In this document: positions 1 to 64,000 of the stretch, one piece after another
Layout of the letters: each line of letters starts with the position of its first letter
How positions within the stretch are numbered: position 1 is the stretch's first letter
Assembly: GCF_015687155.1 (NCBI RefSeq)
Contig: NZ_JADPQF010000008.1
Coordinates: forward strand, 1 to 64,000
DNA: 64,000 nt
Source: Aliikangiella sp. G2MR2-5
GTDB taxonomy: Bacteria; Pseudomonadota; Gammaproteobacteria; Enterobacterales; Kangiellaceae
Direction of reading: 5' to 3'
The notes under the pieces: generated by a model
Told to the model about the DNA's origin: nothing
Database searches by the model: none
The model's input: only the letters and a program-made list of their open reading frames with translations
Made by a program: the position numbers and the translations under genes

Positions 1-77
1 TGCCGAACACAGCGGGAGATGCAGTGATAAAATCCAGCTGAATTTTTGTCGACCAGATACTTTCTAGGGATAGGCAT
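1..77 (-). CDS. REP-associated tyrosine transposase, 5' part only (runs off left edge)
   Basis: Reading the minus strand from the ATG at 77-75 gives MPIPRKYLVDKNSAGFYHCI followed by SRCVR up to the window edge. This is nearly identical to the N-terminus of the complete transposase at 61419-62393 (MPIPRKYLVDNESAGFYHCI). It is therefore a second copy of the same Y1/HUH single-strand transposase family, in the same orientation about 62 kb away. The upstream non-coding DNA is also related between the two copies. Only about 25 codons are inside the window, so whether the rest of the gene is intact cannot be judged. Confidence 0.85.
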   Translation of the reverse strand, partial: MPIPRKYLVDKNSAGFYHCISRCVR

Positions 78-394
78 ATTTTTTCTCATCCATGAGAAGT
101 GATTTCCTGATGTTAGTCTACTTAAAAAACTAATGAGAACAATCAGCCACAGTAAATAGCGCTTGTAGGAAATGGCCGATAATTAATGTAGGATATGGAT
201 TAAATCGGGGTGTCCGAAATTCGTTTGAGAGTTTGGCAAGGTGCTTATGCACTATAACCCGCTGTTACGCTTAATCCCTTTGTTCTCAATCCTGGAGATA
301 GCTTGGCTATCTATGGTTATGAAAATCAACACACAGCTTCATAATTTGAGTAAACGTGATGAGAAGAATCTAATATTAAAGAAGGATTGACTAA
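78..394. other. Non-coding stretch with transposase-upstream repeat
   Basis: This stretch lies between the divergent transposase fragment and the aminotransferase. Its first part (to about 196) is alignable to the region upstream of the other transposase copy (62394-62509), including TCTC-TCC-TGAGAA near the start codon and a 35-bp block at the far end. The remainder must hold the promoter of the aminotransferase gene; no clear sigma-70 boxes were identified. A ribosome site AAGGA precedes the ATG at 395. Confidence 0.5.
162..196. repeat. 35-bp transposase-associated repeat, left copy
   Basis: The block starts CTTGTAGGAAAT and ends GTAGGATAT with a variable 14-bp middle, and has exactly the same length and ends as 62475-62509 upstream of the paralogous transposase. 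Each block contains two direct TGTAGGAWAT-like words. REP elements recognised by REP-associated transposases typically carry a GTAG or GTGG tetranucleotide, so these words are candidate recognition sites; that role is inference. Confidence 0.6.
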
Positions 395-1432
395 ATGATT
401 GAACCACTATCCTCCCAGTTCCAGTGCAGCGATGTTTATCTTAATAGCGCAACGGTAGGTCTTGCTTGCAATGGATCAATTGAGGCCATGCAAGCTGACT
501 TGCAAAAATGGGCAAGTGGGAAGGTAAATCCGTTTGAGTATGATGCCATAGTCAATCGTTGCCGTGAGCTGTTTGCGAGTTTGGTAGGGGCTGAAACCGG
601 CGAGGTGTTAATTGCAAATCAAGTATCAACTTCCATAGGATTGTTAGCCGCTTCTTTTACCAAAGGCACAAAAATACTCGCCCCAGAGGGTGACTTTGCT
701 AGCGTATTGTTTCCGCTCATGGCACAGCAATCCCGTGGAATAGAATTGACATTAGTTCCCCATGATCAACTTGTCGAATCCATTTCATCTAAATACGACT
801 GGGTAGTGTGCAGCATTGCTCAGTCTAGTAACGGAAAAGTCATTGAGCCGAGTCAACTTTCGAGGGCCGCTAAGGCAGTAGGTTGCAAAATACTACTGGA
901 TGGAACTCAGTCCGTTGGATGGATGCCAGTTAATCGTGAGGATTGGGACGTTCTTGTTTGTGGTACTTATAAATGGTTGCTATCACCGCGTGGCACAGCC
1001 TTTGCCGCAATAAAGCCTGAACTTTATGAGTCAATTACGCCAATTAACGCAAACTGGTACTCAGGTGAATCTCCTTGGGAGTCAATCTATGGTAGCCCTC
1101 TTCGCTTGGATTCATCCGCGAGACAATACGATATTTCTCCGGCTTGGTTAAACTGGGTAGGAACCTTGCCAGCTCTAGAGCTGATATCTTCAATTGGAGT
1201 TGAGGCAATAAACAAACACAATGTCGGTTTAGCCAATCAGTTTTGCAAGCGAATGGGACTGTCACCAACAGATTCTGCTATTGTCAGTGTAAAAGTTGAC
1301 GGCAAAGAAGCCAATCTAATGAATGCCGGCGTGACCGCTTCCATTCGCGATGAAGCTTTAAGGCTAAGTTTTCACCTTTACAATTGTGAGAAAGATGTGG
1401 ACTCGGTGATTAACGCCATCATGGATTTTTAG
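395..1432 (+). CDS. Aminotransferase class V-fold PLP-dependent enzyme
   Basis: A 345-aa cytosolic protein of the class V aminotransferase/cysteine desulfurase fold. The pyridoxal-phosphate features are visible: the cofactor-contacting Asp in LLDGTQSVGW (about residue 168) and the Schiff-base lysine in CGTYKWLLSPRG (about 193). The protein is shorter than IscS or SufS (about 400 aa), and no active-site cysteine loop is evident, so a desulfurase role is unlikely. Kynureninase-like or selenocysteine-lyase-like members of the fold are alternatives. It stands alone, with an AAGGA ribosome site and no obvious operon partner; the substrate cannot be named. Confidence 0.85.
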   Translation: MIEPLSSQFQCSDVYLNSATVGLACNGSIEAMQADLQKWASGKVNPFEYDAIVNRCRELFASLVGAETGEVLIANQVSTSIGLLAASFTKGTKILAPEGDFASVLFPLMAQQSRGIELTLVPHDQLVESISSKYDWVVCSIAQSSNGKVIEPSQLSRAAKAVGCKILLDGTQSVGWMPVNREDWDVLVCGTYKWLLSPRGTAFAAIKPELYESITPINANWYSGESPWESIYGSPLRLDSSARQYDISPAWLNWVGTLPALELISSIGVEAINKHNVGLANQFCKRMGLSPTDSAIVSVKVDGKEANLMNAGVTASIRDEALRLSFHLYNCEKDVDSVINAIMDF

Positions 1433-1525
1433 TCAACGTAATATTGTCTGCTTTTGGCCGTTTGCCGAACTTATATAAAATAAGAAGGAGAAAGCCAATT
1501 CTTCCCCCGTCTTACTTTTCAACAA

Positions 1526-2149
1526 TCACTCTCCCGCTAATTTAAAGTTTAAGGTGTAAGTCATATTTGGTTGTTCAACCGGCCTACCATCAACAATACG
1601 CGGTTTGAATTTCCATTTATAAATCGCTTTGCGCGCCGCTTTTTCAAAAGTTTTACGAGGATTGGCATCAACCACTTCAATATCTTTCGGCGTGCCATCG
1701 GTCGCAATAGTAAATTTAAATTTCACCCAACCTTCCACTCCTTCCATCGCGGGCTTGCGTGGATAAGTCGGTTGGATAACGACCATCGGAATTGCATCTC
1801 CATCGGAAACACCTCCATGTCCACCGGGTTTTCCCAGATAAGTATCGCCTTTGAGGCCCGGTTTAAGACCTGCAACTTTGAAGTTGATGGTTTTTAATTC
1901 TGGCTTATTCGGCTTATCACTAACCGTCGTTTTCGGTGGCGGTGGCTCTTTTGGCAGCTCTTTCTTTTCAGGTGGTTTGCGGTCTATGAGTTCGAGAGGC
2001 TTTTCATCAATCTTCATCGAAAAGTCAACTGGCGGTATCACTTCATCCTCTGGAAGTTCAACGTTTGACTTGATTAAAAATGACATTAGTGCAAATAAAG
2101 CGACTGTGATACTGCTTCCAATACCTAACCCCGTTAGTATTCTATGCAT
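1526..2149 (-). CDS. TonB family energy-transducing protein
   Basis: A 207-aa protein with the classic TonB plan. It has a short cytoplasmic N-terminus and one membrane anchor (residues about 8-27), a proline-rich periplasmic linker (KKELPKEPPPPK around residue 65), and a C-terminal TonB domain with PTYPRKPAMEGVEGWVKFKF and KAIYKWKFKPRIVDG. It should couple proton-motive force, through ExbB/ExbD, to outer-membrane TonB-dependent receptors, but neither partner is in the window. The start is supported by AGGAG nine bases upstream. Being unlinked to exbBD, it is probably a dedicated or accessory TonB. Confidence 0.88.
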   Translation of the reverse strand: MHRILTGLGIGSSITVALFALMSFLIKSNVELPEDEVIPPVDFSMKIDEKPLELIDRKPPEKKELPKEPPPPKTTVSDKPNKPELKTINFKVAGLKPGLKGDTYLGKPGGHGGVSDGDAIPMVVIQPTYPRKPAMEGVEGWVKFKFTIATDGTPKDIEVVDANPRKTFEKAARKAIYKWKFKPRIVDGRPVEQPNMTYTLNFKLAGE

Positions 2150-2360
2150 ACTCTTCTCCTGTTTTAGCTTTCACTTTTTTAGTTGTTGAAGAAATCATGG
2201 CCACAATTTCGCTCTTTGCTATTACCAACGTAGCAGCCGATAATTTAGGGGTTAAAATAATTTTAATTGATGGTATCGAATTAGTATGGCGTAAAAAGAT
2301 AAAGCGCCGACGGCCTGCTAGTAACTCATCTGCGACTAATTAACTTATATTGCATTGAAT

Positions 2361-3254
2361 CTAGTAATAACAATGATATTGCACACCTTGTTCTTGTAGA
2401 AACGACTCCGCGTTTTCTTCGTTTAAAATTGCAAGGGTAGAGAGTAAGCCTGCCTGTAGACACTGATCGGCTAATACGGTAACTGTCTTAGGTGCGTTCT
2501 TTGCTGGCCAGCCGGTTTTCGGATTAAGAATATGGGAGTAGCGTTTTCCTTCATGCATGATAAAGCGCTCAGTATCTCCGCTAGTACAAACCGCGCCCAC
2601 GGACAAACTGACCGCACGCTCGGTCGTTCCGCTTTTCCCGTCGACGCCAATTTGCCAACGAGGTTTGTTTTTCGGTGGGCAGGTCACCCTCAGATCGCCG
2701 CCAAAGTTGACCACTACGGAAACTTCCGGCGCTTTTTCTGCTACAAGTTGAGCGGCTTTGTCGACAGCGTATTCTTTGCCGATACCGCCAAAATCGATCT
2801 CCATAGAAGGAGGCAGACAAACACTGTTTTCGTCAAAGGTAACTTTTTTCCAGCCAATGAGCGGGAGCAGGGAATCGATGAATTCTTTATCCGGAAACTT
2901 TGCCCCCGGTTTAAATTGCCATGCCCGTCGCAGTACTCCGGAGGTAATGTCAAACAGACCATCGCTGAGCTGGTAACAGGCGTCGGCAAAGCTTAGTAAT
3001 TGAAAGGTTTCGCTATCGATAGCAACAGGTTGCCCGTTGCTCTGATTGATCTGATCGCAAGGATTCCCTTTGAGGTATCGACTAAATTTTTTCTCTATTC
3101 GCCAGCCTTCATTCGCGGCAATTTGGGTGAGCTGAAGCGCAAGTTTTTGTTCGTCGCTTTCTATCAGGCACTCGCAGGGACTGGCCATAGCCTTAAAGTG
3201 TCCGACAAATCCGTAGTCGGTTTTATCAAGAGAGATCTCGGCGTTGTTTTTCAT
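2361..3254 (-). CDS. apbE: FAD:protein FMN transferase (ApbE family)
   Basis: A 297-aa ApbE-fold protein, which attaches FMN covalently to Ser/Thr of target flavoproteins such as NqrB/C or RnfD/G. Recognisable blocks are GLFDITSGVLRRAW (about 100-115), IDFGGIGKEYAVDKAA (about 155-170), VVNFGGDLRV, and the C-terminal HILNPKTGWPAKNAP and VLADQCLQAGLLST metal/FAD-binding segments. Unlike most ApbE proteins, the N-terminus shows no signal peptide or lipobox, so it may act in the cytoplasm. It is the fourth minus-strand gene after thioredoxin, DUF4266 and DUF3570, but a terminator-like hairpin (3329-3357) separates it from them. This grouping suggests that the cluster has a flavinylated partner. 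Confidence 0.9.
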   Translation of the reverse strand: MKNNAEISLDKTDYGFVGHFKAMASPCECLIESDEQKLALQLTQIAANEGWRIEKKFSRYLKGNPCDQINQSNGQPVAIDSETFQLLSFADACYQLSDGLFDITSGVLRRAWQFKPGAKFPDKEFIDSLLPLIGWKKVTFDENSVCLPPSMEIDFGGIGKEYAVDKAAQLVAEKAPEVSVVVNFGGDLRVTCPPKNKPRWQIGVDGKSGTTERAVSLSVGAVCTSGDTERFIMHEGKRYSHILNPKTGWPAKNAPKTVTVLADQCLQAGLLSTLAILNEENAESFLQEQGVQYHCYY

Positions 3255-3328
3255 CTGGGCTCGCTTGGAACATTTCTCTGGTGTTTATTCCTATTCCTGT
3301 TTCTATCTCAATTCTTATCATGCATAGA

Positions 3329-3357
3329 TAAAGAAAACCGCCGTTTCACACGGCGGT
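3329..3357 (-). terminator. Rho-independent terminator between DUF3570 gene and apbE
   Basis: On the minus strand, an 8-bp stem ACCGCCGT / ACGGCGGT (3350-3357 and 3337-3344) with a 5-nt loop is followed by TTTTCTTT. It lies 116 bp after the DUF3570 stop and before the apbE start, so apbE is either read through or has its own promoter. Confidence 0.75.
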
Positions 3358-3472
3358 CGAATGGTTTTACCAAGGATAACATTTTGTTATTTAGATAGAA
3401 CAGTGGCTATCTAGAATTTCCGTGACTTGAAAACTTCGACATTCAAAATTATGAAAATTAAAAGTCCGGAAA

Positions 3473-4801
3473 TTAAAAGTCATATGTATACTGCAGGAAA
3501 ACCGCGGTCAACTCAGGATAAATATCCAGACTGGCCAAATCTCCCGGATGACTGGAAAGCACGTCTTCTGCTGTTTGTTGGTAGAGTGAAAGGCGTAATG
3601 CCATATCGCTTCCCCCTTGAGTTCGCCAGCCATACTTCAATCCCAGTGTAATTGCACTAAACTCGCCCAGTCGTGAATCTGCTGATGCAAATTCAGGCAT
3701 TACCTGACCTTCTATCAGATACGGCGTATAGAAGTCAGCTGCACTTTGTTGATACCAGCGAAACTGAGGTTCCAGATAGCTGTTGTTTTCCCACAGGAAG
3801 TGATGCTTGTACTCAAGTGTTACTGAGTCAATTTCCCAGTCATCCGTCATATAGCGAACGGAGAGGTCGGCAATCGAATTATCCATATGATATTTGGTTT
3901 GCCAGAAGAAACTATGTTTGGTTCGGTTATCAGGACGGCTTTCATAAAGGTGTTCCTGAGCCACGCCCTGAGCGTCGACAACCGAAACGACTTTAAAGGG
4001 ATCGGTTAAATAACCACTGACATCCGAGTAGGAGTAGTTAAATTGCATAACCGTGCGCCGATTGATAATTTGCGTCCAGCCGAGAAGAAGGTCGGTGGTA
4101 TCTTTATCATCACTGTCTATTCGTCGCGTCGCGTCAAAAGCTTGATTGTAAGCATCCTGATTGGCGAACTGACCTTCATCGATCACCATGGCGGCAAAAG
4201 CGTAAGGAATGCGGCCCTCCGGCTCAAATTGATCCATGGCGATAGATAGTCCGGCAGAAAGAGTCGAGTTTTTGTTATAAAAGTCCCAAGACATGCCACC
4301 GTTAAGGGCGACTGAAAGGTAGTCGTACTCTTTCGAAAAGTGCAGGCCGTAGTTGACCAGTTTGTCTTCTCCCCTGGGGGTGGTCCACTGCGCGTTCATT
4401 TGCACGCGAGTATCCCGGAAGGTATCGTCGAGTGGGATTTCTCCGGCGGCAACATCGAACTGACCACGTCCAGAAGGTCGAGTGAAGGTCTGAATATCTG
4501 TCTGGGCAACTGCGCCATTGGGAGATGCGCCTGTGAGACTGTCCAGTACCAGCTTAAAACTGAATTTGTCGTTATAGGATGCTTCGCGAGTCGCGTTGAA
4601 AACTCCTTCAACAGCTGTTACTCGATCCTGTTCGCCATAATAGAGACCGCCAGTGTTAAATTTCCAGTCTTTTGAGAAGTCCCAAAAATCTCCTTCGGCT
4701 TTCGCTGCTGAGCCAAGTAAGGCAAGGCTGGCTGCCGTGAGAGCTGAAGCTACATTTTTGGGTTTGGTCGCGGTTGCGAGCTTTTTAGTGTCTAGTTGCA
4801 T
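3473..4801 (-). CDS. DUF3570 domain outer-membrane beta-barrel-like protein
   Basis: A 442-aa protein starting at the ATG at 4801, which has a strong GGGGGAGG ribosome site and begins MQLDTKKLATATKPKNVASA. A signal peptide ends near LLGSAAKAEG. A longer in-frame reading to 4960 exists, but it runs through the upstream gene and lacks a ribosome site. The body alternates aromatic and polar residues in strand-like blocks (KFNTGGLYYGEQDRV, YGLHFSKEYDYLSVALNGGM) and ends in LQYTYDF, an aromatic C-terminus typical of outer-membrane barrels. This matches DUF3570, a family of unknown function. Its start overlaps the end of the DUF4266 gene by 10 bp, which indicates translational coupling. Confidence 0.85.
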   Translation of the reverse strand: MQLDTKKLATATKPKNVASALTAASLALLGSAAKAEGDFWDFSKDWKFNTGGLYYGEQDRVTAVEGVFNATREASYNDKFSFKLVLDSLTGASPNGAVAQTDIQTFTRPSGRGQFDVAAGEIPLDDTFRDTRVQMNAQWTTPRGEDKLVNYGLHFSKEYDYLSVALNGGMSWDFYNKNSTLSAGLSIAMDQFEPEGRIPYAFAAMVIDEGQFANQDAYNQAFDATRRIDSDDKDTTDLLLGWTQIINRRTVMQFNYSYSDVSGYLTDPFKVVSVVDAQGVAQEHLYESRPDNRTKHSFFWQTKYHMDNSIADLSVRYMTDDWEIDSVTLEYKHHFLWENNSYLEPQFRWYQQSAADFYTPYLIEGQVMPEFASADSRLGEFSAITLGLKYGWRTQGGSDMALRLSLYQQTAEDVLSSHPGDLASLDIYPELTAVFLQYTYDF

Positions 4802-5106
4802 CCGCAGCCTCCCCCAGCAAAGCTTCGACCACCACTGGTGGCTTCTTTTGAAAAATAGATATGATCGTCCAGCCCGAGTTCGGTACTCGGGTAAGAAAGA
4901 CTCATTTCCGATTTGGCCAGTAGATCTCGTTCCCAGGGTTTTACCCCCATGTTTGCACACCCGCTAGATATCAATACCAGCGCTGCGAGACAAGCAGCTT
5001 TAAGTAGACGAATTCCACTTTTACCTGATATGCATTTACCTGCTTTACGCATACTGGATATGTGTATAGCAGGAAGGAGAGAGAGATAGGTAGTCTTTCT
5101 ATTCAT
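4792..5106 (-). CDS. DUF4266 small lipoprotein with GGGCGC C-terminus
   Basis: A 104-aa protein with a hydrophobic segment ending in a lipobox-like LISSGC (Cys about residue 49), then KPWERDLLAKSEM and a C-terminal HIYFSKEATSGGRSFAGGGC followed by GCN. This conserved tail is the DUF4266 signature; the function is unknown. The chosen start has GAAGG upstream and overlaps the thioredoxin stop (GGTCATGAATAG), which leaves an unusually long basic region before the membrane segment. The alternative Met at residue 19 (5052) would give a standard lipoprotein signal but has no ribosome site. The Gly/Cys end is a plausible metal, thioether or cofactor attachment site. Confidence 0.85.
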   Translation of the reverse strand: MNRKTTYLSLLPAIHISSMRKAGKCISGKSGIRLLKAACLAALVLISSGCANMGVKPWERDLLAKSEMSLSYPSTELGLDDHIYFSKEATSGGRSFAGGGCGCN

Positions 5107-5629
5107 GACCTTCGCCTTTAGTCTTAAGTAATTGGTTTAGTTCTGATTCGTATTGAGGGATTTTTTTGGTGATAAAGCCCACATGAGAGAACTGGGGCTT
5201 ACCATTTCGGTCAAACACAAAGCTCATTGGCATTCCCTGAAGCGCAAACTTTTCAGCGGTTTCACCTTTAGGGTCAAAAATAATCTGAAAGTCAGCCGGA
5301 TTTTCTTTCAGAAACTGCTCGGCAAGCTGATGTTCTTTGTCCAGATTGACAGTAATGATTTTCAGTCCCTCAGCGCCGTATTTTCGTTTCATTTGATTCA
5401 TCCAGGGAAACGACTGGCGACAGGGTTTACACCAGGAAGCCCAGAAATCTACATAGATGACTTTTCCTTTATTGGTATTCAGCGCGGTCTGAAGCTGAGT
5501 TATGGCGCTCTGTTCAGCTGTTGGCTCACTTGCAATGGTGACTGATGAAACAGGAAGTGTAAGCGTCAGGAAAACCAGCCCTTTCAAAAGGATGTTTCCT
5601 TTAGTGCGTAATTGGATAAGGTTGAGCAT
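5099..5629 (-). CDS. TlpA-like periplasmic thioredoxin
   Basis: A 176-aa thioredoxin-fold protein with an N-terminal signal/anchor (about residues 12-33) and the redox motif WASWCKPCR (about 68-76). The cis-proline region is QGMPMSFVFDRNGKP. It is expected to be a periplasmic thiol reductase that keeps client cysteines reduced or isomerises them. It is the first gene of the operon with DUF4266 and DUF3570 (8-bp and 10-bp overlaps), so the likely clients are the cysteines at the end of the DUF4266 lipoprotein. The ribosome site is GGAG six bases upstream. Confidence 0.9.
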   Translation of the reverse strand: MLNLIQLRTKGNILLKGLVFLTLTLPVSSVTIASEPTAEQSAITQLQTALNTNKGKVIYVDFWASWCKPCRQSFPWMNQMKRKYGAEGLKIITVNLDKEHQLAEQFLKENPADFQIIFDPKGETAEKFALQGMPMSFVFDRNGKPQFSHVGFITKKIPQYESELNQLLKTKGEGHE

Positions 5630-5934
5630 TTTTCTCCGGTCTATTGAGTTAGAAGTTTGAAAATGTTCGCTTTAGAACACTAACAATAGGCTGGAGTTTC
5701 CTTTAAAGCATGGTACATGTGTCTATGAAACTTGTAACCTACTGTTTTTTATGTGTTTATTGTAAATCTAAAAATTAATAAAACAGGCATGTGCCTGATA
5801 CGATATAATCTTTTTAACTTTCCGTAAGCCCGACTTGTTAACAGATTTTGTGGCCTTAAAACATCAGGCCTCTGGGTAATGCGGAAGTTTATCTTTTTAA
5901 AATAGCTAGTATTGGGCCAAAACTAAAAAACATA
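5630..5934. promoter_or_regulatory. Divergent intergenic region with 14-bp palindrome
   Basis: A 305-bp AT-rich spacer between the minus-strand thioredoxin operon and the plus-strand LuxR-like gene. It contains CAGGCATGTGCCTG (5784-5797, arms CAGGCA/TGCCTG), followed by a good -10 box TATAAT at 5804-5809 on the plus strand. The palindrome would sit around the -35 position, as expected for an operator. The start codon at 5935 would then have a leader of about 120 nt. Confidence 0.45.
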
Positions 5935-6447
5935 ATGATTGATTTCAGCTTAAACTATCTTAACCGACTACGTCTTTCTATTATTGCCATTGTTATTGTT
6001 GCGTTAGCAGCAGTGCTGGATATTTATGATGATCTTATTGAAGGCTCTTCGTTATCACACATTATCGAAGAATCTTTTATGGTGTTTTTCTTTCTGGCGG
6101 TTATTGTATTTCTTATTCGTAAGCTGGTTCTCAGCGTACAAAATATTCAGTCTCTGAAAGTAGAACTGGAAAATATCAAGCAGCTTAATCACAAGCAGTC
6201 CGAAATCATGAAGCAGGCTCGTGCAGGATATAGTGAAGTGATCCGGAGTCAGTTTAAAGAGTGGGGCTTAACAAAAAGTGAAGTTGAAACTGGCTTTCTT
6301 TTGCTTAAAGGACTCAGCTTAAAAGAAGTTGCTGCAGTAAGAGAAGTTAAGGAGAAAACGACGCGTCAGCAAGCTTCGAACATTTATCAAAAAGCCGGAG
6401 TTGCCGGACGTCATGAGTTTGCCGGCTGGTTTCTCGAAGACCGCTAA
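5935..6447 (+). CDS. Membrane-bound protein with C-terminal LuxR-type HTH
   Basis: A 170-aa protein. Two hydrophobic segments (about residues 14-31 and 47-67) form a membrane hairpin. A coiled-coil-like stretch (about 72-105, SLKVELENIKQLNHKQSEIM) and a LuxR/NarL-type helix-turn-helix follow (WGLTKSEVETGFLLLKGLSL, then KEVAAVREVKEKTTRQQAS). There is no receiver or sensor domain, so signalling would have to go through the membrane hairpin. It diverges from the thioredoxin/DUF4266 operon and may regulate it. No strong ribosome site was seen. Confidence 0.75.
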   Translation: MIDFSLNYLNRLRLSIIAIVIVALAAVLDIYDDLIEGSSLSHIIEESFMVFFFLAVIVFLIRKLVLSVQNIQSLKVELENIKQLNHKQSEIMKQARAGYSEVIRSQFKEWGLTKSEVETGFLLLKGLSLKEVAAVREVKEKTTRQQASNIYQKAGVAGRHEFAGWFLEDR

Positions 6448-6478
6448 ATAGATTTGCTGCCAGTGTCTGCGATAATTT

Positions 6479-7045
6479 CTACTCGACTTCTCTTTCCGAG
6501 AACTCGCGGCAAATTTTCAAGGTTTCATCATCATTTAAAGGTTGGCTCAGCAGGCTGCAACGATAGCCCTTGCTGGTTTGGCGATGGTAAATGCAGTAGC
6601 GACACTCTCCAAAAGCTCGGTTATCACTGGCGTTTCTGTATTCGGACAGGAGTTGGTGAACGACATTGCTCAGTAAGGCCTGAACGGACTTTGATTGATT
6701 ATCAAGAACAGATATGAAGTCGGGTGGCGGATAGCTGCTGGAAATAAGTTGTGCACCTTCAGAAGTTAAATTTAAGTGAGTAAGTCGTTTGTCTTCTTTA
6801 TCTTTGACCTTAGTCACGTAGCCTTTTCGTTCCAGTACCTTGATTGTTTGAGAAACGGTTCCCTTGGTCAGGCCGAGATACTCGGTTACCGCAATCGGCG
6901 TGTTAGAAAAGCGGTTGCAGCGAGATAAATACAAAAGTGCATCGTACTGAACAGCCTGCAATCCGGACTTTGTGCTTGCTGTCCTGGCCTCCTGCTTCAG
7001 CAGATTGGCAAGACGCTCGAATGTATAAACCAGCTCGTTTTTCAT
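6479..7045 (-). CDS. MarR family regulator with C-terminal four-cysteine extension
   Basis: A 188-aa protein. Residues about 5-115 form a MarR winged helix (recognition region VTEYLGLTKGTVSQTIKVLE, wing KDKEDKRLTHLNLT). The C-terminal ~50 residues carry CRYC, then Cys, then Cys with spacing CX2CX11CX15C, which ordinary MarR proteins (about 140-150 aa) lack. The tail could bind zinc or an iron-sulfur cluster and make the repressor redox- or metal-responsive; that is inference. It converges with the LuxR-like gene (31 bp between stops). The start has a weak ribosome site. Confidence 0.88.
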   Translation of the reverse strand: MKNELVYTFERLANLLKQEARTASTKSGLQAVQYDALLYLSRCNRFSNTPIAVTEYLGLTKGTVSQTIKVLERKGYVTKVKDKEDKRLTHLNLTSEGAQLISSSYPPPDFISVLDNQSKSVQALLSNVVHQLLSEYRNASDNRAFGECRYCIYHRQTSKGYRCSLLSQPLNDDETLKICREFSEREVE

Positions 7046-7203
7046 AAAATTATGTATTGAATCAAAACATCAAATGGGTGGTGAACAAATAACCTGGTCT
7101 AAGTATAGTCTTGTTTCGTGTATTTATGTTGCTTGTCTATAAAGTCACTTTTTAGCATTTGTAGAAATAGGGCTCATAATTGGAGCATGGTATAAGCGAT
7201 AAA

Positions 7204-7218
7204 GTATCGTAACGATAC
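7204..7218. promoter_or_regulatory. Palindromic operator-like site GTATCGT-A-ACGATAC
   Basis: A perfect 15-bp inverted repeat with a single central base. It shares its half-site GTATCG with the two GTATCGATAC palindromes at 7437-7446 and 8225-8234, all around the DUF99 gene. Upstream it is 158 bp from the MarR start, so that regulator could be the binder. Confidence 0.5.
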
Positions 7219-7229
7219 TATGGTTTGTG

Positions 7230-7258
7230 AAGTAATATGCTGAATTACTTAGTTTTTT
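7230..7258 (+). terminator. Orphan hairpin with T-tract
   Basis: A 7-bp stem AAGTAAT / ATTACTT with a 7-nt loop, followed by AGTTTTTTT on the plus strand. No plus-strand gene precedes it, so it may end a short untranslated RNA or a leader starting upstream. It lies 12 bp after the palindrome at 7204-7218. Confidence 0.45.
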
Positions 7259-7436
7259 TCTAAAGAATAGCGATGTTTGCTTGCTGTCTATCTGTTCTTG
7301 TTCGTTGATAGTCTTTTGTTGTCTGTCATAAAGCATAGTGTTGAAGCGAAACGAAATGAAACAAATTCAAAGCGAGCAGCTTTAAAACCAGGATGATGTT
7401 TCTCGAAGTTCGACTCGGTAAATAGTGTTTAATAAA

Positions 7437-7446
7437 GTATCGATAC
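7437..7446. promoter_or_regulatory. GTATCGATAC palindrome upstream of the DUF99 gene
   Basis: A perfect 10-bp palindrome 38 bp before the ATG of the DUF99 gene, where a repressor would cover the promoter or start site. It is identical to the one at 8225-8234 downstream of the gene. Confidence 0.5.
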
Positions 7447-7483
7447 GAATCTATCGTGGTAAGAATGCAGGTGGACAAAGAAT

Positions 7484-8089
7484 ATGAAATCACTAAAAAA
7501 GTCTCTAGTGTCAGGAAAAATCCCCAGAGTTATTGGCTTTGACGACGCGCCCTTTGTAAAGAGTGACAAACAGCCGGTAAATATCAGTGGGGTAGTCTGT
7601 TCTGGTACTCGCTTTGAGGGAATGTTATGGGGAAGTGTAACAGCTGATGGTGTTGATTCAACACGAAGTGTTGTTGACCTGGTTTCTCAGTCCAAATTTC
7701 ATTCTCAATTGCATGCTGTGCTATTTGATGGTCTTGCTTTTGGTGGCTTTAACCTTCTTGATCTTCCTGCAGTATCCAGGAAACTAGAACTGCCAGTTAT
7801 CGCCGTTATGAGAAAAGCACCTGACCTTGAGTCAATCAAAAATGCCCTGCAAAATTTTCCAGATTTTTCATCGCGCTGGAGCCTTGTTAGGGCCGCTGGT
7901 CCAATACATCAGATACTGTTGCCAGAAAGAAAGAAACCTTTTATTTTTCAGGTGCATGGAGCCACTCCCGAAGAGGCCGCAGAGTTACTAGAGCGGTTGA
8001 CAGACACCGGCGATGTGCCTGAAGCATTGAGATTAGCCCATCTTATTGGCGCTGCGGTCAAAACAGGCCAAAGCAACAACCGCGCTTAA
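7484..8089 (+). CDS. DUF99 (UPF0215) family protein
   Basis: A 201-aa protein that matches the DUF99 family: IPRVIGFDDAPF near the N-terminus, VVCSGTRFEGMLWGSVTADG (about residues 38-57), HAVLFDGLAFGGFNLLDL, and LPVIAVMRKAPD. The family is best known from archaea and is thought to share the endonuclease V/RNase H-like fold; its function is unknown. Conserved acidic residues (D20, D21 and the Asp of LFDGLAFGGF) are present. It is monocistronic, with AGGTGGAC before the ATG, and is flanked by several GTATCGATAC-type palindromes. Horizontal acquisition is possible. Confidence 0.8.
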   Translation: MKSLKKSLVSGKIPRVIGFDDAPFVKSDKQPVNISGVVCSGTRFEGMLWGSVTADGVDSTRSVVDLVSQSKFHSQLHAVLFDGLAFGGFNLLDLPAVSRKLELPVIAVMRKAPDLESIKNALQNFPDFSSRWSLVRAAGPIHQILLPERKKPFIFQVHGATPEEAAELLERLTDTGDVPEALRLAHLIGAAVKTGQSNNRA

Positions 8090-8224
8090 TTGCGCCGTCA
8101 CATTGTTTTCAATCGATACTATTGCTTTTAGTGATTTTTCAGCTATTTATTATCAGTTTGGATTGAATTGATTAAAGTGTCGATGCGAAACATGATAGAT
8201 TTTCTGTAAGCTGCATGAGGTGTT

Positions 8225-8234
8225 GTATCGATAC
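8225..8234. promoter_or_regulatory. GTATCGATAC palindrome downstream of the DUF99 gene
   Basis: An identical copy of the 7437-7446 palindrome. Degenerate versions lie nearby at 8111-8120 (AATCGATACT) and 8177-8186 (GTGTCGATGC), so the 280-bp gap between DUF99 and the convergent MgtC gene holds a cluster of related sites. No terminator was seen here. Confidence 0.4.
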
Positions 8235-8369
8235 TATATGTGTGTTCGTAATAGCGGAATGATCGTAAAAGTGACTGGTATTATTTGACCTCTTTGGAGT
8301 TAACAGAAAGCTTGTCTTTTATAAAGCGGCTGGTTGCCTGCTGTAGACGACTAGCCGGTTTTCATTATT

Positions 8370-9623
8370 TTATTGCCATAACAGAGGAACGAGTCCTAGA
8401 AATGTCGCGACCCCCAAACCTCCTGCGACATAGCCTCCGATAACACGACCACCAACGATAAAGGCCAGCGTAGTTTTCATGACATTATTAGTTACCGCAG
8501 CAATCAGTACTGCAATAGATGCAGTTTTGATGGAAAGGTCGGCGCTGGCGCTTTTTGAAATGGACAGGGCAATAGCATCCAGGTCCGCAATACCGGAAAA
8601 AGCAGAGAAAACGTAGATCCCGGTTTCACCCAGTTCGGCCTGAATTAACTTGGTTGCCAGCAATACTACTGCCAGAAAGGCGGCAAAAGCCAAAGCAGGA
8701 AAAAGAACGAAAGGGTTTCTCATCTGGTTGAGCGCAGTCACTTCTGTTGATTGATTTCGCCACCAAAGCAGGTATGCGGCAAGGTAGGTTAGCACTGTCA
8801 TCGTTGTCAGGGGGAGGGCCAGTGACCAGGTTAACCGGGATTCAAATACCAGAGTGATTACCAATATTCGCGGGAACATGGTACCGCAAGCGGCAAGGAT
8901 TCCAACAGCCAGGGGAGCTGCAGCTTCCGGGGCCATTCGTACCTGGCGGGAAAACTCTAGCGTCGTTGCTGTTGAGCTGGCGAGCCCGCCGAAAAAACCG
9001 GTTAGAATACTACCCTTGGTTGGTCCTATGTACTTAACCGAAAAATAACCGATATAGGAAATGGCTGCGATAATAACGACCATCCACCAGATGTGATGAG
9101 GGTTTAACACCTGCCAGGGGTCAAAAGTCTCATTGGGCAAAATGGGGAGAATCACTAGCGCAACCAGCGCAAATTTAAAGGTCGCATAAAGTTCGTCAGG
9201 TTCGATTTTCTCGACAAAGCCATGCAGCGGTAATTTCATTCCCAGTAAAATGGTTGCGACCACTGCCACTGGCGCAGCAAGCCAACTGAAACCGATAGTG
9301 CAAAGCGCTCCAAGAGAAAAGGTAAGTGGAATAGTGACTATCGTTGTCAAACCAATTCGTTGTTGTTGTTTGCCAATTTGTTGATATCCGGCAAAAGCGA
9401 GAATACCGACAATCGCAGCCATGGTCACAAGCCACCAGGGAGTAGAAGCCTGGGCGCTGGTACCTGAGATGCCGCCCAATAAACCTATCAGGCCAAAAGT
9501 TCGGATACCGGCAACATGCTCCTGATCGGAATGTTGATAGCTATACCAGCTACGTTCGAGCCCGATCAAAAGGCCGAGGCCCATTGCGATCAAAACATCA
9601 ATAACGACTTGAATCTGTTCCAT
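8370..9623 (-). CDS. MgtC/SapB family membrane protein with DUF4010 domain
   Basis: A 417-aa polytopic membrane protein. The N-terminal third is MgtC-like (MGLGLLIGLERSW, then TFGLIGLLGGISG, residues about 14-53). The rest is DUF4010, with several more membrane helices including GFFGGLASSTATTLEFSRQ (about 208-226) and FSAFSGIADLDAIALSISKS (about 338-357). Such fusions are common in proteobacteria; the transported solute or role is not established. It stands alone on the minus strand without a clear Shine-Dalgarno. Confidence 0.88.
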   Translation of the reverse strand: MEQIQVVIDVLIAMGLGLLIGLERSWYSYQHSDQEHVAGIRTFGLIGLLGGISGTSAQASTPWWLVTMAAIVGILAFAGYQQIGKQQQRIGLTTIVTIPLTFSLGALCTIGFSWLAAPVAVVATILLGMKLPLHGFVEKIEPDELYATFKFALVALVILPILPNETFDPWQVLNPHHIWWMVVIIAAISYIGYFSVKYIGPTKGSILTGFFGGLASSTATTLEFSRQVRMAPEAAAPLAVGILAACGTMFPRILVITLVFESRLTWSLALPLTTMTVLTYLAAYLLWWRNQSTEVTALNQMRNPFVLFPALAFAAFLAVVLLATKLIQAELGETGIYVFSAFSGIADLDAIALSISKSASADLSIKTASIAVLIAAVTNNVMKTTLAFIVGGRVIGGYVAGGLGVATFLGLVPLLWQ

Positions 9624-9722
9624 AAGCTACTACTTTTTTATGGGATTAGTTTAAGCTTAGTCAATTAATCGAGATAGCTCCATTTGTCGGCTGGTGATAT
9701 TGTCAGAGATAAGACTCGCGGC

Positions 9723-9778
9723 TTGGCCTCCGCAATTTGGCCTCCGCGATTTGAAACTCGAAATTTGATATTTGAGAT
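9723..9778. repeat. 14-bp tandem repeat downstream of ligE
   Basis: Four successive 14-bp units begin TTG and end AT: TTGGCCTCCGCAAT, TTGGCCTCCGCGAT, TTGAAACTCGAAAT, TTGATATTTGAGAT. The first two are nearly identical and the last two have decayed. It lies between the ligE stop (9808) and the MgtC gene start (9623). Confidence 0.6.
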
Positions 9779-9807
9779 GATTGATATATGGTACTGCAAT
9801 ATTTAAA

Positions 9808-10659
9808 TCAAAAGTCCTGCCTGATTCGTAAATAGCTGGCAAAGCGCGGAAAACCATTTTTAGTGATACCGCGAAACCTGTAGGTTATCGTCTGCCCTAT
9901 TTTGGGCGGATTTTTTCGGTTTGCCAGCGTAAAGCCGGTGCCAATTTTGAATTGGCGTCCATCGGACATTTCTACCAACAGAGAGCCCATCATTCCTGTG
10001 AATTTTCCTGTGCCGGAAATATGGGCAACCACTCGTGCTTCCGCATCTTCAAAAGGCTTGAATTTTAGAATGTCTGAAGTGCGACTAGCCTGATATAAAG
10101 AGTCACCCTTGTGTAGCATCAATCCTTCACCACCCTGTGCGATCACTGATTCTAGCCTGGCATTGAGAGTTTCTCTGTTGACGATTTTGGTCTGCTTAAC
10201 GAGTTTTAGATAAGAAGAATTTGAATCGGATATGATGTCTTCGAGCTCTTTAATTCGCAGTGTAAATATTTTTAAACTGTCCGGCTTATCGAACACCATA
10301 TATCGAATTTTCTGCCATTCATGATTAACCGGCGTTTGTTTTCGAACCGCGCCGGAAAGTTGAGCAAATTGTTGTCTTCCCATCCACAGCTCACCATCCA
10401 GTTGGCCGTCAGGAAAGTCTTTGGTGAACCAGTCGGGCGCGTTGATTTTATTGCCTTGACGAGTAATCAATTGTTTACCGTCCCAAAATGCTCTTACTCC
10501 ATCAAGCTTTTCACTGACCCAATAATCCTCAAGATTTTGCTGATCAGTAAATACTTTGGCATGTTGTAACGGTGGCGCTGTGAAGTCAGCTGATATTGTT
10601 TTAAAAGAAGCACTGATTAAAATCGTGACGAGTAAATAAAGGTAACTTCGACTTAGCAT
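9808..10659 (-). CDS. ligE: Periplasmic ATP-dependent DNA ligase, LigE type
   Basis: A 283-aa minimal ATP-dependent DNA ligase. An N-terminal signal peptide (about residues 1-24, YLYLLVTILISASFKTISA) points to export, as known for LigE. Nucleotidyltransferase motif I is SEKLDGVRAFW (catalytic Lys about residue 51). Other motifs visible are DGELWMGR (motif III), EGLMLHKG (motif IV) and DILKFKPFEDAEARV (motif V). A C-terminal OB-fold follows, with no extra DNA-binding domain. It would seal nicks in extracellular or incoming DNA. The start has AGGAAAAAA upstream. Confidence 0.92.
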   Translation of the reverse strand: MLSRSYLYLLVTILISASFKTISADFTAPPLQHAKVFTDQQNLEDYWVSEKLDGVRAFWDGKQLITRQGNKINAPDWFTKDFPDGQLDGELWMGRQQFAQLSGAVRKQTPVNHEWQKIRYMVFDKPDSLKIFTLRIKELEDIISDSNSSYLKLVKQTKIVNRETLNARLESVIAQGGEGLMLHKGDSLYQASRTSDILKFKPFEDAEARVVAHISGTGKFTGMMGSLLVEMSDGRQFKIGTGFTLANRKNPPKIGQTITYRFRGITKNGFPRFASYLRIRQDF

Positions 10660-10844
10660 TTTTTTCCTGTTTTATACTTGAGAGTCTTTTCTTGATTGCT
10701 AAAAGTTTAATGCGCTGTGCTTTTAAAACAAGCAGAAGGGGACTATTTGGGGCTAGGAATATGTCCGCGTATGATGTAGGAAAAGAGCTATGATTGATAA
10801 ACTACCTGAGCGGACCGGCAAAGCCCTTGCTATGCTTCGAACTT

Positions 10845-11021
10845 TCAGGTGTTTCCTGAACCATTAAGTTTCTCAGTTGAGATATCGACCGCTATCAAGC
10901 CTTTGTTTTCATCTGCCTTTGGCGGCAAAAGAAAAGTAAATATCTTTAGTTTGAGCAGAACAACCAATATCAAAATTACAATGAACGGCAAAACATGCCA
11001 AAGTTTGATTTTGCTTTTCAT
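10845..11021 (-). CDS. Small single-pass membrane protein, hypothetical
   Basis: A 58-aa reading frame starting MKSKIKLWHV with one hydrophobic segment (LPFIVILILVVLLKLKIFTF) and a polar, probably periplasmic tail. A longer start at 11045 lacks a ribosome site, whereas GGAG lies about 13 bases before 11021. It follows the MATE gene on the same strand, separated by a hairpin. The coding call rests on the transmembrane character alone. Confidence 0.4.
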   Translation of the reverse strand: MKSKIKLWHVLPFIVILILVVLLKLKIFTFLLPPKADENKGLIAVDISTEKLNGSGNT

Positions 11022-11056
11022 AGGACTGTGCTTTCTCCAAAGCATCGTTTTAAGGA

Positions 11057-11082
11057 GGCGCTTTTGTTGATTAAAAAGCGCC
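11057..11082 (-). terminator. Hairpin after the MATE gene
   Basis: Inverted repeat GGCGCTTTT / AAAAGCGCC (11057-11065 and 11074-11082) with an 8-nt loop, 12 bp past the MATE stop. There is no clean T-tract, so it may be a weak terminator or an mRNA-stabilising hairpin. Confidence 0.5.
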
Positions 11083-11093
11083 AGCTTTATCTT

Positions 11094-12545
11094 TTAGGTT
11101 CTCAATTGCCTGAAATTATTATTCTGGTTCCATAGTATCAAAATAGAAACGCTTGCCATAACTATTTGCGTCGCCGGATAGGCGTACCAGATCTGGTTTA
11201 CATCTAAAGACGGCGGGATTAAAAGCAGTAACGGGATTAATAAAAGGTAGATCTGGGAGAAGGTCAGAGCGATAGCTAGCGGCGCTTTTTTTACCGCTTG
11301 AAGGTAAGCAATGCCTACAGTGGTAACTCCCGAAACAGGCAGCAGAATAAACATGATAGCAAAAATTTTCTCGGCATATTTAGCCTGATTTTCACCAATT
11401 CCCAGCGTATCGAGAATATTGGCGGAAAATAAAATGAGTATCAAAGTGATAAAGAATAAATAGGTTATGGCCGTAGTTATTCCGATCCGCAAGCAGCTTT
11501 GCACACGCTCAATATTATTTGCCCCGAAGTTTTGCGCGATAATAGTTTGACTTGCGTTACTTATTGCCATCAGTGGTAGCAACAACAGGATATTGATTCT
11601 AACGGTGATGCCATAGGCACCAATCCATACTTCGGGATTGATCGAATTGTAGTTGATAATATTCATATTTACTGTCGCCATAACCATCGCTGCACCTAGC
11701 GTAGTAATCAATGCAGGAGAACCGGTTACCAGGATCTCTTTGACTATTGTCAGGTTCAACTCAATGCCAATTTTTGATAGTCTCAAAGGCGCTGAGCTTT
11801 TGGCAACAATTAATACGCCTGTTATTACGCCAGATAGTTGAGCGATAACTGTCGCTAATGCGGCACCGCTAGTGCCCAGGTTAAAAACGACAATCAGTAA
11901 ATAGTCGAGAACAACATTACTCAAGGCTCCCATCAGGATAATAAGCAGCAAACCTTTCATGTTGGAAATTGCACGTAGATAGTCGCTGAGTAGAGATAAT
12001 AGCAATAGGAAAATGTAGCCGGATACTATGATAAAAAAGTAATCCATGGCATGGACAAGAGTTGCATCGGAATCCGGATTTGAGCTTGAAACGGGTATGA
12101 AACTCTCTATGGATAAGTTAAAACTGGCAATCAAAACCAGTAGCGAGATGCTCAAAATGAGCACCAATGTGTTGTTAAAAATGCGTTTGATAGCTGCCAG
12201 ATTATTTGCTCCGAATTGATTGCTAATCAATACACTGGAGCCATTACCGATGCAGATTGCAATAGCGATAAGTGCCATTTGCAGCGGAAATATTGATGAC
12301 ACCCCTGCAAAAGCTGCGTCACCGATAAAGCTTGAAATAAAGTAGGCATCCACCAGACTGTACAAGCCATTGAGTAGCATCCCTATCATCATTGGAACTG
12401 ATAATTTGATAAAAAGCGTTTTCAAATCGCCGCTGACAAGACAGACGCTTTTCGTTTGCTGATGTTTTTTTGCTTGTTGTTTTGGGGCTCGTGGGCTTTG
12501 GGGGACAGGAATAGCACCTGCTTTAGAAGAGCTTTCTAATTTCAT
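11094..12545 (-). CDS. MATE family multidrug/Na+ efflux transporter
   Basis: A 483-aa protein with about 12 membrane helices in two related halves, each opening with the MATE pattern: LFIKLSVPMMIGMLLNGLYS (about 47-66) and VKEILVTGSPALITTLGAAM (about 267-286). An unusually long charged N-terminal extension of about 45 residues (KQQAKKHQQTK) precedes helix 1. It probably exports cationic compounds by Na+ or H+ antiport; the substrate is unknown. The ribosome site is AGGA. It has no neighbouring regulator. Confidence 0.88.
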   Translation of the reverse strand: MKLESSSKAGAIPVPQSPRAPKQQAKKHQQTKSVCLVSGDLKTLFIKLSVPMMIGMLLNGLYSLVDAYFISSFIGDAAFAGVSSIFPLQMALIAIAICIGNGSSVLISNQFGANNLAAIKRIFNNTLVLILSISLLVLIASFNLSIESFIPVSSSNPDSDATLVHAMDYFFIIVSGYIFLLLLSLLSDYLRAISNMKGLLLIILMGALSNVVLDYLLIVVFNLGTSGAALATVIAQLSGVITGVLIVAKSSAPLRLSKIGIELNLTIVKEILVTGSPALITTLGAAMVMATVNMNIINYNSINPEVWIGAYGITVRINILLLLPLMAISNASQTIIAQNFGANNIERVQSCLRIGITTAITYLFFITLILILFSANILDTLGIGENQAKYAEKIFAIMFILLPVSGVTTVGIAYLQAVKKAPLAIALTFSQIYLLLIPLLLLIPPSLDVNQIWYAYPATQIVMASVSILILWNQNNNFRQLRT

Positions 12546-12755
12546 AATTCAACAGTCCTAAGTCAATTTAGCCGTACCGCTTGGGCTACTTAGTTCTGGT
12601 TGAACTGAAAATAAAAAGTTTTAACAGAGTGAATTCATCTTTTGCGGTCAAGGTCTCTCTGTCAACCCTGGCCGCGAATTCTAGAGCCTTGTAACTTCCT
12701 TGTCAAATGTCACTATTTCGGAGGGCACGCCTTTTATGCATTAGCTAATACGCTA

Positions 12756-13910
12756 TTACTTGGTCAACTCAACGAGAGCGCCTCTAGTATCATATCTTGT
12801 TTCGACCCTGCTTCCATCCGCTTTATAGTTGAAAATTCGTTTCGCGTATCCTTCCTTTTCCGGTTGAAAAAGATTTCCTTCGGCGTCCAGAAAAGCTGCT
12901 TCGATGTAGCGTCCAGTCTCGTCTTTTGTGTAGCGAATTGTTGTGGCCCCGTTGGGATGAGTGGTATTTACGCCTGTTGAGTTGTAAACCTGTACCCACA
13001 TGTACTTGAATTGTCCAAGTTGACGATTTGTCCACTGTCTGTAGTAGGACCATCTGGCAATGTTTGGACTTTCCTTTTTGTCATCTGTCAGGTTTTCATT
13101 GGGATCGAGATAGTCCCACCCGGTTTCAAATCCATATTCATCAAAGTGGACTTTTAGTGTGGCATATTTCACTTGTTCATTAACAAATGGTTTGAGACTA
13201 ACCGGATCAATATTGGATACTTTATCTAGAAAGCCTGCTTCATCCAGAGTAATCATAGTTGTCATAAACGGCATTGCATTTCTAAATTTATGGGGCTTGT
13301 TTTCAAGGGTGAACTGAGTTTGAATAAATCGATTTTTAGTTAAAAATTTGGCTACAAATTTGTGACTGCCAATTCCACTTTCTATACCATTATTCTTTTG
13401 ATCAAATAGCGTGACTTGCGCTCTATCTTTCTGTTTTTTATAGCGTTCGATATGAATATCTCCGCCCTGATAGTAGTGTCGCCACATGGAAGCGGGTTGA
13501 TTATCCTTGTCAAAATAGCGTCTTTCGTAATCATCTTTGTTCTGATAAATATAACTCACTTTATGAGTACCAAAGTATGCGTTGTTACTGGTTTCGCCTC
13601 TTTCAAAGTAAGCCATTTCTAGTAGTCGATTGTGTTTGTCTCTGGTTACTTTGTAATAATTGGCTTTGGGCAGGTCCAATGCACTAATAGGGAGTATTGG
13701 GTGATATTCAATAAAAGGACTGATTACCCCAGCCATTCCTGCAAAATACGATATTGATATTGATATTGAGTTTTTGGACTGATTGGTATCCAGATTGTCG
13801 CTGTTGTTTTCTATATGGATATGCTCCGGCTTTGCGACTCCAAAAGTAATGTTTGAAATCAAAAGTGCTGAAAGAGCCAGTATGAGCCGAAAGAACCTGT
13901 TTTTTTGCAT
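12756..13910 (-). CDS. Secreted protein of unknown function
   Basis: A 384-aa protein with a signal peptide (RLILALSALLISNITFGVA, about residues 8-26). The mature part is rich in Tyr/Arg/Asp. It has loosely repeated phrases of the type 'Y x D x x G x x E x x F/Y x D' (YTKDETGRYIEAAFLDAEGN, then IFNYKADGSRVETRYDTRGA), which recall YD/MORN-like strand repeats of secreted bacterial proteins. No catalytic motif was recognised. It is monocistronic, with a 914-bp non-coding gap upstream. Confidence 0.65.
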   Translation of the reverse strand: MQKNRFFRLILALSALLISNITFGVAKPEHIHIENNSDNLDTNQSKNSISISISYFAGMAGVISPFIEYHPILPISALDLPKANYYKVTRDKHNRLLEMAYFERGETSNNAYFGTHKVSYIYQNKDDYERRYFDKDNQPASMWRHYYQGGDIHIERYKKQKDRAQVTLFDQKNNGIESGIGSHKFVAKFLTKNRFIQTQFTLENKPHKFRNAMPFMTTMITLDEAGFLDKVSNIDPVSLKPFVNEQVKYATLKVHFDEYGFETGWDYLDPNENLTDDKKESPNIARWSYYRQWTNRQLGQFKYMWVQVYNSTGVNTTHPNGATTIRYTKDETGRYIEAAFLDAEGNLFQPEKEGYAKRIFNYKADGSRVETRYDTRGALVELTK

Positions 13911-14176
13911 AGTTTCGTCGTTTGAAAATGTAAAATCAGATTGTTAATAGTATTCGAGGGAGGGTTGGTCACAAGTTGAATGAGGTGAGAGGAAGGAATC
14001 GTGGGACGAAATGGCTGTTCTGCATAGTTCGCTGCGGATACAAGGTGCAAATCAAGTGTTCATTTTGGCGAGCACTAACTTTACGTTATTTCACTAAAGG
14101 GGTCCTTTATGAACTTTTGATAAAAGTTCTTTAATATTTTTAGAAAGCGGTTTCGCACCGCTGCGCTTGCGTGCGA

Positions 14177-14206
14177 CCTACTTTTGCCAAGAGCTGCAAA
14201 AGTAGG
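14177..14206. repeat. Inverted repeat CCTACTTTTGC / GCAAAAGTAGG
   Basis: Perfect 11-bp arms with an 8-nt loop (CAAGAGCT). It is the first of the three hairpins of the intergenic element. Confidence 0.7.
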
Positions 14207-14486
14207 CAAAAAAGCCCTTTATCGCTGCGCTGGCACTCTTACATGAGCGCGTTTGTGCCACCGAAATCTTTAGCATCGATAAAACTGATAATTGCTATCG
14301 CCCTCTCGGTATAATTGCAGCCAAAAAGCTGGGCATGGTTGCTTTAGCGCTGAAATTACGAATTGAGTTAAATTCAAGCTGTAAAATCCATCCAAACCTT
14401 TAACTTATTTCGACCTGTTCTGGTTGAAGCTATTAAAGGGATTCTATTGCTTTACTTAGCTGTCTTAACGGCCTCGTGGAATGGAT

Positions 14487-14549
14487 GATTCTTCAGACAA
14501 GCAGGGTGAATGTTTGAGCGTAGCGAGTTTTTACCCTGCCTGAAGAATC
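14487..14549. repeat. 63-bp inverted repeat
   Basis: The outer arms are GATTCTTCAG (14487-14496) and CTGAAGAATC (14540-14549). The inner arms are GCAGGGT (14501-14507) and ACCCTGC (14533-14539), around a 25-nt loop containing GTTTGAGCGTAGCGAGTTT. It is the middle hairpin of the element. Confidence 0.7.
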
Positions 14550-14632
14550 GGCTTCAAGTTGGGTGTTGCCAAAGGCTTTGATTAAATTGAAAGTCAGTAG
14601 GGGCTAGTTAACTCAGCGTAATGACCTTTTGG

Positions 14633-14660
14633 TTTCTTTTGGGGCATTGGCCAAAAGAAA
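14633..14660. repeat. Inverted repeat TTTCTTTTGG / CCAAAAGAAA
   Basis: Perfect 10-bp arms with an 8-nt loop (GGCATTGG). It is the last hairpin of the intergenic element. Confidence 0.7.
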
Positions 14661-14824
14661 CTCGCAGGAAAGCGCAGCGCTGCGAAATTTCTTAAAAGTT
14701 TTAAGAGCTTTTACCAAAAGCTCAAGAGCTCCCATTTAGATAATAAGCTACCACCCCAATAACCACCAAATTCCAAAATAACCAAAATTCGAATAGAATA
14801 GTTTTAAGCGCGCTCTGGTAAACC

Positions 14825-15295
14825 TTAATGATTAATTGCTTTCCACTCTGGATCGGCAAAGTAGTCCGGATATTTTTTAAGCGCCTTAAAAATAAGGATA
14901 GCTCCCTGTTTTTTGTTGTCGGAATTTTTCATTAAGTCAGTTCCCTGTATGACTTCTGAAAGCAGAATGTGTAGCTGTGCATCAGCGTCTGGTTTTAGTT
15001 TGCAATTTTTAAAAAGAAAACCTAGATGACTTTCCATTTTTTCTGCTAGTTGGGCATACTCTGGTGCGGTAAAGCGATCATAGTGAATGGAGTCCAGACT
15101 TTCCTTTAAATCATTCTGGATGCGGCTCATGCCTGCATGTAGACTTTCATCGATGGACCACTTTTTTCCCTGGTTAAGAGCAAGTTCAGCTGTATGACTT
15201 TCGTGTTGATGTTTATGTTCTTCTGCGATCACAACGGAAGTGCTCATCGCTGAAATATAACTCGCAAAAGTTAAGGATAAAATAGTATTTTTCAA
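14825..15295 (-). CDS. His-rich periplasmic protein linked to the NO reductase gene
   Basis: About 156 aa starting from TTG at 15295 (AGAGG six bases upstream), which puts a signal peptide at the very N-terminus (MKNTILSLTFASYISAMSTS). The mature start is HKHQHESH, a likely metal-binding patch, followed by a helical domain beginning LNQGKKWSIDESLHAGMSRI. It is the last gene of the ytfE-norZ strand. Its position suggests a role in NO or copper handling, but the function is unknown. A long hairpin (15336-15384) separates it from norZ. Confidence 0.7.
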   Translation of the reverse strand: MKNTILSLTFASYISAMSTSVVIAEEHKHQHESHTAELALNQGKKWSIDESLHAGMSRIQNDLKESLDSIHYDRFTAPEYAQLAEKMESHLGFLFKNCKLKPDADAQLHILLSEVIQGTDLMKNSDNKKQGAILIFKALKKYPDYFADPEWKAINH

Positions 15296-15335
15296 ATCAA
15301 TGCCTCTTAAATAATTTTTGTTTAGAGAAAGCAAA

Positions 15336-15384
15336 CGGGCTGAAAGCTAAGTTTAATTTTTAAACGGTTAAACTTTCAAGCCCG
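15336..15384 (-). terminator. Long imperfect hairpin after norZ
   Basis: The arms CGGGCTGAAAG (15336-15346) and CTTTCAAGCCCG (15373-15384) pair with one bulge, and GTTTAA/TTAAAC extends the stem inside. It sits between norZ and the His-rich gene and probably attenuates readthrough. No clear T-tract follows. Confidence 0.5.
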
Positions 15385-15424
15385 GATGATTTATATGTTG
15401 ACGTTTTTAAAATGTTTACTGCGA

Positions 15425-17779
15425 TTACTTTGTATTGTCTCCACATGATCCGCAGCAGTAATCGACGCCATGAACCAGTCCGGAGCCTGATTCGGTAGCG
15501 GCTTCCGGAATAAAGGTTGTCGCAGCAGTTGCTTCGGGAGTCTTGGTACTCATTCCAAAAATCCCTTTGACTACTTGCCAGGCCACAGCCAGACCGCCAA
15601 TAATAAAGACAACATCGCCAATGGTTCGTATCCAGCGAAGCGTTACCAATAGATCGCTTTGCAACAGAGCTTCACTACGAGCGTACCACAACCCTTCTTG
15701 AGCACTGGCAACAAACTGAATAATGCCGACAGGGAGCAGGCTGGTAAACAGCATTAACGCCAACCCGCCATTAAGCCACCAGAATGCCTTTTTCATCAGC
15801 TTTTCGTCGAACTTCATTGTCGGCCGAATATATCGAAGCACCAGCAAAGTAAAGCCTAAGGCGAGAAATCCGTATACGCCAAACAAGGCGGCATGGGCAT
15901 GAGTGGCAGTGGTATTCAGTCCTTGCACATAATATAGCGCAATCGGCGGGTTAATTGAGAAACCGAGTACCCCGGCGCCCAGCATATTCCAGAATGCTAC
16001 GGCGACAAAAAACATTAACGGCCATTTTATATTGGCCATCCACGGGGCCCGGCTTTTCAGGCTGTAATGCTCCCAGGCTTCATAGCCAAGCACAATCAGA
16101 GGAACCACTTCAAGCGCACTAAAGGTTGCGCCAACGGCCATTACCGGTGTGGTTGTGCCGGAGAAATACAGGTGATGAAAAGTCCCCGGAACACCGCCGA
16201 GTAAAAATAATGATGCAGAAGCCAGCGAGGCAACGGTGGCCATTCGTTTGCTGACCAGTCCCATATTAAAGAAAATAAATGCGAGTGCAGTGGTCGCAAA
16301 TACCTCGAAGAAACCTTCAACCCAAAGATGGACAATCCACCAGCGCCAGTATTCCATTACCGAAATATGAGTGCGCTCACCGTAGAAAAATCCGGCGCCG
16401 TAAAAGAGGCCGATGGCTACTACCGATGCGGTAAACAGAGCGAGCAAGTTTTTGTCGCCTTTTTGTTGTAATGCCGGAACAATACAGCGGAGCATTAGCA
16501 CTAACCAGAATACGACGCCTGTAAATTTGCCAATCTGCCAGAGTCGACCCAGATCGACAAATTCATAGCCCTGATGGCCCAGCCAGAAGCTCCACTCGGG
16601 AGGCAAAATCTGCGCAATCGCCAGATAGTTACCAGTGAATGAGCCGGCAACCACAGCAATGAGTGCCCAGAATAGAATATCGACGCCAACTTTTTGATAT
16701 TTGGGATCTTTACCGCCATTAATAATAGGCGCCAAAAATAACCCTGCCGCCAGAAAACCTGTGGCTATCCAAAATAATGCTGCCTGAATATGCCAGGTTC
16801 TCACCAGACTATAGGGAAGCCATTCGGAGGTTTGAATGCCGTAAAAGCCCTGTCCTTCGACCGTGTAATGCGCGGTGAATCCACCGAGAAATATTTGAAA
16901 AATAAACAGGGCAACCACCACAAACAGATATTTGCCAAGGGCTTTTTGCGATGCGGTGAGCTTAAACGAAGTGATAGGATCTTCTTGCGGTGCAACTGGA
17001 TGAGCTTCCTCTTTTCGTAAAAAGGACCAGGCCCAAACCAGCGCACCGATCCCGGCGATCAATAGCACCACACTGGCGATGGACCATACAATGTTTTCGC
17101 TTGTCGGTTTATTGTCAATCAGTGGTTCATGAGGCCAGTTATTGGTATAGGTGGCGCCACCTTCAGGACGTTCTGTTGAGGCTGCCCAGGCGGTCCAGAA
17201 AAAGAACTCGGTCAATCGAGCCCGGCGCTCAGGGTCGGGGAGGGTAACTTCTTTCATGGCGTAGTGCTCACGGGTCTCCTGCAATTCAGGGGCTCCGCCA
17301 AACAGCTTGTCGTAATAGGTTGCGGTTGTCTTTATTGCCTTGATTCGACGTGCAGAAAGGGTGACCTGATTTACATTTGAGTTATAGGTATTGGTTCGGT
17401 ACTCCTGTTTTAAATCGAATTGTAAAGATTGTTGCTGTTTGTCGCTCAGCGCCTGATAACTGTTCTGATATTCATCGATCGCAGCCAGTTCAAGCCAGTT
17501 AAGCAGCTCTCGGTGCAGCCAGTCGGCGGTCCAGTCCGGCGCCTGGTAGGCGCCGTGTCCCCAGATTGAGCCCAGCTGCATTCCGCCAATGGATTGCCAC
17601 GCTGTCTGACCGTCCAGAATTTGCTTTTCAGTTGTCAGGATCTCGCCTTCGACTGTGTTAAATTGATTCGGTATCGGTGGGGCGACCCGATAAACTTCGG
17701 TGCCAAAGTAACCCAATATACTAAAAGTGATAGCTACGACCCCAAGCAGGGTCCACCATAGTTTTTTATACTCTCTCAT
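15425..17779 (-). CDS. norZ: Quinol-dependent nitric oxide reductase (qNOR)
   Basis: A 784-aa single-subunit NO reductase that reduces 2 NO to N2O with quinol electrons at the inner membrane. It has the qNOR N-terminal extension, with an extra membrane helix and periplasmic domain (about residues 1-250) in place of NorC. A NorB core of about 12 helices follows. Heme/iron histidines are visible in SVMEYWRWWIVHLWVEGFFE, GTFHHLYFSG and THAHAALFGVYGFLALG. The unusual tail VDYCCGSCGDNTK ends in a Cys cluster. It lies 24 bp after ytfE in the same operon, with GGAGAA before the ATG, and NsrR boxes control the ytfE promoter. Confidence 0.95.
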   Translation of the reverse strand: MREYKKLWWTLLGVVAITFSILGYFGTEVYRVAPPIPNQFNTVEGEILTTEKQILDGQTAWQSIGGMQLGSIWGHGAYQAPDWTADWLHRELLNWLELAAIDEYQNSYQALSDKQQQSLQFDLKQEYRTNTYNSNVNQVTLSARRIKAIKTTATYYDKLFGGAPELQETREHYAMKEVTLPDPERRARLTEFFFWTAWAASTERPEGGATYTNNWPHEPLIDNKPTSENIVWSIASVVLLIAGIGALVWAWSFLRKEEAHPVAPQEDPITSFKLTASQKALGKYLFVVVALFIFQIFLGGFTAHYTVEGQGFYGIQTSEWLPYSLVRTWHIQAALFWIATGFLAAGLFLAPIINGGKDPKYQKVGVDILFWALIAVVAGSFTGNYLAIAQILPPEWSFWLGHQGYEFVDLGRLWQIGKFTGVVFWLVLMLRCIVPALQQKGDKNLLALFTASVVAIGLFYGAGFFYGERTHISVMEYWRWWIVHLWVEGFFEVFATTALAFIFFNMGLVSKRMATVASLASASLFLLGGVPGTFHHLYFSGTTTPVMAVGATFSALEVVPLIVLGYEAWEHYSLKSRAPWMANIKWPLMFFVAVAFWNMLGAGVLGFSINPPIALYYVQGLNTTATHAHAALFGVYGFLALGFTLLVLRYIRPTMKFDEKLMKKAFWWLNGGLALMLFTSLLPVGIIQFVASAQEGLWYARSEALLQSDLLVTLRWIRTIGDVVFIIGGLAVAWQVVKGIFGMSTKTPEATAATTFIPEAATESGSGLVHGVDYCCGSCGDNTK

Positions 17780-17803
17780 CGGTATTCTCCGCGACTCAAT
17801 GCG

Positions 17804-18454
17804 TTAACGGTTAAATAAAATATTGTTTTCAATATGAATGTGCTGGTTTAGATCGCTGATAAATTCCTGCAATCCTAGATAAAGTGCGCGCCAGGTGTTG
17901 CAGGCATCCTCGTGGGGCGTGACATCATTGGTCAGCTCATAAATGGTTTCTATATTGGCGAGATGATCGTCGTGTTCTGCACGCATAACGCTGATCGGAC
18001 CGCGAGCCATGGGAGCGGAATTGTTCGCCAGTAGTGGAAACAAAATTGATTCTTCCTTGCGCATATGTTGTTCCAGCTCGGCTTCCATATTAGCCAGTAG
18101 CTGGGCAAGGCCCGTCGGGCAAAGCGGGTGCTTTCCGTGAACCGTCTCGACCCTTTGTGCCAGTCGTTGCAGCTCATTGAGTTGATCCCGATGGACTTCA
18201 TGAAAGCGTTGCAGCACATAGCCAATCACCTGCTGGTTGGTCAGCTCTTCAAGGCTCAGCTGCTCTTCCTTTCTTTGGCTGAGCGCTTGCAAAGCCTGCA
18301 GAATAGGCTGCTTATCGAGTGATTTTCGCTCAATCACATCTGACAATATTTTCTTGCCGTCACAGCAAAAGTTGATTCTGTTTTTAAAAAATACGGCGGT
18401 AGCGCCGGGAACCTCGGTGGCGATTTTGCCAACGGGCCAGTCAATATAGGACAT
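17804..18454 (-). CDS. ytfE: Iron-sulfur cluster repair di-iron protein (RIC/YtfE)
   Basis: A 216-aa RIC protein, which repairs nitrosylated or oxidised Fe-S clusters. The N-terminal ScdA-like domain carries the paired cysteines in RINFCCDGKK (about residues 26-35). The C-terminal hemerythrin-like domain supplies di-iron ligands in RFHEVHRDQL, HMRKEESILFP, RAEHDDH and HIHIENNILF. It is the first gene of the minus-strand NO-defence operon (AGGAG upstream), directly divergent from nsrR across two NsrR boxes. Confidence 0.94.
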   Translation of the reverse strand: MSYIDWPVGKIATEVPGATAVFFKNRINFCCDGKKILSDVIERKSLDKQPILQALQALSQRKEEQLSLEELTNQQVIGYVLQRFHEVHRDQLNELQRLAQRVETVHGKHPLCPTGLAQLLANMEAELEQHMRKEESILFPLLANNSAPMARGPISVMRAEHDDHLANIETIYELTNDVTPHEDACNTWRALYLGLQEFISDLNQHIHIENNILFNR

Positions 18455-18484
18455 GGTTTACTCCTGTTATTAAATATGTATATC

Positions 18485-18548
18485 AGATGCATCTTTATTA
18501 AAATGTATTTTACATACATCTTCAAAAGATGTAAACTAAATGCATCTT
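18485..18548. promoter_or_regulatory. Tandem NsrR boxes between ytfE and nsrR
   Basis: Two 23-bp sites fit the 11-1-11 NsrR pattern (AAGATGCATTT-n-AAATGCATCTT). The first is 18500-18522, with arms AAAATGTATTT and ACATACATCTT. The second is 18526-18548, with arms AAGATGTAAAC and AAATGCATCTT. An additional palindrome AGATGCATCT lies at 18485-18494. The sites lie in the shared divergent promoter, so NsrR should repress both itself (with nnrS) and ytfE-norZ until NO damages its cluster. Confidence 0.88.
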
Positions 18549-18622
18549 ATTGATTAAGGAAGCTTGCCGGACACCCGTCCTGCTCGCCCGTTTACAGGAA
18601 TCCACAGACGGAGAAAACTGGT

Positions 18623-19111
18623 GTGAACATCACTCGATTTACAGACTATGCGTTAAGAGTTCTTATTTATCTTGGGGTTAATGATCAGGAACTTATAACC
18701 ATCAAGGATGCCGCGGAGCGCTACGGGATCTCCAAGAACCATTTGATGAAGGTGGTACAGGAGCTGAGTGCCAAAGGCTATGTTGAAGCCATTCGGGGGA
18801 AAAATGGCGGGATAAGGCTCAATCGTCCACCGCAGGAAATTCGAATTGGCGAACTGGTTCGAGGATTTGAGCAGGACTCGACTCTGGTTGAATGTTTCGG
18901 CGCCAATAATCAATGTGTAATCACTCCGGCGTGTATGCTCAAGCCCATGTTTGCAGAAGCGATGAATCAATTTTTTCTCTATCTGGAGAAATTTACCCTG
19001 GCCGATCTTTTGAAAGGATCGGGTAAGACAAAGCTCGATCAAATATTGGGTTCGTCAATTATTTCGACTTCAGTCAAAAGTGCTGACGAAATTAATCTAG
19101 ATTTAAAATAG
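18623..19111 (+). CDS. nsrR: NO-sensing Rrf2 family repressor NsrR
   Basis: A 162-aa Rrf2 regulator starting with GTG (GGAG upstream). A winged helix (FTDYALRVLIYLG, then ISKNHLMKVVQELSAKGYVE) is followed by three cysteines, VECFGANNQCVITPAC, that would hold an NO-sensitive Fe-S cluster. The spacing CX6CX5C is slightly wider in the first gap than in the E. coli protein. It diverges from ytfE-norZ and lies 12 bp before nnrS, so it heads its own operon. Confidence 0.93.
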   Translation: MNITRFTDYALRVLIYLGVNDQELITIKDAAERYGISKNHLMKVVQELSAKGYVEAIRGKNGGIRLNRPPQEIRIGELVRGFEQDSTLVECFGANNQCVITPACMLKPMFAEAMNQFFLYLEKFTLADLLKGSGKTKLDQILGSSIISTSVKSADEINLDLK

Positions 19112-19123
19112 AGGTGTGAAGTA

Positions 19124-20347
19124 ATGGGCTTGCTATCAAACGGTCAGGTAACTTATCAGAAAGCTTCAGGTTCCGGCATTCCTCTTTTTCGACTGGCGTT
19201 TCGTCCTTTCTTCTGGCTTGGCCCACTATTTGGCGTGTTAAGTATTTGCTTATGGGGGCTGGTGTTTTCCGGTCATATTGAATTTTCCCCATTTGGAGGT
19301 AGTTATTTCTGGCACGTACACGAGATGCTATTCGGCTTCACCGTTGCGATTATCGTCGGCTTTTTGCTGACTGCCGTTCAAAATTGGACCGGTGTTTCCA
19401 GTATCAAAGGCATGCCGCTCGCTTTACTGGTTTTGTTATGGGGATCTGCTCGTCTGCTCATGGCCTTTCCCCATCTAACGAGCGATCTTGTCGTCCGCAT
19501 CGTCGATTTACTATTTTTACCGCTTGCAGCTTTTGCTTTTTCTATTCCGATTGTTAAAGCCCGAATGTGGCGTAATTTATTTCTTGTTCCTGTGCTGCTA
19601 TTTATGGGCGCGCTAAACATTTTGATGCACTTTTCTATTATCGGTAGTTTCTCAGTTTCTTTCATCGAAATCAGTCATATGATGGTTGTACTTGTCAGTT
19701 TGGTCATTTGTATTATCGGCGGACGGGTATTTCCGATGTTTACTGCCAACGGGACGCGAACGCCTCGAGTGCTGGCGCTTCCCTGGTTGGAGAAAACGGC
19801 CATTATTTCAATATTGCTCAGTATTCTGGTCACGGTTCTAGTCACGATACCGTCTGTTGAATTACCTAAAACTTTCGCTGCTTTGATTTACTTAATTGCC
19901 GGGGTTGCCAACTTTGCCAGAGCCTGGCGCTGGCAAATCTGGGTCACTTTTTCGACACCATTGGTTTGGTCATTACACCTGAGCTACTGGGCCGTATGCT
20001 TAGGTTTCATTATGTTGGGGCTGGCTCAGTTTGACGTTCTGACCAATGCTTCTTTGGCCTACCATGCGATTACAGTCGGCGGGATTAGCTGGATGGTTTT
20101 GTCGATGATTTCCAGAGTTTCTCTCGGCCATACCGGTAGACCTATTCAGGTAGGCAGAATAATGCTGGCGGCTTTTTTACTGATGGGACTGGCATTTCTA
20201 ACGCGTGTTATAGCGCCACTTCTATTTGACGCTTATTCAAGCTTGGTCTTAATTTCGTCAATGTTATGGGGCGGCGCTTTCGTCACTTTTCTGATTATTT
20301 ATACGCCGATCCTTTTTGCTGCAAGAGTGGATGGCGGGCAGGGATAA
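19124..20347 (+). CDS. nnrS: NnrS family membrane protein
   Basis: A 407-aa protein of about 12 membrane helices. Family hallmarks are PLFRLAFRPFFWLG (about residues 20-33), the metal-ligand histidines in SYFWHVHEMLFGF (about 61-73) and GGRVFPMFTANGTR (about 200-213). NnrS is a haem- and copper-containing protein that relieves nitrosative stress. It is co-transcribed with nsrR (12 bp, GAGGTG ribosome site) and so is NsrR-controlled. Confidence 0.93.
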   Translation: MGLLSNGQVTYQKASGSGIPLFRLAFRPFFWLGPLFGVLSICLWGLVFSGHIEFSPFGGSYFWHVHEMLFGFTVAIIVGFLLTAVQNWTGVSSIKGMPLALLVLLWGSARLLMAFPHLTSDLVVRIVDLLFLPLAAFAFSIPIVKARMWRNLFLVPVLLFMGALNILMHFSIIGSFSVSFIEISHMMVVLVSLVICIIGGRVFPMFTANGTRTPRVLALPWLEKTAIISILLSILVTVLVTIPSVELPKTFAALIYLIAGVANFARAWRWQIWVTFSTPLVWSLHLSYWAVCLGFIMLGLAQFDVLTNASLAYHAITVGGISWMVLSMISRVSLGHTGRPIQVGRIMLAAFLLMGLAFLTRVIAPLLFDAYSSLVLISSMLWGGAFVTFLIIYTPILFAARVDGGQG

Positions 20348-20442
20348 TAACGATCTTTATATGACACGCTGTACATTGCGAGCATTCGTATTCTTTCTGT
20401 GATGAGTAATCCACAATCTGAATTTGAGAAAGGTCGGGCGAA

Positions 20443-21579
20443 ATGTTTAATTATTTAATCAGTAAGCAGGTTAACACCAAACGGCCTTTTTATTTTTTGG
20501 CTTCACTATGGGCGGTTATTTGTCCTGTCATTTTTCTGCTCTCATTTTTTGCCAACTTGGGTTTCAGCATCGATGTCGTTGAGCACGGTCGAGGTATGCT
20601 GTTTGGGTTTACCAGCGCGTTAATTACCGGATATTTAGCCGGGCCGCGTCGTGTTCTTGAAGTTATCTGGTTGGTGGGGCTATGGAGTGTAACCCGCTTG
20701 GTCGAGTTATTTAGCGCCGAGCATGAACTGTCTCTCTGGATGTATGGGGTTTACGGTTGTCATGTGGCTTTTATTATTGCCCCCAAGTTTATATCTGCCA
20801 AAAAATTAAGAAACAAATTGATGTCGCCGACACTGGCCATTTTGATTGGCTTTCCTGTGCTACTGGTTATATTTAATTCGACTTCGATTTATCAAGCCGA
20901 TTTTGTTTTTATTTTCTCGCAGCTGTTGACCATGCTGATGTTTTTTATGGGCGGACGAATTATCTCTCCCATGATCGTCAAAGCGAGTATGAAAAATAAT
21001 TATAGAATTCCCCACCGAGTGCAACCCAATATTGAAGGCGCAACTATTGCGTTGATTATTTTTTCGGTAGTGCTGCGAGCTTTAAATCTTGATTGGCTGG
21101 CTCCGTATAACCGCTACCTTCTTTCTGGCACACATGCTGCGATAGCTTTGCTAATTGTCACTAGAATTTGGCGCTGGACACCCACAAGTCTGTCAAAACG
21201 GAATGGTGCTATTTGGGCTCTGCTAACCGGATACCTGTGGATGGCATTGGCGCAACTAACGCTGGGCGTAAATGTTTTGCAAGAGCAAGTGGACATTTCG
21301 AGTTTGCATCTTATCTCTGTTGGCGCACTTGGTTTAATGTCCAGCAGTATTATGACGCTGGCGGTAAGCAAGCAGCGCCAGACATCAACGGAGATTTATT
21401 TTTCCTTTCTGATACTCATCAGTGGAGCTGTGATATTGCGTTATATTGCGAGCTGGCTACCGGATTATTACCGGTTACTTTTGAGTATAAGTGTGGTGTT
21501 TTGGTGCACTACATATTTATTGGTCCTCAAAGAGGTGTTGGCTATGAAACTTCCGGAGTGGAAGCTAAGGGGCAGGTAA
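20443..21579 (+). CDS. Second, divergent NnrS-like membrane protein
   Basis: A 378-aa protein with about 12 membrane helices and the same layout as the preceding NnrS, but strongly diverged. FFANLGFSIDVVEHGRGMLF replaces the H-x-H-E-M-L-F-G motif, leaving one histidine. GGRIISPMIVKASM replaces the second hallmark, while SGTHAAIALLIVTRIWRW is retained. It lies 95 bp after nnrS on the same strand with AAAGGTC upstream. Loss of metal-ligand histidines suggests altered cofactor binding. Confidence 0.82.
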   Translation: MFNYLISKQVNTKRPFYFLASLWAVICPVIFLLSFFANLGFSIDVVEHGRGMLFGFTSALITGYLAGPRRVLEVIWLVGLWSVTRLVELFSAEHELSLWMYGVYGCHVAFIIAPKFISAKKLRNKLMSPTLAILIGFPVLLVIFNSTSIYQADFVFIFSQLLTMLMFFMGGRIISPMIVKASMKNNYRIPHRVQPNIEGATIALIIFSVVLRALNLDWLAPYNRYLLSGTHAAIALLIVTRIWRWTPTSLSKRNGAIWALLTGYLWMALAQLTLGVNVLQEQVDISSLHLISVGALGLMSSSIMTLAVSKQRQTSTEIYFSFLILISGAVILRYIASWLPDYYRLLLSISVVFWCTTYLLVLKEVLAMKLPEWKLRGR

Positions 21580-21811
21580 TTAGGCCCTGATAGATTTCTA
21601 TCTCCTATAATTGAATTCTGAGCGAGGGGATAAAAGCTACTCAACACAATGTGAGAGGCCGAAGTTTTAATCCAGATAGTTCTGTTGCTTGTGAAGGTTT
21701 TATAATCTCGCCAGGTTGTGATTATGGCCAACAAAAACCTTCCCGCCGTACATCTGTCCCAACTATTTTCTATTTATCACAAACCTTTAGTAATCAATCA
21801 GTTGCTCAAAT

Positions 21812-21838
21812 AAATTTGACTCAACTTTAGTCAAATTT
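21812..21838. promoter_or_regulatory. 27-bp inverted repeat in the leader of the molybdenum hydroxylase operon
   Basis: Perfect 10-bp arms AAATTTGACT / AGTCAAATTT around a 7-bp spacer end 17 bp before the ATG at 21856. The shape suits a dimeric repressor site (TetR-like) or an mRNA hairpin next to the ribosome site. Confidence 0.6.
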
Positions 21839-21855
21839 GCTAGCAGGATGAGTTG

Positions 21856-22356
21856 ATGGGCAGTGAGCAGAATAACTTTCAAAAGATTGATTTTACCGTA
21901 AATGGCAAGCCAGTAAGCCTGATGGTTGAGCCAAATAAACCATTGCTCTGGGTGTTGCGTGATGAACTCAATTTAAAAGGTACCAAGTACGGTTGTGGAC
22001 TATCGACTTGTGGAGCCTGTACTTTGCATCTGGATGGTCAGGCCGTGCGTTCTTGCGTATTGCCTGTTTCTGCCTGTCAGGGAAAGGAAATTACTACAGT
22101 CGAAGGACTTTCCGAAGATGGAGAGCATCCAGTGCAAAAAGCCTGGGTGGAGGCTGAAGTTCCCCAATGCGGCTATTGTCAGAGTGGACAAATCATGCAG
22201 GCAACTGCGCTTTTAATGACAAATCCCGAACCAGACAATGCCACCGTTAATCAATATATGTCACAAGTGCTTTGTCGATGTGGAACCTATCCCAGAATAA
22301 AAAAAGCTATCGGACTTGCCTCTGAGCTAATCAAAGAAAAGGGAACATCACTGTGA
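21856..22356 (+). CDS. Molybdenum hydroxylase small subunit, [2Fe-2S] protein (IorA-like)
   Basis: A 166-aa protein with two [2Fe-2S] sites: a plant-ferredoxin-type site (GTKYGCGLSTCGACTLHLDG, about residues 40-59) and an all-helical site (QCGYCQSGQIM, then VLCRCGTYPRI). This is the small subunit of xanthine-oxidase-type enzymes of the isoquinoline 1-oxidoreductase/aldehyde dehydrogenase subfamily that lack a separate FAD subunit. The start is set at ATG 21856 with AGGATGAG before it; a TTG one codon upstream is possible. It overlaps the large subunit by 4 bp (GTGA). Confidence 0.92.
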   Translation: MGSEQNNFQKIDFTVNGKPVSLMVEPNKPLLWVLRDELNLKGTKYGCGLSTCGACTLHLDGQAVRSCVLPVSACQGKEITTVEGLSEDGEHPVQKAWVEAEVPQCGYCQSGQIMQATALLMTNPEPDNATVNQYMSQVLCRCGTYPRIKKAIGLASELIKEKGTSL

Positions 22357-24581
22357 GCTTAAATCGTCGTGAATTTTTGAAAGCATCTTTGAGCGTAAGT
22401 AGCGGCAGTTTGCTGTCCTTTTCTGTTATTACATCTGCTAGTGAGGAGCCCGGCAGCGAAGCTGATGCAGAACTGTCACCCTATCCTTTCTTATCAATCG
22501 ATGACAAAGGCAGAGTCACCTACTTTACTACCCGCTCTGATCTTGGACAGGGCAGCATCACCGGGATTTGTCTAATCATTGCCGACGAGCTAGGAGTTGA
22601 GCCCGATGACATAACCGTCGACTTCAAAAGTCCACAGGAAAGACATTGGGTTGGGACTGGCGGAAGCTCTGGTACTTATTCTGTGTACCGCTACCATCGG
22701 CCTCGTATAGCTGCGGTCAGGCAGCTATTAATCAATGCTGCTGCTAAGCTATGGCAGGTATCGAGCAGTCAGTGTGAGGTGAGCAATGGTTACGTTTGCA
22801 AGAATGGAACAGAAGAAAAGGTTTCATATGGTCAGCTGGTGGCGCTTGCCAAAATGCTTGAACTACCTGATGAAAAAGCCGTTGAAGTGTTCGAGCCCGA
22901 TAAATTTCGCTGGATTGGAAAGTCGCGCAGGTTAAACCACATTGCAAGTATTGTGACTGGGGAAGCTAAGTACGGTATCGATATTGAGCTGCCGGAAATG
23001 CTGTTTGCTTCTATCGAGCGTTGCCCTTATCCGCGAGGCAGTATCAGGTCATTCGACTTGAAAGCGGCAAAAGCTTCTCCGGGAGTGGTCGAGGTCACTG
23101 AACTAAAAGGAAGCGGCTGGGAAGGGCAAGCACAATATCGGCCGACAGGTATTGCTGTTATCGCAAAAAGTGCCTGGCAAGCACAACAAGCGCGTGAAAA
23201 ACTTTCGGTTGAGTGGAAGTGTCCACAAAGTGACTTGATAAATGATGCATCGATTGACCGATATTATTCGCAAAAATTAAAGCAGGCAGGTGTCGTTGTA
23301 CATCAAAAAGGAGATTACATCAGGGAGTTAAGTCTCGCCGAACACAAATTGGACGCAGTTTATAAAACCCCATACTGGAATCATGCTCCACTTGAACCAA
23401 TGAATGCGACCGCAGTGGTTAATGATAGCCGTTGTGAAGTCTGGTCGGGCTGTCACCTACAAACAATCCTGCAAACCGAGCTGATGGAGCTACTTGGCTT
23501 TGAAAGTGAACAGGTGATTATTCATACCCCTTTAATTGGTGGGAGCTTTGGTAGACGCCTCTATCGAGATTATGCAATTGAAGCCGTCCTTTTAGCACAG
23601 AAAATAAAAAAACCGATCCAGGTTTTATTTAATCGTCTGGATGAATCAAAGCACGGTCAGTATATGCCCGCTGCGCATATCCAGATGACAAGCGGAATCC
23701 GAAAGAACGAAAAGAATACTCCGTTTGCAAATTCGCTGCATGTACGAGCGGTGCAAGCCAGCAATGAATCACAACGTACACCTGAAACGTTAAAAGATGG
23801 AAAAGATCCTTATCTTCAGTTTGATCCGCTTCGTATTCCCTATGAATTTGAAAACTTGCACTATGAGCAGTGTTACACTCATGAAATGCCTGTTCCCACG
23901 GGTTACTGGCGAGGTACCTACGGAAACAACTATTGTTTTGCCTTTGAAAGCTGGATTGACGAACTGGCTATACACCTCAAACAGGACAGATTGGATTATC
24001 GGCTTTCATTGCTGGAAAATGACAAGGAACTTTATCCTAAAGTGAGTGATGATGCAGAACAGCTGGATAAAAAGCTGGCCAAGCGAGTTATTAAACGAGC
24101 GGCAGAGCTGGCGGACTGGCGAGGAAACAAAAGTGCAGGTCAGGGAAGAGGGATTGCCTGGTGCTGGAGTTTTTTCTATTCCTATGCAGCAGCGGTAGCA
24201 GATGTTTCAGTTTCAAGTAAAAAAGAAATTACCGTTAACAAGATTACCATAGTCATTGACTGTGGTATTGCCGTCAACCCGAACATGATAAAAGCGCAGC
24301 TTGAAGGCGGTGTGATCTGGGCTTTATCAGCCATGCAAACACAGGTACATTTTGAAGCGGGGAAAGTTGTTAATAACAGTTTTGCGGACTATCCTGTTCT
24401 CAACTATAGCCAGTGTCCACCGATAGAGGTTGACATTATTTCATCGCAAAGACCAGCCAGTGGTGTTGGAGAGATTGGCAATATGCCGATATTCGCTGCT
24501 GTTTGCAATGCAATTTATGATGCGATTGGAGTAAGAGTTCGAGAGTTGCCCCTAAAAGATTTTCGAATAAAAGCGACTTAA
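22353..24581 (+). CDS. Molybdenum hydroxylase large subunit (IorB-like), Tat-exported
   Basis: A 742-aa molybdopterin cytosine dinucleotide-binding subunit starting with GTG. The N-terminus SLNRREFLKASLSVSSGSLL is a twin-arginine signal, so the enzyme works in the periplasm and its small subunit is carried along. Typical blocks are DLGQGSITGICLIIADELGV (about 64-83), GTGGSSGTYSVYRYHRPR, PLIGGSFGRRLYRDYAIEAV (about 393-412) and SGVGEIGNMPIF (about 706-717, with the catalytic Glu). It hydroxylates N-heterocycles or oxidises aldehydes; the substrate is unknown. Electrons probably pass to the cytochrome encoded at 27280-27858. Confidence 0.92.
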   Translation: MSLNRREFLKASLSVSSGSLLSFSVITSASEEPGSEADAELSPYPFLSIDDKGRVTYFTTRSDLGQGSITGICLIIADELGVEPDDITVDFKSPQERHWVGTGGSSGTYSVYRYHRPRIAAVRQLLINAAAKLWQVSSSQCEVSNGYVCKNGTEEKVSYGQLVALAKMLELPDEKAVEVFEPDKFRWIGKSRRLNHIASIVTGEAKYGIDIELPEMLFASIERCPYPRGSIRSFDLKAAKASPGVVEVTELKGSGWEGQAQYRPTGIAVIAKSAWQAQQAREKLSVEWKCPQSDLINDASIDRYYSQKLKQAGVVVHQKGDYIRELSLAEHKLDAVYKTPYWNHAPLEPMNATAVVNDSRCEVWSGCHLQTILQTELMELLGFESEQVIIHTPLIGGSFGRRLYRDYAIEAVLLAQKIKKPIQVLFNRLDESKHGQYMPAAHIQMTSGIRKNEKNTPFANSLHVRAVQASNESQRTPETLKDGKDPYLQFDPLRIPYEFENLHYEQCYTHEMPVPTGYWRGTYGNNYCFAFESWIDELAIHLKQDRLDYRLSLLENDKELYPKVSDDAEQLDKKLAKRVIKRAAELADWRGNKSAGQGRGIAWCWSFFYSYAAAVADVSVSSKKEITVNKITIVIDCGIAVNPNMIKAQLEGGVIWALSAMQTQVHFEAGKVVNNSFADYPVLNYSQCPPIEVDIISSQRPASGVGEIGNMPIFAAVCNAIYDAIGVRVRELPLKDFRIKAT

Positions 24582-24664
24582 AGAGGTGACAACTTAGTAT
24601 TTTTCCAAGATCGCAAACTTTTTGGGGGGAAGCTACGACATTGGAGTAGAGAACTCTTCGTTCA

Positions 24665-26212
24665 ATGGTAGAAATAAAAACAATGAAAAAAGTAATACTC
24701 GGGTTTTTTAGCATCCTCGTTTTTTTGCTTATCTGTAGCGGATTGGTCTATCTGTTTTTTCCGATCACTCATTTTGCCTGGATAAAACCCGGGGTAACCC
24801 AGGCCGACTTACCTAAAGGCTTATCTGGTCAGGTGGTATTTGAAAATATTAACTTGTTACCTCTGGCAAACGAGCAAGTAATTAAAGGTCAAACTCTGGT
24901 TGTGGCAGAGCAGCGTGTTACTAACGCTATTGATAGTATAGTTGATACATACAGAATTAATGGTAAGGGACTTTATCTGTTGCCAGGGCTAACAGATATG
25001 CACGTCCATCTGTTCGGTGTAGAAAATGATTTACTGCTCTACTTAGCCAATGGTGTCACTCAGATCCGGGTTTTAGGGCAGGAATCTCGGGAAGTAATGA
25101 GGTGGAGAGATCAGATCCGAGACGCTAAAAGGCCCGGACCAGTAATGAAAGTATTCTGGCCTATGATAGAGAGTAACAACAGGGGCTTCGCCTTTGGAGA
25201 ATATTTTGCGTCGGAAGGTGGTAAAGTCTACGTGTCGAGTGAGCAAGAGCTTAGAGAGATAGTAAGCGATGCAAAAGAGAAAGGTTCTGACGGTATCAAA
25301 GTCCATGGTGTAAAAGAAAAGTCTGTTCTTATGTCAGCAATGAAGTTCGCCGTTGACAATGAACTGCTGGTTGAAACTCATGTCCCTGAACAGCTTACGT
25401 TTTGTAAAGACCGTATGCGTTGTTGGCAGGAATTTCTGGAAATCAACACTCATTCTGTCGCACATCTTGAAGAAATCGTAAAAGTGGTCAACTGGGATAA
25501 TGGCTTGTCGAATCAAGAGGTTCAACAGGTTGCAAAAGATATTGCGGAGCGAAAGATTCAGATAACAAGCACTGTTGCTTTTATCAATAATATATCTACA
25601 CAAATACAAGGACTTGAAGAAGAGCTAAATTCATCGCCCCAGGTCAAATATCTGCATCCTCAAGTTTTTGATGGATTTTGGCGTCCGGGTCACAATGATT
25701 ATCAAAAGCTCAATCTTAAAACGCTTTTACCGTACAATGAAGCCCACAAAAGACTCATTCGGGCGATGCAAGAAGCCGGTGTTAAGTTACTCGCAGGGAG
25801 TGATGCCAGCGTTCCAATTTCTTTTCCCGGAAGCAGTTTGCTCGAAGAACTGGAAACTATGGTTGACTACGGCTTGACGCCGCTCGAAGCGCTGCAGACC
25901 GCGACTATAAATCCGGCAGCATACTACAAGAGTGCAGAAACGTTTTCACCATTTCGACCTGGTGCGCAAGCGAATTTCGTGTTGCTGAGGGCTAATCCTT
26001 TGCTTGATATAAAAAATATTCGGCAAATTGAAGGCGTAATGGTCAATGGCCGCTGGTTTTCTCGAAGTGATCTTGAGCAGATGCTGAGAAACATTGAAAA
26101 TCATAATAGAGATTTAAAACAGACGCTGACTATTTTCAAACTTCTATTAACTGTTTTGATGGCTGGTCTGGTATTACTATCTGGATATTGGTTGAGCAAG
26201 AGGGTATTTTAA
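24665..26212 (+). CDS. Membrane-anchored metal-dependent amidohydrolase
   Basis: A 515-aa amidohydrolase-superfamily enzyme with an N-terminal membrane segment (VILGFFSILVFLLICSGLVY, about residues 9-28) and a C-terminal one (LLLTVLMAGLVLLSGYWLSK). Metal-binding motifs are TDMHVHLFGV (about 110-119), VETHVPEQ (His about 241), SVAHLEEI (His about 267) and the Asp in LLAGSDASVP (about 378). It follows the molybdenum hydroxylase by 83 bp, which suggests processing of the same organic compound. The start could also be at 24683 (MKKVILGF); neither has a strong ribosome site. Confidence 0.88.
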   Translation: MVEIKTMKKVILGFFSILVFLLICSGLVYLFFPITHFAWIKPGVTQADLPKGLSGQVVFENINLLPLANEQVIKGQTLVVAEQRVTNAIDSIVDTYRINGKGLYLLPGLTDMHVHLFGVENDLLLYLANGVTQIRVLGQESREVMRWRDQIRDAKRPGPVMKVFWPMIESNNRGFAFGEYFASEGGKVYVSSEQELREIVSDAKEKGSDGIKVHGVKEKSVLMSAMKFAVDNELLVETHVPEQLTFCKDRMRCWQEFLEINTHSVAHLEEIVKVVNWDNGLSNQEVQQVAKDIAERKIQITSTVAFINNISTQIQGLEEELNSSPQVKYLHPQVFDGFWRPGHNDYQKLNLKTLLPYNEAHKRLIRAMQEAGVKLLAGSDASVPISFPGSSLLEELETMVDYGLTPLEALQTATINPAAYYKSAETFSPFRPGAQANFVLLRANPLLDIKNIRQIEGVMVNGRWFSRSDLEQMLRNIENHNRDLKQTLTIFKLLLTVLMAGLVLLSGYWLSKRVF

Positions 26213-26213
26213 G

Positions 26214-27083
26214 CTAAGCGTTTCTGGTCTCCACAAGTAACGATTTTAAAACGTCTCGATAACTTTTGCTGATTATAAAATGAGTGCCACAGTTGAGTTG
26301 TACTTTATGATCTCCGCAGCTTCTCGGGGTGATCGACTGAATACAATTTCGTGCGACAATTGTAGAGCGATGTATTCTGATAAATAATGAAGGGTCCAGC
26401 ATTTGAATCATCGCTTTCATCGTTTTTCGGATAAGAAAATTATCCTCGTTAGCATTTATTTCCAGATAATTTCCTGCCGCTGAAATAAAGCAGATATCAT
26501 GGACATCAAGCAGAACTTTACTATTACCTTTGATCACCATTAATTGCTTTGCGTATTGTTTTTCTTGTTCCAGTTCGCTTTGCTGACTTTCTGAATGGGT
26601 TGAGGTACTTTCTCCCGCGCACATAATCAATAGTGTACCAGCGATAACAACCGCTGAATAGACGACTAGTCCAATATAGAGCTCATTAAAAAACTGTTTA
26701 CTGAAGGTGTGAACAGAAAGTTCAGTGCTAAAGAGAACACTTGCAATGGTGGATAACAGAATTGCGGCCAGTGAAAATAGCAAAGCATGTAACATGTAAT
26801 TTTTCAGGTGCATAATAGCAAACTGGCGAGCAACTATTTTTCGAGAGTCCAGGATTGCAAGCGGGCTTAATAGTGCCCAGCTCCACCAATATTGACCTGC
26901 CCATATTAGCGACTGTTGAAAGGAGTGAGCGCTATCACTCATCAATGTTTCGTAGCTATAGCAATTGAGCGCTACAATCAGAATAAAGCTCGACCAGAAT
27001 AAATAAAGTGCTTGTAACGACTTGACTGAAAAGACAAATTTTTTTCCAGGGTATTGGATTTCGTGGGCCAGAGTTTGAAACAT
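26214..27083 (-). CDS. LytTR family regulator with membrane N-terminus
   Basis: About 289 aa from ATG 27083; a TTG at 27107 would extend it by 8 codons but would be leaderless relative to the promoter seen. Four hydrophobic segments (between residues about 20 and 165) are followed by a coiled linker and a C-terminal LytTR DNA-binding domain (ISAAGNYLEINANEDNFLIR, then RIHRSTIVARNCIQSITPR). This is a one-component membrane sensor/transcription factor. It converges with the amidohydrolase (1 bp between stops) and lies next to the molybdenum hydroxylase cluster, its likely target. Confidence 0.85.
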   Translation of the reverse strand: MFQTLAHEIQYPGKKFVFSVKSLQALYLFWSSFILIVALNCYSYETLMSDSAHSFQQSLIWAGQYWWSWALLSPLAILDSRKIVARQFAIMHLKNYMLHALLFSLAAILLSTIASVLFSTELSVHTFSKQFFNELYIGLVVYSAVVIAGTLLIMCAGESTSTHSESQQSELEQEKQYAKQLMVIKGNSKVLLDVHDICFISAAGNYLEINANEDNFLIRKTMKAMIQMLDPSLFIRIHRSTIVARNCIQSITPRSCGDHKVQLNCGTHFIISKSYRDVLKSLLVETRNA

Positions 27084-27114
27084 TTTTAATAGCACTTTTA
27101 GGTTCAATCACCGC

Positions 27115-27142
27115 ATTATAACTGGCAGACAAAAGGACACAA
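27115..27142 (-). promoter_or_regulatory. Sigma-70 promoter of the LytTR gene
   Basis: On the minus strand a consensus -10 box TATAAT (27120-27115) lies 16 bp after TTGTGT (27142-27137). Transcription would start close to 27108. Confidence 0.55.
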
Positions 27143-27279
27143 GCGGTTGAATGTATCCAATGGTTTCAAAATACGGATATCTGACTATTTCCAGTAAAGT
27201 TTGAATTTTGCTTGAATTGTCGACCAGTTAAGCTGAATGCTGACTGTCTACGTTAAAAGCCTGCAGTTGTACAAGCGGT

Positions 27280-27858
27280 TTATTTTGCTCCGCTTGTTTG
27301 CGGAGGAATCGGTTGCGGCACCGGGTTATTGATCGCTTTGACACTCTGCAGATAAGTAAATATAGCCTCCAGATCTTTATCAGACAGTGCATTTAGAGAA
27401 AACCACGGCATCGGTGGCAAAATGTCTCTTCCGACTCCCATATGCTTACCTGTTCGCATGGATTGAATAAATATTTCTGAAGTCCAGCTTCCGAGTCCGG
27501 TTTCTTTATCTGGTGTGAGATTAGCTGAAAAGCTTATTCCCCAGGGGCCTACCCAGGCCGTTAAATCATGATTGGTTATTGCGCCCCAGCTATTCGGCCC
27601 TATAATTTGAGTGGGAACCGGAGGAAGTTTTGATGAAGACTGGTGACCGGATAAGAGTTTATCCGGATCAAGTTCGGGACCATGGGGAGTCATTATTTTG
27701 GGGGTGTGGCAATCATTGCAGCCGCCAAAATTAACCAGATATTCGCCGCGCGCTACCAATTCAGACCTATCTTCTTTATCTGATGGTTGTGCATATGCAT
27801 TAATTAATGAAGTGGTCAGAAACGCGCTCAGGATGAAAATTGATAGTTTGGTTTTCAT
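27280..27858 (-). CDS. Periplasmic c-type cytochrome
   Basis: A 192-aa protein with a signal peptide (IFILSAFLTTSLINAYA) and one haem-binding motif, GGCNDCHTPK (about residues 45-54). The distal methionine is probably in PPMPWFSLNALSDKDL. The start at 27858 has an excellent GGGAGG ribosome site; an 11-codon extension upstream has none. Cytochromes of this type accompany IorAB-like molybdenum hydroxylases as electron acceptors, so it probably serves the enzyme at 21856-24581 although it is on the other strand. Confidence 0.88.
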   Translation of the reverse strand: MKTKLSIFILSAFLTTSLINAYAQPSDKEDRSELVARGEYLVNFGGCNDCHTPKIMTPHGPELDPDKLLSGHQSSSKLPPVPTQIIGPNSWGAITNHDLTAWVGPWGISFSANLTPDKETGLGSWTSEIFIQSMRTGKHMGVGRDILPPMPWFSLNALSDKDLEAIFTYLQSVKAINNPVPQPIPPQTSGAK

Positions 27859-27895
27859 AGACGACCTCCCGGTAGCTAGTGGCAATTCCATTGAA

Positions 27896-27937
27896 AAGCT
27901 AACTTCAAGAAGCTAACTTTAAGAAAATAACTATAGA
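27896..27937. repeat. 14-bp tandem repeat upstream of the cytochrome gene
   Basis: AAGCTAACTTCAAG, AAGCTAACTTTAAG and a degenerate third unit AAAATAACTATAGA run end to end from 38 bp upstream of the cytochrome start, within its promoter region. Confidence 0.6.
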
Positions 27938-28158
27938 CTATTTAGCTAGTTGCTGCGGGTATGTTATCTGACCGATTCCTGTTGATGCTTGATAGATGTC
28001 TTAGCGTGTACAGCTCTTTAGGCTCTATGAAATTTTAACTGCAGCATTGCTTGGACTTGACTAAAGAACTGTAGTTCAATAGCAAAAAGTCGGTCAGATT
28101 CGGAAGGTTAATCTGAAGTTTGAACGTATTTAGTCCTTTCACCGGAACAGGATAAGAA

Positions 28159-31100
28159 GTGAAAAAAAATAAAGTATTTGTCATTTTTTTGGGGTTTCTA
28201 AGCTTTGTTTCCAATGCTCGGGAGACTGAACTATTTAATTCAGAACTTTTTTCTCCAATATTTTTCACCGCCAATGCCAATCGAAATTTACCTAATAAAC
28301 AGATTCTAAAGTTAGCTCAAGACGAGAGAGGTTTTATTTGGGTTGGTACCCGAGGTGGCGTATTCCGCTTTGACGGCTACGGCTACCAAAAATTAATCCC
28401 GTCAAATCCGTCGGCTGATTTATCGAGTATCTATGTTCGCTCAATGATAGCAGAAGGTGACTTTTTGTGGATCGGTACCATGTCTAGCGGTGCATTTCGG
28501 GTAGATTTAAGGACACTACACACTTCGCATTACATACATGATCCTGAAAATGCTGATTCTCTGGGTGGAAACCAGGTCAATGGTATCGAAAAGGGACCGG
28601 ATGGCCATATCTGGTTTGCACACAGTTTCGGGCTCGATCGGCTGGACCTGTCGAGCAACGAATTCAGACACTTTCAATCTCAGGATAAGCCCGATGATCG
28701 TTATCACAATTATTTGTTGGATCTGACTTTTGACGCAGATGAAAAGCTTTGGTTATCAACAGCAAAAGGACTGGCTTTTTTCGATTCGATATCGGAAAAA
28801 TTTTTGCTATTTAATCAAAAAAACTTTCCTCAGCTGAGCAATAATAAACTTGATGGAGTCGTCATCAGACGATTATTCCTGGCTAGTGATGAACGCCTCT
28901 GGCTGGCGACACAAAAGCAGGGAACCTATATTGTTGAACCGAAAAAAAGCGAGGTTATGAAGTTGGATGACTCAGCTAATCGAAAGGGGGTTGTCAATAC
29001 CTCACTTGTTGAGGTTGCGGCTAAAAGCGGGGGGAAGCGACAAATTTGGATTTCCGGAATGACAGGTATTGAAATACGTGATGCTGACAGTGGTAAATTA
29101 TTAAAGGAGCTGCGCGGTAATTTGCTGAATGAGTTTGGCTTGCGCGGAGATACTGTGTATCCGATTATGCGTTCGACCTCCGGAATGGTCTGGTTAGGGG
29201 TGAATGATTTTGGTTTGCAATATTTTAATCCCGATACCTCGAGCTTTTTATATCTGGATCGGTTTTCCGAGTCGTTGCAGGCGCTTTTTTCAACCTTTAT
29301 TCATAAGGTCATTCCAGTTAATGAATTTGAACTATTGATACTTACCGAAAAAGATGCCTATCGTCTGAACTTGTTGAGCGGAGCGCTAACCCAGTTTTTT
29401 CCTGAAGCGCAATCATTGCCGAAAAATCTGGCTGGCGGGATCATCGACAAAGATAGAGCTTACTGGTTAGGTGGTGGTAATGGTGATTTATATCGGGTCA
29501 GCAGTGATTTAAAAACAGTAATAAAATATGAGTTACCATTAACCAAGAATGAAGGGGTATTTGTTCGTAATATCGTTGAAGGTCAACAAGGTGAATTATG
29601 GGTCGGTTCCGATCGAGGGCTGGTTAGACTCAACCTAGACAATATGACATTTGATAAACTGAAAAATGAAGATGGCTCTCCATTTATAAGTTTTGTGCGT
29701 AATTTATTTGTCGACTCTAACAATCGACTCTGGATTGGTACAACTAGCGGACTGGGTGTCGTTGAACCTGGCGATGACCGAGTGGTTTTCTATTCCAAAG
29801 AACAGCGAACAGAGAAAACTTTAAGTCATAATACCATTTATCAGGTAATTGAAAACCAGCAAGGAACCATTCTGGTTTTTACTCGTTCTGGTATTGAGCA
29901 GCTAATTACCGATACCAAAGACAAAAAGATTTTCAAATCTTTTGCTCGAGAGGCTACAAAGCAATTGAATGTAGAAGACCGCCTGCTACAAATTGATGAC
30001 AGGCGGTACTGGCTAGGTCATCAGTTTATTCTTGATCAAGAAGGACAAATAATCAGTCAATTTGGTGAAGCTGACGGCGTAATTAAAAATGGTCGAGGAA
30101 ACGATATTTTTAAACTAAACTCCAGATACATAATGAGAGTGACTCCGGGATGGATTATGCTCATGGACCTTACCACAGAATCCACTTGGGACTATCAGCC
30201 TCAAACTGCAGTAACCGAGTTAATGATAAGCAACCAGACAAGAGAGTTCGACTTTTCCAGGCCCGAAATTCGGTTAACTGCTTCGGATGACCGCTTTTCT
30301 GTCCGCTTTGCGTCACTGGATTTTTCGGATCCGGACTCTAATCAATATCGCTATAAACTTGAAGGTTACGATAAAGAGTGGATCTCGACGCCATTTGATA
30401 TTCGGCAGGCAAAATATACGAGCTTGCCTCCCGGAAGATATGAACTGTTGCTGCAGGGAAGTAATCGAAACGGTATCTGGCCTGTAACATCAGCGAGAAT
30501 AGAGGTAACAGTTGAACCTAAGTATTATCAAACGCTATGGTTTATGCTGCTGGTTCTACTTAGTGTTTCATTTCTTTTTTATGGACTGTTGCGTTGGCGA
30601 CTGGCGGTGGTAAAGGCTAAGCAAATGGAACGCTTTGAAAAAAAGGAAGCGATTCAGCGTGCAGAAATGATGACTGAGCTAATGGATCAGAAAAATAAAA
30701 TGTTGGCTGAAGTGACACATGACTTAAGAACTCCTCTGGCCACGGTTAAGGTTCAACTGGAAGCATTACAGGATGGGGTGTTAAAAGCCGATGAAAAAAC
30801 TTATGAAACATTGCAAAACAGGATTGCCAATCTGAGTCAGTTAGTGAGCGATCTGTATCAATTGTCATTAACTGAAAGTAGTGCTCTTGTGCTCAACAAA
30901 GTTCGTCTCTCTATTAATCATTTATTAGAAGATATGGTTACCTCCTTCAGACCTATGTTTCAGCAAAAGTTTATCGAATTGGAGTTTTTGGAAAAAACAA
31001 AATCCGAACTCTATATTCTTGCTGACCAGGGGCGCCTGTCTCAAGTAATCGGTAATTTGTTGAAAAATAGCTATCGTTACACTGATTCAGGTGGGCGCGT

Positions 31101-31377
31101 GAATGTACTCCTTGCTTCAAGCAAACAATATATTAAAGTTATTATCGAAGACAGTGAGCCGGGTATTTCAGAAGATGAGCTGAATAAAATATTTGATCGA
31201 TTATATCGTGCTGACTCGGCTAGGGGACTAGAGTCCTCTGGTTCCGGGTTGGGACTTTGGATTTGTCAGTCGATTATTCAGGCGCATGATGGTGAGATAA
31301 AGGCGAAATTATCGCCCATGGGAGGATTATCGATTACTATAGAGCTTCCACGAATAACTGAAAAACAAAACCAATAA
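28159..31377 (+). CDS. Periplasmic two-propeller sensor histidine kinase
   Basis: A 1072-aa kinase starting with GTG. After a signal peptide (about residues 1-20) come many Reg_prop beta-propeller repeats of the form 'D xx G xx W(I/V)GT xx GG' (DERGFIWVGTRGGVFRFDGY at about 54-73, DSNNRLWIGTTSGLGVVEPG at about 516). A Y_Y_Y domain follows (YRYKLEGYDKEWISTPF, about 732-748), then one membrane helix (about 794-813), HisKA (EVTHDLRTPLATVKVQLEAL, about 851-870) and HATPase_c (GSGLGLWICQSII near the end). It has no receiver domain. The next gene, 19 bp on, is its response regulator. Confidence 0.9.
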   Translation: MKKNKVFVIFLGFLSFVSNARETELFNSELFSPIFFTANANRNLPNKQILKLAQDERGFIWVGTRGGVFRFDGYGYQKLIPSNPSADLSSIYVRSMIAEGDFLWIGTMSSGAFRVDLRTLHTSHYIHDPENADSLGGNQVNGIEKGPDGHIWFAHSFGLDRLDLSSNEFRHFQSQDKPDDRYHNYLLDLTFDADEKLWLSTAKGLAFFDSISEKFLLFNQKNFPQLSNNKLDGVVIRRLFLASDERLWLATQKQGTYIVEPKKSEVMKLDDSANRKGVVNTSLVEVAAKSGGKRQIWISGMTGIEIRDADSGKLLKELRGNLLNEFGLRGDTVYPIMRSTSGMVWLGVNDFGLQYFNPDTSSFLYLDRFSESLQALFSTFIHKVIPVNEFELLILTEKDAYRLNLLSGALTQFFPEAQSLPKNLAGGIIDKDRAYWLGGGNGDLYRVSSDLKTVIKYELPLTKNEGVFVRNIVEGQQGELWVGSDRGLVRLNLDNMTFDKLKNEDGSPFISFVRNLFVDSNNRLWIGTTSGLGVVEPGDDRVVFYSKEQRTEKTLSHNTIYQVIENQQGTILVFTRSGIEQLITDTKDKKIFKSFAREATKQLNVEDRLLQIDDRRYWLGHQFILDQEGQIISQFGEADGVIKNGRGNDIFKLNSRYIMRVTPGWIMLMDLTTESTWDYQPQTAVTELMISNQTREFDFSRPEIRLTASDDRFSVRFASLDFSDPDSNQYRYKLEGYDKEWISTPFDIRQAKYTSLPPGRYELLLQGSNRNGIWPVTSARIEVTVEPKYYQTLWFMLLVLLSVSFLFYGLLRWRLAVVKAKQMERFEKKEAIQRAEMMTELMDQKNKMLAEVTHDLRTPLATVKVQLEALQDGVLKADEKTYETLQNRIANLSQLVSDLYQLSLTESSALVLNKVRLSINHLLEDMVTSFRPMFQQKFIELEFLEKTKSELYILADQGRLSQVIGNLLKNSYRYTDSGGRVNVLLASSKQYIKVIIEDSEPGISEDELNKIFDRLYRADSARGLESSGSGLGLWICQSIIQAHDGEIKAKLSPMGGLSITIELPRITEKQNQ

Positions 31378-31396
31378 TCGAGAAAGGCAATACCGA

Positions 31397-32071
31397 ATGG
31401 CACACAGGATATTCATTGTAGAAGACGAAAAAGAAATTGCTTCGGTGGTTGAAATGTACCTTAACGCAGATGGCTTTGAGACGCAGGTCTTTCATGAGGG
31501 AACGAATGTCACTGAGGCTATAAAACATAGCAGGCCGAGCGTGGTATTGCTTGATTTAATGCTTCCTCAAAAAGATGGGGTAACCATTTGTAAAGAAGTT
31601 CGAGAGTTTTCCGATGTGCCCATTATTATGACCACTGCCAAAGTTGAGGAAGTTGATCGCTTGCTAGGGCTTGAGATCGGAGCCGATGATTATGTGTGCA
31701 AACCATACAGCGTAAAGGAGCTTGTGGCACGAGTAAAAGCGGTTACTCGTCGCTTGGATAACAAAGTCAGTCAATCGTCCCCAGAAATGGTTGTTAATGC
31801 CGACAATCACACGATTCAATTTCGGGGGCAGACTATCAGTCTGACAACCGTTGAGTTTAATCTGTTTCATTTACTTTATACGAATCCCAATCGGATCTAT
31901 TCTCGACAACAGATCCTCGATCAGGTGTATTCTGACTATCGAGTCATCTCTGATCGCACCGTTGATAGTCATATTCGAAATTTGCGTAAAAAACTGGCCG
32001 AACTGGAAACCCCGGAAGAACCCGTTCGGTCGATTTATGGCGCGGGCTATAAATATGAGCCGTGGTACTGA
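31397..32071 (+). CDS. BaeR-like OmpR-family response regulator
   Basis: A 224-aa regulator. The receiver domain has acidic EDE (residues 9-11), phospho-Asp in VVLLDLMLPQ (about 53) and Lys in DDYVCKPYS (about 103). A winged-helix output domain follows (about 130-222, ending YGAGYKYEPWY). The stretch FSDVPIIMTTAKVEEVDRLL followed by GLEIGADDYVCKPYS closely resembles E. coli BaeR as I remember it. It is co-transcribed with the propeller kinase, and a second kinase gene follows. A repeated site CTGCATATTTN in three nearby promoters is its probable target. Confidence 0.92.
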   Translation: MAHRIFIVEDEKEIASVVEMYLNADGFETQVFHEGTNVTEAIKHSRPSVVLLDLMLPQKDGVTICKEVREFSDVPIIMTTAKVEEVDRLLGLEIGADDYVCKPYSVKELVARVKAVTRRLDNKVSQSSPEMVVNADNHTIQFRGQTISLTTVEFNLFHLLYTNPNRIYSRQQILDQVYSDYRVISDRTVDSHIRNLRKKLAELETPEEPVRSIYGAGYKYEPWY

Positions 32072-32134
32072 ATAAACTGAATAATGAATAAGAATCTTAT
32101 GACAAGGGAGTGTTCGAGGAATGAAAAATAATTT

Positions 32135-32156
32135 CTGCATATTGTCTGCACATTGC
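32135..32156 (+). promoter_or_regulatory. Direct-repeat site 1 (before the second kinase)
   Basis: CTGCATATTGT directly followed by CTGCACATTGC: two 11-bp units in phase, 39 bp upstream of the kinase ATG. The arrangement (same-face direct repeat over the -35 region) is typical of OmpR-family activators. The surrounding TTTCTGCATATTG resembles the E. coli BaeR box (TCTCCATnATTGG, from memory). Confidence 0.65.
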
Positions 32157-32195
32157 TATGGTCTACTTTAGGGCCAGTGTAATTTGAGACCGTCT

Positions 32196-33497
32196 ATGTT
32201 TACCAAGCAAGCGTTTTTACGTTTTATTACCGCCAATATCGAATATAAAGATGATATCGCATTATTGCGTAAGCTAGTGATCATCAATGCCCTGATTTTA
32301 GCAATTATTCTGCTTTTTTCGATTTTTTCTCTGTATAACCTGGCTCGAGATGAATGGTTGGTTGCATCGCTTGATCTGGCAGGACTGCTGGTGTGTGGCT
32401 ACGCCTACTTTCAATTATACGCTAACAAACGGCTCGATTTTGCTGTATTTACTGTAAGCGTAACGCTCATCGCCTTTTTATTGGCGTTGGCTTATGTGGG
32501 ACAAAACCGCGAATACAGTCTGATCTGGACCTTCTTTTTGCCCCTCTTTGTGTTTATGCTGAACGGGCGAAAAACCGGCAGTTGGATGATGCTCGTTTTT
32601 TATGGAATCTTGATTCCGATGGCCTTCATTTATATTGGTGAATGGCAAAATGGTGACTGGACCTTTACCAGTTTTTTACGTTTCTCAATAGCATCGATGG
32701 TAATGGTCTATACCTGTTATTACAGTGAGTTGGCGATGGAAAAGTCATATAAAAGTTATAAAGAAGCTCAGCAGGAAGAAAAACGCTTGTTGGACGAGCG
32801 TAATGCGATGATGCTGGAAACATTGGAAAAACAAGATAAACTGTTAACCGACGTGTCGCACGAATTTCGCACGCCGTTATCCGTCATGCGCATGCAGTTG
32901 GAAGCCTTACAGGACGGCGTAGTGAAAGAGCCGAAAGAGGCGTATCAAAAGTTACAGTCTAAAATATCCGAACTGGATTGTTTGATTCATGACCTGGTAC
33001 AGGCTTCCAATCTAGGCAGGGAACATCACGGCAGGAATCGTCAAACACTCGATTTAAAATCGTTGCTCGATGAAGTTATTCAGATGTACCAATCCAGGTT
33101 TGCTGACGCCAATTTGCAATTGACTTACTCAGCAATTGATGAGGATTGTTTTGTTCACGTCGATCGCGACAATATGAAAGTTGTTTTCGATAAGTTGCTG
33201 GACAACTGTCTGCGTTACACTGATGCGCCGGGACAAGTGGTGGTGTCTGTAAAGAAAACTGAAGAGGGTGTAACCATTGGTATTGAGGATTCGGCGCCGG
33301 GTGTTCGCAAACACGATCATGTTAAGTTGTTTGATCGGTTATTTCGTGTCGAGAATTCTCGCAATCGCGAAACTGGCGGTGCTGGACTCGGACTTTCGGT
33401 GGCTAAGGCAATCGTCGAGGCGCATAAGGGTTTAATTGCCATAAATTCTTCAGACCTCGGTGGCTTGTCTGTGACCGTAACACTTGCTAGCGCTTAA
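32196..33497 (+). CDS. Membrane sensor histidine kinase (BaeS-like DHp)
   Basis: A 433-aa kinase from ATG 32196; a TTG four codons earlier is possible. Five or six hydrophobic segments (about residues 25-180) form a membrane sensor without a large periplasmic domain. A coiled linker leads to HisKA (DVSHEFRTPLSVMRMQLEAL, about 224-243) and HATPase_c (GAGLGLSVAKAIVEAHKG). Its HisKA helix shares LEALQDGV with the propeller kinase encoded upstream, so both probably dock on the same BaeR-like regulator. Its promoter carries the predicted regulator site. Confidence 0.9.
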   Translation: MFTKQAFLRFITANIEYKDDIALLRKLVIINALILAIILLFSIFSLYNLARDEWLVASLDLAGLLVCGYAYFQLYANKRLDFAVFTVSVTLIAFLLALAYVGQNREYSLIWTFFLPLFVFMLNGRKTGSWMMLVFYGILIPMAFIYIGEWQNGDWTFTSFLRFSIASMVMVYTCYYSELAMEKSYKSYKEAQQEEKRLLDERNAMMLETLEKQDKLLTDVSHEFRTPLSVMRMQLEALQDGVVKEPKEAYQKLQSKISELDCLIHDLVQASNLGREHHGRNRQTLDLKSLLDEVIQMYQSRFADANLQLTYSAIDEDCFVHVDRDNMKVVFDKLLDNCLRYTDAPGQVVVSVKKTEEGVTIGIEDSAPGVRKHDHVKLFDRLFRVENSRNRETGGAGLGLSVAKAIVEAHKGLIAINSSDLGGLSVTVTLASA

Positions 33498-33520
33498 AAG
33501 ATCGGATAATACAGTAACGT

Positions 33521-33550
33521 AGCCAGCAGCCAGCAGCCAGCAGCCAGCAG
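33521..33550. repeat. 7-bp microsatellite AGCCAGC x4
   Basis: Four perfect AGCCAGC units (33521-33548) plus a partial one, bordered by GTAGCC and GGCTAC. It lies 24 bp after the kinase stop. Confidence 0.75.
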
Positions 33551-33648
33551 GCTACATCAAGGCTACTAAACTTCCTATCGCTAGATGCTCGGCTAAGACA
33601 GTTCGAGCGGTTAATACAGCTCGGTAAAATCTTAACAAAATTAATCCT

Positions 33649-33670
33649 CTGCATATTTCCTGCATATTTA
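33649..33670 (+). promoter_or_regulatory. Direct-repeat site 2 (before the beta-trefoil-like gene)
   Basis: CTGCATATTTC followed immediately by CTGCATATTTA, the best match of the three sites. A possible -10 box (GATAAC/TAACCT) begins 4-6 bp after it. The downstream gene starts at 33724. Confidence 0.7.
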
Positions 33671-33723
33671 CCCGATAACCTAAGCACAGTAGAAAAAATT
33701 CATTACCCAATAAGGAGAGTACT

Positions 33724-35961
33724 ATGAGTTTCTATCGTTATGTGCATAAGGGAGCCTTAGTAATGGTGGCTCTTTCAATAAACTTGTCAAATGCTTGGGC
33801 TGGCTCTGGTGGCGGTACGGTTAATTCAACGCCCACAGAATTTTCATTAGTGAGTTTATACTCTCCAAATAGTAAATCCTTTTTCTCGTTTAAAGATTTA
33901 GGACGCACTTCAGAGGGAGATGACTATTTTGGTTTGTGGACTAAAAAGCATACCTATCATAATAGTACTTATTACCCTTATCATTCTGACGAATCGATAA
34001 TTTTTGAGTTGGTTGATGATAATGATAATAATAATTGCATATCAAATAATGACACTGTTGCTATTTCCGATCCGACTACAGGCGCTTATTTGGGCGGATA
34101 TAATCACGGTTATTTCAATTCAAATCAACATGTTATTCAGCACAAGCTATTTAAAAACCCTGAAAAAGTACCTACCTATAAAATATTTAATTTATCGGGT
34201 GGTTGCTTAAACCGAAATGGTATGCAAACTTTCCAGCTTGCTTCGACGGTAGACTTGATTAAAAAGTATTTTTGGAATAATACCGAGTACGCAAAAAAGG
34301 CTATTGGCGAAGTTCTTAGTGATAAATTTGGCAATAAAAGCTTTCAGATTAAATCAATGGGGGCTGTGACTAATCAGTTAGCCATAGAGCATTTACATTC
34401 AGCTGCTCATAATACACCGGTTGCTTTAGTGAGCTATCAAAGTACCTTTATTAGTGGCGATGGTAAAGCCTATTTACCCACTATTAATGGCGCCAGTGAA
34501 AAGTGGGAAATTTTGGCCGTCAATCAGTTTCAAGCGCTACGCCATTATTGCATCCCTGATGGCACCAAAGTCAGATTAAAAAATTCGGGGAATAAAAAGT
34601 TTTTAGTGCAAACCGGTTGGACTTTCGGTATGAATGAAACTGGAACCGAATTTGAAATGAAAAACCGAAGCTATGAAGGTGCTTGTATCGATGAAAAAGA
34701 TGCTTTTTCGTTAATGCTACCTAATGGTGATTTCGTTCAAACCAATCCTGGTCATCACAATATGGATCACCATCAGCCCTTTATTCATAAAACCATGACC
34801 TTTGCCTATGTAAAAAATCCTGATCTAGATTTAAGAGTTAATAAAGCGAATCTAACTTTTGAAATTGATATTAACGGTGGCGGTTATGGATTGCCTAAAC
34901 ATGAAGACAACACTATGTCGGTTGACGGTAACGGTAATAGGGCATTTCCTTTTAGCAAAGATGCATTAGCTTCTCATCCTGCTGGTGTCGCTGTTCAGTA
35001 CAGTTTTCATAGTGACAGCAACAGTTTTTGTGATAACTCTTCATTTTTCTTAAAGCGTTCAGGCTCACAAAACGAGCATAAGTTTTTTGGTGCGACAACA
35101 GAAGGAGCATTATCTGCAGCAAAAATAAGAACCGATCGACCACATGTTTTAGCCTGGGAAAGCTTTCGTTTTGTCTTTGAAGGTGACGATAATGATGCCT
35201 GTTATACACCAAATCAACTAGAGAATACCTGGGTTAATAGTACAGGTTCGCTTGTGGGGACTCCTTATTACAAAAATTTAACTCGCGGTGGTAATCTGAT
35301 GCGCATGTGGGATCCTGAGGGAGGTTCACTTGGCTTTTTTGATACCTATTTTTATCCTTTTGGCGCCGATTCATTTATTCAGGTGACTGAACCGCCTGTC
35401 GATTTAGGTAATTTTGATGGCAGTATATTAGGTGATTTGGTAAATACTGATCCGTTAGTAGGACTACGCTATTACTTTGGGCCTCCTGAAGTTGGGCAGA
35501 ATTATGCAACAGAATTATCGGTAACGGGTTTACAAGCACACGATGCTCGTTATCTCGGCAATGTGAATGCTGGTGGCGAAAGGGCTATAGCACAAAGTGA
35601 AATGCTTCATAATTGGGAATTTATGACTTTCGAGCCGGTCAATCGCACCTTGTCTCAATGTATACGAGGGGGAGATAAGGTTTATATTCGTACCTATAAC
35701 GGCCATAGGTTACAGGCGCACCAATTTGACAATGTGGTAGACTCAGATACATACAATCGTTTAACTTGGGAAACCTTTACCATAAAAAAATTAAATGGTA
35801 ATGCTAACAGTTGTATCAGACACGGTGATACGCTGCAGTTAGATACTTATCATGGAACCCATTTACGTGCGGTTGATGGTTATGTGATCCATGACAGTGA
35901 GTACAACGAAAATAACGATCATCAATTCAAATTATTGTTAAATAACTTTGCTCCTCAATAA
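33724..35961 (+). CDS. Large secreted protein with beta-trefoil/fascin-like repeats
   Basis: A 745-aa protein with a signal peptide ending NLSNAWA (about residue 26). The mature protein contains at least four related Cys-led modules: CISNNDTVAISDPTTGAYLG (about residue 99), CIPDGTKVRLKNSGNKKFL (about 277), CIRGGDKVYIRTYNGHRLQA (about 645) and CIRHGDTLQLDTYHGTHLRA (about 698). The 'G-D-x-V-x-L ... G-x-x-L-x-A ... W-x-x-F' pattern is that of fascin- or ricin-type beta-trefoils, which often bind sugars. No enzyme motif was seen. It has its own predicted BaeR-like site and ends at a strong terminator. Confidence 0.7.
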   Translation: MSFYRYVHKGALVMVALSINLSNAWAGSGGGTVNSTPTEFSLVSLYSPNSKSFFSFKDLGRTSEGDDYFGLWTKKHTYHNSTYYPYHSDESIIFELVDDNDNNNCISNNDTVAISDPTTGAYLGGYNHGYFNSNQHVIQHKLFKNPEKVPTYKIFNLSGGCLNRNGMQTFQLASTVDLIKKYFWNNTEYAKKAIGEVLSDKFGNKSFQIKSMGAVTNQLAIEHLHSAAHNTPVALVSYQSTFISGDGKAYLPTINGASEKWEILAVNQFQALRHYCIPDGTKVRLKNSGNKKFLVQTGWTFGMNETGTEFEMKNRSYEGACIDEKDAFSLMLPNGDFVQTNPGHHNMDHHQPFIHKTMTFAYVKNPDLDLRVNKANLTFEIDINGGGYGLPKHEDNTMSVDGNGNRAFPFSKDALASHPAGVAVQYSFHSDSNSFCDNSSFFLKRSGSQNEHKFFGATTEGALSAAKIRTDRPHVLAWESFRFVFEGDDNDACYTPNQLENTWVNSTGSLVGTPYYKNLTRGGNLMRMWDPEGGSLGFFDTYFYPFGADSFIQVTEPPVDLGNFDGSILGDLVNTDPLVGLRYYFGPPEVGQNYATELSVTGLQAHDARYLGNVNAGGERAIAQSEMLHNWEFMTFEPVNRTLSQCIRGGDKVYIRTYNGHRLQAHQFDNVVDSDTYNRLTWETFTIKKLNGNANSCIRHGDTLQLDTYHGTHLRAVDGYVIHDSEYNENNDHQFKLLLNNFAPQ

Positions 35962-35984
35962 CATTGTTATTTAATAAAGGTTTA

Positions 35985-36014
35985 GAGAGGTGATTATCAC
36001 CTCTCTTTTGTTTT
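35985..36014 (+). terminator. Rho-independent terminator after the beta-trefoil-like gene
   Basis: The arms GAGAGGTGAT (35985-35994) and ATCACCTCTC (35996-36005) form a stable hairpin followed by TTTTGTTTT, 24 bp past the stop. Confidence 0.85.
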
Positions 36015-36026
36015 AGTGACAGAAAA

Positions 36027-37535
36027 ATGCTGCATTTCAAAAAACTTTCTTTAGCTCTGCTTTCTTCTTTTGCGCTGATATTAGCTTATGTTTATGAACC
36101 CTTAGGCTGGTTAGGGTTTGTTGCCCTTGTACCGATTATTTATGCCACTGAAAAAGCAAAAACTAAAGTGGATATTTTATGCTGGATAATTTGCATTTTT
36201 GTATACGCAGCTGTGGTGTATTTTCGTATGCCACAAATGTTATTGGAAAAGGCAACAAGTTCGGCTTGGATAGCTTATCCGAGTACGTTCTTATTTATCC
36301 TCTGGCAAACGCTACCATTTATGGTGTTCGCTCTATGTCGCTTTAAAATTAAAATAATGGGTGAAGGCGCAAATGTTTTTCTTCTCGCTGCCACATTAAC
36401 GCTGCTTAGCTTTTTTCATTGGTCTCCTCTACCGCTTATTATCAGCAGTCAGCTTGAAATCCCGGTTTTATTTTTACAAGTGTTAGATATTGGTGGTTTG
36501 CCTTTGGCTGATTTTCTCATTTATGTGGTTAACTTTTCGTTCGCGAAATTATTGTTCGCATTGAAAGATGATAAAAAACAACAACTGAGAAAACACATAG
36601 TCACCATTTCGGCTGTTTTATCAACCTTGATTATTTATGGTCTATTTTCTATTTATCGGTTTGGTACGAATGAGGAACAAAATTCACAAAACAGCATTTC
36701 TGTCGGTTTAGTGCATACAAGTTTTGCCTATAATGTTTCAAAAAAGGCAGAGCTGAACAAACTTTTAGAGTTAACCCGTTCATTAAAGTCGGCGCAACAA
36801 AATATCAACTTAATTGTTTGGCCGGAGCTACCTAATCCACCTCGTCAACGAGCAGACATCAATTTAAAAAGGGTGATTTCACAACTTAATAAAGAATTTA
36901 ATTCCCCAGTGCTCACGCATAATCTGGCATTTTCCGATAAGCATAGTGGGTTTAACAATCAACCTTATCGATATAATCTGGTTTCTTTATTTGATGCTGA
37001 AAAAATAGTTGCTGAACATAAAAAGCAATTGCTGTTGCCTTTGGTTGAGTACCTGCCTATGGAAAATTTATTACGCGATGTTTTTCCCAAGCCTGCTTCC
37101 TATATTCCTGGAGAAGGCAGCTCGGTTTTGACTCTTGCGAATGGCGTCATGATTGCGCCACTAATATGTTACGAGTCAGATTTTCCTGATTACTCCATGC
37201 AAGCGGTTAATCTGGGCGCTAATTTATTAATCAATGTTGTTAACGATACCTGGTCACAAAACCATTTAAATGCACGTAAGCATTTTCGTTTAGCGCAAAT
37301 GCGTGCCATTGAGTTACGAAAATCAATCATTCGTGTGACTAACAATGGTTACAGTGGAGTGGTTTACTCTTCTGGAAAAGGCCAACGAATATATGCTCCC
37401 GGAGAATATTCTTCACAGCTAAAATCGGTACCATTGAGTGAGCATCGAAGCTTATATTTTTATTTGGGAGACTGGGTGTTTTGGGGATGTCTATTAATTA
37501 TCGTTTGGCAATTTTTGCGTTATAGATATTTTTGA
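36027..37535 (+). CDS. Apolipoprotein N-acyltransferase-like protein (Lnt paralogue)
   Basis: A 502-aa protein with Lnt architecture: six or so N-terminal membrane helices (to about residue 215), a periplasmic nitrilase-fold domain, and a last membrane helix (VFWGCLLIIVWQFL). The nitrilase triad is visible as Glu in IVWPELPNPP (about 264), Lys in AEHKKQLLLPLVEYLP (about 333) and Cys in PLICYESDFP (about 388). Lnt adds the third acyl chain to lipoproteins. The normal housekeeping lnt sits with ybeX/corC and leuS, so a copy here, right after a secreted protein gene, is likely an accessory one. It starts 13 bp beyond a terminator, with a weak ribosome site. Confidence 0.85.
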   Translation: MLHFKKLSLALLSSFALILAYVYEPLGWLGFVALVPIIYATEKAKTKVDILCWIICIFVYAAVVYFRMPQMLLEKATSSAWIAYPSTFLFILWQTLPFMVFALCRFKIKIMGEGANVFLLAATLTLLSFFHWSPLPLIISSQLEIPVLFLQVLDIGGLPLADFLIYVVNFSFAKLLFALKDDKKQQLRKHIVTISAVLSTLIIYGLFSIYRFGTNEEQNSQNSISVGLVHTSFAYNVSKKAELNKLLELTRSLKSAQQNINLIVWPELPNPPRQRADINLKRVISQLNKEFNSPVLTHNLAFSDKHSGFNNQPYRYNLVSLFDAEKIVAEHKKQLLLPLVEYLPMENLLRDVFPKPASYIPGEGSSVLTLANGVMIAPLICYESDFPDYSMQAVNLGANLLINVVNDTWSQNHLNARKHFRLAQMRAIELRKSIIRVTNNGYSGVVYSSGKGQRIYAPGEYSSQLKSVPLSEHRSLYFYLGDWVFWGCLLIIVWQFLRYRYF

Positions 37536-37600
37536 ATGATTCATTATTTTGGATAGACTCTCGTACCTTTTACAATATAAGCAATTCTAAAAATCTGACT

Positions 37601-37622
37601 CTGCATTTTTCCTGCATATTTG
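37601..37622 (+). promoter_or_regulatory. Direct-repeat site 3 (before the calcium-repeat surface protein)
   Basis: CTGCATTTTTC followed by CTGCATATTTG, two 11-bp units 51 bp before the ATG at 37673, with a -10-like TAAAGT six bases on. Confidence 0.65.
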
Positions 37623-37672
37623 CTCTGTAAAGTACACGCTAATCATTATCTTTGGACGCGCGTGGAGTAATA

Positions 37673-40600
37673 ATGCAACAAATTAATGGCATTTCAATTA
37701 ACCGAATCCAGTGTTTAGTTCGCCTTAAACAGGTGTTGTTGATCATTGGTTTACTGATGACCAACCTCGTGTCGGCCTCAATTGAATCGGGCAGTGTGAG
37801 CCCCAAATTGAGTACAACGCCTGTCGACGTGGGATTAACCAACAGCGAACAGCGCAGTGTGTTTGTGCAAGTCGTGAACCCAATAAAATCCGGCGAAGCT
37901 CAGGAAGTTGGCAATGGCCAATGGCGATTCAACACCAGTGACGGTAGCAACACTTCTGATCTATCCGCTTACTACATTGCCATCGATGGCGCTCCAGCAT
38001 TATTGGGTGTACCCAGCGAAGCCGGTACCTTAGTGGTTGGCGAAAACAATGAAATTGAAGACCTCTGGACCGATCGTATTTTCAGTCGTCCCGTCGTCTT
38101 CGTTTCATTTGAAGATCCAAGTAGCACTTCTGGCGCGATTATCGTACCGACTGCGCCGATCACTTCTGGAAATCAATTCTTATTTGACATTCGTTTCGCC
38201 GAAGGTGTTTCAGCCAATTTTGCGGGCGCTAAAGTCCATTATTTTATTGCGGAAGAGGGTTGGCACCGTTTAGTGGATGGCCGCATGCTGTTGGTGTCTA
38301 GCACAGAACTTAAAGATACTGGTTTTAGTGGTAAAACCATCGAGCTAGGTGCGACTTTTAACGACGCGGTGACCGTGGCGCAATTGCAACGACCCATGCT
38401 ATTCCATAACGGTACTTTATTTAGAAACTTATTGGATATGGAAACCTATCAAGGTGCTACTGTCACCGCAGGTATTGGTGATATTTCCAGTGTTAGCTTG
38501 CGCTTGATGCAAGAAAGAAATGCCGAAGAGAGTTATGGAAGTAGGGTGTTTGCAGGCCGCGTGGGTTTTATGGTGTTGGGTAATCTCACCAGTATTGCTA
38601 ACACGATAAAAACGCATCTGGATACCAGTACCAATATCCGTGGTGGCAGCTATTTAACGGTACCCAAATCACATTTTCAAAATTACCCGCACAGTGCGGC
38701 GACCTCGCCCTTGTTAAACAAAGCTGCCTGTGCCGAGGATGACGATGTACAAAACTATTGTATTTACTTATCGATGCCCGTCGATGTGTTTAGTCGTGGC
38801 CTGTTTGACACCCCACGTTTGCCTTATGTCGATAGTGACTTTGAACCGCTTGAAATGGAACGTACGCTGTATTCAGAAGCCTACGACAATTGGGAAGCCG
38901 TGGTTAAAGCTGAAATGGCAGCGCCGGTTACCGACGCCGACAATCAACCGATAACTGGTACCTTAGCGCAGATGTTTCCCAACTTTGTTGCTGATCGAGG
39001 CTGGGACCATGTACTCATAGGTAGTAATAATTACTGGCACTGGTTTGCTACCTACCATTACAACACCTGTGTTTTTGATAGCGTAAATACTGCCTGTGTC
39101 GATTACGCGCCGGGTGATACCATTATTGAAGACAGAACTTTTGAGTGGATCCCGACGACGTCTTTATATGATTACGAAGAGCGTAATACAATTGGCTTGC
39201 ACGCACCAGCGGATACCGCTCAGGGTTTTTTTATTGTCAACGATAGCGGTTTAAATGATAAAGGCTCATACAGCGAAAGACTCACTCCGCCAAGTTGGGC
39301 TGCTAACCAAACCCTTGATTATTTAAATTTTGATGTGCCAACTGACGCTAAACTTTTAAAGGTGCATCAACAAAGTCAGGATCGCAAAGTGACGATTGAG
39401 CGCCTCGCGGAACCCTGGCAATTTGCTTATGCCAGAATCGATGCGTCTTTGACAGAAGTATGGTGCGACAGTTGTGAGACCATTCCTACCTACAATTATG
39501 GAGCCTTCCAGGCAACGGGTAATTTGACGTATCAGTTTGCGGTTTATCCTGAAGATTATCATTACCTTATGGATTCGCTGCCTCATATGTCCTATACCGG
39601 TGAGTCGCATGTTAAGCCTCAGGTTGCCAAAGTGGGGCAAAATATCCGTGTTGGCGACTATCTTTTTGCCAATATCGCCTACTCCATTGAAGCGACGAAT
39701 TTTGTCTGGCTGCGCTCTGCTACTGGAAAAGTTGATGACGCTGTGGTTGTTGCGACCAATCAATTGGGTTATCAGGCAACGGTAGATGATGGCAATTCCT
39801 ACGTCACCATGTGCATGACGTTTAACAATAGTCAACGTTGTGGCAACTGGATCAAAGTAGGGCAAATACCGTTCGCAACCAATGTAAAGGTTAAGCCGCA
39901 ATACGCCGAGCCATTAGCGGGGGCTGGTTTAATCGGCCAATACACTTATATTGCACCAAACAATAATGCTTACGATGGGTTGGAGTATCAAAGTCTTTAC
40001 CAGTGGCAATATGCGCAGTCTGACACTTGGGTGGACTATGCGGGTGAGAATGAAATCACCTTTCAGAAAGATGTAGCTGCCGGTACGGTGATTCGTTTTT
40101 GTGTGACGCCCAGCAGCCATCTACAGTCTGGCCCAACCGAGTGCTCTGTTGGCGTGAAGATGCAACTGGATACCGATGGTGATGGCATATCCGATGATTG
40201 GGACATCGATGATGACAATGATGGCTATGCCGATTGGGAAGATAGATTCCCTATCGATGCCAGTGAATATTTGGATACAGACAGAGACGGAATTGGCAAT
40301 AACGCCGATTTAGATGATGATAATGACGGCATCAGTGATGAAGATGAGCTTGCCGGTTTAACCGACCCACTAAAATACGATACTGATGGTGATGGTACCA
40401 GTGACTCAGAAGATCCATTCCCAACCAGCTATGGCAACTTTCCGGATTTTGATAACGATGGTTTAGACGATACGGTTGATGATGATATCGATGGCGATGG
40501 TGTTGTTGATTTTATCGAGTTAACCTTTAATGGTGAAACCTTTCTACGTCGGCTTGATGATGATCCCTACAGCCCTTGCGTATCCAATCATATTACGGTT

Positions 40601-42919
40601 ACCAGCAATGCTGACAATGGCCCAGGCTCATTACGGCAGGCACTGATTGATTTATGTCCAAGTGAGGTTTATTCGGAGTTAAGCGTCATTGATTTTAGTG
40701 ATGCGATGACCATTACATTGCAAAGCCCACTGCTAATTAAAAAAGGCGTTGAAATTAACGCTAATCATAGCGTTGTGCTTGATGCGCAAGGACAAAGTGG
40801 CATTTTTTATGTAGCGATGACGGCTGGGCTTGCGGGTACACAATTTCCACATCTGATCGGGCTTACGTTGCGCAATGGGGCATCCTATCAAGCCGATGAC
40901 TTAGTCGCTTCAACTGATAGCGGAAACGGCAGTGCTATCCATATGCAATCGAACTCAACTGTTATTCTTGACTCGGTATTAATCGAAAACATGACAGCGC
41001 CTGCTATTAATGGCGATGACTTCGATCTGTATATGGAAAACAGCCTTATCGCTAATGTAAGTGGCAGGGCATCAGCTGTGCGCACCACTGATGGGCAAAT
41101 TTCTTTGTTCTCCAGCACCCTTTACAACAGTGAAGGCGGAACCATTGCTATTTGGGGTGACGGTAAAGCCCAGTTACGTAATAGCCTGCTGTTAAAAGGC
41201 CCAAATGGCTCAACCGTGTGTAATGTTTCAAATTGGGAACAACAAACCGCCAGTTGGGTAGAAGACAGTGAATGTGGCATTAGCTCAACGGGGACCGTCG
41301 AGTTAGCCGATCCGGATAACGGTGACTACCGCCCAATACCCGGCAGCGCAAATATCGACACGGGTGAGACCGGTGAACTTCCATCAGACGCAGTAGACTT
41401 GCTCGGTAATGCCCGTTTAATGGGCGAATACAATCCGGATAATCCAGAAGAACTGGGCGGACCGATTTATCCTAAGCTCGATATCGGTGCGATTGAATAT
41501 GATTTTTACGGTGATTTTGATGGCGATGGTACCGATGATTTGAACGATGCTTTCCCGTTAGATGTCTCTGAATCAGCTGACACGGATAATGACGGCGTGG
41601 GCGATAACAGTGATGCATTTCCCGACGACGCTGACGAAACCATGGATAGCGATGGCGATGGCATAGGTGATAACGCTGATCTCGATGATGATAACGATGG
41701 TTACAGCGATAGAGTTGAAATTGACGAAGGGAGCGATCCGCTTGATGCAACATCGACACCATTAGATACGGATCAGGATGGCGAGCCCGACAGTACTGAT
41801 ACTGACGACGATAATGATAGCGTTCCTGACAGTGAAGATGCCTTTCCGTTAGACGCTACAGAGTCGGTGGACACTGATGGAGATGGGATTGGTAACAACG
41901 CTGATACTGACGACGATAATGATAGCGTTCCTGACAGCGAAGACGTCTTCCCGTTAGACGCTACAGAGTCGGTGGACACTGATGGCGATGGGATTGGTAA
42001 CAACGCTGATACTGATGACGACGGTGACAATGTTGCCGACAGTGAAGACGCCTTTCCGTTAGACGCTACAGAGTCGGTGGATACTGATGGTGATGGGATT
42101 GGTAACAACGCTGATACTGATGACGACGGTGACAATGTTGCCGACAGCGAAGATGCATTCCCATTGGACGAAACTGAGTCTGAAGATACAGACGGTGACG
42201 GTATCGGTAACAATACCGATACTGATGATGACAATGATGGTTATTCTGATGCGATAGAAGTCGCGGTCGGCTCTGATCCGCTCGATTCAAACAGTCGACC
42301 ACTTGATACCGATTTGGATGGAATTCCTGATTCAATAGATACTGATGATGACAATGACGGTGTTGTCGATAGTGACGATACCTTCCCTTTGGACAGTTCT
42401 GAATCAGTAGACACCGATGGTGATAGTATTGGCAATAACGCCGACTTGGACGACGATGGCGATAATGTTGCTGACAGCGAAGATGCCTTCCCGTTGGACA
42501 GTTCTGAATCAGTGGACACCGATGGTGATGGGATCGGTAATAACGCCGACTTGGACGACGATGGTGATGGTGTGGCCGATAGTGATGATGCCTTCCCGTT
42601 GGACAAATCTGAATCAGTAGATACCGATGGTGATGGTATTGGTAATAACGCCGACTTGGACGACGATGGCGATAGTGTTGCTGACAGCGAAGATGCTTTC
42701 CCGTTGGACAGTACCGAGTGGCTCGATACTGACTTGGATGGCGTTGGTGACAATGCGGACAGCGATGATGATAACGACGGTATTTTAGATGTGAACGATG
42801 CCGAGCCTCTTTCTGTTCAACAAACCAGTGGTGGCGGTTCAATGTTCTGGATGTTGTTATTCTTGACTCTTCTGACGATGCGAAAAAGAACTAGTACTTT
42901 GAAAAAGAGCAGGGCGTAG
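37673..42919 (+). CDS. Giant surface protein with thrombospondin type 3 repeats and GlyGly-CTERM
   Basis: 1748 aa from ATG 37673 (GGAG upstream); a TTG seven codons earlier lacks support. A signal peptide ends around TNLVSA. A roughly 800-residue ectodomain of unknown fold follows, then a first set of Asp-rich calcium repeats (DTDGDGISDDWDIDDDNDGY). A CSLREA/beta-helix-like segment comes next (ADNGPGSLRQALIDLCPS, about residue 985), then a long second set of repeats (DTDGDGIGNNADTDDD). The end GGGSMFWMLLFLTLLTMRKR is a GlyGly-CTERM sorting signal, cleaved by rhombosortase and used with type II secretion. A role in adhesion or as an envelope layer is inferred. Confidence 0.88.
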   Translation: MQQINGISINRIQCLVRLKQVLLIIGLLMTNLVSASIESGSVSPKLSTTPVDVGLTNSEQRSVFVQVVNPIKSGEAQEVGNGQWRFNTSDGSNTSDLSAYYIAIDGAPALLGVPSEAGTLVVGENNEIEDLWTDRIFSRPVVFVSFEDPSSTSGAIIVPTAPITSGNQFLFDIRFAEGVSANFAGAKVHYFIAEEGWHRLVDGRMLLVSSTELKDTGFSGKTIELGATFNDAVTVAQLQRPMLFHNGTLFRNLLDMETYQGATVTAGIGDISSVSLRLMQERNAEESYGSRVFAGRVGFMVLGNLTSIANTIKTHLDTSTNIRGGSYLTVPKSHFQNYPHSAATSPLLNKAACAEDDDVQNYCIYLSMPVDVFSRGLFDTPRLPYVDSDFEPLEMERTLYSEAYDNWEAVVKAEMAAPVTDADNQPITGTLAQMFPNFVADRGWDHVLIGSNNYWHWFATYHYNTCVFDSVNTACVDYAPGDTIIEDRTFEWIPTTSLYDYEERNTIGLHAPADTAQGFFIVNDSGLNDKGSYSERLTPPSWAANQTLDYLNFDVPTDAKLLKVHQQSQDRKVTIERLAEPWQFAYARIDASLTEVWCDSCETIPTYNYGAFQATGNLTYQFAVYPEDYHYLMDSLPHMSYTGESHVKPQVAKVGQNIRVGDYLFANIAYSIEATNFVWLRSATGKVDDAVVVATNQLGYQATVDDGNSYVTMCMTFNNSQRCGNWIKVGQIPFATNVKVKPQYAEPLAGAGLIGQYTYIAPNNNAYDGLEYQSLYQWQYAQSDTWVDYAGENEITFQKDVAAGTVIRFCVTPSSHLQSGPTECSVGVKMQLDTDGDGISDDWDIDDDNDGYADWEDRFPIDASEYLDTDRDGIGNNADLDDDNDGISDEDELAGLTDPLKYDTDGDGTSDSEDPFPTSYGNFPDFDNDGLDDTVDDDIDGDGVVDFIELTFNGETFLRRLDDDPYSPCVSNHITVTSNADNGPGSLRQALIDLCPSEVYSELSVIDFSDAMTITLQSPLLIKKGVEINANHSVVLDAQGQSGIFYVAMTAGLAGTQFPHLIGLTLRNGASYQADDLVASTDSGNGSAIHMQSNSTVILDSVLIENMTAPAINGDDFDLYMENSLIANVSGRASAVRTTDGQISLFSSTLYNSEGGTIAIWGDGKAQLRNSLLLKGPNGSTVCNVSNWEQQTASWVEDSECGISSTGTVELADPDNGDYRPIPGSANIDTGETGELPSDAVDLLGNARLMGEYNPDNPEELGGPIYPKLDIGAIEYDFYGDFDGDGTDDLNDAFPLDVSESADTDNDGVGDNSDAFPDDADETMDSDGDGIGDNADLDDDNDGYSDRVEIDEGSDPLDATSTPLDTDQDGEPDSTDTDDDNDSVPDSEDAFPLDATESVDTDGDGIGNNADTDDDNDSVPDSEDVFPLDATESVDTDGDGIGNNADTDDDGDNVADSEDAFPLDATESVDTDGDGIGNNADTDDDGDNVADSEDAFPLDETESEDTDGDGIGNNTDTDDDNDGYSDAIEVAVGSDPLDSNSRPLDTDLDGIPDSIDTDDDNDGVVDSDDTFPLDSSESVDTDGDSIGNNADLDDDGDNVADSEDAFPLDSSESVDTDGDGIGNNADLDDDGDGVADSDDAFPLDKSESVDTDGDGIGNNADLDDDGDSVADSEDAFPLDSTEWLDTDLDGVGDNADSDDDNDGILDVNDAEPLSVQQTSGGGSMFWMLLFLTLLTMRKRTSTLKKSRA
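41804..42763 (+). repeat. Two blocks of four 105-bp tandem repeats inside the surface-protein gene
   Basis: Units start at 41804, 41909, 42014 and 42119 (block 1, to 42223) and at 42344, 42449, 42554 and 42659 (block 2, to 42763). Each encodes a 35-aa calcium-binding unit of two thrombospondin type 3 motifs (DSEDAFPLDATESVDTDGDG and neighbours). Nucleotide identity within block 1 is very high, so recent expansion is likely. Confidence 0.9.
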
Positions 42920-42933
42920 TAATTAGAAATATT

Positions 42934-43046
42934 GGTAGGTTGGGTTGAGGTACTAAACCCAATAATTTCAAAAGTAGGGGGTTGCCGATACAGTAACATT
43001 GTTCTTGAGTTTATTTGTTGGGTTAGCAAGGCTAACCCAACCTACC
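42934..43046. mobile_element. MITE-like element with 13-bp terminal inverted repeats
   Basis: Perfect terminal repeats GGTAGGTTGGGTT (42934-42946) and AACCCAACCTACC (43034-43046) bound a 113-bp sequence without a gene. The right end also carries a hairpin GTTGGGTTAGC / GCTAACCCAAC (43017-43041). It fills the gap between the surface-protein and lipoprotein genes. Repeats containing GGTTGGGTTAGC are familiar to me from several gammaproteobacteria. Confidence 0.65.
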
Positions 43047-43168
43047 AGGCTGAATTCAACAAACAACAAGGATTAAGAAACAATAAAAAATTTCACTCGC
43101 CTGTAAACCATTTCGCCATTCACTCGTTACAACAAGCATATTCGTAAAAATTAATGAGGTTGTAATCA

Positions 43169-45730
43169 ATGGTTCGAAAAGTGATGGTAAAAGTTTCACT
43201 GCTTCTCTTTATGAGTCTTTTTTTTCTGACCGGCTGTGGTGGCGGTGGTATCGATACTGATACTGACCAGGAAGAAGAAGTAGTCGATACTCCGGCAGAT
43301 GAATTGGCATTGGAATTTAGCGTAACCGCGCATAACAGCAATGTGCTGATGGTCAATGCCAATGTGGTTACCGAAGAATTGACCGATGTGTCTATTCGAT
43401 TTGAGTCGGCCGAAGGTGGAGTACATGAGACCTCAACCTCATCCGCTTTAAATAACCACAGCATCACCGTGGTGGGATTGAGGCCGCAAACAGCTTACCA
43501 GTTTACCGCGGTGCTCACTCGTGAATCTGGAGAAATTACAACCAGTGAACCGCTGGCTTACACTACGCCTGCACTTCCGTTTGCTGTGCCGGATATGGAG
43601 CTGGTTACGACAAGCGATAGCAGTTATCAGGGGATTACCTTTTTTGCCATTTCAGACTCCGAGTCTCACTTTATCGGTGTCGACGAATCGGGAGTACCTG
43701 TCTGGTATTTTTACAATAGCGATGCGTCAATGCTGGGAGGCGCCTCTGCCATCAAATATCTGGGGGACAGTCGTCTGATGCTAATGTTGAGTCGCGAAGT
43801 CTGGGTTATTGATATGGCGGGTAATATTCTTTCTACTTACCCGTTACCAAACTACCATCACGAAGCCACCATCCTTGAAAATGGCAATATCATGGTGCTG
43901 ACCAACGAATACGAAGAGTTTGACGGCAAAATGCTAAAAGGCGACCGTATTCAGGAATATAGTTCTGCAGGTGCTTTAGTGTGGGAATGGTCCAGCTTTG
44001 AACACCTTGATACCAGTCGTTTTCCTGGCGTCTTGTCGACCCGTATTCTGGACGACGGCTCTTATGACTGGAGCCATTCCAACGCCATTTTCCAGCAAGA
44101 CGATGGATCGATTTTACTGTCAGCTCGCAACCAGAGCTGGGTTATCAATATTGACCATGCCAGCGGAGATATTAACTGGATTTTGGGAAGCGCCGAAGGC
44201 AACACGAATGAGTCGCTACAGAATAAATTTTTAAGCCTGACTGAAGGAAGCTGGATGTCGGCTCAACATGCGCCGATGCAAACTGTTAATGGCGACTATC
44301 TGATTTACGATAATCGTAATGAGTCGGAGCTGCCGGGAAGCACCAACAATAGTCGTGCGGTTAAATATCGGGTCAATACTGACAGCATGAGCGCGACCCA
44401 AAGCTGGGAATATGTCATCAACAAATATACCCAGGCTATGGGGGATGTTGATGAATTGCCGAATGGCAATATTCTGATCACAGCCGGCGGCCCCGGTAGT
44501 AACGACAACGCGCATTTAATTGAAGTGACTGCAAACGTTCCTTCGCAAACGCTATGGGAATTACATATTAACAACGAGACGCTTTATCGTTCAGAGCGGG
44601 TTGGTTGGAGTGATTTTTTAGCAATAAAAAGTACGGCTGAGACCGCGCTAAAACTATCCGGCAAAATAACCGGCCTGCATTTGGACGGGCTTTCGATTAG
44701 TGATGGAGTTGAAACCTTGTCACTGCCTGCAGGTACAACGACATTTGAGTTTTCTGGAAATTTGTCGGATGGCGAGCAATACGCTATTCAGCTAATCAGC
44801 GAACCCGACAATCATAGCTGCATTATAGAAAATGCATCCGGCACGATCAGTCATAATACTGCTAATGTTATGGTCAGTTGTAATGACCATATTGTAAATG
44901 CCGACCTGACTCACCTGCCGATAGGAGACACGCTGATTTTGCAGCGCATACAGGGCGATATGGAACCTGAAGTGGGTAAGCTCTGGCTGTGTCGTCTGCC
45001 TGAGGATGGGGCTGGTGCCGCGCCTTCAGATGACTGGACAAATGCAGATGGTTCCTGGAACTATATTATCAAACCCCAGGTTGAAGGCGAGAATTACTAT
45101 AACAGTGAACTCAGTGTGACACTCGATGGGCAGGGGAACCGAATTATCACCGGCAACGCGCTGCCAACGACACCCACCGGAACTTTCCCGGTTGAGCAGG
45201 GCACCGTTGCATTTGAATATGATAAAAACCCTAATTTCATTTCTGCGCATCAGGTTCAGATAACTTTTGATGCCATACCTAGTGTAAGCCCTGAGCCAAG
45301 TTGTGTTGGATTTGGCGCGACAGGCATTTCATTAACCGGCTCCCCGATTTATCAGGGCTCATCGACTGTTGGAACCGATGCTTCGGCTTTTGAAATGCTG
45401 GATAGCAGTGGCGGTCATACCGATGGTACAGAAACCTACCATCACCATTTTCTGGGGCAAAATGTGCTGGATTTGCTGGACCCTGACGATGGCGGTCACT
45501 CTCACCTGATGGGCTATATTCAGGATGGTTTTGGTATTTTTGGTCCGAGAGGTGAAGATGGAAAAGCTCTGTCATCGGCGGAACTGGATGAATGTCATGG
45601 GCATACTCACGATATTGAATGGGATGGTGAAATTCGGAATATGTACCACTATCACTGGACTTATGACTTTCCTTACAACGTGGGTTGTATTAAGGGAACG
45701 CCGCAGGATTTGGGGATTAATAATAGCTGA
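43169..45730 (+). CDS. Lipoprotein with arylsulfotransferase and YHYH domains
   Basis: An 853-aa protein with lipobox LFFLTGCGGGG (Cys about residue 23). Residues about 135-500 form an arylsulfotransferase (ASST)-type propeller: GVDESGVPVWYF, HHEATILENGNIMVLTNEY, DWSHSNAIFQQDDGSILLSA and QHAPMQTVNGDYLIYDN, with candidate catalytic histidines in HHE, SHSN and QHAP. The C-terminal 150 residues are a YHYH domain (GTETYHHHFLGQN, ECHGHTHDIEWDGEI, MYHYHWTYDFPYNVGC). ASST moves sulfate between phenols; the YHYH domain is of unknown function. The fusion suggests a surface enzyme. Confidence 0.85.
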   Translation: MVRKVMVKVSLLLFMSLFFLTGCGGGGIDTDTDQEEEVVDTPADELALEFSVTAHNSNVLMVNANVVTEELTDVSIRFESAEGGVHETSTSSALNNHSITVVGLRPQTAYQFTAVLTRESGEITTSEPLAYTTPALPFAVPDMELVTTSDSSYQGITFFAISDSESHFIGVDESGVPVWYFYNSDASMLGGASAIKYLGDSRLMLMLSREVWVIDMAGNILSTYPLPNYHHEATILENGNIMVLTNEYEEFDGKMLKGDRIQEYSSAGALVWEWSSFEHLDTSRFPGVLSTRILDDGSYDWSHSNAIFQQDDGSILLSARNQSWVINIDHASGDINWILGSAEGNTNESLQNKFLSLTEGSWMSAQHAPMQTVNGDYLIYDNRNESELPGSTNNSRAVKYRVNTDSMSATQSWEYVINKYTQAMGDVDELPNGNILITAGGPGSNDNAHLIEVTANVPSQTLWELHINNETLYRSERVGWSDFLAIKSTAETALKLSGKITGLHLDGLSISDGVETLSLPAGTTTFEFSGNLSDGEQYAIQLISEPDNHSCIIENASGTISHNTANVMVSCNDHIVNADLTHLPIGDTLILQRIQGDMEPEVGKLWLCRLPEDGAGAAPSDDWTNADGSWNYIIKPQVEGENYYNSELSVTLDGQGNRIITGNALPTTPTGTFPVEQGTVAFEYDKNPNFISAHQVQITFDAIPSVSPEPSCVGFGATGISLTGSPIYQGSSTVGTDASAFEMLDSSGGHTDGTETYHHHFLGQNVLDLLDPDDGGHSHLMGYIQDGFGIFGPRGEDGKALSSAELDECHGHTHDIEWDGEIRNMYHYHWTYDFPYNVGCIKGTPQDLGINNS

Positions 45731-45740
45731 CGATAACCGC

Positions 45741-45768
45741 AGGTTTACTCTGTCAATGGCGTAAACCT
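45741..45768 (+). terminator. Weak hairpin after the ASST-YHYH gene
   Basis: AGGTTTAC (45741-45748) and GTAAACCT (45761-45768) form an 8-bp stem with a 12-nt loop, 11 bp after the stop. Only a poor T-rich tail follows. Confidence 0.4.
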
Positions 45769-45940
45769 TTGAAGCGGTTTAATTGATAGTGGAAGAGGCT
45801 TAATTTGCACAGCATTTTAATAAAAGATCCCCACTTGAAGGTGATGCTTTAAACATTTAATCATTATCTTTTATTAAAAGTATTTATCTTTAATTATTGA
45901 TTCTCCCTTGTAAATATGACTTCTGCCCCAATATCAAAGG

Positions 45941-45968
45941 AATTAGATGAAAATTTTTTCATCTAATT
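45941..45968 (+). promoter_or_regulatory. Perfect 28-bp palindrome in the hflK leader
   Basis: Arms AATTAGATGAAAA (45941-45953) and TTTTCATCTAATT (45956-45968) around TT lie immediately before the GGGAG ribosome site and 16 bp before the ATG. It can act as an operator, or as an RNA hairpin next to the ribosome site. Confidence 0.65.
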
Positions 45969-45984
45969 CAGGGAGACACACACT

Positions 45985-47043
45985 ATGTCCCAGAATAATG
46001 ACCCTCCAGGAGACCCTTGGGGGCGTAATAGTAAGCCTCCTCCAGATTTAGAACGACTCCTAGTTCAAAATTTCGACCATTATAAAAAGTTTCTTCCAGG
46101 TGGAAGTCCCACAAGTTTCTTTATAATTTTTATATTGTTTTTCTCCGGTCTCACTATCTGGACCGCGTTATATACCGTCCCAAGTGATTCCGTTGCGGTC
46201 GTACAGCGTTTTGGCAAGTATGTCGACAATGTTTCACCTGGCCTACATTTTAAGCTTCCCCTTGGTATTGACTCAGCAACGATAGTTCCAATCAAAAGAC
46301 AATTAAAGCAAGAGTTTGGATTTTCAACGCCTGGTGCAACCGATCCTTATCAAACCTCGCGGGTTTATGATCATAGTCGCGAAACTCAAATGGTAACTGG
46401 CGATTTAAATGCCGCGCTGGTTGAATGGGTTGTACAGTATCGAATATCTGATCCAGCCAAATTTTTATTTGAAGTAAGAGAGCCCAGTGACACTCTTCGA
46501 TATGTATCTGAGTCCGTCATGCGCGAAGTCGTGGGTGACCGTACTGTCGATGAAGTGATTACGGTTGGTCGTCAAGACATTGAGTCTGAAGCGCTCGTAA
46601 AAATGCAGGAGTTATCAACCAAGTATGCAATGGGGATCAGTATCGATCAGGTGCAACTAAAAAATATCAATCCGCCAAAACCGGTTCAAGAGTCATTTAA
46701 TGAAGTTAATCAAGCTCAGCAGGAAAAAGAAAAACTGATTAATGAAGCACGTAGAGACTACAACAAAGTTATCCCGCTTGCTCTGGGTGAAAAAGATCAG
46801 CGAATTCGTGAAGCCGATGGCTATCGTTTAAAGCGCATAAATGAAGCTGAAGGTGATGCTGCAAGATTTAACGCCCTTTATGTGGAATATATTAAGGCTC
46901 CAGAGGTTACTAAACGTCGAATTTATATCGAAACAATGCAACAAGTCTTACCAAAAGTTCGAGCGAAAATTATCATCGATGAGAAAAGCAGTCATGTTTT
47001 ACCTTTGCTCAACCTGGATAGCAATACAAGGGGAAAACAATGA
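45985..47043 (+). CDS. hflK: HflK-like SPFH/band 7 membrane protein
   Basis: A 352-aa protein with a Gly/Pro-rich cytoplasmic N-terminus (PPGDPWGRNSKPPPDLERLL), one membrane segment (about residues 45-63), an SPFH domain (SVAVVQRFGKYVDNVSPGLH onward) and a charged coiled coil (EVNQAQQEKEKLINEARRDY). With HflC it forms the cage that modulates the FtsH protease. The usual hflK-hflC pair sits with hfq-hflX; here the context is nhaA-fumC, so this is probably a second copy. It overlaps hflC by 4 bp (ATGA). Confidence 0.85.
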   Translation: MSQNNDPPGDPWGRNSKPPPDLERLLVQNFDHYKKFLPGGSPTSFFIIFILFFSGLTIWTALYTVPSDSVAVVQRFGKYVDNVSPGLHFKLPLGIDSATIVPIKRQLKQEFGFSTPGATDPYQTSRVYDHSRETQMVTGDLNAALVEWVVQYRISDPAKFLFEVREPSDTLRYVSESVMREVVGDRTVDEVITVGRQDIESEALVKMQELSTKYAMGISIDQVQLKNINPPKPVQESFNEVNQAQQEKEKLINEARRDYNKVIPLALGEKDQRIREADGYRLKRINEAEGDAARFNALYVEYIKAPEVTKRRIYIETMQQVLPKVRAKIIIDEKSSHVLPLLNLDSNTRGKQ

Positions 47044-48053
47044 AAATGCTGAAAGCTTTGTTTTTTATTGGACTAATCGCGAGTGTTGCTCTTAGCTTAA
47101 AAAGTGCCCTTTATACGGTCAGTGAAGTTGAACAAGTCATTATTACTCAATTCGGTAAACCCGTAGGTGAACCGGTGGTCGATGCCGGCCTCAATATAAA
47201 AATGCCTTTTATTCAGTCTGTTAATGCAATCGATAAGCGTGTATTGGAATGGGACGGCGAGCCGTCGGATATGCCCACTAAAGATAAACTCTATATTTCT
47301 GTTGATCTATTTGCTCGTTGGCGTATTACTGATCCGCTGCAGTATTTTCTAAGGCTGAAAGATGAACGTAGTGCTCAGTCCAGGCTTGATGATATTCTTG
47401 GTAGTGAAACACGTAATGCTGTAGCAAAGCATGAACTCATCGAAATTATTCGCACCACGAAAAATAGAGAACCGTTACAAATTGGGGGATTAAAAGATAA
47501 GGATTCAGACTTAAATGTCGGACAGTTGGTTCCTATTCATAAAGGTCGAAAACTTGTGGAGCAAGAAATATTTACCGCTGCGGCCGATAAGGTCAAAGTG
47601 TTTGGGATTGAATTACTCGACATTCGTTTTAAACGGATTAATTACAACGCGAGTGTAAGGCCTAAAATATACGAACGCATGATTAGTGAACGTCGACAAA
47701 TTGCCGAACGTTTTTTATCGGAAGGAAATGGAGAGGCCGCCAGGATTCGTGGTGATCGAGTGAGAGAGCTCAATAGAATTCAATCAGAAGCTTATCAACA
47801 AGTGGAAAAAATTCGAGGGATTGCTGATGCGCAGGCAACGGAAATTTATGCGCTCGCCTACAACCAAAGTCCGCAAGCAGTAGAACTCTATGAGTTCACT
47901 CGTACGATGCAATCTTATGCTACGGTTATATCCGAAAGCACCACTTTAGTTTTATCGACGAACAATGAGCTGTTTAAATTTATTGATGGTATTCAAACCG
48001 TCGATCAAAACTCGACTGATGAACTGAAAATTAAGGTGAACGACAAACGTTAA
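47040..48053 (+). CDS. hflC: HflC-like SPFH/band 7 membrane protein
   Basis: A 337-aa partner of the preceding HflK. An N-terminal anchor (LKALFFIGLIASVALSL) is followed by the SPFH domain (VEQVIITQFGKPVGEPVVDA, KMPFIQSVNAIDKRVLEWDG) and a coiled coil (ERRQIAERFLSEGNGEAARI). It should assemble with HflK around FtsH in the inner membrane. Translation is coupled to hflK through the ATGA overlap. Confidence 0.87.
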   Translation: MKMLKALFFIGLIASVALSLKSALYTVSEVEQVIITQFGKPVGEPVVDAGLNIKMPFIQSVNAIDKRVLEWDGEPSDMPTKDKLYISVDLFARWRITDPLQYFLRLKDERSAQSRLDDILGSETRNAVAKHELIEIIRTTKNREPLQIGGLKDKDSDLNVGQLVPIHKGRKLVEQEIFTAAADKVKVFGIELLDIRFKRINYNASVRPKIYERMISERRQIAERFLSEGNGEAARIRGDRVRELNRIQSEAYQQVEKIRGIADAQATEIYALAYNQSPQAVELYEFTRTMQSYATVISESTTLVLSTNNELFKFIDGIQTVDQNSTDELKIKVNDKR

Positions 48054-48096
48054 TAGTAACCATTCATTAGTTCGTATATAGACAGGTTTTGAAAAA

Positions 48097-48303
48097 ATGA
48101 AAATTGTTGATTTATCTACGATGAAAAAGTACGGCATAACTAGTGAACAAAAAAGTATTTACCGCTATAAGCAATACCAATATGACGTTCTTCAAGATGC
48201 CATCAATTATGCGAAGCATGAGCAAGTTCAATCCAGTTTGAACTTGCCTGTGAAAGTCGAGGAGGAGGCTCAATTATCAAAAAGAGGCAAAGATGACTTA
48301 TGA
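48097..48303 (+). CDS. Small hypothetical protein between hflC and nhaA
   Basis: A 68-aa charged, soluble protein (KYGITSEQKSIYRYKQYQYD), 43 bp after hflC and overlapping the nhaA start by 11 bp. The overlap and the conserved reading direction argue for a real gene translated as part of the operon. No family was recognised, and the ribosome site is weak. Confidence 0.5.
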   Translation: MKIVDLSTMKKYGITSEQKSIYRYKQYQYDVLQDAINYAKHEQVQSSLNLPVKVEEEAQLSKRGKDDL

Positions 48304-49651
48304 AATGATGAATGATAAGCGGGGCCATCCAACTCAATTACCCAAAGAACATGTTGATTGGGTCGTACAACCTATCGCTCGATTTGTTAAAATTGAGGCG
48401 GCCGCAGGAGTTGTTTTACTGCTATCCACTTTACTGGCTTTATTTTTGGCAAACTCCCCGTTAAGAGAATTATTCGATAGCTTATGGCATGTACCGCTTG
48501 GTGTAAATATAGGTGCCTATACATTTGAACGCTCATTACATGGATGGATAAACGACGCGGTAATGACGCTGTTTTTCTTTCTGATTGCGCTTGAACTCAA
48601 ACGAGAGCTCGTTTTGGGAGAGTTGCGAAATCCTCGTCTTGCAATGTTATCTATTTCCGCCGCAGTAGGCGGTATGCTCGTGCCGGCACTGGTATATCTT
48701 TTTTTTCAATACGGCGAACCAGGCCAGCTTGGTTGGGGAACCGTTATGGCAACGGATACCGCATTTGTGATCGGTTGCCTGGCCCTTTTAGGTACTCGCA
48801 TCCCGAAAAGTTTGAGAGTGTTCATGCTATCCTTAGCCGTAGTCGACGACATAGGTGCTATCATCGTTGTTGCCGTTGGTTACGGTAGTGAGATTAACTG
48901 GTTTTCCATTGGGCTTGCGTTACTTGGTTTCTTCGTTGTTAAAATAATGGCTTTCATCGGTATCCGCAATATGGCTTTGTTTTTTATAGTGGGGGCGATA
49001 ATATGGTTAGCCGTTGATTTTTCTGGTATCCATCCAACAGTCACCGGCGTCGTTCTGGGATTAATGACTCCAACAAAAAAATGGATAACCGATGAGCGTT
49101 TACATACGATTATGGATTGTGTAGTAGCTTATCCTCCGGGTGATCACTGGAGCGGTGACACACCTGATCGTAAGGTATTGAAAACGGCTGAGGCGGCTGC
49201 TCGCGAAGCGCTCTCACCGGTTGAACGCCTGGAGATGATACTTCATCCATGGGTGGGGTTTGTCGTTATGCCTTTGTTTGCCTTTGCGAATGCTGGGGTG
49301 GCTTTTGCCGGCATAGACTTTAGTTCTCCCTTGACGATGGCCATATTTCTTGGTTTCGTGGTCGGCAAACCACTAGGGATCTTCTTGTTTAGTTGGGTCG
49401 CGGTGCGGTTGCGAATTGCGGTGCTACCGGCCAGTCTAAATTGGCCGCTGATTCTTGGCGGAGGCATGTTAGCCGCGATAGGTTTTACCATGGCTCTATT
49501 TATTGCCAATCTTGCTTATAGTCCAGAGCAAATTGTTTCAGTGAAGTTCGGGATTTTGTCAGCGTCAGTTTTCTCGGCACTATTTGGCTTCGCGTTGCTT
49601 CGATATTTTTCTGTTTCAGGTGAAGAAGATAAAGGTATCCACAATGGTTAA
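48293..49651 (+). CDS. nhaA: Na+/H+ antiporter NhaA
   Basis: A 452-aa, 12-helix sodium-proton antiporter. Hallmarks are NDAVMTLFFFLIALELKREL (about residues 83-102), ATDTAFVIG (Asp about 153) and the ion-binding pair in SLAVVDDIGAIIVV (DD about 184-185). It exports Na+ at alkaline pH, which fits a marine organism. AGAGG precedes the ATG. It overlaps the small gene upstream by 11 bp and fumC downstream by 8 bp. Confidence 0.94.
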   Translation: MTYEMMNDKRGHPTQLPKEHVDWVVQPIARFVKIEAAAGVVLLLSTLLALFLANSPLRELFDSLWHVPLGVNIGAYTFERSLHGWINDAVMTLFFFLIALELKRELVLGELRNPRLAMLSISAAVGGMLVPALVYLFFQYGEPGQLGWGTVMATDTAFVIGCLALLGTRIPKSLRVFMLSLAVVDDIGAIIVVAVGYGSEINWFSIGLALLGFFVVKIMAFIGIRNMALFFIVGAIIWLAVDFSGIHPTVTGVVLGLMTPTKKWITDERLHTIMDCVVAYPPGDHWSGDTPDRKVLKTAEAAAREALSPVERLEMILHPWVGFVVMPLFAFANAGVAFAGIDFSSPLTMAIFLGFVVGKPLGIFLFSWVAVRLRIAVLPASLNWPLILGGGMLAAIGFTMALFIANLAYSPEQIVSVKFGILSASVFSALFGFALLRYFSVSGEEDKGIHNG

Positions 49652-51089
49652 ATCTTCGATGCAAAATACAACAGGAAAAACGAATGTCGCCTCAAAAAAC
49701 TCTACCATAGCCAATGAAGAACAAAGAGTGCTGTGGGGCAAACAAACTCAGCTATCGCTTAAATATTTTGCTATTGGAAAACATACCTTCGAAAAGGGAT
49801 TTATTGACGCTCTGATTTCAATTAAGCGCGCTTCTGCGCAAGTCAATCACGAACTTCAGCTGATAAGCGATAAGCAGCTGGAAGCCATTGTCTATGCGTG
49901 TGATGAACTGCTTAAAGGAAAGCACGCCGACCAATTTCCGTTGCGAGTATGGCAAACCGGTTCTGGCACACAAACGAATATGAATGTTAACGAGGTTATC
50001 GCCTCACTGGCTAACCACTTTATTCATCAAAGTAAACAGAAAGAAAACTTAAACGGAGATGATTTTTTACATCCGAATGACCATATCAATATGTCACAGT
50101 CATCCAACGATGTGTTTCCCACGGCTATGCATATTGTCATCGCCAAACAGATTACGGAATTTCTGCTGCCATCACTAGAGTTGATCGAGCACGAGATACG
50201 TCAAAAACAAAGAGAGTTTGAAAGCGTTTATACAGTCGCTCGAACTCATTTGATGGATGCTTTACCGATCAATGCGGGGGCGATTTTGTCGGCTCACGGC
50301 AATCAGACAAACGCAGCAAAAAAGGCCATTCATGAGAGTCTGGAGTCGGTATACCAGCTAGCGCTGGGCGGCACTGCGGTAGGTTCAGGTGCCAATACTC
50401 CGGCGCTATTCGGTCAGCAAGCCGTTGCGCTGTTAGCGGAGCAATATCAGCTACCATTTGTTCAACATCCAAACTTATATGCGGCAGTTTCAGGTGAGGA
50501 ATCTTTGTTGAGGCTTAGCGGCGCGCTTAAACAGTTGGCCGCTACCCTGTTTAAAATAGGGAATGATTTTCGACTATTGGGTAGCGGACCACGCTGCGGC
50601 CTTAATGAATGGCATCTTCCTGCTAATGAGCCGGGCAGTTCCATTATGCCGGGGAAAGTCAATCCAACCCAATGCGAGGCTTTAAGCATGGTGTGCTTGC
50701 AGGTCATGGGCAATGATCTGACTGTCTCTCTTGCTGCCTCAAACGGGCTCCTGCAATTGAACACTTACCGTCCGGTAATTATTCATAACGTCATGGAAAG
50801 TATTGAGTTGCTGGTTGATGCTGTTACCTCTTTTTCAGAAAACTGTATTCGAGATTTAGCACTTAACCAAACTCAAATTGATGCCAATATGCATAATAAT
50901 TTATCGGTAATAACACTTTTAGCTCCCCAACTTGGATACGACGTTGCTGCCAAAATTGTCAAGCAGGCAGCCCGGAAAAAAATATCCCTGGCCGCTGCTG
51001 CGGAGGACCTTGGTTTATTCAGTGTTGCACAGTTTAATCAATTACTGGATGAACATTTGAATACACAGACTGGTCAATCACCGGATTAG
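49644..51089 (+). CDS. fumC: Class II fumarate hydratase (FumC)
   Basis: A 481-aa protein from ATG 49644; a longer frame reaching 49584 lies inside nhaA and has no ribosome site. Class II signature blocks are WQTGSGTQTNMNVNEVIASL (about residues 108-127), MSQSSNDVFPTAMHI and GSSIMPGKVNPTQCEAL. It hydrates fumarate to malate without an Fe-S cluster, and so keeps working under oxidative or nitrosative stress. The 8-bp overlap with nhaA (ATGGTTAA) places it last in the hflK-hflC-orf-nhaA-fumC operon. Confidence 0.93.
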   Translation: MVKSSMQNTTGKTNVASKNSTIANEEQRVLWGKQTQLSLKYFAIGKHTFEKGFIDALISIKRASAQVNHELQLISDKQLEAIVYACDELLKGKHADQFPLRVWQTGSGTQTNMNVNEVIASLANHFIHQSKQKENLNGDDFLHPNDHINMSQSSNDVFPTAMHIVIAKQITEFLLPSLELIEHEIRQKQREFESVYTVARTHLMDALPINAGAILSAHGNQTNAAKKAIHESLESVYQLALGGTAVGSGANTPALFGQQAVALLAEQYQLPFVQHPNLYAAVSGEESLLRLSGALKQLAATLFKIGNDFRLLGSGPRCGLNEWHLPANEPGSSIMPGKVNPTQCEALSMVCLQVMGNDLTVSLAASNGLLQLNTYRPVIIHNVMESIELLVDAVTSFSENCIRDLALNQTQIDANMHNNLSVITLLAPQLGYDVAAKIVKQAARKKISLAAAAEDLGLFSVAQFNQLLDEHLNTQTGQSPD

Positions 51090-51134
51090 TCAATATCTGG
51101 ATTAGTCAACACGCGGACTGTTCAAAATGGGGAC
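51071..51134. repeat. 16-bp degenerate tandem repeat across the fumC stop
   Basis: Successive 16-bp units start near 51071: TGGTCAATCACCGGAT, TAGTCAATATCTGGAT, TAGTCAACACGCGGAC, TGTTCAAAATGGGGAC, then a partial TGGTCAATTC. The first unit encodes the last residues of FumC, so the C-terminus is part of the repeat. Confidence 0.7.
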
Positions 51135-51188
51135 TGGTCAATTCTTAAAACTCGCTGTATTTCATTGATCTGGATGTCTGACGTTATT

Positions 51189-52229
51189 TTACTTTTTAGC
51201 TTCTCGGTAGCTGACCATGCGTTGTGCCTTTTCATCCCAGAGGCAGGATTTAAAACAGTTGCTCATCTCGGATAACCCCAAAGTCGTGACTATTGGTGTC
51301 TGTAGCTCAGGAATAGCTTTCATCGCTTCGGGTAGTCGATAAAAAGGGATTCTGACGTTGAGATGATGTATATGATGATAACCAATATTACCTGTCACCC
51401 ATTGCATGAATTTGTTTAGTTTTAAATAACTGGACGACTTCAACGCTGCTCGATAATAATTCCAGGCGCTCGGCGTAATAATAGTCATGCGCTTGAAGTT
51501 ATGTTGGGCAAAAAAGAGGTAGGAGCCAAACGCACAGTTAAGCATCATCGGCAATAGAATGACAAAAAATGCCGTACTGAAACTACCAAAATACCAAAGG
51601 ATAGCAATGACTGAGCTGTGCAACACTAATGACAATAACGAGTCAAAATGTTTTATCGGACTTTTTAAAAAAGGTAACAAACAGAAACTGATGCCAAAAA
51701 TTGTCAGATAACCCAAAAGCATGGTTAACGGATGGCGTTGTAAGCGATAGTAAAAGCGTTCCCATTTGGACGCTGCTTGCCACATTTTTGTGGTCATTAT
51801 GGGGAAAGTCCCAACACCTAGCGTGTCGACCTTTCCTACGTGTCCATGATGGTAGTTATGGCTCTTTTGCCAGGCATGCATCGGAACCAAAACCAGCATA
51901 CCGTATAAGTGAAAAAAATAGTGGGCACAAGATGAGTTGGAGAGGATGGCGCCGTGCATATAATCGTGAAAAGTAATAAACGCACGTATCATTAACATTG
52001 CGCTGCTAAGTGAAAATAACAATTGCAACCAGGGCCACTGCGCGAGCCCGGCTCCCGCCATTGAGGTAAACAATAAGAAAAAAACGGTGAAGACTAATCG
52101 CCTGCTTTTATTTCTGGACTCTTTGGCAAAAGGTAACGTCGCTTTAAGCAGTTCTTTACCGACTCGCAATCCATCACTGTGTTCGGCAATCTTAATATTG
52201 TGTTCGGGATTTGTATTATGATGCTCCAT
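51189..52229 (-). CDS. Membrane fatty acid desaturase
   Basis: A 346-aa di-iron desaturase. The three histidine boxes are FITFHDYMHGA (about residues 86-96), SHNYHHGHVG (about 122-131) and NIGYHHIHHLNVR (about 284-296), between two pairs of membrane helices. It introduces a double bond into membrane lipids, so cold adaptation is the usual role. The start is taken at ATG 52229 (MEHHNTNPEH); a Met three codons upstream is equally possible. It is monocistronic and convergent with fumC. Confidence 0.88.
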   Translation of the reverse strand: MEHHNTNPEHNIKIAEHSDGLRVGKELLKATLPFAKESRNKSRRLVFTVFFLLFTSMAGAGLAQWPWLQLLFSLSSAMLMIRAFITFHDYMHGAILSNSSCAHYFFHLYGMLVLVPMHAWQKSHNYHHGHVGKVDTLGVGTFPIMTTKMWQAASKWERFYYRLQRHPLTMLLGYLTIFGISFCLLPFLKSPIKHFDSLLSLVLHSSVIAILWYFGSFSTAFFVILLPMMLNCAFGSYLFFAQHNFKRMTIITPSAWNYYRAALKSSSYLKLNKFMQWVTGNIGYHHIHHLNVRIPFYRLPEAMKAIPELQTPIVTTLGLSEMSNCFKSCLWDEKAQRMVSYREAKK

Positions 52230-52524
52230 AGTGTACAACTCATTTCTTTCAATTAAACCTCTTTTCAGAAATAAAATCTCAAGCTAGTTTTTCTCCAATA
52301 GGTAACTCAATTTCGATATTTTTATGTTTTTATATTATAGACAGTAGTATTGGTGCACTCTAGGAAAAAACGAAAATAAGGAACGGTAGTAATGTTTCTA
52401 CGAATGTCAATGTAGCTAAAGTGTTTAAGTCATTCACACAGAGGCGCATCAATTTGAATTTTGGGGCGAAAAGAATGTCAAGTGCTTGGCTCTTTCCTGC
52501 CTGGACTGAGTTCAAATGAGAAAG
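52230..52524. other. Intergenic region, nothing recognised
   Basis: This is the AT-rich leader of the desaturase gene and the 3' end of the diguanylate cyclase gene. No terminator or operator could be made out. Confidence 0.3.
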
Positions 52525-53382
52525 CTAGACTTTTCCCTGCCAAATCTTATATGAAATATTATTCTTATCAGAGTTTTTTACAGAATACATAAGGTCATCA
52601 GCGATTTTTATTACTTCTTTTATATCATCAGGCATAACTTCGAAAGTTACCAGGCCAACACTAAAGGTGACAGGCCACTTGCAATAAGTCATCCGCTTTT
52701 CAAGTTGTTGACTTGCTTTCTTAAAGGCGGCTTTTGCTTCTTCTTGTCCGGTTTCTGGCAACAGGCAGGCGAACTCGTCACCGCCTAACCTGGCAATAGT
52801 GTCAGTTGCTCTTAACGAATCTTTCAAACAGGCTGCAACTTCAATCAGCAATTGATCCCCGACAGGATGACCATGGGAATCGTTGATAGCCTTAAAATCA
52901 TCGATATCGATATAGGCCAGAGAAAATATATGCTCGTATCTGGATGAGCGTACTAACTCATTCGCCAGCTCGATATAAAACCCTCTGGAATTATATACGT
53001 TTGTAAGAGAGTCGGTATCTGCTGCTATAGACTCGACCCGATGAACATTCCTGAAATTGGTGATTAGTATTGCCAGAATAGAGAAGCTGACGGCACAGGA
53101 AAGACCATAGTAAAATAAAGCTATAGCATCAATCCTTTCCTGATATGCGTAAATTAAAAGCAGTATAAGGGTCGAGAATAAAGCTAATGCTACTCCTGCT
53201 TTGCTAGAGCCATACCAGCTGGCAATAGTAATAGGAAAAATATAGAAAACCTCCAAAAACAAGTCTTTACCGAATAAGACTGTAAGGATTGCCAGAGAGA
53301 AAAGCATCAGTAAGCATAGCCACCAAACATATTTATTGGAGCGTTTATCTAAAATACTTAATATAGTCCTCAGCCTTTCCAA
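52525..53382 (-). CDS. Membrane diguanylate cyclase (GGDEF)
   Basis: A 285-aa protein starting with TTG (GGAG five bases before it). Four or five short hydrophobic segments (about residues 18-110) precede a GGDEF domain with an intact active site, IARLGGDEFACLLP (about 197-210). The product-inhibition I-site RxxD (RATD) lies five residues upstream of GGDEF. It makes c-di-GMP from GTP and should promote attachment or biofilm. No effector is adjacent. Confidence 0.92.
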   Translation of the reverse strand: MERLRTILSILDKRSNKYVWWLCLLMLFSLAILTVLFGKDLFLEVFYIFPITIASWYGSSKAGVALALFSTLILLLIYAYQERIDAIALFYYGLSCAVSFSILAILITNFRNVHRVESIAADTDSLTNVYNSRGFYIELANELVRSSRYEHIFSLAYIDIDDFKAINDSHGHPVGDQLLIEVAACLKDSLRATDTIARLGGDEFACLLPETGQEEAKAAFKKASQQLEKRMTYCKWPVTFSVGLVTFEVMPDDIKEVIKIADDLMYSVKNSDKNNISYKIWQGKV

Positions 53383-53805
53383 TCCAGCTCCACTTTAACG
53401 TTTGCCATAAGCTTGAGTGACTTAGTATAGCTTACCTCATCTGTTTCGATAGAAGTGTCCGTTATCAACCATTAATGAGTGTTTTTGTATTTTAGTGGGT
53501 GATAGGTTTATAGAGGTTGTAGGTGAATGCCATGCAGCTAAAGAACAGCACTTTGCATAGAGTGTAGATTTAGAGGTTAAAACGTACGGTTTAAGTGTTG
53601 AAACAGTACTCGTGTTAAAAAATGAATTAAAGTCAATATGTTATGTTGTTCCGATCCGGAGTTCTTGCATCCATTAACCTGTCGGGCTATATAAGTGTCT
53701 GCCAAACAGACTAATCAGGAGAAAAATAGCAATCTCGATATGAGGTGATTTTGAGCTGGCTTACTTGTATCATTCTGCCATATCTCAAAATGCAGTACTT
53801 TGTTA
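53383..53805. other. 423-bp non-coding gap
   Basis: This is the divergent gap between the diguanylate cyclase and endonuclease genes. No reading frame, clear promoter or terminator was identified. The sequence AATCAGGAGAAAAATAGC near 53710 looks like a ribosome site but leads to no open frame. Confidence 0.4.
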
Positions 53806-54624
53806 ATGAATCGATACCTTCTTATACTTGCCTCAATCGTCATCATTAGTTTTTCCAAATCACCGAAAGCTTCAACTCCTTCCAAGAGCCATCAGCTCTC
53901 TTCTACAAGCCATCAGCTCTCTTCTACAAGCCATCAGCTGTTATCGACAAGCCTAAACGCCAAAGTGAATTCCCGTGATGTAATCACATTCAGAAAAGCG
54001 AAAAGTATTCTGAAGGACCTCTATAAGGAATCTCCCGAGACTTTCTACTGTGGGTGCGAAATCAACTGGGACGGCAAGAAACTAGTTCCTGACTGGAACT
54101 CTTGTGGTTTCACTCCCCGCAAACAAGAAAGAAGGGCGTCACGCATTGAATGGGAGCATGTTGTCCCTGCCTGGGAGTTTGGTCATCAGCTTCAGTGTTG
54201 GCAAAATGGCGGTCGAAAAAACTGTAGTAAGGTCAATGCAAAGTTCAGAGAAATGGAAGGCGATTTATTTAACCTGGTACCAGCGGTCGGTGAGGTTAAC
54301 GGTGACCGCTCGAACTATCGATTTGGGATGATTGAAGGTGAACCCAGAGTTTATGGCAGGTGTGACGCCGAAGTAGATTTTAAAGCACGTGTGTTTGAAC
54401 CTAAGGAAGATATTCGAGGGGATATCGCGAGAACTTATTTTTACTTTGAAGAAAAGTACGGTCTCAAAATTAGCCGCAAACAAAAGCAATTATTTGCTGC
54501 CTGGGAGAGAAGTGATCCGGTAAGCAAAAAAGAGTGTCTGGTTGCAGAATTAAAGTCTGCTGCTCAGGGAAAAATAAACGAGTTTTTGGAAAAGAAATGT
54601 AAGGCTTTCGCTAAAAAGCTATAA
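53806..54624 (+). CDS. endA: Secreted endonuclease I (EndA/Vvn-like)
   Basis: 272 aa from ATG 53806 with a signal peptide (YLLILASIVIISFSKSPKAS). A linker of three SHQLSST-type repeats follows, then the endonuclease I domain: FYCGCEINWDGKKL, the His-Me finger RIEWEHVVPAWEFG (catalytic His about residue 124), DLFNLVPAVGEVNGDRSNYR and several cysteines. It cuts DNA non-specifically in the periplasm or outside the cell. Together with the LigE ligase at 9808-10659, the organism processes extracellular DNA in both directions. Confidence 0.93.
   Translation: MNRYLLILASIVIISFSKSPKASTPSKSHQLSSTSHQLSSTSHQLLSTSLNAKVNSRDVITFRKAKSILKDLYKESPETFYCGCEINWDGKKLVPDWNSCGFTPRKQERRASRIEWEHVVPAWEFGHQLQCWQNGGRKNCSKVNAKFREMEGDLFNLVPAVGEVNGDRSNYRFGMIEGEPRVYGRCDAEVDFKARVFEPKEDIRGDIARTYFYFEEKYGLKISRKQKQLFAAWERSDPVSKKECLVAELKSAAQGKINEFLEKKCKAFAKKL
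53887..53949 (+). repeat. 21-bp tandem repeat x3 in endA
   Basis: Two identical 21-bp units (53887-53907 and 53908-53928, each starting AGCCATCAGCTCTC) and a third with four changes (53929-53949) encode SHQLSST, SHQLSST and SHQLLST. The repeat is in frame and lengthens the linker after the signal peptide. Confidence 0.9.
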
Positions 54625-54696
54625 AGCGATGAAACTAGCTCTCTGTAGTCAAAAGCATAGTAAAAAGGTAGTTAAATAGATCAAAAGGAGGAGTGT

Positions 54697-54987
54697 TTGA
54701 TATATAATCAGGCTACCTCTTCCCAATCAACAATTATCCATCGGCGGCATTCTCGGAAAATAGAGGGATGTTCGTCTACATGTGATCTTGTTTCAGAGAT
54801 AGTCGAGAAATCAAGGATAGTCGAAACATCAGTAAGTATTGAGAATAAAGTTGTTCGGTTTAAGTATCAGGTAAAGGCTCAATCTGCTAAAAAATTACAC
54901 ACTAACCAGGAAGTAAATATAGTCTCGGTACGTGGCTATTGTGGCGCAGACTTACTTGCATCATTCAACCATATCTCGCTATCCTAA
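54697..54987 (+). CDS. Small hypothetical protein
   Basis: A 96-aa frame that begins with TTG but has an almost perfect Shine-Dalgarno, AAAAGGAGGAGTG, just upstream. No family was recognised. The C-terminal half (HTNQEVNIVSVRGYCGADLL) looks like a small beta domain, and residues about 33-45 come from an 18-bp tandem duplication (54796-54831). It lies 72 bp after endA on the same strand. Confidence 0.45.
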   Translation: MIYNQATSSQSTIIHRRHSRKIEGCSSTCDLVSEIVEKSRIVETSVSIENKVVRFKYQVKAQSAKKLHTNQEVNIVSVRGYCGADLLASFNHISLS

Positions 54988-55125
54988 TCTTCCTGCATCA
55001 GCCTGGTGACTTGCAGAGCCTCCTGTTTTTCTTAGGAGCGTCCTGTTGGATAATGCATATGTTTTTAATATTTTTTCAATATTCTGGAAATGCTTTGGCT
55101 TTTTCTTTGTAAGGACAATATCGTA

Positions 55126-56223
55126 ATGAAATTTGATATTTGTATTGCTGGTGCAGGTGTTATAGGCCTGGCGATTGCGCAAGAACTGGCGACGCAAAAA
55201 AAGACTGTTTTACTACTAGAACGAAATTCCTCCTTTGGTCAGGAAGTTAGTAGTCGTAACAGTGAAGTGATTCATGCTGGAATTTACTACCCGGAAGATG
55301 CGTTGAAAACAACGCTATGTATTGAAGGCAGAAGGCGACTTTATTCATTTTGTGAGCAATACCGCGTCCCTTATCGAAAACTGGGAAAGCTCATTGTTTG
55401 TTCCGATAGTCAAGACATAGCACAGCTTGAGTCGATTTATCACAATGCAGTAAATAATGGCGTCGAAGAAGTTCATTTGGTTGATTCTGATTACTGTAAA
55501 AAGCATGAGCCGGCAATTAAAGCCTGTATGGCGATTAGCTCTCCGCAAACAGGCATTATCGACAGTCACTCTTATATGCTTACGTTACTTGGTCTGGCAC
55601 AAAATCAAGGCGTAGATTATGTTGCGAATACTTTGGTTGAAAGAGTAGCGTGTACTGAAAATGGCTTGAATGTTCATTGTAAAGACAGGCTATCCGCTGA
55701 GACTATGACGATCTCTTGTGGCATTTTTATTAATGCGGCAGGCTTAAATGCAGTTGAGTTGGCCAAAAATATAGAAGGTATCGACCCGTTGTCGCTACCT
55801 CAATATTATTATGCAAAGGGCCATTACTTTCGATTGCAAGGGAAATCCCCTTTTAGTCACTTGATTTATCCCCTCACTGAAAAAAAGATTCAGGGGTTGG
55901 GGGTGCATGCAACGCTTGACCTGGCAGGTCAGGTTAAATTTGGTCCTGATGTTGAATATATTCAGCAAGTTGATTATCAATTCAATAGTTTGGCTGAGGC
56001 ACGTTTTAAGAAAGCTATAGCAGCCTATTACCCTGAAATCGAACAACGGACTATCTCATCTGATTATGTTGGGGTGCGCCCTAAATTACAGGGCCCCAAT
56101 GATTCCTTCAAAGATTTTTATATTGAAAGAACAGATGCTGTTATCAACCTTTTTGGTATTGAGTCTCCAGGATTGACTGCGTCATTAGAGATTGCAAAAT
56201 ATGTAAGGAATCTGATTGGTTAA
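55126..56223 (+). CDS. FAD-dependent oxidoreductase, L-2-hydroxyglutarate oxidase-like
   Basis: 365 aa from ATG 55126 (AAGGAC upstream). A DAO-type fold has an N-terminal dinucleotide motif DICIAGAGVIGLAIAQEL (about residues 3-20), SSRNSEVIHAGIYYPEDALK (about 47-66) and a C-terminal DYVGVRPKLQGPN. These match the LhgO/L2HGDH family, which oxidises L-2-hydroxyglutarate and feeds electrons to the quinone pool. Other substrates are possible for this family. It is monocistronic. Confidence 0.85.
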   Translation: MKFDICIAGAGVIGLAIAQELATQKKTVLLLERNSSFGQEVSSRNSEVIHAGIYYPEDALKTTLCIEGRRRLYSFCEQYRVPYRKLGKLIVCSDSQDIAQLESIYHNAVNNGVEEVHLVDSDYCKKHEPAIKACMAISSPQTGIIDSHSYMLTLLGLAQNQGVDYVANTLVERVACTENGLNVHCKDRLSAETMTISCGIFINAAGLNAVELAKNIEGIDPLSLPQYYYAKGHYFRLQGKSPFSHLIYPLTEKKIQGLGVHATLDLAGQVKFGPDVEYIQQVDYQFNSLAEARFKKAIAAYYPEIEQRTISSDYVGVRPKLQGPNDSFKDFYIERTDAVINLFGIESPGLTASLEIAKYVRNLIG

Positions 56224-56706
56224 AGGTTATTTATAACCAGTCAGCACCTATATAAATTAACCTGTATTAAGTGAAACTGATCGAACAATATAAGTCAGGT
56301 TCAATTAACTAAAGTGGATTAAAATAATTAGAGTAAAGTAAGTAAAGAGAGTAAAGCTAAAAGTTTACACTGCCAATCCGCTTGATCTAATTCTTCAGTA
56401 AAAGCAGTTGTCTGAGTAATTCTATAGAAAATTAAATTGGCTAGCCGCAGTGCTGCCGAGCAAAAAGGTCAGATCACTTGTTAGGTTTAAGTTCTAAGAA
56501 AATATTATGTCTTCTAAAAAAGCAACATTCTTATCCTTATGTATAAATGTTGTGATTTTTCTCGATAAAGGCATCTAAAATTAAAAGACAATTTTAGGGA
56601 TCTATTATGGCCCGGCTTCGCCTGAGAAGATGGCTATGCCGTGGCAGTCTTCCCCTTCGGGCTCGCCAAGGCGAAGTTCCCCAGGCATTGCCTGGGGAAC
56701 GAAGAC
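56224..56706. other. Non-coding gap downstream of ssrA with nested hairpins
   Basis: The 14-bp palindrome GGTTAT-TT-ATAACC (56225-56238) follows the LhgO-like stop. The half next to ssrA (about 56600-56706) is GC-rich, unlike its surroundings, and folds into several stems, described at 56645-56708. No reading frame and no integrase were found. Confidence 0.5.
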
Positions 56707-56708
56707 TG
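56645..56708 (-). terminator. Nested inverted repeats at the 3' end of ssrA
   Basis: The outer arms CAGTCTTC (56645-56652) and GAAGACTG (56701-56708) enclose GTTCCCCAGGCA / TGCCTGGGGAAC (56676-56687 and 56689-56700). The structure starts inside the tmRNA CCA end and may serve as processing or termination signal, although no T-tract follows. Its GC-rich character makes a repeat element equally likely. Confidence 0.5.
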
Positions 56709-57053
56709 GTGGAGGCGGCGGGGATCGAACCCGCGTCCGAAAATCCTCTGCTCTTGGTACTACATGCTTAGTTAGTCTATAAGTTAACCCAGAGCTTTTC
56801 CGACTAACAGGAGGCTATGGGCGAGTTTGCTTAAGTTTAACGCTTGGGGGGCAAACACCCTTACACGCGAGTCTCCGTATATGACTGTTATTTCCCTACC
56901 GGTGACGCTCAGGAGTAACAGTTAGCCTTAAGCGGCTAAAGCGTAGTTGTCGTCGTTTGCAACTATATTGTTCAGCTAGTGGGTACGAGGTTCGCTGACA
57001 CCTCGGCATGCACCTTGAGTTTTGTAATCTCCGTCGAAGCCAATGTCGCCCCC
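56707..57053 (-). ncRNA. ssrA: tmRNA (SsrA)
   Basis: A 347-nt transfer-messenger RNA on the minus strand. The 5' end GGGGGCGACATTGGCTTCG and the 3' T-arm/acceptor GGTTCGATCCCCGCCGCC, followed by TCCACCA, form the tRNA-like part. The tag frame at 56960-56931 reads ANDDNYALAA and is followed by TAA (56930-56928). It rescues stalled ribosomes with SmpB and tags the product for proteolysis. The gene for SmpB is not adjacent. Confidence 0.97.
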
Positions 57054-57185
57054 ATAAAGAGTTACTGGTTCTCAGTGTGTCTATTTATTACTCGAAACAG
57101 AAGTTAAATTATGCCACACTTAGTGGCGCTAACAAACGAATATAACAATAAATATATGAATTAACTGGTGAATTTCAAGGGCCCG

Positions 57186-57965
57186 ATGGAAGATAACACA
57201 CATATTTGTTGTCAATCTGTACAAATAACCGACGTTGGCTGTGTCAGAGAGCTAAACGAAGACTCGTTATACTCTGGCGATGGACTTTGGTTGGTCGCCG
57301 ATGGTATGGGAGGACATGCCTGTGGGGAGGTTGCCAGCCAGCTGGCAGCAGAGACGATATCGAGCGAATTCCTGCAAGCGGGCGACCTCAGTCAAGCCAT
57401 TCAAAAAGCACACAAACAGATAATCAAAGCCGGTGAAGAAGGTCAGGGCCAGTCCGGGATGGGAACTACCGTGGTAGCGCTTGCTGCCAACGCCAAAAGT
57501 TACCAAATTGCCTGGGTCGGTGATAGTCGTGCCTATCTCTGGGATCACAAAAAAAAGTCGTTGAGTCAGTTAACCGAAGACCATTCACTGATTGTGCGCT
57601 TGATCAACTCAGGGTTAATCTCTGCGGAGGAGGCAAAATCTCACCCTCAGCGTCATATGATTACCCAGTGTCTGGGTTCCGTTGAAATAGGGGACGTGAA
57701 GGTGGATACACTGGAAGCACAGTGGCTTCCCGGACAAAGCATTTTACTGTGTAGTGATGGATTAAGTGATGATGTTTCTGAGGCCGAAATCAGTAAGGTA
57801 TTGGGGAACTCGGATTCGGTAGAACAAAAAATGGTCCAACTGGTCGAGCTAGCCAAAGCGGCCGGTGGTAAAGATAATATTAGTGCCATATTGGTAGAGT
57901 CCCCCATTCAATTCGAACCCGGATTATGGGAAAAAATTAAAGCTTTATTTAGCAAATACAAATAA
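57186..57965 (+). CDS. PP2C-family Ser/Thr protein phosphatase
   Basis: 259 aa from ATG 57186 (CAAGGG upstream); a GTG six codons earlier has no ribosome site. The PP2C metal and catalytic motifs are complete: VRELNEDSLY, VADGMGGHACGEVAS, GMGTTVVAL, AWVGDSRAYL, LTEDHS, LCSDGLSDDV and KDNISAILV. It should reverse phosphorylation by the kinase encoded three genes on. It is the first gene of a phosphosignalling operon with FHA, kinase and membrane protein genes. Confidence 0.93.
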   Translation: MEDNTHICCQSVQITDVGCVRELNEDSLYSGDGLWLVADGMGGHACGEVASQLAAETISSEFLQAGDLSQAIQKAHKQIIKAGEEGQGQSGMGTTVVALAANAKSYQIAWVGDSRAYLWDHKKKSLSQLTEDHSLIVRLINSGLISAEEAKSHPQRHMITQCLGSVEIGDVKVDTLEAQWLPGQSILLCSDGLSDDVSEAEISKVLGNSDSVEQKMVQLVELAKAAGGKDNISAILVESPIQFEPGLWEKIKALFSKYK

Positions 57966-57986
57966 CTGTTAATACAGGGGTAGTTA

Positions 57987-58502
57987 ATGAACAATAAGAC
58001 TGAGAAGGACACGTCTACAGGACCTCAGGGAACGCAGGTATTTAACGTTGACTCAGTGAATGAGATGATCGCCGCAGAGATTGCCGAAAGTCAGTCGCCA
58101 GATGCTACAACGCCTGCGTTAATTGGCGTGAGCACCAATGTATCAGGATTAAAGTACATCCTGAACAAAGATAAAATGGAAGTGGGACGCCGTCCCAATA
58201 GTGATATTGTATTAGACGACACCAGTGTTTCTTCGATGCATGCACATATCATTAAAAGTGGTGACAACTGGAAAGTGCTTAACTTGTTATCGTCGAATGG
58301 AACTTTTGTAAATGGTGAAAAGGTCGCGGAGCAAGTGATTACTCCTGGAGATAGGGTCGCGTTTGCTGGTGTCGAGTTTGTATTTGCGATGGTGGATGAT
58401 CATATGCCGGTGGCGAAAGCTGCTAACAGCAACCTACCGTTGATTGTGGTCGGTGTTGCATTGGCGGCTGCACTGGGCGGCGTTTTGTATTATCTCATGT
58501 GA
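57987..58502 (+). CDS. FHA domain membrane protein
   Basis: A 171-aa protein. An FHA domain (about residues 47-137) has the phosphothreonine-binding residues in VGRRPNSDIVLDDTSVSSMH and SSNGTFVNGEKV. A C-terminal membrane helix (LPLIVVGVALAAALGGVLYY) anchors it with the FHA domain in the cytoplasm. The N-terminus is rich in Thr/Ser (KDTSTGPQGTQVF), a possible substrate segment for the kinase. It lies between the phosphatase and kinase genes. Confidence 0.9.
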   Translation: MNNKTEKDTSTGPQGTQVFNVDSVNEMIAAEIAESQSPDATTPALIGVSTNVSGLKYILNKDKMEVGRRPNSDIVLDDTSVSSMHAHIIKSGDNWKVLNLLSSNGTFVNGEKVAEQVITPGDRVAFAGVEFVFAMVDDHMPVAKAANSNLPLIVVGVALAAALGGVLYYLM

Positions 58503-58594
58503 TATTTTTCATCCTGGTTTTTAAACTGAAATAGCCGTTGCATAGATATTTTAGAATACAAAGGTTATTGATTTTCAGTTGGTAGTTATTCTGA

Positions 58595-60328
58595 ATGAGT
58601 CGAGACGAAAGTGACAGGCGGCAGGCGCCACCAAAACAGTTAGGTCGATATCGCATTGTTAGTGAAGTCGGGCGAGGTGCGACTGCGTTTGTTTACAAAG
58701 CCTACGACCCTCAACTGGATCGATTCCTGGCGCTGAAAGTTCTCAGGCCTGAGTTGGCTGACGATAAAACCTATCGTACCGCATTTATTAAAGAAGCACG
58801 TCTTGCGGCTCAACTTACCCATCCCGGCATCGTAACCATTTTTGATGTTGATATCACCGATAACAAGCCCTACATTGCAATGGAGCTACTCGAAGGAGCG
58901 ACTCTAGAACAGATTTTGCAGGCTCAGGGTAAACTTAACCTGAAAACCGTACTGGCAATGTGTCAACAGCTCTCACGTTCGCTGAATTATGCACATAAAC
59001 AAGGTGTGGTGCATCGTGATATAAAGCCTGGAAATATTGTTGTTCTAAAAGATAAGAAGACCGTAAAAGTCACTGATTTTGGTATTGCCCAGCTTGATGA
59101 TAACGTGAGTCATTCTGGTAAGCGGAGTGATAAGGTATTAGGGACGCCAGAATACATGGCCCCGGAACAGGTTCTGGGTAAGCCGATGGATAATCGCTCC
59201 GATCTTTATGCTCTCGGCGTTGTGATGTTCCGAATGCTAATGGCTGTACCGCCTTTTAGAAATGATGATCTGGGAACCTTATTTAAAGACATTGTTAAAA
59301 GGCGTCCACCGGAAATTCAAATTGAAGAAGAAAAGGTTCGAGATGATGTTCAGGACCTTATTCGAAAATTACTCCAGAAAAGTCCTGACAAACGTTTTCA
59401 GTCCGCGGCTAATGTCACCGCTGAATTAAGTAAAATTCAAGCTAAGCTTGGTACCGTTAAACCGAAAAAAAGAAAGAGTTTTGTATCTCTCAGGCTGCGC
59501 TGGACTGCGACCATGGCGGGCGTGGTATTTCTTTCAATGTGTATCAGTCTGGCAATCGTATATTTTGTACAGTATCGCTCTCTTTCCGGAATTACTTTTG
59601 ACTATGGACGCTCGATTGCACGAATGCTCGCATTCGAAAGCGCTGAGCCTATGTTGCTCGATGATTCTGTTGGATTGAATGCCATCATTCAGGAATCGAG
59701 CAAGAACGAACAGTTAACCAGCGTGTTTGTAATGAACACCGATAACCAGATTGTTGCTTCGACTGATGAATCGATGCTCGGTAAAAACTTTGCTCCACCG
59801 GCAGAAAGAGAGCTGGAGCAGGCGATTGAAAGCACACGTATTTATCAGCGAGAACTGGAAAATGGAAAAGTCCTGTTCGATATTGAAATGCCGATTGTCT
59901 ATTCCTCTGCGGAGCTGGGCTCTCTCTATGTGACCTTCAATGCCGAATCAATGTTTTTAGCATCTAAAACAACGCTTATAACCATGTTAGTTGTCATGAT
60001 GATTACCTTAATGGTGGTCTTTTTGATTACTCTTGGTCTTGCGCGAAGGACTTCGAAAGATTTTCAACGTATCACTCAGGCGATTAATAAGCTGGTTGGC
60101 GGAAGGTATGATGCCCGTTTGATTTCTGAACGTAATGATGAGTCAGGACAACTATTTATGACTTTTAACCGGCTGGCTGAATCAATTGAGAACAAGCTGG
60201 AAAAAGCTGATTCTGCTAATCAATCGGCCAAACTAGGAAAAATAAAAAAGTCACAAAACAAATTGCCGGATACTTCAAAGTCGTCTGTTGATCTGGAAGA
60301 AACCATTGAGCTGAATATAGAGAACTAA
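58595..60328 (+). CDS. Receptor Ser/Thr protein kinase with HAMP domain
   Basis: A 577-aa protein. The N-terminal Hanks-type kinase domain (about residues 17-280) has all key motifs: GRGATAFVYKAYD, the Lys in LALKVL, HRDIKPGN, DFGIAQ and APEQVLG. A membrane helix (about 304-327) and an extracytoplasmic sensor segment follow, then a second helix (about 462-485), a HAMP domain (RITQAINKLVGGRYDARLIS) and a Thr/Ser-rich tail. A bacterial eukaryotic-like kinase with a chemoreceptor-type HAMP after the kinase domain is uncommon. It is paired with PP2C and FHA proteins. Confidence 0.92.
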   Translation: MSRDESDRRQAPPKQLGRYRIVSEVGRGATAFVYKAYDPQLDRFLALKVLRPELADDKTYRTAFIKEARLAAQLTHPGIVTIFDVDITDNKPYIAMELLEGATLEQILQAQGKLNLKTVLAMCQQLSRSLNYAHKQGVVHRDIKPGNIVVLKDKKTVKVTDFGIAQLDDNVSHSGKRSDKVLGTPEYMAPEQVLGKPMDNRSDLYALGVVMFRMLMAVPPFRNDDLGTLFKDIVKRRPPEIQIEEEKVRDDVQDLIRKLLQKSPDKRFQSAANVTAELSKIQAKLGTVKPKKRKSFVSLRLRWTATMAGVVFLSMCISLAIVYFVQYRSLSGITFDYGRSIARMLAFESAEPMLLDDSVGLNAIIQESSKNEQLTSVFVMNTDNQIVASTDESMLGKNFAPPAERELEQAIESTRIYQRELENGKVLFDIEMPIVYSSAELGSLYVTFNAESMFLASKTTLITMLVVMMITLMVVFLITLGLARRTSKDFQRITQAINKLVGGRYDARLISERNDESGQLFMTFNRLAESIENKLEKADSANQSAKLGKIKKSQNKLPDTSKSSVDLEETIELNIEN

Positions 60329-60361
60329 ACAGAAATTAACGCTCGATTGAGGAGAGCGAAA

Positions 60362-61009
60362 ATGTCAGTTGTTGAACATCTTAACCCCATGCTTGCTGCG
60401 GTATTTATTACCGGAGCACTCACTATTTATAACCTGATATCCCTGATTCTGAAAGTTAGAAAGTTAAAACTTGTCAGTGCATTTTCTCGTCTGTTCAGTC
60501 TGTTTGTTTTCACTACGGTGACCGGGGCTCTTTCTATTATTTTGCTGGGAACGCAGGGATACAATGCACTCACCAGAGAGGAAAAAGTTGCACGAGTGAT
60601 TGTAACACCTGTTGGGCAACAGTCATTTCATGCAAGGCTAAGATTTAATGACGGTACCGAACAGGTTTTTTCGCTCTCCGGTGATGAGTTATTGATTGAT
60701 GCGCACATTTTAAAATGGAAAAGCTGGACCAATATTCTAGGTTTGCACACCGGTTACCGGCTGGACCGAATTGCTGGTCGCTATCGCGCAATCAATGATG
60801 AGAAAAGTAAGGAACGTTCTGTTTTTGCAATTCAAAATACTGACGGAAAAGGTATCGCACAATGGCGTGAAGATTTCTCCATGCTTTCTGCTCTGCTCGA
60901 TGTTGAGCATGGCTCAGCCAGCTTTGTTGCGGCAGATAAACAAACAGAGTATTCGTTAATGGTAACGACTGATGGTTTGTTGCTAAGACCTTTGACTCAG
61001 GATTTATAA
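60362..61009 (+). CDS. Membrane protein of the kinase operon, unknown function
   Basis: 215 aa from ATG 60362 (GAGGAG upstream); a TTG five codons earlier is less likely. Two N-terminal membrane helices (about residues 10-30 and 42-65) are followed by a soluble domain with FHARLRFNDGTEQVFSLSGD and LGLHTGYRLDRIAGRYRAIN. I recognise similar multihaem-free membrane proteins only as hypothetical. It is the last gene of the operon, 33 bp after the kinase. Confidence 0.7.
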   Translation: MSVVEHLNPMLAAVFITGALTIYNLISLILKVRKLKLVSAFSRLFSLFVFTTVTGALSIILLGTQGYNALTREEKVARVIVTPVGQQSFHARLRFNDGTEQVFSLSGDELLIDAHILKWKSWTNILGLHTGYRLDRIAGRYRAINDEKSKERSVFAIQNTDGKGIAQWREDFSMLSALLDVEHGSASFVAADKQTEYSLMVTTDGLLLRPLTQDL

Positions 61010-61418
61010 ATCTCAGCCAATAAGTTGTATTAATTTTTATTTAGTACGACATACTCAAGTTTTCTTATCTCTATCCTGACTTTACTAGAATCTTACCATT
61101 ATTAAGATGACAAGGAGTTTTCTATAGGGGACATCCTTGTTTAAATGAAAATTCACTACTTATATAAATGGTTTGCGGTCAAGTGATAATGTTGTTACCA
61201 CGCTTCAAAAACTAAACAAGACACCCTGATATTGACAATTTCCTATCAAAAGTACTGATTCATCGACTTTTCAGGATGAGTACTTTAAAAAGAAGTTTGA
61301 AGTTGGGATAAGAAACCTAAAAAGTAGAACTTTGAGAGTAAAGATAACTAGGTTCAAAAACTTCGGATAAGACGAACCCTGCTAAATCAGCACTAGTTCA
61401 AGTTTTGGTCTTGATTAA
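61010..61418. other. 409-bp non-coding gap, nothing recognised
   Basis: An AT-rich convergent gap between the kinase operon and the transposase. The only structure seen is a weak inverted repeat ACAAGGA / TCCTTGT (61110-61140). No reading frame was found. Confidence 0.4.
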
Positions 61419-62393
61419 TTACGACTGATACAAAAGCTTCGCCTGTCCAATCCCTTTAACCCAGCTTTTTTTGATTTCTATCGCCCTGGCTTTAAGTTTT
61501 TCAATAGACCCCATCATGGTCGGTTGACTCTGACCGAGCCTTTGAATTTGAACCAGCCAATTATCTTGTTGCAGGTTTAATCTTTGAAAAATTGACATGA
61601 TGTGGGGCGGAATAGAAGCCTTGTTTGGGTGCACAATCGCTCTGCCAGTCCAATCAACCAATGACAGATAGTCATTCAGGCTCATTGAATAAAGCGACTC
61701 ATCTTTTGACTGGTTCACTGGTGTTAATGGCTCATTACCTGCAATGAGAAAGTGTTGCAAATTATCTATTCGACGCTTGATAGACGTATGCAGTGAGTTC
61801 TGCAAATCTTGAGTGACACCAGCCCGAATCGGGTTTAAATCCACATAGCTCATACTAGCGAGTACTGCGGTTTCATCGAGCAGTGGAATGGATTGATATC
61901 GGGACTCCCAGAATCTGCCTTTGACAAAATCTTCCTGATTACTCTGTTTAGCCAAGGGCTCATTTAACCGCGACATAAACCAGGAGAGTTTTCCGAGTCG
62001 TTTACGATAACGTTGTAACTTTGTTGAGTCTGCCATAATAGCAAGCTTCTTCAGCTCTCGTTGCTGCTTATACTCCGGTTTATCCAGCCTGCCCGGATAA
62101 GCTAACAACCAACGTTCAGCCACCTGTTCATCGGACAAGGCTTTGGCGGCTTCAGGGTTAATCTTTAATACTAAGTGATAGTGATTATCCATGACGGCAT
62201 AGGCATAAAGAGAAATACAGAATACATCCGCAAGCTCAATCATTCGAATTTCCAGCCAGGCTTTTCGATGGTCATAATTACGACCTGACACTAAATCTTC
62301 ACCACACAGATGAGCCCGTCTGACGCAACGGGATATACAGTGATAGAACCCGGCTGATTCATTATCGACCAGATACTTTCTGGGGATGGGCAT
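61419..62393 (-). CDS. REP-associated tyrosine transposase (Y1/HUH family), full length
   Basis: A 324-aa single-copy-type transposase related to IS200/IS605 TnpA. The HUH metal motif is MDNHYHLVLKIN (about residues 67-78), preceded by SLYAYAVMDNHYH. The candidate catalytic Tyr lies in the RFWESRYQSIPLL segment (about 163-175), and MSYVDLNPIRAGV is a family signature. Such genes usually maintain REP repeats rather than move themselves. It begins MPIPRKYLVDNESAG, like the fragment at 1-77. Confidence 0.9.
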   Translation of the reverse strand: MPIPRKYLVDNESAGFYHCISRCVRRAHLCGEDLVSGRNYDHRKAWLEIRMIELADVFCISLYAYAVMDNHYHLVLKINPEAAKALSDEQVAERWLLAYPGRLDKPEYKQQRELKKLAIMADSTKLQRYRKRLGKLSWFMSRLNEPLAKQSNQEDFVKGRFWESRYQSIPLLDETAVLASMSYVDLNPIRAGVTQDLQNSLHTSIKRRIDNLQHFLIAGNEPLTPVNQSKDESLYSMSLNDYLSLVDWTGRAIVHPNKASIPPHIMSIFQRLNLQQDNWLVQIQRLGQSQPTMMGSIEKLKARAIEIKKSWVKGIGQAKLLYQS

Positions 62394-62474
62394 GGTTTCT
62401 CGTCCTTGAGAATTAGATTCCTAAGACTAGTTTAAATAAAACCAAACCCAACACTAGTAGCGAAGTCCAAAAGC

Positions 62475-62509
62475 CTTGTAGGAAATTGACAACAGGTGGT
62501 GTAGGATAT
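62475..62509. repeat. 35-bp transposase-associated repeat, right copy
   Basis: It starts CTTGTAGGAAAT and ends GTAGGATAT, and is the same length as the copy at 162-196. It sits 82 bp upstream of the transposase start. Confidence 0.6.
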
Positions 62510-62526
62510 TTGCTTAAAATAGGGTC

Positions 62527-62556
62527 TCTGGAAATTATTTTTCTGGAAATTATTTT
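62527..62556. repeat. 15-bp tandem repeat x2 after alkB
   Basis: TCTGGAAATTATTTT occurs twice in direct succession (62527-62541 and 62542-62556), two bases from the alkB stop at 62559. Confidence 0.85.
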
Positions 62557-62558
62557 TT

Positions 62559-63218
62559 CTAAACTTTATTTTTCACTTCCTTCACCGCCTTTCTAAAAGT
62601 AATGTTAAAACGTTCGGTCAGGTTCGGTTGCTGCTTATCCGCTTTAATCGTTTTCACGCCATGATAGATTAGTCGGGAATCTCCACCCCAAACCAGCACA
62701 TCACCGCCATGAAGCATCAATTCTTTTTCAACACCACTACGAGTTTTTCCAAATATTTGAAATGTCGCCGGCAGGCCAATCGAAACTGAAACAATCGGCG
62801 AGTCGAATTCGCCCTCATCCTTATCTTGATGACTGCCAAGTTTATCGCCTATTTGGTAGTGATTAATTAAGCAGGCGTCACTGTTGAAATTTTTAAAGCC
62901 GGATTTGAAGGCTGCATCTTTGGCAAGCTGGAAAAAACTTTGCGGCATCGCCGGCCAGGGCTTTCCTGTTAGTGGATCTTTCGCTGCATAGCGATAACCT
63001 TTTGAGTCTGAAACCCAACCATAGGGACCGCAATTTGTGAGTTCTATGCCGGTGTAGTGTCCCATCGGCGTTTGCATTTTTCGAAAGGGAGATTGAGCCG
63101 CTATTTCCCAAATCACTTGCAACAAAGGTTGTGTATCTACAAAATCAGCGAGCAGGTATACCTCTGGGTAGATCTCCTGAATATCTGGTCTCTGACTGGA
63201 AAATAAATCCTGTGACAT
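62559..63218 (-). CDS. alkB: Alpha-ketoglutarate-dependent DNA repair dioxygenase AlkB
   Basis: A 219-aa 2OG-Fe(II) oxygenase. The iron ligands are visible in LGSHQDKDEG (H and D, about residues 133-136) and LIYHGVKTI (His about 188). The 2-oxoglutarate arginine is in RFNITFRKA near the C-terminus. Substrate-site residues are in CLINHYQIGDKLG. It reverses 1-methyladenine and 3-methylcytosine damage. No ada or other alkylation genes are adjacent. Confidence 0.92.
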   Translation of the reverse strand: MSQDLFSSQRPDIQEIYPEVYLLADFVDTQPLLQVIWEIAAQSPFRKMQTPMGHYTGIELTNCGPYGWVSDSKGYRYAAKDPLTGKPWPAMPQSFFQLAKDAAFKSGFKNFNSDACLINHYQIGDKLGSHQDKDEGEFDSPIVSVSIGLPATFQIFGKTRSGVEKELMLHGGDVLVWGGDSRLIYHGVKTIKADKQQPNLTERFNITFRKAVKEVKNKV

Positions 63219-63332
63219 TGTTTTAAAGCAAGCAATTAAATACTAATCATAAAATGATACATTGATTTAAGCTGATAACAAAACATCAGCGAAAACTAAG
63301 CCTCGTAGATGTGTAGAAATACCCGGTTTTTA

Positions 63333-63363
63333 AAACAAAAGAAAACCTCGATTAACATCGAGG
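63333..63363 (-). terminator. Rho-independent terminator after the pirin gene
   Basis: On the minus strand, CCTCGAT (63363-63357), a 4-nt loop and ATCGAGG (63352-63346) are followed by TTTTCTTTTGTTTT, 54 bp past the pirin stop. Confidence 0.85.
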
Positions 63364-63386
63364 CTAGAAGAGTTTATAAGTTTCGT

Positions 63387-63431
63387 TTAAATAAAACTGA
63401 CTTAAATAAAACTGGCTTAAATAAAGTTCCC
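63387..63431. repeat. 15-bp tandem repeat x3 across the pirin stop
   Basis: The units TTAAATAAAACTGAC, TTAAATAAAACTGGC and TTAAATAAAGTTCCC run in succession. The third contains the pirin stop codon (63419-63417 on the minus strand) and last residues, so the gene end was formed or copied by the duplication. Confidence 0.85.
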
Positions 63432-64000
63432 TGTCTGATAATCATTAAATGCCTGCTGGACTTCTTCGCGAGTATTCATCACAAAAGGCCCGCCCCTTGC
63501 CACAGGTTCATTCAGCGGTTTACCGGCAACCAACAGATAGCGGGCATCTTTGCTCGTCTCGATGGAAACTATATCTCCATCTTCAAATACTGCCAGTTCG
63601 CCTTTTTGAACTGACTGGTTGGAGTCTCCGACGATAATTTCGCCTTCAAAAGGGTACACAAAAGCATTTTGTCCCCGCTCAATGGTTTCGATCAATTTGG
63701 TCCCGGCGGGTTGTTTAACATCCCAATAAGTCGGGGTAATGTAGGGGTTGTCGATAATACCTTTTGTTCCCGAACTGGTTTTCCCGGCGATAACTTTAAT
63801 TTCGATTCCATTTTCCCGCTGTTCAACAGGAATTTCGTCAGCGCTTTTCTCCTGATATTGGGGCGCTGTCATCTTTTGCCTAGCAGGCAAGTTTACCCAG
63901 AGCTGAAAGCCAGCCAGGAGTCCGTTAGTCTGTTCGGGCATTTCCGAATGGATAATGCCTTTGCCGGCAGTCATCCACTGCACGCCACCGGTTTCAATAA
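63417..64000 (-). CDS. Pirin family protein, partial (runs off right edge)
   Basis: The C-terminal ~195 residues of a pirin (family length about 230-290 aa). The frame is open to the window end through ETGGVQWMTAGKGIIHSEMP, the conserved N-terminal cupin segment with metal ligands (His and Glu of IIHSEMP). The C-terminal cupin follows (FVYPFEGEIIVGDSNQSVQK, GELAVFEDGD), ending GGPFVMNTREEVQQAFNDYQ. Bacterial pirins act as quercetinases or redox-linked regulators. A GTG at 63983 is not the real start. Confidence 0.9.
   Translation of the reverse strand, partial: IETGGVQWMTAGKGIIHSEMPEQTNGLLAGFQLWVNLPARQKMTAPQYQEKSADEIPVEQRENGIEIKVIAGKTSSGTKGIIDNPYITPTYWDVKQPAGTKLIETIERGQNAFVYPFEGEIIVGDSNQSVQKGELAVFEDGDIVSIETSKDARYLLVAGKPLNEPVARGGPFVMNTREEVQQAFNDYQTGNFI

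Follow-up and report, generated by a model that had tools for sequence, protein, structure and literature searches.

BaeSR of Escherichia coli and Salmonella, whose targets are efflux pumps and chaperones, is the described two-component system that comes nearest to the one analysed here. For the spy promoter, Yamamoto et al. (2008) reportedly described a directly repeated BaeR box. The published BaeR consensus reads TTTTTCTCCATDATTGGC or TCTNCANAA, with CTNCA as its core (PMC3799227). In E. coli, the mdtA promoter holds two units at 11 bp (TTTCATAATT-c-CTCCATTTTT) in the same phase as the boxes reported below (TTTCATAATTcCTCCATTTTT), and spy has two CTCCAT elements 22 bp apart, again in that phase. 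Four Photorhabdus loci carry an 11-bp pair ~9 kb upstream of baeR, probably in the mdtA promoter; a general literature search on BaeR direct repeats yielded nothing useful. The pho box offers a second precedent, with two 11-bp head-to-tail units replacing the -35 element. Work on surface protein sorting has defined the GlyGly-CTERM/rhombosortase and PEP-CTERM/exosortase systems (PMC3237569, PMC1569441), whose tails are found on many of the box-driven genes discussed here. Finally, dissection of the DHp domain of histidine kinases assigned a threonine to phosphatase activity only and an acidic residue to kinase activity only; the histidine is not required for the phosphatase activity of EnvZ, and for both EnvZ and NtrB the isolated DHp domain shows phosphatase activity in vivo (PMC3510030).

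We analysed a 64,000-nucleotide stretch (the window) of the genome of Aliikangiella sp. G2MR2-5, which comprises 5.02 Mb in 36 contigs and shares its family, probably the Kangiellaceae, with Pleionea and the MAG HF-Dia21. The genes, boxes and -10-like elements described here between 28159 and 42919 all lie on the forward strand. The sensor kinase HK1 (28159..31377) combines, according to Pfam, a periplasmic Reg_prop propeller with Y_Y_Y, HisKA and HATPase_c domains, and counterparts of 1053-1074 aa occupy the same place in G038/L101, L102, L104, L106, L113, L188 and L189. It is followed by an OmpR/PhoB-family response regulator of 224 aa (31397..32071; Pfam Response_reg and Trans_reg_C), and no box was found upstream of the HK1-regulator pair. 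The first-pass annotation had called this regulator BaeR-like, which holds insofar as BaeR is the nearest of 96 NCBIfam families and BaeR (4b09) the best match among solved structures; its score of 282 bits, however, falls short of the 380 bits demanded for the PRK10710 equivalog, and it is not BaeR itself. Efflux genes, as in the BaeS/mdtABCD operon context, were absent among its neighbours in the window, which are the propeller kinase, a second kinase and surface proteins. The regulator likewise falls far below the cut-off for the response regulator of the proteobacterial dedicated sortase system (TIGR03787; 135.6 versus 335.7 bits), and the present case concerns transcriptional control of the sorting substrates. 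Its recognition helix (DRTVDSHIRNLRKKL, 31952..31996) contains the motif SHIRN, with Arg194 encoded at 31976-31978. The second kinase, HK2 (32196..33497; MASE6-HisKA-HATPase by Pfam, start taken from alignment with the HF-Dia21 homolog), retains all kinase residues.

Three tandem repeats had been noted in the first reading of this locus, and all three are present: box 1 (32135..32155; CTGCATATTG-t-CTGCACATTG) before HK2, box 2 (33649..33669; CTGCATATTT-c-CTGCATATTT) and box 3 (37601..37621; CTGCATTTTT-c-CTGCATATTT). Box 2 matches the pattern CTGCATATTTNCTGCATATTT exactly, box 3 with one mismatch and box 1 with three. Dinucleotide-preserving shuffles of the window gave a mean of 0.02 matches, as compared to the three observed. 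Over the 5.02 Mb genome, CTGCATATTTNCTGCATATTT with up to three mismatches returned four forward matches and no reverse match, and the core CTGCANNTTNNCTGCANNTT exactly four copies versus ~0.04 expected from base composition. The reversed-pattern control for this core scan was not dinucleotide-matched and was not relied on at two mismatches. Random scattering over the genome, named in the first reading as an outcome that would speak against the regulon, was not seen: all four core sites sit upstream of genes. Three are neighbours of the regulator, and the remaining one precedes a target's paralogue. This fourth site (C23:471404) is unlinked to the window; 66 bp separate it from the ATG of the gene behind it, which encodes a secreted TSP3/GlyGly-CTERM protein. 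The recovery, by a promoter-motif scan, of an unlinked gene that resembles the linked target in kind is the strongest single piece of evidence for the motif defining a regulon. A short CCAGCAG/CAGCAGC repeat run was also seen between HK2 and box 2 (33521-33550).

The resemblance to the E. coli BaeR box suggested earlier is fair, though loose. Of the nine positions in the published consensus TCTNCANAA, the unit tCTGCATAT agrees with eight, and it has the CTNCA core in common, but it carries a G where the E. coli sites have a C. As the fit is confined to this core and the 9-bp consensus, we do not equate the box with the 18-bp BaeR consensus. We also rejected identity with the pho box: the layout is the same, whereas the unit (CTGTCAT), the regulator and the signal are different.

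Each window box is placed just upstream of a -10-like element, as initially proposed, and the gap to the hexamer is exactly 6 bp in every case (TCTACT at 32162..32167, TAACCT at 33676..33681 and TAAAGT at 37628..37633 after boxes 1, 2 and 3, respectively). The fourth site keeps this 6-bp gap as well. A similar box-to-gene distance, claimed alongside, holds only loosely (40, 54 and 51 bp, and 66 bp for the fourth site); the first and third values rest on corrected starts, the probable initiation codons being ATG 32196 for HK2 and ATG 37673 for the giant protein. Among 13 boxes from five genomes of the family, picked by the repeat alone, a TNNNNT element stands 6 bp after the second 10-mer, its first T being present in 12 and its last T in all 13. 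In a set of 30 CTGCA boxes from approximately ten genomes, offset 6 showed the first T in 28, the last T in all 30 and both in 28, the next best offset reaching 13 of 30 (naive binomial value <1e-20, with the sites not independent). The consensus of box and -10 is CTGCATATTcnCTGCAcATTtnnntgnTatanT and includes a weak TG of an extended -10. The second unit lies 16 bp from the -10 in the window boxes, close to the 17 bp at the E. coli phoA pho box, and there is otherwise no conserved -35. This layout, in which paired units are spaced by one helical turn and keep a constant gap to the -10 downstream, is that of an OmpR/PhoB-type class II activator site.

The boxes precede HK2, a secreted protein and a giant repeat protein, just as the first-pass annotation had it, while the beta-trefoil fold it proposed for the secreted protein was not confirmed. 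This 745-aa protein (33724..35961) has a signal peptide as judged by eye and matched no Pfam family; relatives that are 41% and 32% identical lie behind the same box in HF-Dia21 (G038) and in G037. Its AlphaFold model, based on three sequences only, was unreliable (mean pLDDT 37). Between boxes 2 and 3, and without a box of its own, lies a gene for an Lnt-like apolipoprotein N-acyltransferase paralogue (36027..37535; TIGR00546, 178 bits, cut-off 133), possibly an operon partner of the preceding gene; the enzyme is possibly linked to the surface proteins. The giant surface protein behind box 3 (37673..42919) contains calcium-type repeats (Pfam TSP3_bac). The C23 protein is homologous to its C-terminal part and combines a choice-of-anchor Q domain with TSP3-type repeats. 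Both box-driven TSP3 proteins end in GlyGly-CTERM tails (TIGR03501; 19.2 bits for the giant protein and 19.6 bits for the C23 protein, cut-off 15.5), and the genome encodes a rhombosortase (C1:1464278; 120 bits, cut-off 84). The first reading had overlooked the fixed -10 distance, the target at C23, these sorting tails and what the box in front of HK2 signifies.

Scanning a regulator alignment over 84,980 species genomes yielded 80 regulator loci. In their noncoding DNA, half-sites of the form [CT]TNCAN[ACT]TT formed 30 pairs at 11 bp and at most two at any other distance between 6 and 59 bp, and eight permuted half-sites gave 0-5 pairs at 11 bp. The box recurs beside orthologous regulators in other families, and CTGCA boxes cluster beside SHIRN regulators in at least eight genomes. 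Paired CTGCA/CTGCA boxes occurred near SHIRN regulators in 11 of 15 loci, as compared to 1 of 86 for SHIKN/SHIKK (Fisher P ~1e-10, from counts that ignore shared descent). Arg194 goes with CTGCA boxes and Lys with other box spellings. The same 11-bp layout is found with CTCCA units beside regulators of G001 and with TTGCACATTT-like units upstream of kinases of the G002/G008/G037 type. An alphaproteobacterial SHIRN regulator in Antarcticimicrobium also has two CTGCA-CTGCA pairs close by (L169:8514 and 10742).

The order of the locus recurs, with boxes, in HF-Dia21, Shewanella, G124 and others. HF-Dia21 encodes a propeller kinase, the regulator (79% identical), a box, HK2, a box, a secreted protein, a lipoprotein, a box and the 745-aa relative; Shewanella salipaludis (L102) a propeller kinase, the regulator, a box, HK2, a box and a giant protein with a GlyGly-CTERM tail; and a single locus of G124 the regulator, a box, HK2, a box and a giant protein. 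A counterpart of box 1 is found in the same place in all three (L031:8564, L102 at 10815 and L198 rc 1743, respectively). Tails of sorted proteins recur behind the boxes, being GlyGly-like on a box-driven gene in G129 and of the PEP-CTERM type behind several boxes in the Colwellia MAG MOW. YHYH-domain proteins recur in or near these modules (window 43169-45730, an arylsulfotransferase-YHYH protein; L102:3121-5787, a PBP-YHYH protein behind a box in Shewanella; and L070:6495-8363, with a PKD-YHYH protein at C34).

A scan for the full architecture in 395 genomes of the order matched only seven, of which five carry a SHIRN regulator and the other two are G001 and G037, whereas a reversed control pattern gave none among the matches listed. 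In G037, two perfect boxes precede relatives of the HF-Dia21 targets, the SHIRN regulator is lacking and the module kinases are not beside the boxes. These boxes (L030:7382 and 9785) come with a -10, and the genome is rated 100% complete. G001 has a CTGCA box with only the CTCCA-linked type of regulator nearby; conversely, Pleionea (G013/L103) has the regulator and no box. These exceptions may be losses or cases of cross-use by paralogues. The source genome itself contains a second BaeR-like kinase-regulator pair at C34:68082 (G000:C34:66435-71497; L006, L070), flanked by TTGCAC-type 11-bp repeats; the proteins encoded behind these repeats are a subtilase, a PKD/YHYH protein and a small secreted one.

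In seven relatives, the place of HK2 is taken by a free-standing HisKA (DHp) protein of 90-111 aa without an ATPase domain (L022:4003-4287, L104:8634-8909, L106:10785-11057, L113:6138-6413, L105:10605-10940 and, on the minus strand, L188:9151-9459 and L189:9340-9615). A box, usually the one directly following the regulator, drives such a mini-protein of 90-102 aa in G004, Colwellia 75C3, Colwellia MOW, an Alcanivoracaceae MAG, G124 and G129. In three of them (G004, Colwellia 75C3 and the Alcanivoracaceae), no more than ~30 bp separate the stop codon of the mini-protein from the next box. The 111-aa form of Alteromonas KUL49 overlaps the end of the regulator gene and has no box directly before it. 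Four of the five mini-proteins scanned matched HisKA with 38-47 bits (cut-off 26.9) and the L105 form with 15 bits; none of these five had a HATPase_c domain. An AlphaFold model showed a two-helix hairpin, for which Foldseek placed DHp domains on top, although weakly (E at least 0.1). Used by itself as an independent probe on 395 genomes, the mini-protein profile found only G004, G124 and G129, in all of which the locus runs from a propeller or TPR kinase through a SHIRN regulator and the box to the mini-protein. Downstream of it, G129 (L188) and G124 (L189) share a sigma-factor-like gene of 179-196 aa and a 940-aa gene, the latter a Ser/Thr protein kinase with TPR in L188, which suggests a further regulatory layer.

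Among the full-length kinases of these loci, the window HK2 scored best against the mini-protein profile (66 bits versus 41-56) and was the top match for five of the seven. The mini-protein is therefore best read as a reduced counterpart of HK2. The two do not occur together in one locus; G124 has each, in separate loci. Five of the seven retain the motif HELRT, while L105 reads VSKDLRT (phospho-histidine lost) and L188 reads HQLRT (kinase acid lost); the phosphatase threonine is kept in all seven. Given the roles of these residues (PMC3510030), the natural losses spare exactly the phosphatase residue. With synonymous sites saturated, dN/dS of the mini-proteins allows no more than a general statement of purifying selection. 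Like the DHp fragments of EnvZ and NtrB, the mini-proteins consist of the HisKA domain alone with a conserved threonine. Those fragments, however, are laboratory constructs, whereas the mini-proteins are encoded by natural genes that mostly stand behind the box of the regulator itself; a literature search for DHp-only proteins retrieved nothing relevant.

Several other explanations for the boxes were weighed. As the three window sites lie within 5.5 kb, they could be duplicates, i.e. promoter sequence spread as a repeat or arisen by chance and devoid of function. Yet their flanks are unrelated while the boxes and the -10 phase are kept, the fourth site is unlinked and the boxes are conserved across families. 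We rejected this explanation, whose probability appears negligible in view of the window shuffles, the genome rarity, the 11-bp pairing in 80 loci, the permuted half-sites and the 395-genome scan. Repression from the boxes is conceivable, given that OmpR-family regulators can repress, but a position at -35 with no other conserved -35, and a -10 spacing fixed in 28 of 30 cases, typical of activators and nearly that of the phoA pho box, make it highly unlikely. It is also unlikely that the main reader of the boxes is a different OmpR-type regulator, such as the BaeR-like paralogue at C34, and that the local regulator serves another purpose. G037 keeps its boxes without a SHIRN regulator, and the boxes of the C34 paralogue (TTGCACATTT) are close in spelling; against this, that paralogue is flanked by its own, differently spelt boxes, and the CTGCA boxes cluster beside SHIRN regulators.

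The second DHp protein, too, admits another reading. Rather than damping the system, HK2 or its reduced form could phosphorylate the regulator or pair with HK1 in mixed dimers of heightened HK1 activity. The intact kinase motifs of the window HK2 would allow such amplification, and the histidine, acid and threonine persist in five of the seven mini-proteins. These proteins nevertheless lack an ATPase domain, and the phospho-histidine is lost in L105 and the acid in L188 while the threonine is invariant. We hold positive feedback to be possible but doubtful, and give phosphatase feedback on the phosphorylated regulator about an even chance. Slightly below that, and tentatively, we place the combined proposal that the natural DHp-only protein is a dedicated regulator phosphatase, that HK2 is its full-length form and that SHI[R/K]N and CT[G/C]CA form a code.

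Rarity in the genome, conservation beside orthologous regulators and linkage all favour the BaeR-like regulon first proposed from the window, and we consider it very probable that a BaeR-related two-component system controls a surface-protein regulon through these boxes. The repeats, their spacing, rarity, conservation and linkage, the sorting tails and the missing ATPase domain are properties of the DNA itself; regulator binding to the boxes, and activation rather than repression, we infer from them. The HK1 propeller would sense a periplasmic signal and phosphorylate the regulator, two molecules of which would occupy, in head-to-tail orientation, a pair of CTGCAYATT units spaced by 11 bp, or one helical turn. 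These units would replace the -35 and recruit polymerase to the -10 exactly 6 bp downstream (class II activation). The predicted regulon comprises HK2, the secreted protein and the giant TSP3/GlyGly-CTERM protein in the window, and the second, unlinked GlyGly-CTERM protein. The box-driven second DHp protein, a MASE6 kinase in the window and a DHp-only protein in seven relatives, may serve as a feedback element that strips phosphate from the regulator and switches the system off; in the window, where HK2 is an intact MASE6 kinase, the loop could have a sensory role besides damping.

BaeSR differs from this system in the core base (C versus G), in the helix residue (Lys versus Arg), in its efflux and chaperone targets as opposed to sorted surface proteins, and in lacking the second box-driven DHp protein. 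New features of the present system are the kind of target, the precise promoter rule together with the pairing of helix and box, and the DHp-only gene driven from a box. An uncharacterised two-component family is thereby linked to the control of GlyGly-CTERM and PEP-CTERM surface proteins, about whose regulation little is known so far, and the promoter rule can be searched for in any genome. Arg or Lys in SHI[R/K]N, paired with G or C in CT[G/C]CA, would separate paralogous BaeR-like systems within one cell, and this paired change offers a simple test system for the insulation of duplicated regulators. The DHp-only feedback gene, if true, would represent a natural kinase reduced to its phosphatase part and controlled by its own target.
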